24,441 nt of DNA from a virus (IMGVR_UViG_3300025771_000180:1-24441), one strand, 5' to 3'. Numbered from the stretch's first letter, positions 1 through 24,441 are shown. The notes: generated by a model not told the origin, from the sequence alone. A program made the numbers and translations.

Positions 1-79
1 TAGCACTTGAACGAAAGCGTAGACTAGATTCTAGATAGTATCCAGGTAAAGTGTTTCCGCCGATGCCAATAGGTAGCAC
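1..79 (-). CDS. Tail-fibre/LamG-like protein, N-terminal fragment
   Basis: This is an open frame that runs off the left edge, so only 26 codons are visible. It starts with GTG at 79-77, sharing one base with the TAG stop of the upstream gene (TAGTG). A clear AGGAG lies 7 nt before the GTG, inside the upstream gene's last codons. The peptide begins MLPIGIGGNTLPGYY and continues LESSLRFRSSA. The SLRF...S pattern recalls the opening of LamG/concanavalin-like phage fibre proteins of the type SLRFNSADSAYLSRTP. That match is from memory, and the domain itself lies outside the window. The context, the end of a tandem fibre array, agrees with this role. Confidence 0.6.
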   Translation of the reverse strand, partial: MLPIGIGGNTLPGYYLESSLRFRSSA

Positions 80-477
80 TATGCAACTCCTAGTGAACGA
101 CCTTGTTCGTATAAGTTAGTCCCATCGCTACGGAATGTAATAAAGTCTTTTGCGTTTGCTGCAGTTGACAATGTAGGAGCAACGCCACCAGTAAATTTAA
201 ATATAGCATTCCAGGATAGTGTACGTGAACCCGTGCCGTCTTGAATAATTTGCATAGCGTAGAATCCACCATTAAGTAGATTAGTTGGCGCAGCTACCGT
301 ACGATTTCCACCTAGTGTGACTGTGGCTACTTGTCCTGTTGAAGTGTCCCAACTAATTGTAGCTTGGTCAGTTAAAGTCAGGTCAGGTGAATACGCTGTA
401 CCCCCAATGACTAAGTCCTGATCGACAGTAACGTCTGTGTCTGTAAGTGAACCTGTTCCGTATATTTTAATTGCCAT
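79..477 (-). CDS. Small tail-fibre/virion appendage protein, 132 aa
   Basis: A 132-aa Thr/Gly-rich beta-type protein with no signal peptide or membrane segment. The C-terminal half (about residues 70-128) carries the pattern GGFYAMQIIQDGTGSRTLSW, then F..G..PTLST, then FITFRSDGTNLYEQ. This pattern is common in short phage fibre and receptor-binding proteins. The start follows AAGGAAAAATT, a ribosome-binding cassette that also precedes 6162 and 2617. The 3' end overlaps the next gene by one base and holds that gene's Shine-Dalgarno site. A virion-surface structural role is inferred from family style and neighbours; no enzymatic motif is visible. Confidence 0.7.
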   Translation of the reverse strand: MAIKIYGTGSLTDTDVTVDQDLVIGGTAYSPDLTLTDQATISWDTSTGQVATVTLGGNRTVAAPTNLLNGGFYAMQIIQDGTGSRTLSWNAIFKFTGGVAPTLSTAANAKDFITFRSDGTNLYEQGRSLGVA

Positions 478-486
478 AATTTTTCC

Positions 487-1131
487 TTATCCAAATATTG
501 CTACAGTTAAGTATCCAACGTGCTGATTAGTAACAGTATTACTGTGTCCAAAATTAACTTTAACTGCTGATGTTGTTTTTGTAGTTGGTTGTTGATTACC
601 ACTTCCATCAGCACTGGCAAGCACCATTAATGTGCTGTTGTAGTTAGAATATCCTGTGCATATTCCTGCAACTGCATAATCTGCATTAGGCATCGCTGAT
701 GTAAAATTAATTGTTGCTTGTCCTGTTGCATTGTCAGTTACTGATGAAACATTACCTGAACCTTGAATAGTTCCTGCTGCTGGTGATGTTCCGCCATTAA
801 ATGATACCCATGCACGACAAGCATATACAGGAGCAGGACCACTAGCATTAAATAATGACAAAGCATCAGAATCTGAATAAGAAGATATGCCTGTTAAAGC
901 AGAACCATCAATCGCTGGTAATGTGCCAGTCAACGCTGATGCAGGTATTGTCTTACCGCTTGCCATTGTAATACCACTACTATTTACAGTCATTACATCA
1001 GTAGGGGCATCGGCATTACCGACACCTATTCTTATACTTCCGTCTGGCGGATCAGGCTGATATATAGTAAAGTTGTTGGTTGACGTTCCGTCAGTGCCTA
1101 CCTGGTATTTAACTGTTTTTACTGTACTCAT
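487..1131 (-). CDS. Mosaic tail-fibre protein with ARAW/VAIF C-terminal domain, 214 aa
   Basis: I take ATG at 1131 (MSTVKTVKYQV) rather than the in-frame TTG at 1140, because the upstream gene stops at 1133 and the two look translationally coupled. Residues 1-75 form a fibre-shaft-like module with MTVNSSGITMASGKTI, shared with the 214-aa gene at 3415-4059 (INSSGITMGSGKAI). The last ~110 residues form a beta domain: CRAWVSFNGG, GNVSSVTDNATG, INFTSAMP, terminal VAIFG. This domain is repeated in the genes at 2627 and 6172. It is probably a receptor-binding or virion-attached fibre tip. The stop codon lies inside the conserved TTTGGATAAGGAAAAA junction that also gives the next gene its ribosome-binding site. 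Confidence 0.75.
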   Translation of the reverse strand: MSTVKTVKYQVGTDGTSTNNFTIYQPDPPDGSIRIGVGNADAPTDVMTVNSSGITMASGKTIPASALTGTLPAIDGSALTGISSYSDSDALSLFNASGPAPVYACRAWVSFNGGTSPAAGTIQGSGNVSSVTDNATGQATINFTSAMPNADYAVAGICTGYSNYNSTLMVLASADGSGNQQPTTKTTSAVKVNFGHSNTVTNQHVGYLTVAIFG

Positions 1132-1132
1132 C

Positions 1133-1297
1133 TTATACAATCGTCCATGTTGCGTCTGTGCTTATTGTTATTATAGTCCCATCTGCTACTGTTATGGGGC
1201 CTGCCGTTAATGCGTTTGTATTCGCAGCAATAGTATAACTATCTGAAATCGTATTACTGTTTTCTACAAAACCAATGCCATTAATTGTTACGCTCAT
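1133..1297 (-). CDS. 54-aa fibre-tip module protein
   Basis: A short ORF (MSVTINGIGFVENSN...) with a strong GAGGAGG 5 nt upstream of its ATG. Its ATG overlaps the stop of the upstream 51-aa gene (ATGA). The whole product is a free-standing copy of a C-terminal module found at the ends of the genes at 4080 and 8653: N-x-TIS, then DYT or SYT, N-A, GP(I/V)T(V/I) and a final W-(T/V/L)-(I/V). It ends TWTIV, compared with RWVVL and RWLVL in the others. This is a structural virion or fibre accessory protein by homology to the module. It is followed 1 nt later by the next fibre gene, so coupled translation is likely. Confidence 0.7.
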   Translation of the reverse strand: MSVTINGIGFVENSNTISDSYTIAANTNALTAGPITVADGTIITISTDATWTIV

Positions 1298-1449
1298 TCT
1301 GCCTCCTCTGGTGTATTACCTTCTGCTAACCATTCTTTAAACTGTTCATATTCTTCTGTACACTGTATATTTTTATTACCATTATCATCTATTTGTTGAT
1401 ACATCTGTATATCATCTACATCGACTTTAGCTATTTTTATATATCTCAT
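1294..1449 (-). CDS. Small tail-fibre-assembly-like protein, 51 aa
   Basis: A 51-aa acidic protein (MRYIKIAKVDVDD...) overlapping the upstream fibre gene by ATGA at 1449-1446 and the downstream gene by ATGA at 1297-1294. The C-terminus reads EWLAEGNTPEEAE. A W-L-A-x-GN-x-P-x-x-A motif of this sort is familiar from tail-fibre assembly (Tfa/gp38-like) and tail-assembly chaperone proteins. A close relative with the same ending lies at 4349-4528. The codons for PEEAE contain GAGGAGGC, which is the Shine-Dalgarno site of the next gene. The inferred role is folding or attachment of the neighbouring fibre; the exact function is unproven. Confidence 0.7.
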   Translation of the reverse strand: MRYIKIAKVDVDDIQMYQQIDDNGNKNIQCTEEYEQFKEWLAEGNTPEEAE

Positions 1450-2588
1450 AATTCTGCACTCCAAGCAAGATAAGCATCAGTAGTAGTAGAACGAAAATGT
1501 CCAGCTTGACCACTAGTTAGTCCACCACTAACAGTAAAATATATTCTACCTCCCCAACTAGTTACACCACTTAATAAGGGAAGACTAGTACAATTTTGAG
1601 CAGCATTGCCTGCATACCATATTCTATAGTCAGATGCTGTTCCAGTCGTTTCCATACTTGTTGGAGGTATTCTCATTTGAGTGGTAAATTTTATAGAGCC
1701 TGCTAATTGGGTTGATGATTGAATTGAGCCATTTCCAAATAAGCACGCCGTAGCTGCACCAGAATCATTTGCTAATTTATAATAATACCTCTGACATCTT
1801 GCTAACTGCATATCGTATGGCATAACTTCAAATGGTGTAGCTGTGTCACCTACTTCTAGTTGTACACCTGTGATGTTAATGTAGTTAGAAGTAGAGTCTG
1901 CTAGGTTGACTTGTCCTACTGCTCTTTGAGGAACATTTGTTGATGCCCATGATGTATTTAAAGTTCCATTAGAAGTATAATCACTACCAGCAACTAACCA
2001 CATTCCTACACTAAATCCAGAACCATTATCATTTGGTAATACTCCAGAAGTATCTCCAACAAATGTTATAGTCTTTTTTTCCCAAGTATCTGCTGTATCA
2101 ATAGTATATGATTTTGAAATTTGTCTTACATTATCGTCATCAAATATTTCTGCAATATAAGTTCCAGTTTTGTTAGACTTTACCCAAAAAGAATATGTTA
2201 AACTTTCTGCACTAGATGTGCCTTTTTTAATATGTTGAAGGTTTTGTGCTTCTATTCTTTGCCTTATAAAAAAGAAAGCAGTAGAACCTAAACTTGCATT
2301 TGCTGTTGTACATTGCATCTTTAAACTATTAGCAAATCCTTGTCCAGTTGGCACATCAGTTGATTGTGTTTGTGTCCATGTTCCAGCAGAATTCCCACCA
2401 GTAAGTAAAAATCTATCAACAGTATAATATCCTGATGTTGTAATACTAGCTTGTGAAGTTCCCCTCTGTGCTATCCTCATATCACCATTGATGATGAGGT
2501 TCTTTGTTCCAATAGGAGACGCGGCGGCCCACTGCTCTGAGCCATCATTAAATGTTACACCGTCTGTTCCGTTAAGCTGAAGGCTCAC
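1446..2588 (-). CDS. Tail fibre with carbohydrate-binding-like domain, 380 aa
   Basis: The GTG start at 2588 is chosen because AGGAG lies 6 nt upstream and no in-frame ATG precedes LQLNGTDGVTFNDGSEQW, a typical fibre N-terminal motif. Residues 30-43 read NLIINGDMRIAQRG and open a long beta-sandwich-like domain (SYTIDTADTWEKKTITF; NLADSTSNYINITGVQLEVG; PYDMQLARCQRYY near 260). That pattern is widespread in phage fibres and resembles carbohydrate-binding modules. The final ~110 residues are a different, probably receptor-specific, domain. The 398-aa gene at 4529 is a close paralogue through the central domain but differs at both ends. The stop overlaps the next gene as ATGA. Confidence 0.8.
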   Translation of the reverse strand: MSLQLNGTDGVTFNDGSEQWAAASPIGTKNLIINGDMRIAQRGTSQASITTSGYYTVDRFLLTGGNSAGTWTQTQSTDVPTGQGFANSLKMQCTTANASLGSTAFFFIRQRIEAQNLQHIKKGTSSAESLTYSFWVKSNKTGTYIAEIFDDDNVRQISKSYTIDTADTWEKKTITFVGDTSGVLPNDNGSGFSVGMWLVAGSDYTSNGTLNTSWASTNVPQRAVGQVNLADSTSNYINITGVQLEVGDTATPFEVMPYDMQLARCQRYYYKLANDSGAATACLFGNGSIQSSTQLAGSIKFTTQMRIPPTSMETTGTASDYRIWYAGNAAQNCTSLPLLSGVTSWGGRIYFTVSGGLTSGQAGHFRSTTTDAYLAWSAEL

Positions 2589-2617
2589 ATGTAGCTCCTT
2601 TTAATTCTTTTATTCAT
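2585..2617 (-). CDS. Possible 10-aa leader peptide (MNKRIKRSYM)
   Basis: A ten-codon frame starts at ATG 2617, 3-7 nt after AAGGAAAAATT, the same ribosome-binding cassette used by the genes at 477 and 6162. Its last codons ATG TGA overlap the GTG start of the 380-aa fibre. It also carries the downstream AGGAG site in its Lys-Arg-Ser codons. It could couple translation of the fibre to the gene upstream, or be a leftover of a gene whose body was replaced by recombination. No similarity is expected at this length, so confidence that a functional peptide is made is low. Confidence 0.3.
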   Translation of the reverse strand: MNKRIKRSYM

Positions 2618-2626
2618 AATTTTTCC

Positions 2627-3103
2627 TTATCTAAATATTGCAACATAACAATGTGCTACATCTACTTGGCTAGTCCTGTAATAAGAATTTATTGTAGTAT
2701 GGTTAGTTGCTTCAGATTCTGCTTGAAGCCATATATCCCTATTTGTTGCCATTCCAGTTAATCCAGCACAAGTTGAAACTGTTGCATAATTAGTATCTGC
2801 CATAGCAGTTGTAAAATTTACATCATAATTGCCAGTGCCATTATCAGTAATACTTGATACATTCCCACTAGCACGAATAGCTACTGTACCTGTGCCATTA
2901 AAGTTTACCCATGCACGAGCAGAATAAGATGGAGCAGAGCCACTAGCTGTAGAAAGTGCCGCTGGGGGATTTGAATCTATGTTATTTGTCGTTATAACCG
3001 TTCCATTCCCAGTCGGTAAAGTCAGCGTGGTTGAGCCTGCGACGTCGGGTGCGGCGATTTCAACTTGGCCTGATGTGTTTCCTTTGATTACTATGCTACT
3101 CAT
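2627..3103 (-). CDS. Mosaic tail-fibre protein with ARAW/VAIF domain, 158 aa
   Basis: The N-terminal ~40 residues (MSSIVIKGNTSGQVEI, APDVAGSTTLTLP) match the N-terminus of the 89-aa protein at 4080 (NTSGTVTLSAPDVAGSTTINLP), so this is a shared attachment or shaft module. The remaining ~110 residues are the same C-terminal domain as at 487 and 6172: ARAWVNFNGTG, ASGNVSSITDNGTG, VNFTTAMADTNY, final VAIFR. The ATG follows GGAG at 6 nt. This is a virion fibre component by module homology. Its stop is embedded in TTTAGATAAGGAAAAA, which supplies the ribosome-binding site to the ten-codon frame downstream. Confidence 0.75.
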   Translation of the reverse strand: MSSIVIKGNTSGQVEIAAPDVAGSTTLTLPTGNGTVITTNNIDSNPPAALSTASGSAPSYSARAWVNFNGTGTVAIRASGNVSSITDNGTGNYDVNFTTAMADTNYATVSTCAGLTGMATNRDIWLQAESEATNHTTINSYYRTSQVDVAHCYVAIFR

Positions 3104-3106
3104 GTA

Positions 3107-3415
3107 TTACTCCGGTTTAGGATACTTCGCTTTTACTGCTTGGCAGTCTGCTATGTATTTATCTATTTGAGCTTGGTCACCTTTTACGATGCCGTCTAGG
3201 TATTCTTTAAAATCAGGATATTCTAATGCTCTGTCTCTTTGATATTGTGTTGCTTGATATGCATTATTAACTTCTATTTGTTTTGCATTAATTGCATCTG
3301 TATCTGGTGTAATAGTATTACCGTTTTCATCTAATAAAGTATAACTACCATCATTATTATAAATTACAGTTGATACATTAGTGTGTATCTTTTTTATTTC
3401 GTCATGTATGTTCAT
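3107..3415 (-). CDS. Tail-assembly-associated protein, 102 aa
   Basis: A 102-aa soluble, mostly helical protein. The N-terminal part has NNDGSYTLLDENGNTI. The C-terminal half has YQRDRALEYPDFKEYLDGIVKGD and ends VKAKYPKPE. A pattern of the form R..EYP....QLD.l.KGD...ik.vKakYPKP is common in small phage proteins encoded beside fibre genes, and I take this as one of that type. Its ATG shares a base with the stop of the upstream 214-aa fibre gene (TAATG), suggesting coupled expression. The likely role is in fibre folding or tail assembly. No catalytic motif is seen. Confidence 0.65.
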   Translation of the reverse strand: MNIHDEIKKIHTNVSTVIYNNDGSYTLLDENGNTITPDTDAINAKQIEVNNAYQATQYQRDRALEYPDFKEYLDGIVKGDQAQIDKYIADCQAVKAKYPKPE

Positions 3416-4059
3416 TATCCAGCAATCTCCATAGCAATAATACTTGATAAACCTCTTTCATAAGAAGAATTGTTTTGGTCAGTAACAGTGCCATTTGTCC
3501 ATAGTGTGTGTGCCCTATCACCATACAATCCAACTTTGTATGTTATAGCACTAGTAGTAGATGGTGAATCAATATACTGCATATACATTGATTCAGGAGT
3601 TGAGGAAGCATTATTAAGCCAATAACTTAATGCTGCAGTTTGAATACCACAACTACGAGAGCCTGTTTGAGCATGACCTAGTTTAGTTGAGTCTCTATAA
3701 AAAAACCACATTGTACTATATATAGCATCAGAATTTCCAAATTCACCCATCCATGATGACGTTAATAATATTTTACTAGATGTAGACGATGGAGTAATTG
3801 ATACTTCAAAGTTAGTAATAGCAGTATTTGTATTAGCAGAAATAGATTGACTAAATCTTGTATCTAATGTTGTAGACACTACTTGTAATATTTTACCGCC
3901 AGCACCAGCACCAGATATAGCTTTACCACTGCCCATTGTAATTCCACTACTATTTATTATAGCAACAGTATCTGACCCAGACTGTATTTGTATTTCGTCT
4001 GATGAATCAGATATAAGCTGTAATCCACTTGCACTGTCTGCTTTTATTCTATTTGGCAT
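3415..4059 (-). CDS. Tail-fibre protein, 214 aa
   Basis: The N-terminus (MPNRIKADSASGLQLISDSS, then DEIQIQSGSDTVAIINSSG, ITMGSGKAISGAGAGG) is a fibre-shaft module. It shares the VAIINSSGITMGSGKAI element with the gene at 487 and IQSG with the gene at 4529. From about residue 60 a unique beta-rich domain follows (VVSTTLDTRFSQSISANTNTAI...), ending SSIIAMEIAG. Domains of the form tall.fsasI.Ps.snSKIlL are known from many phage and metagenomic fibre proteins. A receptor-binding or decoration role is inferred. The start follows AAAAAGG with 7 nt spacing. It is translationally coupled to the 102-aa gene by TAATG. Confidence 0.75.
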   Translation of the reverse strand: MPNRIKADSASGLQLISDSSDEIQIQSGSDTVAIINSSGITMGSGKAISGAGAGGKILQVVSTTLDTRFSQSISANTNTAITNFEVSITPSSTSSKILLTSSWMGEFGNSDAIYSTMWFFYRDSTKLGHAQTGSRSCGIQTAALSYWLNNASSTPESMYMQYIDSPSTTSAITYKVGLYGDRAHTLWTNGTVTDQNNSSYERGLSSIIAMEIAG

Positions 4060-4079
4060 ATCTAACCTTTTTCTCTAAA

Positions 4080-4349
4080 TTATAGCACGACCCAACGTTG
4101 TCCCGTGGGTATAGTCACCGTCACACTCGGATCTATTGTTATAGGCCCGACACTCATTGCGTTTTGCCCAGTTGATAAAGTGTAGTCTGCACTGATCGTT
4201 GTTGTGTTTTCGTATAAAACCCCGCCTGCTTTTGCTACGACTAAGTTCCCACTGGTTGAGGGTAAGTTGATTGTGGTAGACCCTGCAACATCAGGTGCAG
4301 ATAAGGTTACGGTTCCGCTGGTGTTACCAGCAACAATAATATCAGCCAT
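4080..4349 (-). CDS. Two-module fibre protein, 89 aa
   Basis: An 89-aa protein made of two modules seen elsewhere in the window. Residues 1-38 (NTSGTVTLSAPDVAGSTTINLP) match the N-terminus of the 158-aa fibre at 2627. Residues 43-89 (VLYENTTTISADYTLSTG, then GPITIDPSVTVTIPTGQRWVVL in part) match the 54-aa gene at 1133 and the C-terminus of the 171-aa gene at 8653. The protein is therefore a minimal attachment-plus-tip chimera. The ATG shares a base with the stop of the 59-aa assembly-like gene (TAATG). The Shine-Dalgarno site (GAGGAGG) lies within that gene's final codons. Confidence 0.7.
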   Translation of the reverse strand: MADIIVAGNTSGTVTLSAPDVAGSTTINLPSTSGNLVVAKAGGVLYENTTTISADYTLSTGQNAMSVGPITIDPSVTVTIPTGQRWVVL

Positions 4350-4528
4350 TAATCAGCCTCCTCTGGTGTATTACCTTCTGCTAACCATTCTAGGTATTCA
4401 TGGTAGTGACGATTAGATTCTTCTAATGGAATACTCAATGTTGTTCCATCAGTTAAAGTAACATTTACTAAATCTGCTTGTGTTAGATTATTATCTGATT
4501 TTACTAATTTTGCTAATTGAATATTCAT
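4349..4528 (-). CDS. Small tail-fibre-assembly-like protein, 59 aa
   Basis: An ORF that starts immediately after the stop of the 398-aa fibre (TAA followed directly by ATG) and overlaps the next gene by TAATG. The product (MNIQLAKLVKSDNN...) ends YLEWLAEGNTPEEAD, almost the same C-terminus as the 51-aa protein at 1294. The two N-termini differ, so the conserved tail is the shared functional part. The motif resembles those of tail-fibre assembly (Tfa/DUF4376-like) proteins. In both cases the gene follows a carbohydrate-binding-type fibre and precedes a DYT/GPIT module gene, which suggests duplication of the whole three-gene cassette. Confidence 0.7.
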   Translation of the reverse strand: MNIQLAKLVKSDNNLTQADLVNVTLTDGTTLSIPLEESNRHYHEYLEWLAEGNTPEEAD

Positions 4529-5725
4529 TTATAACTCCGCATCTAATGTCCAAGTACCAACTAATTTTAATCCTAAAGCATATCCACCAGAATCAGGTGC
4601 TGATGGACAAGTAATTCTAATAGTTATTAAATTGTTTCTTCTTGAATTATTTAGATAAGTTCCATTTGTATATGTAGAGCCATTTCTATATTCTGCTGTA
4701 CCATATTCAATAGTTTGAGTTGATGTTCTCATTACTACAGGAAAATACACAGTAGTACAATATCTACTTGTATTATCAAAATAAAAGCTAGTTAAATATT
4801 CTACATTTTCTGGCAATCTTTGGAAATACCTCTGACATCTTGCTAACTGTACATCATAAGGTAAGTTCTCGAAGTCTGTCGCGGTTGAGCCTACTTCTAA
4901 CTGAACGCCTGTGATATTAATATAATTTGAAGTGGAGTCTGCTAGGTTGACTTGAGATGAAGCAACAGCATTAGCTGGGATATAAGATTCCCAACTTGTT
5001 GCTAATGTACCTGAAGTATAGTCTGTGCCTGCCAATAACCACATATACAAATGTAATGATGCGGCATTATCATTATCAAATGCACCTGTTGTATCGCCAG
5101 CAAAAGTAATAGTTTTCTGCTCCCAAGTGTCAGCAACATCAATAGTATAAGATTTAGAAATCCATCTAGTGTTATCACTATCAAATAAACTTGCTGTAAG
5201 TGTTCCAGTTTTATTTGCTTTTACCCAAAAACTTAAAGTTAAACTTTCAGCAGAAGCTGTGCCTTTTTTAAGATGTTGTAAGTTTTGTCCTTCAAGCCTA
5301 GTAACTATTGCTGCATTAGAACCAGCACTTAAACTAGCATTGGCTGTTGTGCAATCCATTTTTAAACTAGTGGCAAAACCTTGTCCACTTGGAACATCTG
5401 TATCTTGTGATTGTGTCCAAGTCCCACCAGATGCTAATAATTGTCTATATCTATCAACAGTATAATATCCTGATGTTGTAATACTCGATGTAGATGCCCC
5501 CCTCTGTGCAATCCTCATATCACCATTGATGATTAAGTTTCTAAAACTTGGTTGGGTTGAGTAGACTGCGCCGTTTTGAGAGAAAGACCCGGTGACAGCA
5601 ACGCCACTTGAAGTAACGCTCATTACAGTAGTACCACCAGACTGAATATTAATATTGCCTGAGTTATCAGCCGAGGTTTCTAGACCTCCGACTCCGGTTG
5701 TCTTTGCATTTATATTAATTGCCAT
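4529..5725 (-). CDS. Tail fibre with carbohydrate-binding-like domain, 398 aa
   Basis: Residues 1-60 (MAININAKTTGVGGLETSAD; NINIQSGGTTVMSVTSSGVAVTG) are a shaft module common in fibre proteins. From residue 63 the protein has NLIINGDMRIAQRG and continues as a paralogue of the 380-aa fibre at 1446: SYTIDVADTWEQKTITFAGD, NLADSTSNYINITGVQLEVG, PYDVQLARCQRYF. The last ~100 residues are unlike those of the paralogue, apart from the shared final AEL. AGGAG lies about 8 nt before the ATG. The likely role is a virion fibre binding host surface glycans. Conserved core plus divergent tip is the usual pattern for host-range evolution. Confidence 0.8.
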   Translation of the reverse strand: MAININAKTTGVGGLETSADNSGNINIQSGGTTVMSVTSSGVAVTGSFSQNGAVYSTQPSFRNLIINGDMRIAQRGASTSSITTSGYYTVDRYRQLLASGGTWTQSQDTDVPSGQGFATSLKMDCTTANASLSAGSNAAIVTRLEGQNLQHLKKGTASAESLTLSFWVKANKTGTLTASLFDSDNTRWISKSYTIDVADTWEQKTITFAGDTTGAFDNDNAASLHLYMWLLAGTDYTSGTLATSWESYIPANAVASSQVNLADSTSNYINITGVQLEVGSTATDFENLPYDVQLARCQRYFQRLPENVEYLTSFYFDNTSRYCTTVYFPVVMRTSTQTIEYGTAEYRNGSTYTNGTYLNNSRRNNLITIRITCPSAPDSGGYALGLKLVGTWTLDAEL

Positions 5726-5728
5726 TAA

Positions 5729-5968
5729 TTAGACTCCTACGTCTGGTAGTGTCGCTGCCTTTAATTGTTCTACTGTTGTCATTGAATCTACTTGAGCTGG
5801 AGCATCTCTTAATGCCTGTTTTTTAGTAACAATGTCAGAAGTATCAGCGCCTGCTTCTAATGCTCTTTGAAAAGCAACATCTAATGCTTCTAGTTTAGGT
5901 GCTCTTTCAACACGAAGTCTATCTTTAGTAATGTCTTTTGCTTTATTAATATTTACTTGTATAGCCAT
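5729..5968 (-). CDS. Tail-fibre-assembly/chaperone-like protein, 79 aa
   Basis: I place the start at ATG 5968 (MAIQVNINKAKDI), which shares a base with the upstream stop (TAATG) and has GGAG about 8 nt upstream; the in-frame ATG at 5983 has no such site. The helical middle reads RAPKLEALDVAFQRALEAGADTSDIVTKKQALRDAPAQ in continuous sequence. The K..ALRDaP ending resembles the YRQALRDiP signature of phage tail-assembly chaperone proteins. It therefore most likely assists assembly of the neighbouring 398-aa fibre. No enzymatic motif is present. Confidence 0.65.
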   Translation of the reverse strand: MAIQVNINKAKDITKDRLRVERAPKLEALDVAFQRALEAGADTSDIVTKKQALRDAPAQVDSMTTVEQLKAATLPDVGV

Positions 5969-6162
5969 TATGCCCACTCCCATGCGTTTCTAAAAGTTCT
6001 ATCAGATGGTATTTCTGATACATCTACAATATGATAATCTTTACCTGCTGGTACATCTTTAGCAGCTAATTCTTCTATTGTATGTTCTGCTAACCATTCT
6101 GCTGTTGGAATAATAATACTAATTCCGCCTTCATCATTGTTATATACGATTCTTTTTTCCAT
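5968..6162 (-). CDS. Small tail-associated protein, 64 aa
   Basis: A 64-aa acidic protein (MEKRIVYNNDEGGISIIIPT...). It contains AEWLAEHTIEELAAKDVPAG and ends DRTFRNAWEWA. This layout (a short strand region, a helix, VPAGKDYHIVDVSEIPSDRTFRNAWE) is one I recognise from small phage proteins preceding the ALRDaP-type protein, often as halves of a single tail-assembly protein. Together the 64- and 79-aa genes may be a split version of such a protein, and their TAATG overlap fits that idea. The ATG follows AAGGAAAAAAT inside the conserved junction at the end of the 423-aa fibre. Confidence 0.6.
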   Translation of the reverse strand: MEKRIVYNNDEGGISIIIPTAEWLAEHTIEELAAKDVPAGKDYHIVDVSEIPSDRTFRNAWEWA

Positions 6163-6171
6163 ATTTTTTCC

Positions 6172-7443
6172 TTATCTAAAAATTGCTACGCCAACTGGAT
6201 TAAAATCACCTGCAATGGTAACAGTGTCACCACCACCTGCAATATAATAACTTTGAATTCTAACACTACCTGTTGCTCTAGCAGAAGAATTATCCAAAGT
6301 TGTAACATGAACTTGGTTTTGTTGATATACACTTGAACCAAATACAACTGAATAATTAGTGTCAGGCATTGCTGTTGTAAATGTTAAAGTAAAATCTCCT
6401 GTGCCATTATCTGTTAATGATGAAATATTAGCGCTACTTTGTAATACAGCAGATGGCTCATTAATTGATGCCCATGCTCTAGCACCATAATAAGGAGCAG
6501 AACCTGTAGTTTCTGAAACAATCCCTGCTGATCCCCAGCTAAATGTTCCATCACCATCAGACAACAAAGCTTGCCCTGAAGTACCATCACCACTAACATT
6601 TAATTCATCGGCACCAACTGAGTTATCTGCTATTGTTGCAGCATTGACTTCATTTAATGTAGCTAATGATCCTAATCCTAATGATGTTCTTGCTGTTGCT
6701 CCAGACTCAGCTACCCATGTAGTACCATTTCCAACAATAATATTACCATCTGTTTTAGCTAGGTTAGAGATAGCTTGAAGGTCAGCATCATACGCTTGCA
6801 CATCTGTACCAATAGCAACGCCTAGATTAGTTCTAGCATCTGATGCAGTAGAAGCACCAGTACCACCATCAGCAATTGTTAAATCTGTAATACCTACAAT
6901 AGTACCGCCAGATACGTTGATTGCAGTTGCATTTTGAACTGCCATTGAGCCTAAACCTAAATTAGTTCTTGCAGTAGACGAATCAGAAGCGCCAGTACCG
7001 CCATCAGCAATAGCTAAATCAGTGCCTAAAGTTAAACTACTTGCGTGCGTTGTAACTTGTTGCATATCAGTGCCATCATTAAAGAGCACCATAGTTTTGC
7101 CTGCAGGAACAGCAATACCGGTACCTCCTGATGGAGTGACAGTAACAGCATCAGCTAAACCATTATTAATTATATATTGCTTTTCAATAGCTGGAACGGT
7201 TAATACTCGAGCACCGCCTGATGTGCCTGTTAGATTAAGTCTTAAATTACGAGCCGATTGTGTTGTGTTAGTATCGGTAAGAGTTAAAGTAACATCGGCA
7301 CTTGTAAAACTAATATCAACAGAACCTGTAATAGCTTCTTCTATTGCTGTGCCTAAGTTAGTATTTGTCGTTGTACCCCATGTACCAGATTGTTCACCTG
7401 TACCTATGAGTTCTATTTTTAAATCTGAATACGTACTTGCCAT
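6172..7443 (-). CDS. Tail fibre with GGTGAS repeats, 423 aa
   Basis: The N-terminal ~140 residues (MASTYSDLKIELIGTGEQSG, TWG, SARNLRLNLTGTSGGARVLTVP, VTVTPSGGTGIAVPAG) form a module common in phage fibre proteins. It is followed by two IADGGTGAS....ARTNLG repeats (from about 143 and 190) and a degenerate third (SGATARTSLGLGS), the repeat type familiar from lambda Stf-like side fibres. The C-terminal ~110 residues are the ARAW...VAIFR domain shared with genes at 487 and 2627. AAGG lies 8 nt upstream of the ATG. This is the longest fibre in the window and probably a principal tail fibre. Confidence 0.85.
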   Translation of the reverse strand: MASTYSDLKIELIGTGEQSGTWGTTTNTNLGTAIEEAITGSVDISFTSADVTLTLTDTNTTQSARNLRLNLTGTSGGARVLTVPAIEKQYIINNGLADAVTVTPSGGTGIAVPAGKTMVLFNDGTDMQQVTTHASSLTLGTDLAIADGGTGASDSSTARTNLGLGSMAVQNATAINVSGGTIVGITDLTIADGGTGASTASDARTNLGVAIGTDVQAYDADLQAISNLAKTDGNIIVGNGTTWVAESGATARTSLGLGSLATLNEVNAATIADNSVGADELNVSGDGTSGQALLSDGDGTFSWGSAGIVSETTGSAPYYGARAWASINEPSAVLQSSANISSLTDNGTGDFTLTFTTAMPDTNYSVVFGSSVYQQNQVHVTTLDNSSARATGSVRIQSYYIAGGGDTVTIAGDFNPVGVAIFR

Positions 7444-7468
7444 AATAAATCCTTGAATTTATGTTATT

Positions 7469-7675
7469 TTAACTCGATTGTCCTTGCATTGGAATACTTG
7501 TCACGTGAATAGCTGTATGGCGTTTTTCGTCCCATGCTTCACCACAATCAGAGCATGTGCCTGAAGTGTATTCTTCTGCATCAACGGTCATACCACAATT
7601 AACGCATTCAAGACCAACTTCGTAGGTACATTCTATTCGACCATCTTCTAATTTTTTTGCTTCTACTTTTATCAT
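7469..7675 (-). CDS. Small zinc-ribbon protein, 68 aa
   Basis: A 68-aa protein with two CxxC knuckles (C24-C27 and C41-C44: CVNCG and CSDCG), which would bind one zinc ion as a ribbon. The surroundings are acidic and no other domain fits. It overlaps the stop of the 22-residue-repeat gene by ATGA, so it is probably translated with it. Zinc ribbons this small in phage structural operons are usually uncharacterised; nucleic-acid or protein binding are both possible. The function is not known. Confidence 0.65.
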   Translation of the reverse strand: MIKVEAKKLEDGRIECTYEVGLECVNCGMTVDAEEYTSGTCSDCGEAWDEKRHTAIHVTSIPMQGQSS

Positions 7676-8652
7676 GCCGCTATCTCCGTCCAGTTAGGTG
7701 ATTGTGCTTCATTTACATCACTCCAACTATTAGTTTGTGAATCGTTTATATCTACCCATCCTGGAGTCTGTCCATCATCTATATCACTCCATACTAATAC
7801 ATTGCTTGTACTTGCTGTTAAAAGGAACCCAGTAATATCAACTAATACACCTCGTCCTTCTATAACTGTTACAGTGCCAACTTGTCCTGTTATTTGTAGT
7901 CCTGTTACTTCGGCATTCGCATCTGCTTCTACTGTTACAGACTCTAATACTGTTGTACCTGTAACCCCTGTAACAACTACATTTGCATCTGCGGTAACAG
8001 TTTCATCACCAAGTTGTGTAGTACCAAACACTCCTGTAACAACTACATTAGCATCTGCTGTTACAGTTTCATCACCAAGCTGTGTTGTGCCTACAACACC
8101 TGTAACACTAACACTAATTCCTGTACCTTCTATTACAGTAACAGATTCTAGCGTTGTAGTTGCTACTAATCCTGTTAAATTAACGTTAGCATCTGCTTCT
8201 ATTGTTACAGATTCTAATACTGTTGTAGCAGATACTCCTGTTACATCTACATTTGCGTCTGCTTGTACTTCTTCATCGCCTAGTTGTGTTGTAGCTTCTA
8301 GGCCTGTAACACTTATATTATTGTTTGTTATTAAGCTTACGCTTTCTAACGTTGTAGTTGCTTCTAGTCCAGTAACATCTATGCTTTGATTAATTGCAAC
8401 GGTTACACTTTCTACAACTCCTGTAGCCGATACGCCTGTTACATTTACATTTGCATCTGCAGTAACAACTTCATTTCCTAATTGTCCTGTTGCTTGTACA
8501 CCTACTACATTGACAACAGCTTTTCCAATTATAGTTTCGTTGCCTAGTTGGGTATTACCCTGAACACCTGTAACAGCAACTTCTACATTACCCGCTGCGC
8601 CCCCTTGCGCTGAAAACGGGGTACTGGAAAAAGGACTTTCAGAAAATAACAT
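7672..8652 (-). CDS. Virion protein with twelve ~22-residue repeats, 326 aa
   Basis: After a short leader (MLFSESPFSSTPFSAQGGAA), residues 22-287 consist of about twelve beta-type repeats of 22-24 residues. Their consensus is N-V-x-V-T-G-V-x-(A/G)-T-T-x-L-(G/E)-(D/S)-(E/V)-x-V-T-A-D-A. Residues 288-326 switch to an 11-residue tryptophan repeat: WSDIDDGQTPG, WVDINDSQTNS, WSDVNEAQSPN, WTEIAA. Neither part has a catalytic motif. The even period suggests a beta-solenoid or fibrous shaft on the virion. The ATG follows directly on the upstream TAA with no strong Shine-Dalgarno site, so translation is probably coupled. Neighbouring fibre genes support a tail or decoration role. Confidence 0.7.
   Translation of the reverse strand: MLFSESPFSSTPFSAQGGAAGNVEVAVTGVQGNTQLGNETIIGKAVVNVVGVQATGQLGNEVVTADANVNVTGVSATGVVESVTVAINQSIDVTGLEATTTLESVSLITNNNISVTGLEATTQLGDEEVQADANVDVTGVSATTVLESVTIEADANVNLTGLVATTTLESVTVIEGTGISVSVTGVVGTTQLGDETVTADANVVVTGVFGTTQLGDETVTADANVVVTGVTGTTVLESVTVEADANAEVTGLQITGQVGTVTVIEGRGVLVDITGFLLTASTSNVLVWSDIDDGQTPGWVDINDSQTNSWSDVNEAQSPNWTEIAA
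7792..8589 (-). repeat. 66-bp-period coding repeat (12 units)
   Basis: This is the DNA behind the 22-residue repeats. Units 8 and 9 (around 7980-8110) encode the same GTTQLGDETVTADA and are nearly identical at DNA level apart from third-base changes. Others have diverged, and three units are lengthened by two codons (IGKA, EGTGI, EGRGV). The pattern indicates recent unit duplication on top of an old array. Confidence 0.8.
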
Positions 8653-9168
8653 TTAGAGCACCAACCATCTCGATCCTGACGGGACTGTAAATGCTGTGCC
8701 CGCTGAAACAGTCACAGGTCCGGTGCTTGTAGCGTTATACCCTGAAGGTACTGTGTAATCTACTGAGATGGTTTTATTATTAACAAACACTCCATTTGAG
8801 GCGACCATCTCTTCGCCCGTAATAGAACCACCCGCTGTGACATTTCCTGATGCATCTTCATAAACGGATTTACCTGCAGGATAGACTACAAATACATCCT
8901 TATTCCCTGCTGAAAAGTTAACTGCACTTCCAGAGTTAGAAGAAGCAAGTATTGTATCCCTAGATAAAGTAGTGCCAGACGCAGTGTATGTACCAAGACC
9001 TACTTCCCACTCATCACCTTCTGGCAATGTAATAGTATAGTAAGTCGTGTTACCATCACCTATAACCGAAAAGCTATCAAAGTCAGTAACTGCTCCTGCG
9101 AGCGTAACGGTACCGGTACCAGTCGTGGCGGTCTGTTCTTTTACTCTGTCTTTTAAAACAAGAGCCAT
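8653..9168 (-). CDS. Fibre/virion protein with DRV N-domain and DYT/GPVT C-module, 171 aa
   Basis: Residues 1-110 (MALVLKDRVKEQTATTGTGT; SFSVIGDGNTTYYTI; EWEVGLGTYT; TLSRDTILASSNSG; VFVVYPAGKSVYED) form a module found in many phages, usually listed as a hypothetical or tail-fibre N-terminal protein. The final ~47 residues (NKTISVDYTVPSGYNATSTG, ending RWLVL) are the same C-terminal module as the 54-aa gene at 1133 and the 89-aa gene at 4080. AGGAGG is 5 nt from the ATG, one of the strongest sites in the array. The likely role is a tail or fibre adaptor carrying a replaceable tip. Confidence 0.75.
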   Translation of the reverse strand: MALVLKDRVKEQTATTGTGTVTLAGAVTDFDSFSVIGDGNTTYYTITLPEGDEWEVGLGTYTASGTTLSRDTILASSNSGSAVNFSAGNKDVFVVYPAGKSVYEDASGNVTAGGSITGEEMVASNGVFVNNKTISVDYTVPSGYNATSTGPVTVSAGTAFTVPSGSRWLVL

Positions 9169-9180
9169 TCTAGCCTCCTA

Positions 9181-9630
9181 TTAGGCTATACGAATAATAG
9201 CACTGGTTGAATCAGCTGTCGGGAATACAATTGTGAAGTCCCCGTTAGTTGATGTTTTATCTCCGCCAAAATCTAGTACTGCTACAGCTTTATTTGAATT
9301 AGTGCTGTTATAAATTAAAGCTCCAGCTGCAGTAATGGTTGATGATGACCATGTTGAATCTGCAAAATCTAACCATGCTGTAGTTGAAGTTGATGTAGGT
9401 GTTTGAGACACAGTCAGTGAGTTACCCCCTGCTGAATATCCTGTACCTGATACTTCGTTTGTTACTGTATATGCTGTGGTTGTATCATTTAATGTTGCTG
9501 ATGATGTATACAACGCAATGTAAAATGTATCCGCATTAGTACTACCTCTTGTAACTGTTGTACCAAAAGCGTGGATACCATTTAGCAAATCTACTTTAAA
9601 GCTTGTAGCCATAGCTTGAGTAATTGCCAT
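9181..9630 (-). CDS. Conserved phage structural-type protein, 149 aa
   Basis: A beta-rich 149-aa protein: KVDLLNGIHAF, FYIALYTSSATLNDTT.AYTVTNEVSGTGYSAGG in sequence, then FADSTWSSSTITAAGALIYN and VLDFGGDKT. The pattern F.IALYTS.A.L...T.YT..gEvsGtGY.AGG is one I know from many phage genomes, where it is normally called hypothetical or virion structural. GGAG lies 7 nt before the ATG. It sits between connector genes and fibres, so a tail or baseplate-like role is the best guess. A downstream in-frame ATG (MATSFKV, residue 7) is a less supported alternative start. Confidence 0.65.
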   Translation of the reverse strand: MAITQAMATSFKVDLLNGIHAFGTTVTRGSTNADTFYIALYTSSATLNDTTTAYTVTNEVSGTGYSAGGNSLTVSQTPTSTSTTAWLDFADSTWSSSTITAAGALIYNSTNSNKAVAVLDFGGDKTSTNGDFTIVFPTADSTSAIIRIA

Positions 9631-9631
9631 A

Positions 9632-9919
9632 TTATATCTCCAATAATTTAATTAAATCTGAATGTCCTGCTTCACGCATTCTATTCGCCAATGTTGTGCG
9701 GTCGGATTGTACCGCCTGTTTTAAGTAGAACTCGATAACACCTCGAATGCTCTCCTTAAATGCTTCTGCTTGATCTCTTATTAATGGGTTAGCATCTTTA
9801 CTGACATACATAATTTTTGCTAACGCACGATCTGCAATTTCTTCAGGTGTAAATCCTCGTCCTTGTGTTGTTAAGACTTCTACATCACCTTCTAATATAT
9901 TTCCTTGGTTATCAATCAT
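9632..9919 (-). CDS. Conserved helical phage protein, 95 aa
   Basis: A 95-aa mainly helical protein with GFTPEEIADRALAKIMYV near residues 22-39, then LIRDQAEAFKESIRGVIEFY and ending DLIKLLEI. I have no firm function. Proteins of this kind commonly follow the connector gene in marine phage genomes. The ATG overlaps the TGA of the 213-aa gene (ATGA), so the two are probably translated together and may interact. No zinc-binding, membrane or catalytic motif is visible. Confidence 0.6.
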   Translation of the reverse strand: MIDNQGNILEGDVEVLTTQGRGFTPEEIADRALAKIMYVSKDANPLIRDQAEAFKESIRGVIEFYLKQAVQSDRTTLANRMREAGHSDLIKLLEI

Positions 9920-10557
9920 TGTACTTCATACCTTGCCTGCCCACTTCTGTAAGCATCTCGTCTATCTTTACCATCACCTAGTTGTTTTAACATAGATAAG
10001 GCCTCTGTATAACGCTGTGTGTAATTTGCAATTACATCTGGTTCTGCTTTTAGATACGTAGCTGCTTCCAACAAACTTCCATAGAATAAAGCAGTATCAA
10101 AGTTATCACCCAACCAACTAGTACCAGCTGTAACAATAGAGGTAGGATAATAAAAATAATGCAACTCAACAGTATAGTTCTGATCGGGCGTAGGACCCAA
10201 AATGAAAGTATTGTCATCCCATATTCCATAATATTGTGGCTTTCCATAAAACGCTGAGTCTGTATCTGGAAAAGACTCTCTAATAAAGTTAACATCTTTA
10301 TTTAATAAATAAGTGTATTCATTGTTACTATCAATAACAGCTAAGCTATACGTTGCTAACCAATCACTAGGAGTAGTTAAATATTTATTTCCTGATGTCG
10401 TATTACCAACTTGGTTACGTCGTAAGTCAGGCAATTGAACTGTGTTAAATATACGTTGTTCAGCTTGTTCAATAAATGTATTTATATCCGTTGTATCAAA
10501 CGAATTCTCACTATACGAATTGATAGCTGCTACTAATTCTGAGTATGTCATTGCCAT
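9916..10557 (-). CDS. Head-tail adaptor/connector-like protein, 213 aa
   Basis: Residues 1-45 (MAMTYSELVAAINSYSENSF, TTDINTFIEQAEQRIF) are helical. They are followed by LPDLRRNQVGNTTSGNKYLTTPSDWLATYSL in continuous sequence, then a beta region (GIWDDNTFILGPTPDQNYTVELHYFYYPT) and a C-terminal helical region (FYGSLLEAATYLKAEPDVIANYTQRY). This order, AE..I...l..p.lR....., P.D.l, YG.W......P.P, then LLEAA.YLK.dpd, is the style of phage adaptor proteins such as the SU10-type adaptor. It would attach below the portal ring. AAGG with 7 nt spacing precedes the ATG. A precise family assignment needs a profile search. Confidence 0.65.
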   Translation of the reverse strand: MAMTYSELVAAINSYSENSFDTTDINTFIEQAEQRIFNTVQLPDLRRNQVGNTTSGNKYLTTPSDWLATYSLAVIDSNNEYTYLLNKDVNFIRESFPDTDSAFYGKPQYYGIWDDNTFILGPTPDQNYTVELHYFYYPTSIVTAGTSWLGDNFDTALFYGSLLEAATYLKAEPDVIANYTQRYTEALSMLKQLGDGKDRRDAYRSGQARYEVQ

Positions 10558-10566
10558 GGTTTATCC

Positions 10567-10734
10567 TTATGCCATTGGGCCGCGTGCTTTTGTACCTTTT
10601 ATAGCTGCGCCATTACCACGTGTTTCTACACCTGCAGTTTTAACACCTGTTTCAGGGTATCCGCCTGTTTTAGGCACTGCTACCATTTCTGGTTGCTTGT
10701 AAGTGTGGTTACAGCCTTTTCTATCTTTGTTCAT
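10567..10734 (-). CDS. Small conserved protein, 55 aa (RGxGAA/RGPMA type)
   Basis: A 55-codon frame with AGGAG 7 nt before its ATG and a stop 9 nt before the connector gene. The product starts MNKDRKGCNHTYKQPEM. Its second half is GGYPETGVKTAGVETRGNG, then AAIKGTKARGPMA. I recognise the TGG.PETG.KT.GI..RG.GAA.KG...RGPMA pattern from short proteins in marine phage genomes; their function is not known. It is Gly-rich with basic spacing and has no Cys cluster or membrane segment. Confidence 0.65.
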   Translation of the reverse strand: MNKDRKGCNHTYKQPEMVAVPKTGGYPETGVKTAGVETRGNGAAIKGTKARGPMA

Positions 10735-10744
10735 TATTATACTC

Positions 10745-11098
10745 CTAAGTTGTTGTTACAGTAACCGTGCCAACCTGTCCGGTACCTTCCAAATCATCTT
10801 CTATGTCTGGTATTCCAAGTGGGTTATTTAACCCGACAGGATTCCAACCATATTGATAATCTCTTTGTTCCTCCAAGTTTCTATCTGGTCTTGGATCTTC
10901 TACTGCCTGTGGGTCATCAACAGGATACATACCTTGCATGTTCTGTGGATGGTCTGGTTCCCAACATTCTTTGCAGACTTTAATATTTGTTTCTGTAGTT
11001 TTTATAAATAAGTCTTTTAGTTCTTTTAACTTATATTGAAAACCACAACGATCACATTCTGCTATGGCATGTTTACCAGACGTATATTTTCGTCCCAT
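10745..11098 (-). CDS. Zinc-ribbon phage protein, 117 aa
   Basis: The N-terminus has CDRCGFQY (C15, C18) and KVCKECWEPDHPQ (C42, C45), a zinc ribbon of the type seen in conserved phage structural operons. DDPQAVEDPRPDR follows near residue 61. The C-terminus (GTGQVGTVTVTTT) copies the VTG...GQVGTVTV element in the repeat protein at 7672 (unit 11), as if one repeat unit had been attached here. AAGGA lies 6 nt before the ATG. It stands between two connector-type genes. The role is unknown; zinc binding is likely from the four cysteines. Confidence 0.7.
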   Translation of the reverse strand: MGRKYTSGKHAIAECDRCGFQYKLKELKDLFIKTTETNIKVCKECWEPDHPQNMQGMYPVDDPQAVEDPRPDRNLEEQRDYQYGWNPVGLNNPLGIPDIEDDLEGTGQVGTVTVTTT

Positions 11099-11107
11099 AG
11101 CGTTTCC

Positions 11108-11788
11108 TTATAAATATTGCCGACGGGGTGCAAGTCTTAAATCGGCTTTTTCTCTATCCTCTGTTGAAGCTAATGCCCATTGTTCTTCATATTCTTGTTT
11201 AAGCATTTGTGTTCTCATTTCAGCACCTGGTAACTTCATACTTAAATAAAAAGCTAGCCCTGCAACCAAACAAGGTAAGAATCTAAATGGAATGTCTTGA
11301 GTATTAACGCCGTTCCCTGCGTCCTCAATTCTTTTTAGTCTCCAATAAACAAAGGTATATGTGTTGTTATCAGGAGCAGGCCATACATTAATTTGAGGTT
11401 GACTTGCTTGTCTATTTATCCATACTTGGATTGGTCGACCTGTTGCATTCTTGTTTGGTATAGTTCCCCAAGTAGGAGCAGAGATTCTCGTAATATTAAT
11501 GTCTTGTTGGTTCTGTCCTGTACCTGTTCTAACGACTTGTTCAATCAAATCAATTGTATCAGCTGGAAGGTTGTAGTTGTTTGTGCCTGAAGTTAACGAT
11601 ACTGATCCTTCATCAATAGTCCAAAGATTAATACCTCTATTTGCCCATTCTGCAGTCAATAAATTTAAACTGCGTCTTGCAGTTCTTAAATCGTATCCTG
11701 TACGAAGTTCTTGACCGCATCTCTCAAACGCTTCTTCGACTATATTATTTAAGTCTAAATTAAATGTTGCTGTTCCTGATGTAGCCAT
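11108..11788 (-). CDS. Head-tail connector/structural protein, 226 aa
   Basis: A 226-aa protein: residues 10-60 helical (LDLNNIVEEAFERCGQELRT, TARRSLNLLTAEWANRGINLW), a beta core (VSLTSGTNNYNLPADTIDLI; RPIQVWINRQASQPQINVWP; YTFVYWRLKRIEDAG), and a helical C-terminus (FRFLPCLVAGLAFYLSMKLP). I know this arrangement from conserved phage proteins encoded after the capsid genes, usually annotated as structural or adaptor. It is probably the first connector layer below the portal. Its ATG directly follows the TAA of the 96-aa gene. Confidence 0.65.
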   Translation of the reverse strand: MATSGTATFNLDLNNIVEEAFERCGQELRTGYDLRTARRSLNLLTAEWANRGINLWTIDEGSVSLTSGTNNYNLPADTIDLIEQVVRTGTGQNQQDINITRISAPTWGTIPNKNATGRPIQVWINRQASQPQINVWPAPDNNTYTFVYWRLKRIEDAGNGVNTQDIPFRFLPCLVAGLAFYLSMKLPGAEMRTQMLKQEYEEQWALASTEDREKADLRLAPRRQYL

Positions 11789-12079
11789 TTATTTCTTCCT
11801 TGTTGTTTTCCTACGTTTTAATGGAGCAACTCGTCGTGGTTTACCTGCTGGTTGTCCCAAACTTTTCTTCTGAGATATTCTTGACTCCTTCTCAGCTGCA
11901 GTCATTTCTCCTGATGTTTTAGGAGTTTTGCTAGACACTCTTTTACTAGGTCTGCAATAAGGAGTACCACGAGATTCTCCTTTCTTTCTGCCACATGCTT
12001 TGCCGGTTCTGACATCTTTCCATTCTTCTTTGAACCAGCGTTTTAGTGCGGCACCTTTAGCTGTCTTTCTGACTGCCAT
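11789..12079 (-). CDS. Small basic phage protein with CGRKKGES/CRP motif, 96 aa
   Basis: A strongly basic 96-aa protein (MAVRKTAKGAALKRWFKEEW...). It has ACGRKKGESRGTPYCRPSKRVS, in which the two cysteines C29 and C42 are part of a C-G-R...PYCRP pattern, then KTPKTSGEMTAAEKESRISQ and a Lys/Arg tail ending RRKTTRKK. The W-F-x-E-x-W...CGR....YP.CRP layout resembles a small conserved family in phages and cellular genomes (I think DUF5872, unchecked). The charge suggests nucleic-acid contact, possibly as an internal virion protein. The start overlaps the upstream stop (TAATG). Confidence 0.6.
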   Translation of the reverse strand: MAVRKTAKGAALKRWFKEEWKDVRTGKACGRKKGESRGTPYCRPSKRVSSKTPKTSGEMTAAEKESRISQKKSLGQPAGKPRRVAPLKRRKTTRKK

Positions 12080-12243
12080 TATTTACCTTTGTTTTTTCTA
12101 CATTTAGCTATAGCACCTGATGCATATGCGCTAGGGAAAACTTTGTATTGAGCTTTTACTTTTCTGTAACAAGCATCTTTAACCGAGCCGCCTTTTTTCA
12201 TAGCAACTGGTTTCATCGCTTTGCCCATACCGCGACACTTCAT
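12079..12243 (-). CDS. Small basic protein, 54 aa (KVKAQYKVFPSAYASGAIAKCRK type)
   Basis: A 54-codon frame with overlapping ends: its ATG at 12243 shares a base with the upstream TGA (TGATG) and its TAA shares a base with the next ATG (TAATG). It starts MKCRGMGKAMKPVAMKKGGSV, has CYRKVKAQYKVFPSAYASG, and ends AIAKCRKNKGK. The YRKVKa.YKVfPSAYASGAlaKCRK motif is a known short phage pattern that I have seen in several marine and cyanophage proteins. An MKKGG element is shared with the two following basic proteins. The function is unknown; the charge suggests DNA or capsid interior. Confidence 0.65.
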   Translation of the reverse strand: MKCRGMGKAMKPVAMKKGGSVKDACYRKVKAQYKVFPSAYASGAIAKCRKNKGK

Positions 12244-12614
12244 CATACCATGCGACCCTTTGTTTTACCGCGCACTGCACAACCATCACGTTTAACCATA
12301 CCGCCTTTTTTCATGCCTTTGTGAGCAGAGTCTTTCATCATTTTACCGTCTGGCATTTTATGATAACCTTTTTTGACTTTGCCACCTTTTTTCATGTCTT
12401 TAGTCATTTCATCAAGTTCTCTTGCTTCTTTTGATTTAGCTTTCCAACCTGGTTTTTCTGGTTTACCTGCTATCTCATCATAGTCTCTTGCTTCTTTTGA
12501 TTTAGCTTTCCAACCTTCTTTTTTATTATCTTCAGCTACTTTTTTAGATACATACTTTTCAAAGTCTTTATCTACTGAACCGCCTTTTTTCATTTTTTTA
12601 CCGCATCCAGCCAT
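12243..12614 (-). CDS. Lys/Gly-rich basic protein with C-terminal KGKTKGRMV tag, 123 aa
   Basis: The start at ATG 12614 (MAGCGKKMKKGGSVDKD) has AGGAG 6 nt upstream, while an earlier in-frame start at 12701 lies within the preceding gene. The protein has MKKGG elements, two copies of a 22-residue unit beginning GWKAKSKEAR (33 identical bases at 12418-12450 and 12484-12516), and ends DGCAVRGKTKGRMV. The preceding 143-aa protein ends DGCAVKGKTKGRMV. Such tags close several basic proteins in marine phages, but no function is established that I know of. Possibly an internal or packaged virion protein. Confidence 0.65.
   Translation of the reverse strand: MAGCGKKMKKGGSVDKDFEKYVSKKVAEDNKKEGWKAKSKEARDYDEIAGKPEKPGWKAKSKEARELDEMTKDMKKGGKVKKGYHKMPDGKMMKDSAHKGMKKGGMVKRDGCAVRGKTKGRMV
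12418..12516 (-). repeat. 33-bp direct repeat, 66-bp period, in basic-protein gene
   Basis: An identical 33-bp segment occurs at 12418-12450 and again at 12484-12516. It encodes the GWKAKSKEAR region of each 22-residue unit. The identity at DNA level indicates a recent in-frame duplication. Confidence 0.85.
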
Positions 12615-12624
12615 AATAGTCTCC

Positions 12625-13056
12625 TTAAACCATACGTCCTTTTGTTTTACCTTTAACAGCACAGCCATCTGCACGTTTAGAGCAAGATGAAACTTTGCCA
12701 CCTTTTTTATAATTATTTTTAGTCATGCCCTTACCAACTTTACCACCTTTTTTCATGTAGCCCATTTTGTTACGAACATCTTTAGGTAATTTACCTAAGC
12801 TATCTTTTTTATCAGCAGGTACAGGTTTTTTATCATCAGACTTTTTAAATCCTTCTGGTGGGGGTAAATCTGTTTCTTTTTCACCAAACATTTTTTTGTC
12901 TTCTTCTGACATACCGCCTTCTCTATACTTCTTCACTTTAGTCTCCTTAGTAAATTCTTTTCCTACTTTCGTAGGTACACCCACTTTCTTTGCAAACTTA
13001 GGGTTATTAGCCACAGCTTGCATAAATCTTTCTTGTTTCTTACTCTTTGGAGGCAT
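12625..13056 (-). CDS. Small basic protein with MPPKSKKQERFMQA N-terminus and KGKTKGRMV tag, 143 aa
   Basis: The N-terminus MPPKSKKQERFMQAVANN, followed by PKFAKKVGVPTKVGKEF, is a recognisable conserved start of many phage proteins (KSKKQ.RFM.a.ah.p.fAkkvgi....ve.f). The middle is Lys/Asp/Pro rich. The end has YMKKGGKVGKGM and DGCAVKGKTKGRMV, the tag shared with the next gene. The stop is followed within 2 nt by the AAGGAG of the next gene. The upstream holin-like gene overlaps this start by 17 nt. Likely a small virion protein; function unknown. Confidence 0.65.
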   Translation of the reverse strand: MPPKSKKQERFMQAVANNPKFAKKVGVPTKVGKEFTKETKVKKYREGGMSEEDKKMFGEKETDLPPPEGFKKSDDKKPVPADKKDSLGKLPKDVRNKMGYMKKGGKVGKGMTKNNYKKGGKVSSCSKRADGCAVKGKTKGRMV

Positions 13057-13246
13057 CTTTTTTTAACCATTTCTGAACAGTTTTAGTTTCGTAAATACGA
13101 ATACCTGTCCAAACGATTGTAAATAACGCCGCTATCGCCGGTAACCAAGCTAGGACTGAACCTACTGCTGTGAATACCGATGCTGCGTCTACTGCGTGTT
13201 TTGTTGATTCATCCATATGATTCATTACCTTTGTTAACATTTCCAT
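13040..13246 (-). CDS. Holin-like membrane protein, 68 aa
   Basis: A 68-aa protein with a hydrophobic stretch about residues 22-51 (ASVFTAVGSVLAWLPAIAA, then LFTIVWTGIRIYE). This could form one long or two short membrane spans with a Pro between them. The N-terminus is short and charged, and the C-terminus is basic (KWLKKDASKE). The ...LPSiAALFTIVWTgIRIYET.TVQ pattern is the style of small phage holins in marine podoviruses, so host lysis is the inferred role. No endolysin is recognised in this window. Start: ATG 13246 is used; ATG 13240 has better spacing to GGAG and is equally possible. It overlaps the neighbouring 99-aa gene by 13 nt. Confidence 0.6.
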   Translation of the reverse strand: MEMLTKVMNHMDESTKHAVDAASVFTAVGSVLAWLPAIAALFTIVWTGIRIYETKTVQKWLKKDASKE

Positions 13247-13533
13247 CTCCGCCTTGCTTGACGTAGTCTTGAGTTAGGATCTTTAGCTGCTTTTGGAAAA
13301 TCTTTCATCTGCCCTGCTGATCTAGCACAGAATGACTTACGTCTCTTAGCATCTTTAGAACCTTTCTTGACTGTACCCGTTACTGCTGTTTTTAATTTAG
13401 AACCTGGGTTGGCTTTGCGATAGGCTGCAACACCTTTCTTAGTCATACCCGCACCCTGCTTAGTCGGACGAAAGTTGCCCGACTTTACAGAAGTTTTGAT
13501 TCCCATACCTTTTTTCTTTTTAGTCGTTGCCAT
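13234..13533 (-). CDS. Small basic phage protein with KRRKSFCARSAGQM motif, 99 aa
   Basis: The ATG at 13533 (MATTKKKKGMG) overlaps the stop of the 28-aa frame by TAATG, with AGGAG 10 nt upstream, so I prefer it to a TTG at 13542. The protein has GVAAYRKANPGSKLKTAVTG, then KKGSKDAKRRKSFCARSAGQ, and ends DPNSRLRQARRRWKC. This pattern is strongly conserved in phages, including cyanophages (I believe DUF6321, unchecked). It is highly basic, with two Cys and no membrane segment. Nucleic-acid binding or a role in DNA packaging or ejection is plausible but unproven. Confidence 0.7.
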   Translation of the reverse strand: MATTKKKKGMGIKTSVKSGNFRPTKQGAGMTKKGVAAYRKANPGSKLKTAVTGTVKKGSKDAKRRKSFCARSAGQMKDFPKAAKDPNSRLRQARRRWKC

Positions 13534-13619
13534 TAAACACAATCTCCTAAAGCCTCAAACCATTTCTTCTGACATTCTTTGTCAGGGCAAGGAACAGTTT
13601 CTTTAGGCTCGTCTTCCAT
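13533..13619 (-). CDS. Possible 28-aa Cys-containing peptide
   Basis: A 28-codon frame between the 93-aa gene and the 99-aa basic protein. It begins one base after the previous stop and ends in a TAATG overlap with the next start. It has CPDKECQKKWFEALGDC with three cysteines, so a metal-binding or disulfide fold is possible. There is no good Shine-Dalgarno site of its own; translation would rely on coupling. The tight fit between two genes is the main argument that it is real. Confidence 0.4.
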   Translation of the reverse strand: MEDEPKETVPCPDKECQKKWFEALGDCV

Positions 13620-13620
13620 A

Positions 13621-13902
13621 TTAACTATGGAATACCGTTACTGCTGTAACATTAGTTAGTGTGCAGTAAATTTGATTAGAAAATAAAATGCCTTGGTCAG
13701 GAATAATCACGTCAGATTGTCCTACACCTGCTGGAGTTTTTAGCTCTAACAATGTAGCACCTGACGCGCCGTCTTTAAATACAATAGAACCTGCTGTAGC
13801 CGAGGAAATATAACTCATACCTCTTAAACGAGCTCTATGATTAACAACGGTATCAGGAGAATCTGCTGCAACGAAGACTGCTGCTTTTATATCAGATTGC
13901 AT
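13621..13902 (-). CDS. Small virion-type protein, 93 aa
   Basis: A 93-aa beta-type protein (MQSDIKAAVFVAADSPDTVV...). Its core VNHRARLRGMSYISSATAGSIVFKDGASGATLLELKTPAG is followed by GILFSNQIYCTLTNVTAVTVFHS. The ...NHRaRi.g..y...a.aGSivfkdG.sG.tll...TP....GvlvpgqGilFa..iya...nva.vTvfh pattern is common for small proteins next to capsid genes. A decoration or head-completion role is likely but unproved. AGGAG lies 6 nt before the ATG. It is coupled to the 75-aa gene in the same unit. Confidence 0.65.
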   Translation of the reverse strand: MQSDIKAAVFVAADSPDTVVNHRARLRGMSYISSATAGSIVFKDGASGATLLELKTPAGVGQSDVIIPDQGILFSNQIYCTLTNVTAVTVFHS

Positions 13903-13914
13903 TATGATCTCCTA

Positions 13915-14142
13915 TTACTTAGCTGCTGTAGCACCGGTATCAACGCGGATCCAGTTAGAACCGTCTGAAAATACTAAGTTACCTGTACCGTTACCAGCTG
14001 TTTCAGAAGCTTTTAATGCATCATTACAAAAAATTACTTGTCCTGTGCTTTCTGAAGCGGTAGGCAAATCGTCAAATGCGATTGCTGTAGATGTGAACCC
14101 GTTGTTAGATACAACTGGGCCTGTAAAGGTTGTTGTTGCCAT
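13915..14142 (-). CDS. Small virion-type protein, 75 aa
   Basis: The start is placed at ATG 14142 (MATTTFTGPVVSNNGFTSTA), which has GGAG 8 nt upstream. An in-frame ATG at 14160 lies at the 5' side of that site and is not supported. The protein continues with AIAFDDLPTASESTGQVIFC and LVFSDGSNWIRVDTG, a pattern repeated in many phage genomes for small structural proteins beside the capsid. The N-terminal TTTFTGPVVSNNGF is typical of the set. It is the first gene after the structured leader and candidate promoter, so it probably heads the connector/fibre operon. Confidence 0.65.
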   Translation of the reverse strand: MATTTFTGPVVSNNGFTSTAIAFDDLPTASESTGQVIFCNDALKASETAGNGTGNLVFSDGSNWIRVDTGATAAK

Positions 14143-14165
14143 TAGTGTGTCTCCATACAAAGTTA

Positions 14166-14210
14166 AGCTTATCCGTCGTGTATGCGTCTGCTGGGGCAGT
14201 CTGATAAGCT
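14166..14210 (-). promoter_or_regulatory. Structured 5' leader candidate
   Basis: Between a candidate promoter and the 75-aa gene lies an 8-bp perfect inverted repeat, AGCTTATC/GATAAGCT, at 14166-14173 and 14203-14210. The 29-nt loop holds a second small hairpin (CTGC....GCAG). The outer arm ends about 12 nt before the gene's GGAG site, so the fold could influence translation. The sequence also keeps an open frame without a start codon (see rejected items), so an old coding remnant is the alternative. Confidence 0.4.
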
Positions 14211-14230
14211 GGATGTTCCCAGATAATTAA

Positions 14231-14259
14231 ATCATACGCTATTTATAGATATTATACAA
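14231..14259 (-). promoter_or_regulatory. Candidate promoter after second terminator
   Basis: On the minus strand TTGTAT (14259-14254) and TATGAT (14236-14231) are separated by 17 nt, and a perfect TATAAT at 14256-14251 overlaps the -35 region. The unit lies directly behind a terminator, which is where a new start would be needed for the connector/fibre operon. Host sigma-70 type is assumed; no phage-specific element is known here. Confidence 0.4.
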
Positions 14260-14260
14260 C

Positions 14261-14283
14261 AAAAAAGGGGCTTTATAGCCCCT
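14261..14283 (-). terminator. Intrinsic terminator after pqqA-like gene
   Basis: On the minus strand the stem AGGGGCT/AGCCCCT (14283-14277 and 14272-14266) with a 4-nt loop is followed by TTTTT (14265-14261). This is a perfect intrinsic terminator that closes the small peptide transcript. The 10-bp palindrome GTTCGCGAAC at 14285-14294 lies just before it. Confidence 0.9.
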
Positions 14284-14306
14284 CGTTCGCGAACCTGATT
14301 TAAAAA

Positions 14307-14378
14307 TTACTTATTGCATACGTACATTGTTACTTCAAAACCAAATCTCATTTCTGTTGCTGATGGTGTTGTCCACAT
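14307..14378 (-). CDS. pqqA: PqqA-like PQQ precursor peptide, 23 aa
   Basis: A 23-codon gene with AAGGAG about 7 nt before ATG 14378. The product reads MWTTPSATEMRFGF, then EVTMYVCNK. It lines up along its whole length with bacterial PqqA (for example MWTKPAFTDLRIGF, then EVTMY): W2, T3, P5, R11, G13-F14 and E15-V-T-M-Y19 agree. In PqqA the Glu and Tyr of E-x3-Y are joined by the radical-SAM enzyme PqqE, with PqqD as peptide chaperone, and become pyrroloquinoline quinone. The length (22-24 aa typical) also fits. No pqqB-E homologue is in this window, so any maturation would use host enzymes. The gene is isolated between two terminators directly downstream of the capsid gene. C21 is unusual. 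Confidence 0.85.
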   Translation of the reverse strand: MWTTPSATEMRFGFEVTMYVCNK

Positions 14379-14410
14379 AATGATTCTCCTTAAATTAGAT
14401 TTCAGCATAG

Positions 14411-14439
14411 CTGATAAGTGAATTATGCTCTTACTTCAA
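14411..14439 (-). promoter_or_regulatory. Weak candidate promoter for pqqA-like gene
   Basis: TTGAAG (14439-14434) and TATCAG (14416-14411) are 17 nt apart on the minus strand, about 33 nt before the pqqA-like ATG. A small inverted repeat TCAGC/GCTGA (14402-14414) overlaps the -10 part. The match to consensus is modest (4 of 6 at each box). Read-through of the capsid terminator is an alternative source of transcript. Confidence 0.3.
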
Positions 14440-14472
14440 AGATTTACCATCAAGAAAACCATTAGTTATAGA

Positions 14473-14500
14473 TAAAAGAAAACCCAGCCGAAGCTGGGTT
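14473..14500 (-). terminator. UUCG-loop intrinsic terminator after the capsid gene
   Basis: On the minus strand AACCCAGC, the tetraloop TTCG and GCTGGGTT are followed by a T-rich run (TTCTTTT). This is a textbook stable hairpin terminator, 27 nt after the major capsid stop codon. It would end most of the highly expressed head-gene transcripts before the pqqA-like gene. Confidence 0.93.
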
Positions 14501-14526
14501 CTCGAGGAGAGAAAGTACTTAATTAA

Positions 14527-15438
14527 TTAAGCACCTTGTGAGCCCCACATACCGAGGGGATCTGACCAACCGAATGAGTAACGCTCACGAGCTTTGTAAC
14601 GTACGTTACCTGTGTCAAAGTCACCATCCATAGATGTTGTCAATGCTGTACGCTCGAAGTGTTTCATACCGTTAGGTACGTCGGTTGTTAAGAAGTATGC
14701 ATCAGTATCAGTTAAGAAATGATTAACTGTGTATCCTTCTGGAATCGCACCGTTTGATCGTAATGCGTTAGTATCGTTATCAGCAGTACCAACTCTTTGG
14801 TCAGTTTCTAATAAACGAGTAGCAACGAATTGCAATGCTGGTGGAATTACTAACTTACGTGGTTTAGCAGCAATTAATAAACCTCTTTCATCTGTCCAAC
14901 CAGCTAACTGAATAACTGCGTTTTCTAATGAAGTTTCGTTTAAGTCAGCAGCCACTGCTTGAGTGTTGCTGTTTGTGCCACCATTTACTAATGGGTGATC
15001 TGTAGCAAATAATGCTTTGTTGTCACCACCTGGGTAGTTAGTACCGTCAAAGCCGTTGTTTAAAACGTTAGCAGCTTTAACTTGTTTTGTGTAAGACATA
15101 GCACGAGCTAATGCTTTAGTGTAACGAGCAGATAATGTGTCATATAAATTATCTTCTACTGCTTCTTCAGTTAAGCTGAAGCCTAAAGCGATTGTTTCGT
15201 GGTTATATCTTGCTGTCCAAGCTTCTTGTGCGTTGTCATACGCAATTGCAGCACCTTCAGCCTTGTTAGGGGCAGCTGCGAAGCCTGATAGTTTTGTTTC
15301 TTCTTCGAAACTTCTTTCTGATGATTCTGTTTCGTAGATTTCTTTGTGCTCTTCGCCATAACGCTGGTATTCCATACCGAATAAAGCATTAAGACCTGGG
15401 AGCAGTTCTTTTAATAACTGAGCTCTTGAAATTGCCAT
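14527..15438 (-). CDS. Major capsid protein, Mu gpT-like, 303 aa
   Basis: Main shell protein forming the icosahedral head (HK97 fold by family). Key signatures: LFATDHPLVNGGTNSN at 143-158, DERGLLI at 183-189, LVIPP at 196-200, FLTDTDAYFLTTD at 241-253, and DGDFDTGN...RERYSFGW at 271-291, all characteristic of the Mu gpT-like major head family. Length is in the normal range for that family. AAGGAG lies 8 nt before the ATG. It is directly downstream of the 200-aa decoration-like gene and the scaffold, the usual order. The N-terminal ~55 acidic residues may be a delta-domain-like or scaffold contact; no protease gene is recognised nearby. Confidence 0.85.
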   Translation of the reverse strand: MAISRAQLLKELLPGLNALFGMEYQRYGEEHKEIYETESSERSFEEETKLSGFAAAPNKAEGAAIAYDNAQEAWTARYNHETIALGFSLTEEAVEDNLYDTLSARYTKALARAMSYTKQVKAANVLNNGFDGTNYPGGDNKALFATDHPLVNGGTNSNTQAVAADLNETSLENAVIQLAGWTDERGLLIAAKPRKLVIPPALQFVATRLLETDQRVGTADNDTNALRSNGAIPEGYTVNHFLTDTDAYFLTTDVPNGMKHFERTALTTSMDGDFDTGNVRYKARERYSFGWSDPLGMWGSQGA

Positions 15439-15450
15439 GGTTTATTCTCC

Positions 15451-16053
15451 TTAAATACCAGTACCGTTATTGTAACCGTGGTTTACACCGTTGAATTTAA
15501 CTAACACGTCAGTGTAAGCATCGCCTACGCTTGATGTTGTAGAATCAACAAAATCCACGATTCTGAAAGCTGCTTCTGTTTGTACAACAGTTGCGTCTAA
15601 TGCTACGTTTGAGTTACCTGTAGCTGTATTACCTGTAGAAGTTGACTGTACGTTCGCTAATGGAGCGTTAGCACCAAGAGCTGTTTGAGGAACTGTATCG
15701 TCAGCTTGAACTTGGAATACAACATCTGGATCGTCAATTACGTATGCAACTGCGTCAGAAGCTACTGTGCCAGCTGGCCAGTATTGTTTGAATAATTTTT
15801 GCTTAGTGTTTGGATCTGTGTAAGAACATCCAACGAAAACACCTACAGTACCTGCAGGGAATTTAGAAGCAGCTGACCCAATTGTTGTTACTAATTCGAG
15901 TGTACCTGCCGCGACGATTGATACGACGCTTCCGTTGAAGATGTTTACATTATATCCAGACGCGATTTTAATTTGACGTGTAGAACCAGCATAAGGCTGA
16001 CCACCAATCAAATTAACGGCTTTTAAACCGTATGGTGCGGCTGTTGTTGCCAT
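15451..16053 (-). CDS. Capsid-associated/decoration-like protein, 200 aa
   Basis: A 200-aa beta-rich protein (MATTAAPYGLKAVNLIGGQP...). It has GSTRQIKIASGYNVNIFNGS, FPAGTVGVFVGCSYTDPNTK, FKQYWPAGTVA and DPDVVFQVQADDTVP, ending FNGVNHGYNNGTGI. This pattern is frequent next to gpT-like capsid proteins in marine and related phages and is usually annotated as structural. The Y/N/G-rich end and the beta propensity fit a decoration or shell-stabilising protein. AAGGAG precedes the ATG. Its position directly before the capsid gene in the same transcript supports equal expression. Confidence 0.65.
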   Translation of the reverse strand: MATTAAPYGLKAVNLIGGQPYAGSTRQIKIASGYNVNIFNGSVVSIVAAGTLELVTTIGSAASKFPAGTVGVFVGCSYTDPNTKQKLFKQYWPAGTVASDAVAYVIDDPDVVFQVQADDTVPQTALGANAPLANVQSTSTGNTATGNSNVALDATVVQTEAAFRIVDFVDSTTSSVGDAYTDVLVKFNGVNHGYNNGTGI

Positions 16054-16074
16054 AATATCATCTCCTTAAAGATT

Positions 16075-16521
16075 TTAACCTTTACCAAAAGACTTAGTAG
16101 ATTTTTTATCGGAGAATAGAGGCATACGTGGGTCATTTTCTTTTAAGAAGCTATTATCAACTGCTTCTGCCTGACCTTCTGCTTTTTTCCTGTAATACTC
16201 GTTTCTCTGATCTACCATTTCTTGTGGCATTTTACAAAGTAGTAAGCCACCAACTTCTACAGCATCTTTAAAGTTGCCATTGGAGCTTACCGGTAAATTT
16301 ATTTCTGGGTGCTCTGAATGTTTCACAGGTTCCCAGCCTTCACGCATTTTAGAAGAAGCATTTCGGTTATCCGCCTCGTTAGCTAAAGTAATTCTAATCC
16401 ATCTGTACGCCCAACCAGGTTTCTTTTTAAACTCAGGAAGTAATGATGGGGGTGCCCACTGTTTACTTCTTTGGTCGGTTGTTTCTCTTACTTCTAAGTC
16501 TCTATCTTGACGTTTATCCAT
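16075..16521 (-). CDS. Conserved head-region protein, 148 aa
   Basis: A 148-aa soluble, mixed-charge protein. WAYRWIRITLANEADNRNA and MREGWEPVKHSEHPEI are followed by VEVGGLLLCKMPQEMVDQRN, then AVDNSFLKENDPRMPLF and a basic end (KSFGKG). The pattern GW.YRWIR....g..D..N...r.REGWEpV...dhPe is widely conserved in phages immediately after the scaffold gene, with no proven role. The 8-nt overlap with the scaffold gene points to coupled translation. A scaffold-associated or head-assembly helper role is likely. No motif for protease or metal binding is seen. Confidence 0.65.
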   Translation of the reverse strand: MDKRQDRDLEVRETTDQRSKQWAPPSLLPEFKKKPGWAYRWIRITLANEADNRNASSKMREGWEPVKHSEHPEINLPVSSNGNFKDAVEVGGLLLCKMPQEMVDQRNEYYRKKAEGQAEAVDNSFLKENDPRMPLFSDKKSTKSFGKG

Positions 16522-17572
16522 TTGCGTTCTCCGTTTTTAAAAGTTCTCTTGCATACTGTTCCGGTGTTAACTTGAATTTCTTAGCTAACGCTAGCTGAGT
16601 TTTAGTCAGCCGTACTTTTTTAGGCGCGGTACTTCGCGTGGCCGGAGCAACTACATTAGAAGGTTTGCGTTGGGCAGGTTTTTCCTCTTCCAACGAATCA
16701 TCAGATTCCCCAAAATATTCTGGGAAACGTTTCTGCATCGTACTATCTATACGACGGTAGTATTCATCACTAGCTGGATCTACACCAGAGCTTACTAATT
16801 TTTCATGTAAGCCTAAAGCCAAACTAGTCATTTCTGTATCTTGCCCAAACCATTTATTTTTATCCTGCCAAGCTAAAGCTTTAGGATCTGGTCTAGGATT
16901 AGTATTTTGTGTTTCTAATTGTCCGCTATTTTGTGTATTTTGTAAAGTATTTTCATCTACTTTATATTGAGGTTTTAATCCCTGAGCATTTGATAATTTA
17001 AATTGAGCTTCATTTAATTTACTTTGAGCTTCAACAATCTTTTCAGAATCTCCTGAATCATATGCTTCTTTATAATCTCTTTTAGCTACAGCAAAATCAA
17101 TTTCATACTTTTCTCTAAGAGTTTTTATATAATCTTCTTCTCCTGTTGATAAAGTAGTCTTAAGCTTGTTGTTCTCTTCTATAATTCGTTGAGCATATTT
17201 TACAGCTTCATCTTTTTCTCTAGCAGCGGCTTCTTTAGCTCTTCTTTCATCGTGCCAAACTTTTTTAAGCTGAGCCATTCTATTTTTAACTCTTTCAGAA
17301 TAATCTTCTAAAGTATCTTTTTCAAGCTCGTCAACAATCTCGTCTGGTAGTGGGTCACGGTTACGATCTTCAGGAGGAGTATCATCTTCTATTTCTAGAT
17401 CAAAATCTAATTCTTCTTGTTTTGGTTTAGATTCTTTTTTTGATTTCTTCTCTTCCTTCTTAGCCTCTACAGCTTCTGCATAATCTTCTTTATCCTCTTT
17501 AGATTCTAATTCTACTTCCGTAGTTTCATCATCTTCGAGTTCCGCTGGTATTTCATTGATGATTTTAGCCAT
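16514..17572 (-). CDS. Scaffolding-type protein, 352 aa
   Basis: Acidic, low-complexity N-terminal third (DDETTEVELESKEDKEDYAE and a Glu/Lys block, then LDFDLEIEDDTPPEDRNRDP). Predicted coiled coil follows over about residues 85-200 (MAQLKKVWHDERRAKEAAAR; AQRIIEENNKLKTTLSTGEE). The C-terminus is basic (KVRLTKTQLALAKKFKLTPE, QYARELLKTENANG). Acidic plus coiled-coil plus basic capsid-binding tail, and position before the head genes, is the usual profile of a phage scaffolding protein that is removed during maturation. AGGAG lies 7 nt before the ATG. Recognition is by composition and location, not by a family motif. Confidence 0.75.
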   Translation of the reverse strand: MAKIINEIPAELEDDETTEVELESKEDKEDYAEAVEAKKEEKKSKKESKPKQEELDFDLEIEDDTPPEDRNRDPLPDEIVDELEKDTLEDYSERVKNRMAQLKKVWHDERRAKEAAAREKDEAVKYAQRIIEENNKLKTTLSTGEEDYIKTLREKYEIDFAVAKRDYKEAYDSGDSEKIVEAQSKLNEAQFKLSNAQGLKPQYKVDENTLQNTQNSGQLETQNTNPRPDPKALAWQDKNKWFGQDTEMTSLALGLHEKLVSSGVDPASDEYYRRIDSTMQKRFPEYFGESDDSLEEEKPAQRKPSNVVAPATRSTAPKKVRLTKTQLALAKKFKLTPEQYARELLKTENANG

Positions 17573-17583
17573 CGAATTTCTCC

Positions 17584-18036
17584 TTATGTTGCACCGAAAA
17601 ATTTATCAGTGTTGGTGTTATATTTGCGTCTGTTCCAAACTGCAGGAACAACTTGTATATTGTAGTACTTGTTAGTACCACCTTTTGAAACAGGAACTAT
17701 GTGATCTATTTCCCATTTCATATTCGTTTGTTTTTCTCGCAGTTTACACAAACGATATGCTTCTTTTAAACAAAACTGGTCTAGCTCAGTTAAGTTTTTC
17801 TTTAATGCACGTCTTTTAATTCTAGCAACAGCTCTATAAAGTTTACCTTTTTTGGATTTTTCCCATAAAGCTTTTGCTTTTTTTCTTGCAAAAGAAACAG
17901 GTGTTTCTCTATGCTTTTTATTTATCTTTGCTTTGTTCCTAGCATAGTATCTTCTACCCCGAGCTCTAGAAAGTTCTTTTTGTCTTTCTGTGAGCTCTGA
18001 ATATTTTTTACGCTCTTTCGTAACCTCTTGGGTCAT
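17584..18036 (-). CDS. HNH endonuclease, 150 aa
   Basis: A basic 150-aa protein with a Lys/Arg-rich N-terminal half (RGRRYYARNKAKINKKHRET, RRALKKN). It has a C-terminal HNH nuclease motif: KWEIDHIVPVSKGG with D111-H112, N126 in YYNIQ and N135 in VWNRRK. The third His is replaced by Asn, as in many HNH enzymes. This would cut DNA. In a head-gene operon the likeliest reading is a free-standing homing endonuclease, or less likely a packaging-associated HNH protein. The ATG overlaps the GroES-like gene by 29 nt, so the insertion is neatly tucked between the chaperone and the scaffold. GAGG lies 9 nt upstream. Confidence 0.85.
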   Translation of the reverse strand: MTQEVTKERKKYSELTERQKELSRARGRRYYARNKAKINKKHRETPVSFARKKAKALWEKSKKGKLYRAVARIKRRALKKNLTELDQFCLKEAYRLCKLREKQTNMKWEIDHIVPVSKGGTNKYYNIQVVPAVWNRRKYNTNTDKFFGAT

Positions 18037-18430
18037 CTACTACAGCCTCTACAGTATCATCATTAATGATCCTAAATTCTTTACCATGAATTTTAATACG
18101 TGTACCGGAATATGCTCTGGTAATTACGAAGTCACCTTCTTTACACCAAGGTCCTGTAGGAAATCTGTCTTTGTCTGCATAAGCCATATCTCCTAATTTA
18201 ATAACAAATAAAACTACAGTCGAGTGTTCTTCAATATGTCTTGTCTTGTCTGCTTTAATAATTCCACTTTCATATTTTTCATCAACAGAAGGTACAGCAC
18301 ATAATATGCGATAGCCTCTGACTTCTGGTAATTGTGTGGGTTTTTGTTCTTCTTGCTTTTCTTCTTCAGCTTTAACTGCTTTGCCTTTGAAGTCTACAAT
18401 GGTTTTGTTAGGAGTTATGATTTCACTCAT
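18008..18430 (-). CDS. GroES-like co-chaperonin, 140 aa
   Basis: Start at ATG 18430 (MSEIITPNKT), 6 nt after AGGAGG; an in-frame ATG at 18436 lies inside that site. Residues 33-132 have the Cpn10 layout: VRGYRILCAVP (37-47), a loop with SGIIKADKTR (55-64) in the place of the mobile loop, FVIKLGDMAY (75-84), FPTGPWCKEGDFVITRAYSG (90-109) and RIKIHGKEFRIINDD, close to the GroES end (G..ikidG.ey.ii.e.d..avv). The unusual N-terminal extension (33 residues) is charged. Phage co-chaperonins (T4 gp31-like in function) help host GroEL fold capsid proteins. Neighbouring portal and capsid genes agree. Confidence 0.8.
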   Translation of the reverse strand: MSEIITPNKTIVDFKGKAVKAEEEKQEEQKPTQLPEVRGYRILCAVPSVDEKYESGIIKADKTRHIEEHSTVVLFVIKLGDMAYADKDRFPTGPWCKEGDFVITRAYSGTRIKIHGKEFRIINDDTVEAVVDDPRGYERA

Positions 18431-18614
18431 CGTCATCCTCCTGTATTTTTGCTATATCGGAAATTAATCCTTGAGCAATGTCAAAGCCACGGATAATGCC
18501 ACAGCCATGCATGTATTGTGCATGTTCTTCAGCTCTTCCCATAACCAAATCATCACTAATGCGTTGCCTTTCCTCACCAAGCTTTTCAGCGAGGAGTTTT
18601 AACGTTTGATTCAT
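18423..18614 (-). CDS. Conserved small helical protein, 63 aa
   Basis: A 63-aa acidic helical protein (MNQTLKLLAEKLGEERQRIS...). It has HAQYMHGCGIIRGFDIAQGL near residues 31-50, a pattern shared by many small phage proteins located beside the portal gene (L..G.A....Y....G.iRGl..a...i.d). The Asp/Glu tail ends EDDDE. The ATG is 4 nt after the portal stop, with AGGAA upstream. The TGA overlaps the GroES-like gene by 8 nt. Possibly a portal- or packaging-associated factor; the function is unknown. Confidence 0.6.
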   Translation of the reverse strand: MNQTLKLLAEKLGEERQRISDDLVMGRAEEHAQYMHGCGIIRGFDIAQGLISDIAKIQEDDDE

Positions 18615-18617
18615 TTA

Positions 18618-21098
18618 CTATTCCTTCCTAGAGTTATTATCTCTGTATGATTTAATTTCTTCATTTTTGGTTACTACATCTACACCAAGTTTAGTACCTG
18701 CTATAAATTCTTCTGAATCTAGTTTAGCTTTTTCTTTTACGGCGTCGGCCCCTAGTTTAGCTCCAGCTATTTTTTCTGTTGATTCTATTTTCATTCTATC
18801 TAACTCAAGTCTAGCTTGTTCTAATGCTGCATCAGCTTGCATTTTTTGTGCTTTTGCTTGAATTTCCATTTCTTTAAGTTGTAGTTCTTTTTGTTGCATT
18901 TGTAATAATGGGTCTTGTGCTTGTTGCTGTTGTTGTAGCATTTGAGCTTCTTTAATATCTTTTTGTAATAACTTATCAGAAGCAGCAGAAACAAGTCTAG
19001 AAATATCAACTTCAAGTTCTGGAGATAATTCTGTTTTCTCTGCTGGTAAATCAGAACCCATTTGTTTTTCAATCTCTTTTCTATATTGATATGCAATATG
19101 TTCTGCTATGTGGGCTTCAATAGCAGCTTGAATTGCTTGAGCGTTAGGGCTTTGTCCTACAAGCTGTCTTATTTTTGGATCATTCATAAAGTTCATATGT
19201 ACATTAATGTGAGCTTCGTGATCTTGATATAGATATGCTTTAACAGGTTTACTATTAAGAATGTTCATGTTTTCTTGTACTGGGTCAGCTGCTTTAATAT
19301 CTTCTTTGCTTGGTACAAGTTTATCTGCATGTTTAACTCCTAATATGTCTAACATTTGTCTATTTAATTCAACCATATCGTATATATCAGGATTAGCTTG
19401 TGCCATCTGCATAACGGCTTGGTACTGAACAACTTTTTGAGACATTGTTGCTGCATTAGGGTCAGAGACAGGAATTACTTCAACTGAATCATAATCAGAT
19501 TTTTTAACATTAGGAGCACCTTCTACTGGATCGTACGTATAATCATCATCAGTATAATCTCTAATAATACCTTTTAATAATCTAAACTCTTGTCTCATTG
19601 CATAGTGAATACGGCTTTGAACTGCACTCATTACTTTTAAAGTTCGCTCGAGAATAGCTAGAGTTGTACCAACTGGTGCGTTGGCAGACATATCTGAAAC
19701 TTTTAAATCAGCTGCTGAAGCAAACCTTCTTCCTTCATCAATAATCTGATTCATCAACTGATTTAAAACCATGCTTGGCTCTTTATAAGGTAAAGCCATA
19801 ATATTGTCACGGATTGTACCGCTTGGTACGTCTACATCGCGAAACTCAGCAGGAGCAATTGGTGTATCATCACCTTTAATACGTAACCCTCTAGATTTGA
19901 ATCCACCAGGAAGATTAGATAATGTACCTGCATCTACTAATTGACGTAAAAGCATTGTGCCTGATTTTGCAAACGCGCCTATTAAATGAATCAAACCAAA
20001 ACAATAGAACCCAAATCCTGGGATGTATCCATAATGCACAAAGTGTTGGCGCTTTTGTTTAGTATTATCATCAGGGTTCCAATTACGTCTAATTGCTAAA
20101 ACAGTTTGTGTTGAACGTTCAATAGTAACAACATATGGAAGGGCAATACCTGTTTTCTTACCGTCTTGTTCATCTTCATATCCTTCAAGATCGAGATCAA
20201 CATGCATCTCTAAAACTTTGAAGCGATTATCTGTCGTTGCATTGAATCCCATCTTCTCTGCAATTTTCTTTTCAACTTCTTCTAAATCATGTGATGGTTC
20301 ACCTAAATCTTCATCTCTATAAAAACCCGCAACTTGTAATTTACGTAGTTCATTACCAGTCTTACGCATTACATGTGTTACACGTTCTGCAGTTTCTAAA
20401 CTTGAAGCGCCATATGGTACAACTATATCTTCTGCAGGAACAAAGATAGATACTTGTCTTTCTAAGTTAGGATCATAATAAACTTTTTTAAACGCATTAC
20501 CAGCTAAACCTAAACCCCATAACATTCTTTCGTGTTCAGGTCTGTACTCAACCATCTTCTCAGTCAATTGATAGTTCATGTCTTGTTGAACACGTTGAGC
20601 AGCGTCAATCTTTTCTTCAGTTTCTTTACCAATAATTTGAGTTTTTACAGGGCCTGCAGCGGGGAATGTTTCAGTCATTGTTTCAGCTTGAAACTTAACT
20701 AGTGTTTCTGTCATAAGTGGGTGGTAAACGTTACATGCACCTTCCCATGGTTCTGATCGATCTTCTATTTTCATACCAAGAAGATCTAATCCATCAACAT
20801 ACGTATCTAACCAATCACGTCTTGCAGATAAATCACCTTCGTAATCTTCTAACAATTCATCAGCTAATACTGCTAACTGATCATCATCCATTTCTTCAGC
20901 TAAGTTTTTATTAAATTCATCATCAGCCATAGCGTCGGGATCAATTTCAAGCTCTACTCCACCTGCTTTAATACTTACTGATTCTGGATCTTCGATTTCA
21001 ATTTCAAGATCTGGCTCCATATTAGCCATTTCTTTCATCATGTCGTCTAAGCCTTTAGGGGCTTGAGCTAATCCTTTATCTATGTCATTCGCTGCCAT
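18618..21098 (-). CDS. Portal protein, P22-like, 826 aa
   Basis: The portal forms the dodecameric DNA-entry ring of the head and is the largest gene here. Residues 20-85 are acidic. Near 110-150 it has RSEPWEGACNVYHPLMTET and ETMTETFPAAGPV, typical of large P22/Mu-style portals. A central domain carries GYIPGFGFYCFGLIHLIG. About 720-771 is a Gln-rich coiled coil (MLQQQQQAQDPLLQMQQKEL), and 775-810 holds a duplicated helix (AGAKLGADAV and AGTKLGVDVV). The large size with extended C-terminal helices resembles P22 barrel-type portals. AGGA with 7 nt spacing precedes the ATG. It follows the terminase genes as usual. Confidence 0.85.
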   Translation of the reverse strand: MAANDIDKGLAQAPKGLDDMMKEMANMEPDLEIEIEDPESVSIKAGGVELEIDPDAMADDEFNKNLAEEMDDDQLAVLADELLEDYEGDLSARRDWLDTYVDGLDLLGMKIEDRSEPWEGACNVYHPLMTETLVKFQAETMTETFPAAGPVKTQIIGKETEEKIDAAQRVQQDMNYQLTEKMVEYRPEHERMLWGLGLAGNAFKKVYYDPNLERQVSIFVPAEDIVVPYGASSLETAERVTHVMRKTGNELRKLQVAGFYRDEDLGEPSHDLEEVEKKIAEKMGFNATTDNRFKVLEMHVDLDLEGYEDEQDGKKTGIALPYVVTIERSTQTVLAIRRNWNPDDNTKQKRQHFVHYGYIPGFGFYCFGLIHLIGAFAKSGTMLLRQLVDAGTLSNLPGGFKSRGLRIKGDDTPIAPAEFRDVDVPSGTIRDNIMALPYKEPSMVLNQLMNQIIDEGRRFASAADLKVSDMSANAPVGTTLAILERTLKVMSAVQSRIHYAMRQEFRLLKGIIRDYTDDDYTYDPVEGAPNVKKSDYDSVEVIPVSDPNAATMSQKVVQYQAVMQMAQANPDIYDMVELNRQMLDILGVKHADKLVPSKEDIKAADPVQENMNILNSKPVKAYLYQDHEAHINVHMNFMNDPKIRQLVGQSPNAQAIQAAIEAHIAEHIAYQYRKEIEKQMGSDLPAEKTELSPELEVDISRLVSAASDKLLQKDIKEAQMLQQQQQAQDPLLQMQQKELQLKEMEIQAKAQKMQADAALEQARLELDRMKIESTEKIAGAKLGADAVKEKAKLDSEEFIAGTKLGVDVVTKNEEIKSYRDNNSRKE

Positions 21099-21127
21099 TG
21101 TATAATCCTAATATTTTTTTAAATTGT

Positions 21128-21156
21128 ATTATCACTAAGTTAACTAAGACTAACAA
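21128..21156 (-). promoter_or_regulatory. Candidate promoter for the portal/head operon
   Basis: TTGTTA (21156-21151) and GATAAT (21133-21128) are 17 nt apart on the minus strand, with 4 of 6 and 5 of 6 matches to sigma-70 boxes. The expected start is about 20-25 nt upstream of the portal ATG. The 137-nt terminase-portal gap is among the longer ones in the minus-strand gene block, so a separate late start is plausible. Confidence 0.4.
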
Positions 21157-21188
21157 AACTAAATTGGTAATCTTTATCACCTTCCACG

Positions 21189-21214
21189 AAGTTAACAAAG
21201 TTAACGTAATTAAC
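21189..21214. repeat. Three 9-bp iterations (AAGTTAAC-type) between terminase and portal
   Basis: AAGTTAAC at 21189-21196, AAGTTAAC at 21198-21205 and TAATTAAC at 21207-21214 have an exact 9-bp period. A further AGTTAAC lies at 21138-21144. They could be sites for a regulator or packaging protein, or simple AT-rich repeats. Just upstream of the candidate portal promoter, a regulator site is the more appealing reading. Confidence 0.45.
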
Positions 21215-21235
21215 TGCCAAACCTGTAATGCAAAA

Positions 21236-22780
21236 TTATAGAGCATATAATCGTTTCTGGCTATATCCTCTAAACATTTTAATTTCATCTTCCTCATCGC
21301 TAGGCAGCCTAATAAAGCCACCTTGTCTAAAACGCATTAAAGCTAGTGTAGTTGCATCGACCAAGTCATCGTTTTGTCCAGAAGGAAAATCATTACACTC
21401 CTCGATCACTTCGTTAGCCCAGCGTTTATCTGGTGCCCAAACTATTCCACTACTGAAAAGATCTGAAACTGCGTTAACTCTGCTAATTTTGTCTTGGCCT
21501 TTACCTGGTGTAAACTCTCCTACGGGTATGCCCATCCGTCTGAACTCCTGATAGAGTGCAGCACCATTAGATTTTTTCTCAACCACAAAGGCATCAGGTT
21601 CCCAATCTTTATATTCTTCTATGCAAAGCTGCTTTAGCTCTGGAAATTCCAACCGTTTTTTGATTGAGTTCAGTAATATTATATTATAATTATTAGTCTC
21701 TTCGTTAAAAAAGACGCCCCAAGTAGTTAGTGCGTTGTAATCCGACCTTGTATTAGCTTCTTGAGCAGCGTCAAGCGTCATAATTATAAATTCACAAGAT
21801 GGCGGAGTCTCTTTTTCCCAAATATTCCACCACTCTCTCTTAATAAGTGCGCCTTCTTCACTAGTTGGGTTCTGTAAATATTGCGCATTCCAATATCTTA
21901 TATCCAACGCAGCTTTTTTGGCTTGTAATTCCTCTAACGGCCAAAACTCAGGCCATAAACTACGTTCTTCTCCATTTTTATCTTCTAAAATAGCTGGAAA
22001 CTCAACAAGTTCCCAGTCATCTACCTCATCATTCTTAATCATTTGATCAACTATCTGTCCAGTAAGGTCAAGTTTTGACCATCTGGTCATTACAATGATA
22101 ATTGCACCTCCAGGCATAAGCCGTTGTAAGGGACCGGATTGAAACCACTCCCATGCTGGTAAGAATACATCTGGTTTTCCAAGTTTTGCCTCTTGCTCAG
22201 AGTGTGGGTCGTCGATGATAAAGAGGTCAGCCCCTCGTCCAGCAAGAGCGCCGCCCACACCAATGGCAAAATACTCACCATTGTAATTAGTACCCCATCT
22301 TGAAGCCGATTTAGAGTCTGCTTGGAGAGTAACATCTGGAAAAACGTCTTTATATGCCGCTGCACCCACCAAGTTACGCACTCTACGACCAAAATTAACC
22401 GCAAGATCAGCAGTGTGAGATGCCATAATAACTTTTTTGTGCGGATGTTTACCCAAGAACCATGCTGGAGCCAGATAGGAGATAAGTTCACTCTTACCGT
22501 GTCGAGGTGCAATATTAACAATAACTCTTTTTTTCTTGCCGTTAGCAATATCTTCAAATATTTTAGCAAGTTTTTCATGATGAGCTCCTACTTTATAGCC
22601 TGGATATACATGTTTTACAAATTCTAAAAAAGTATTTTGACTTTTTTCAACTTGTTGAAGATTTTCTAATTGCTCTAACATTTGATAAAGTTCTTTTTGC
22701 TCATTTTTTGGCAAGGACTTTATATTTTGTAGTGCTGTATAAAGCTGGGTTTCTGTTAAACCATCAATGTTAAGATTCAT
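21236..22780 (-). CDS. terL: Large terminase subunit, 514 aa
   Basis: Two-part ATP-driven DNA packaging motor and nuclease. ATPase: Walker A APRHGKSE (91-98), Walker B LFIIDDP (186-192, acidic D190-D191), motif III MTRW (231-234). Nuclease: D337 (MTLDAAQ), E401 (VVEKKSNG) and the DD..D cluster D471-D472-D475 near SGQNDDLVDAT. Length is normal for TerL. Start at ATG 22780 with GAGGA 5 nt upstream, overlapping the small terminase stop by 11 nt. It cuts and threads concatemeric DNA into the head through the portal encoded next. The packaging type (pac or cos) cannot be told from the sequence. Confidence 0.95.
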   Translation of the reverse strand: MNLNIDGLTETQLYTALQNIKSLPKNEQKELYQMLEQLENLQQVEKSQNTFLEFVKHVYPGYKVGAHHEKLAKIFEDIANGKKKRVIVNIAPRHGKSELISYLAPAWFLGKHPHKKVIMASHTADLAVNFGRRVRNLVGAAAYKDVFPDVTLQADSKSASRWGTNYNGEYFAIGVGGALAGRGADLFIIDDPHSEQEAKLGKPDVFLPAWEWFQSGPLQRLMPGGAIIIVMTRWSKLDLTGQIVDQMIKNDEVDDWELVEFPAILEDKNGEERSLWPEFWPLEELQAKKAALDIRYWNAQYLQNPTSEEGALIKREWWNIWEKETPPSCEFIIMTLDAAQEANTRSDYNALTTWGVFFNEETNNYNIILLNSIKKRLEFPELKQLCIEEYKDWEPDAFVVEKKSNGAALYQEFRRMGIPVGEFTPGKGQDKISRVNAVSDLFSSGIVWAPDKRWANEVIEECNDFPSGQNDDLVDATTLALMRFRQGGFIRLPSDEEDEIKMFRGYSQKRLYAL

Positions 22781-23375
22781 CTTTGTCCTCAGAACTATCT
22801 TCTATAGTACCGATTTCGTTTTCTACTTCTTCAAATGATGCATCTATAGCTGTACCAGAGCCTACTAACTTAAATAGTTTGTTTTTAATCCTATTTTCTA
22901 AATCTTCTGTTGATGTATGTTTAACTAACACTTCTGTTTTTTCGCTAAACAATCCAACGTCAGAAACTTTGCCTAAAAGCTCTAATGCTTTTAATCTATG
23001 TCTTGCATCAGGGTGATCTGCATCTTCAATTAATTTGTTTGTTACAAATCTTCTAAGTTGAACAGCTTCTTCTACAACTTGATGATCATAATCATTTAAT
23101 AATTTATATAAATGTTGAACTGTAGCGGGAGTCTCTAATGCTTTTTTAGTTATTGCATTTAATGATGGTTTTTCTTTTGGATCAGTAAAAGCTTTGAATA
23201 GATCTTCTGCTTCTATACGTTCTTGTGTGCTTGTAGGTATTTCAGCGCCTGCCTCTTCTAAAACCTTAGCAGTCTTGGAAGCAACTTCTACTTTCTTTTT
23301 AAATGTAGTAGGCGTTACTGCATCAAAATTATCCGGAAGCGGATGATCCGATTCTGGTTTTATTGTAATAGGCAT
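22770..23375 (-). CDS. Probable small terminase subunit, 201 aa
   Basis: A mostly helical, mixed-charge 201-aa protein. Residues 60-110 are Lys/Asp/Glu-rich helices (SLNAITKKALETPATVQHLY). ARHRLKALELLGKVSDVGLF and EKTEVLVKHTSTEDLENRIK are followed by an acidic end (DSSEDKDES). ALELLGK..dvgLF.ek.evlv.h...e.L is the oligomerisation/C-terminal style of small terminases in marine phages. The 11-nt overlap with TerL supports the pairing. The N-terminus shows no obvious HTH by eye, so identity rests on context and C-terminal style. No Shine-Dalgarno site is seen before ATG 23375. Confidence 0.7.
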   Translation of the reverse strand: MPITIKPESDHPLPDNFDAVTPTTFKKKVEVASKTAKVLEEAGAEIPTSTQERIEAEDLFKAFTDPKEKPSLNAITKKALETPATVQHLYKLLNDYDHQVVEEAVQLRRFVTNKLIEDADHPDARHRLKALELLGKVSDVGLFSEKTEVLVKHTSTEDLENRIKNKLFKLVGSGTAIDASFEEVENEIGTIEDSSEDKDES

Positions 23376-23395
23376 AGTTTTTGCGTTTTATTAAC

Positions 23396-23410
23396 GTTGA
23401 TGTTGTCAAC
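23396..23410. promoter_or_regulatory. Inverted repeat in divergent control region
   Basis: GTTGA at 23396-23400 and TCAAC at 23406-23410 form a perfect 5-bp inverted repeat with 5-nt spacer. It lies between the diverging small terminase gene and the plus-strand unit. The size and position are those of a regulator operator. A chance palindrome cannot be excluded at this length. Confidence 0.4.
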
Positions 23411-23433
23411 TATAAAGCATTTCATTTAAAAAA

Positions 23434-23463
23434 TCAACATTCTATCATATATAAGAGTATAAT
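23434..23463 (+). promoter_or_regulatory. Promoter with consensus -10 (TATAAT), possibly leaderless
   Basis: TATAAT at 23458-23463 matches the sigma-70 -10 box exactly; a weak TCAACA -35 lies 18 nt upstream at 23434-23439. Normal spacing puts the start of transcription at about 23470, the A of the ATG of the 71-aa gene. No ribosome-binding site is present. This suggests a leaderless message. Confidence 0.55.
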
Positions 23464-23469
23464 ATTCAA

Positions 23470-23685
23470 ATGTTTGAATACGTATTAGTGGTGTATTTTG
23501 ATGCCGCGATGCTTAAAGGTGAGTATGCGGGAAACTTTCGTTCGTGTGCACACGCTAATATGTATCTTGTGGAACAACAAGAAGTATATAAGGAGAGAAC
23601 GTGGGACAAATGCTTACACCAAGATTATCTATTCCTACCTCCCGATCTAATCAAGAAGTTCCCAAAATTACATGGCATGAAATAA
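23470..23685 (+). CDS. Conserved small phage protein, 71 aa
   Basis: A 71-aa plus-strand protein (MFEYVLVVYFDAAMLKGEYA...). It has GNFRSCAHANMYLVEQQ and KCLHQDYLFLPPDLIKKF. The EYVLVVYl......GnF.sCahAn.Yv......C.HedYiyLP pattern is a known short phage protein usually close to the terminase genes; its function is unknown. The Cys and His residues (C27, H29, C48, H50) might bind a metal. The first ATG is used because it fits the conserved opening, although no Shine-Dalgarno site precedes it and a consensus -10 box ends 6 nt upstream. Confidence 0.65.
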   Translation: MFEYVLVVYFDAAMLKGEYAGNFRSCAHANMYLVEQQEVYKERTWDKCLHQDYLFLPPDLIKKFPKLHGMK

Positions 23686-23728
23686 ACTTTAAACCTATTA
23701 ACCTTTGGTCAATTGGAAAGGCATGGTC

Positions 23729-24073
23729 GTGACATTATTAACTGACGATAATTTAAAACTTCTATATAAACTATTTGTTAAACTTCCGCCGTTCGATAAG
23801 ATAGATATGCCTCATGCTTGTCAGATTAAATTTAAAGTTACTCGACGCAAAGATATTATGGGAGAATTTGCTCCTGAAGAAAACACAATCTATATTAGTA
23901 GCGCTAAGAATGCGCACTTTGATACCATCTGCAAAACACTACTACATGAAATGGCACACCTATACTGTTATAAAGCAAAAGAACAGGAATACCACGACCA
24001 TGATAACAAACGTTTCAAAGCCATCATCAGACATATAGCCTCCTTATATGGGTTCGACCCTAAAGAACTTTAG
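23729..24073 (+). CDS. SprT-like zinc metalloprotease, 114 aa
   Basis: GTG at 23729 is preferred because GGAAAGG ends 7 nt upstream; ATG 23723 has only 1 nt spacing and a TTG at 23705 has no site. Residues 70-81 (KTLLHEMAHLYC) contain the HExxH zinc-protease motif H73-E74-x-x-H77, and the third ligand is H89 or H91 in EYHDHDNKRFKAII. The short ATP-independent SprT fold (about 110-150 aa) agrees with this size. Similar phage SprT proteins are common, but their substrates are not known. It follows the 71-aa gene on the same strand and converges on the 65-aa gene with a 4-bp overlap (24070-24073). Confidence 0.8.
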   Translation: MTLLTDDNLKLLYKLFVKLPPFDKIDMPHACQIKFKVTRRKDIMGEFAPEENTIYISSAKNAHFDTICKTLLHEMAHLYCYKAKEQEYHDHDNKRFKAIIRHIASLYGFDPKEL

Positions 24074-24267
24074 AAGTACTTTTTAATCATCTCCAACTGA
24101 TCGTGGTACTTCGCTATTTCATCTAACTCTTTCTCCACAGCTTCGATGATATCACTATGTTCTCCTATTCCTACCGGGTTTGTCAAGTAAACTTCAACAT
24201 TTATTCTATGTTTTTCAATATGACCTTTTGCATGGTTCTCTAATGCAGTTAATATTTTTTCTCGCAT
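24070..24267 (-). CDS. Conserved small helical phage protein, 65 aa
   Basis: ATG 24267 (MREKILTALENHAKGHIEKH) has AGGAG 6 nt upstream; an earlier in-frame ATG lies on the wrong side of the site. The protein has VEVYLTNPVGIGEHSDIIEA and ends DQLEMIKKYF. The ILtAl..Ha.GhIekHriNveVyL.NP.GIGEHsDiieai..EldeIAkYhDqLEmi.kYF pattern is strongly conserved among T4-like and other marine phages, without a known role. It is convergent with the SprT-like gene (stop codons overlap as TTAG). It is not part of the terminase operon. Confidence 0.7.
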   Translation of the reverse strand: MREKILTALENHAKGHIEKHRINVEVYLTNPVGIGEHSDIIEAVEKELDEIAKYHDQLEMIKKYF

Positions 24268-24351
24268 GCGGTTCTCCTTTATCAAAAACTGAATGCTAAC
24301 ACAGTAAAAATAGTATTGCAGAAATAGGAATCATTCGCAGGTACCATTGAC

Positions 24352-24382
24352 GGGGGGTATTAGTAAACTAAGGGGGTAGGGG
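24352..24382. promoter_or_regulatory. G-tract element with small inverted repeat
   Basis: On the plus strand G6 (24352-24357), G5 (24372-24376) and G4 (24379-24382) stand out in AT-rich DNA. Between the first two lies TTAGTAAACTAA (24360-24371), an inverted repeat TTAGT/ACTAA. There are three runs of four or more G, so a four-tract quadruplex would need the short GG downstream. It lies about 85-115 nt upstream of the minus-strand 65-aa gene and may be part of its control region. Confidence 0.35.
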
Positions 24383-24425
24383 TGCTTGGTATTCAATTTT
24401 TTTCTGATTATTCGTGTAAAGCTTA

Positions 24426-24438
24426 GTGCGTAACGCAC
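24426..24438. promoter_or_regulatory. 13-bp palindrome GTGCGT-A-ACGCAC
   Basis: A perfect inverted repeat with 6-bp arms and one central base, three bases from the right edge. GC-rich relative to the surroundings, it resembles a dyad operator or the base of a hairpin. With the sequence ending here no further context can be seen. Confidence 0.35.
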
Positions 24439-24441
24439 GCT

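Follow-up and report, generated by a model that had tools for sequence, protein, structure and literature searches.

Fibre slots of an aquatic phage as fixed sockets with heads exchanged between positions and between viruses

The tail-fibre genes described here are best read as an array of fixed sockets carrying exchangeable heads, in which blocks of sequence are swapped by recombination within and between viruses, and we put the probability of this reading at about 80%. In a related contig, L045, the fibre tip and the small-protein body of one fibre position (slot B) form a stretch of 467 nt that is identical to positions 1330-1796 in slot A of our sequence, and the flanks around this stretch are of the B type (94-98%). 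Slot-A blocks are thus found in slot B of a relative.

The window, by which we mean the whole stretch of DNA analysed, is a virus record of 24,441 nt. It belongs to an aquatic phage that, from its gene content, is probably podovirus-like, and its terminase is ~50% identical to the terminases of 023Pt_psg01, DSL-LC04 and the Pelagibacter phages HTVC023P and HTVC027P. The fibre-like genes of the tail region are packed as a tight array on the minus strand (Table 1). Unit B comprises a fibre of 398 aa (5725-4529), a small protein of 59 aa and a GPIT-module gene of 89 aa; unit A has a fibre of 380 aa (2588-1446) and corresponding products of 51 aa and 54 aa. This order of fibre, small protein and GPIT gene had been described at 2588-1133 and 5725-4080 in the initial annotation, and all six reading frames are as given there. 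The array also contains units of similar design, comprising 214-aa and 102-aa genes, a 158-aa gene and a 217-aa gene, whose fixed and variable parts, when the window is compared with L045, resemble the pattern of units A and B. The C-terminal 42 residues of the 102-aa small protein are 87-100% identical between the two, against 20-53% for its N-terminal part, and the 158-aa protein has an N-terminus that is 100% identical and a C-terminal end at 7-27%.

Table 1. Fibre slots and related genes in the window
Feature	Position	Strand	Basis or remark
Slot B dock, fibre B N-terminus (MAININAKTTGVGGLETSADNSG...), stationary	5543..5725	-	Comparison with L045 and slot-B relatives
Slot B fibre core, sugar-binding-like jelly-roll, exchangeable	4913..5542	-	Nucleotide comparison; fold modelled on homologous fibre A core
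Slot B linker (GSTATDFENLPYDVQLARCQRY), stationary, left seam	4823..4912	-	Nucleotide identity among relatives
Slot B tip, ~97 aa, exchangeable	4529..4822	-	Nucleotide comparison
Slot B small protein, 59 aa; exchangeable body, stationary tail WLAEGNTPEEAD	4349..4528	-	Window alignments and L045 profile
Slot B GPIT-module gene, 89 aa, stationary backbone	4080..4349	-	93-100% aa identity in L045; module also in L008 and others
Further slot, 214-aa protein and 102-aa small protein (N-part variable, C-terminus conserved)	3107..4059	-	Comparison with L045 (see text)
Further slot, 158-aa protein; C-terminal end replaced, N-terminus conserved	2627..3103	-	Comparison with L045
Slot A dock, fibre A N-terminus (MSLQLNGTDGVTFNDGS..., GTG start), stationary	2505..2588	-	100% aa identity in L045
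Slot A fibre core, exchangeable	1872..2504	-	Nucleotide and per-residue comparisons with relatives
Slot A linker (GDTATPFEVMPYDMQLARCQRY), stationary, left seam	1782..1871	-	0.97 nucleotide identity with slot A of L045
Slot A tip, ~111 aa, C-terminal end YLAWSAEL, exchangeable	1446..1781	-	Inside the 1330-1796 stretch that slot B of L045 matches at 100%
Slot A small protein, 51 aa; body travels with tip, tail WLAEGNTPEEAE stationary	1294..1449	-	L045 comparison
Slot A GPIT-module gene, 54 aa, stationary backbone	1133..1297	-	54/54 aa in L045
Further slot, 214-aa protein; C-terminal domain variable, N-terminus conserved	487..1131	-	Comparison with L045
Third GPIT-module gene, 171 aa, no adjoining fibre of the slot A/B family	8653..9168	-	Module ends the gene

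Several other genes of the window deserve mention. A 423-aa fibre-like protein (6172-7443, minus strand) carries IADGGTGASDSSTARTNLGLG repeats and a C-terminal RAW domain that is common to the 158-aa and 217-aa genes. The two small genes behind it (5729-6162, minus strand), of which the 84-aa one weakly resembles Pfam Phage_tail_APC at E 8e-4, below the cut-off, may encode a helper pair of its own. Also on the minus strand are a zinc-ribbon-like 68-aa protein amid structural genes (7469-7675), present in nearly all relatives; a protein with ~33-aa repeat units (VxVTGVxATxQLGDxTVxADANV; 7672-8652), whose length ranges from ~270 to 530 aa across relatives; two lysine-rich proteins with KKGGKV repeats (12243-13056); and, recognised by eye, an HNH-like protein of 150 aa among structural genes (17584-18036). 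An ORF on the plus strand upstream of the terminase genes (23705-24073) has, again by eye, a metalloprotease-like HEMAH motif.

The division into fixed and exchangeable parts emerges from per-residue comparison of the window with L045, in which docks, linkers, small-protein tails and GPIT genes are 93-100% identical, and cores, tips and small-protein bodies mostly 7-60%. Along both units, a conserved N-terminal stretch of the fibre (~60 aa in B, ~30 aa in A) gives way to a core mostly at 7-60%, identity returns to 93-100% in the linker that ends near CQRY, falls to ~13-60% in the tip and to 13-47% at the start of the small protein, and is again 93-100% at its end. Across contigs of the same genus, four parts stay with their position: the dock, the linker up to CQRY, a stretch of ~12 codons closing the small gene, and the GPIT gene. 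In nucleotide comparisons of same-slot pairs, for which ~0.60 is the score of unrelated sequence, flanks, dock and linker mostly lie at 0.81-0.99 and the tip and small body at ~0.57-0.72, the unrelated level; tips at this level beside near-identical flanks look replaced rather than gradually diverged. Slot B of the window compared with that of L031 gives 0.97 upstream, 0.99 in the dock, ~0.63 in the core, 0.92 in the linker, 0.59 in the tip, 0.66 in the small body, 0.82 in its tail and 0.96 downstream. More widely, the slot B dock is 93-100% identical in amino acids to that of L045 and 0.81-0.99 in nucleotides among slot-B relatives, the core is ~0.6 to L031 and L045 while its flanks are ~0.97, and the linker is 0.92-0.97 to slot B of L008, L031, L045 and L046. 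Against slot B of four relatives the slot B tip scores ~0.60, again the unrelated level, and it is otherwise present only in near-identical contigs. Each slot has its own linker residues (GSTATDFENLPYDVQL in B, GDTATPFEVMPYDMQL in A) and, in the window and L045, its own final residue in the small protein (D or E); the slot A dock type recurs in the cultured phages MEP401, MEP402 and Venkman. These fibres thus have an N-terminus conserved by position and a distal domain that differs among close relatives, the arrangement expected of an anchor with an exchangeable receptor-binding domain.

In our reading the N-terminal dock of the fibre is fixed in each slot and presumably attaches it to the virion; the linker is fixed as well, and so is the downstream gene, for which the tail of the small gene encodes the ribosome-binding site. 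Recombination replaces two types of block, one being the jelly-roll core and the other the ~100-aa tip with the body of the small protein, and the crossovers lie in two short conserved stretches, the CQRY of the linker and the EWLAEGN of the small protein. Since both stretches are common to all slots and to many phages, blocks can move between slots and between phages. A dedicated DNA recombination site at the seams was also considered and rejected, a synonymous-conservation test having found no clear conservation of the seam codons beyond the amino acids they encode. A search for the phage recombinases ERF, RecT, AAA_24, YqaJ and RecA gave no match in the two ~49-kb relatives, and YqaJ and AAA_24 matches were found only in Venkman.

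The conserved tail of the small gene also carries a translation signal. In both window slots the codons for PEEA in the small-protein tail form the Shine-Dalgarno sequence of the next gene (CCAGAGGAGGC...ATG), which in slot B is the ribosome-binding site of the downstream GPIT gene, so that the tail belongs partly to the stationary downstream gene. A Shine-Dalgarno core occurs at 63 of 87 junctions, within the small gene in 53 of these 63, compared with 7% of control windows, and GAG accounts for 43% of the Glu codons among the final six of the small gene against 17% elsewhere. A frequency of 71-72% of junctions is nothing unusual where phage genes are tightly packed, and what matters here is that the small-protein tail carries such a core. 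EWLAEGN is also conserved as protein, with W and G at 90% or more.

Both fibres give significant profile matches to phrog_4492 (tail fibre; E 1.3e-61 and 5.1e-58). Modelled with AlphaFold2 (pLDDT 86), fibre A has a jelly-roll core whose fold resembles CBM4/CBM16 (TM 0.63-0.71 on the target for many), with the tailspike CBA120 TSP4 as top match; a sequence search of the PDB found no convincing match. Glycan binding would fit this modelled core, and we infer virion attachment for the dock, sugar binding for the core and a helper role for the small protein. In L342, a Gemmataceae MAG, several consecutive fibres of the slot A/B family lie at 1223-4500, and the usual short small gene is not called between them.

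Across 125 unique fibres, from viral and cellular contigs, the tip ends in EL in 120, a short ORF (80 aa or less, median 58) lies behind the fibre in 104, and the two genes overlap or nearly touch (-4 to +3 nt) in 91. Isolate annotations mostly call this product a hypothetical protein, a Pfam scan assigned it to no family, and its predicted fold of three strands and one helix (pLDDT 84) retrieved nothing significant from the PDB. The family phrog_20370, which has no function in PHROGs, matches 21 of 42 small-family members, including that of slot B; the slot-A protein matches it weakly (E 0.009), and a longer homologue is encoded behind the fibre of P. putida phage Kaagvere. Where the same tip is joined to a different core (tip at least 0.8, core below 0.6), the small bodies are similar in all three pairs (0.76-1.0), and YLAW-type tips are accompanied by one small-protein type in 10/10 rows (about 6 contexts). 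Strict matching of tip and small protein is not supported by these comparisons, since L012 and MEP401 (L242) have near-identical small bodies (0.94) beside unrelated tips (0.15). The rank correlation between tip and small-body similarity was null in a small set. In a larger one, similar tips on different cores had more similar small bodies (permutation p 0.008, from rows that are not independent), and small bodies also track phage group (0.33 for similar cores with dissimilar tips, against a null of 0.20); for these reasons we rely on the close pairs.

The small gene lies directly downstream of the fibre and moves with the tip, as is typical of chaperone genes, and its product would probably aid folding or trimerisation of the adjacent tip, or cap it, in the manner of Tfa, gp38 and V22 gp27. 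A folding or capping helper, comparable with V22 gp27 (PMC7289586) and A5 gp9 (PMC10579305), is in our view its likeliest role, at odds slightly better than even, the argument being drawn from position, co-transfer and analogy. It is less probable, if still a serious competitor, that the protein gives no help and is carried along passively, or is a structural protein in its own right, and moves just because of its place between the seams. The occurrence of one small body with two unrelated tips is what such a passenger would produce, and the Pfam scan, the PDB fold search and the comparison with V22 gp27 showed no likeness of the protein to known chaperones of the Tfa, gp38 or V22 gp27 type; against this stand the regular position of the small gene close behind most of the 125 fibres and the constant partner of the YLAW-type tips.

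The initial annotation had accounted for the repeated gene order by supposing that a three-gene cassette was duplicated and that the copies then diverged and specialised, an explanation that we consider improbable. The alignment of the two cassettes that it proposed shows a shared fibre core (188 of 282 aligned residues identical, or 67%; shuffle z=107) and a shared small-protein tail, similar in the tail only (13/23; z=11.6), with fibre N-termini and tips that differ, as it had said. The poorly resolved core tree lends no support to one ancient core duplication but does not reject it either (AU p=0.80 for monophyly of the two window cores). For docks, tips and the GPIT gene, however, duplication is already contradicted: the docks are unrelated, the tips are at the unrelated level next to near-identical linkers, and the third gene stays behind when the others move. 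The GPIT modules of the two units are alike (17/43 identical, z=11.3), and the N-terminus of the 89-aa GPIT gene is shared with the 158-aa gene (20/37), but such modules also occur alone, as ends of many unrelated proteins (14 distinct modules), an independent occurrence that the annotation itself had set against duplication. In most relatives they keep to their own slot; in L056 the gene directly behind a B-dock fibre is the A-type GPIT gene. Judged by sequence, the GPIT gene is outside the moving unit: like the fibre N-terminus it is position-specific and vertically kept, whereas core, tip and small body are replaced as blocks. As sole explanation, cassette duplication is contradicted by this stationary third gene and by the exchange between slots. 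Of the proposal that two cassettes provide two specificities there survive the binding ends, which probably differ, and a small protein that moves with its tip.

Exchange of blocks between sockets is seen in other relatives as well. The slot-B core of L031 has 93% nucleotide identity over 696 nt to the slot-A core of L045, compared with 72% to slot B. Three slots (B, A and C) are present in L008, L011 and L171, and in L245, a contig whose terminase neighbourhood differs, a core 90% identical in nucleotides to that of L008 slot C is joined to a tip (0.94) and a small protein (body 0.76) that resemble their counterparts in L008 slot B. Nucleotide comparison thus places the seams and shows the exchange of blocks across them. 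L045 is a single contig and the slots have short identical stretches in common, circumstances in which metagenome assembly could join repeats, but we regard such an artefact as very improbable. At the left seam the common exact run is just 13 nt (TGTCAGAGGTATT, the CQRY codons and one base), and at the right seam L045 has its own third allele, unlike both window copies, which makes chimeric assembly unlikely; the window sequence, moreover, recurs in four other contigs named for different metagenomes. The same block replacement is seen in the cultured phages MEP401 and MEP402, from one host strain, which are ~95-100% alike downstream, 0.90 in the linker and 0.33-0.55 in the tip, with similarity resuming within the small gene, and this too argues against an assembly artefact. 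Venkman, also cultured, has two units of fibre and small protein. Least probable of all is a programmed diversity system (DNA inversion, a shufflon or reverse-transcriptase mutagenesis), for although hypervariable receptor-binding ends do lie next to constant parts, the slots repeat in the same orientation and lack long inverted repeats, whole blocks rather than single residues are replaced, and RVT_1, the mark of a diversity-generating retroelement, had no match in the L008, L011 and L009 records or in three isolates, the window itself being a fragment.

These comparisons locate the exchange sites of receptor-binding ends in aquatic phages at nucleotide resolution, with exchange running between fibre positions as well as between phages. 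With CQRY linker and EWLAEGN tail as common junctions, blocks could fit any slot, and we suggest tentatively, at somewhat less than even odds, that many unrelated aquatic phages draw on one pool of interchangeable blocks of tip and small protein, with the slots of one virion taking blocks from one another as well as from other phage families. The seams would allow annotators to locate variable tips, and a widespread, unnamed family of 50-60 aa is marked, by analogy, as a likely helper of these fibres. Cultured phages suitable for tests exist, namely P. putida podophages such as Kaagvere and the Methylophilales phages MEP401 and MEP402.

How does this array compare with known receptor-binding systems? 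In T4 (gp37/gp38) and Mu (S/Tfa) a fibre tip has an assembly helper beside it, and the window slots are similar in that a helper candidate adjoins the tip; family scans found no sequence relation between these proteins and the window genes. The marine pairs gp26/gp27 of Alteromonas phage V22 and gp8/gp9 of A5 have the helper encoded directly downstream of the fibre, and this pair is common to distant phage families (PMC7289586, PMC10579305). V22 gp27, at 195 aa, has no profile similarity to the small family (hhalign probability 0.1%), and a relation between them was rejected; V22 gp26 likewise has none to the window-family fibres. Klebsiella phages offer a further parallel, with conserved N-terminal anchors or peptides, several receptor-binding proteins per phage, and binding domains that are exchanged horizontally, sometimes with the cognate chaperone (PMC6872550, Latka et al. 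2019). The window array shares with them conserved N-terminal attachment, multiple receptor-binding proteins and exchanged binding domains. The Klebsiella proteins, however, are depolymerases with C-terminal chaperone domains (PMC6872550), whereas the window fibres have a CBM-like jelly-roll core and a separate gene for a helper candidate of 50-60 aa, and in the window genus exchange between slots is seen directly. A fixed anchor with a swapped receptor-binding part, sometimes with a helper gene, was thus already known; what is new is exchange from slot to slot with mapped seams, together with an unnamed family of small proteins.
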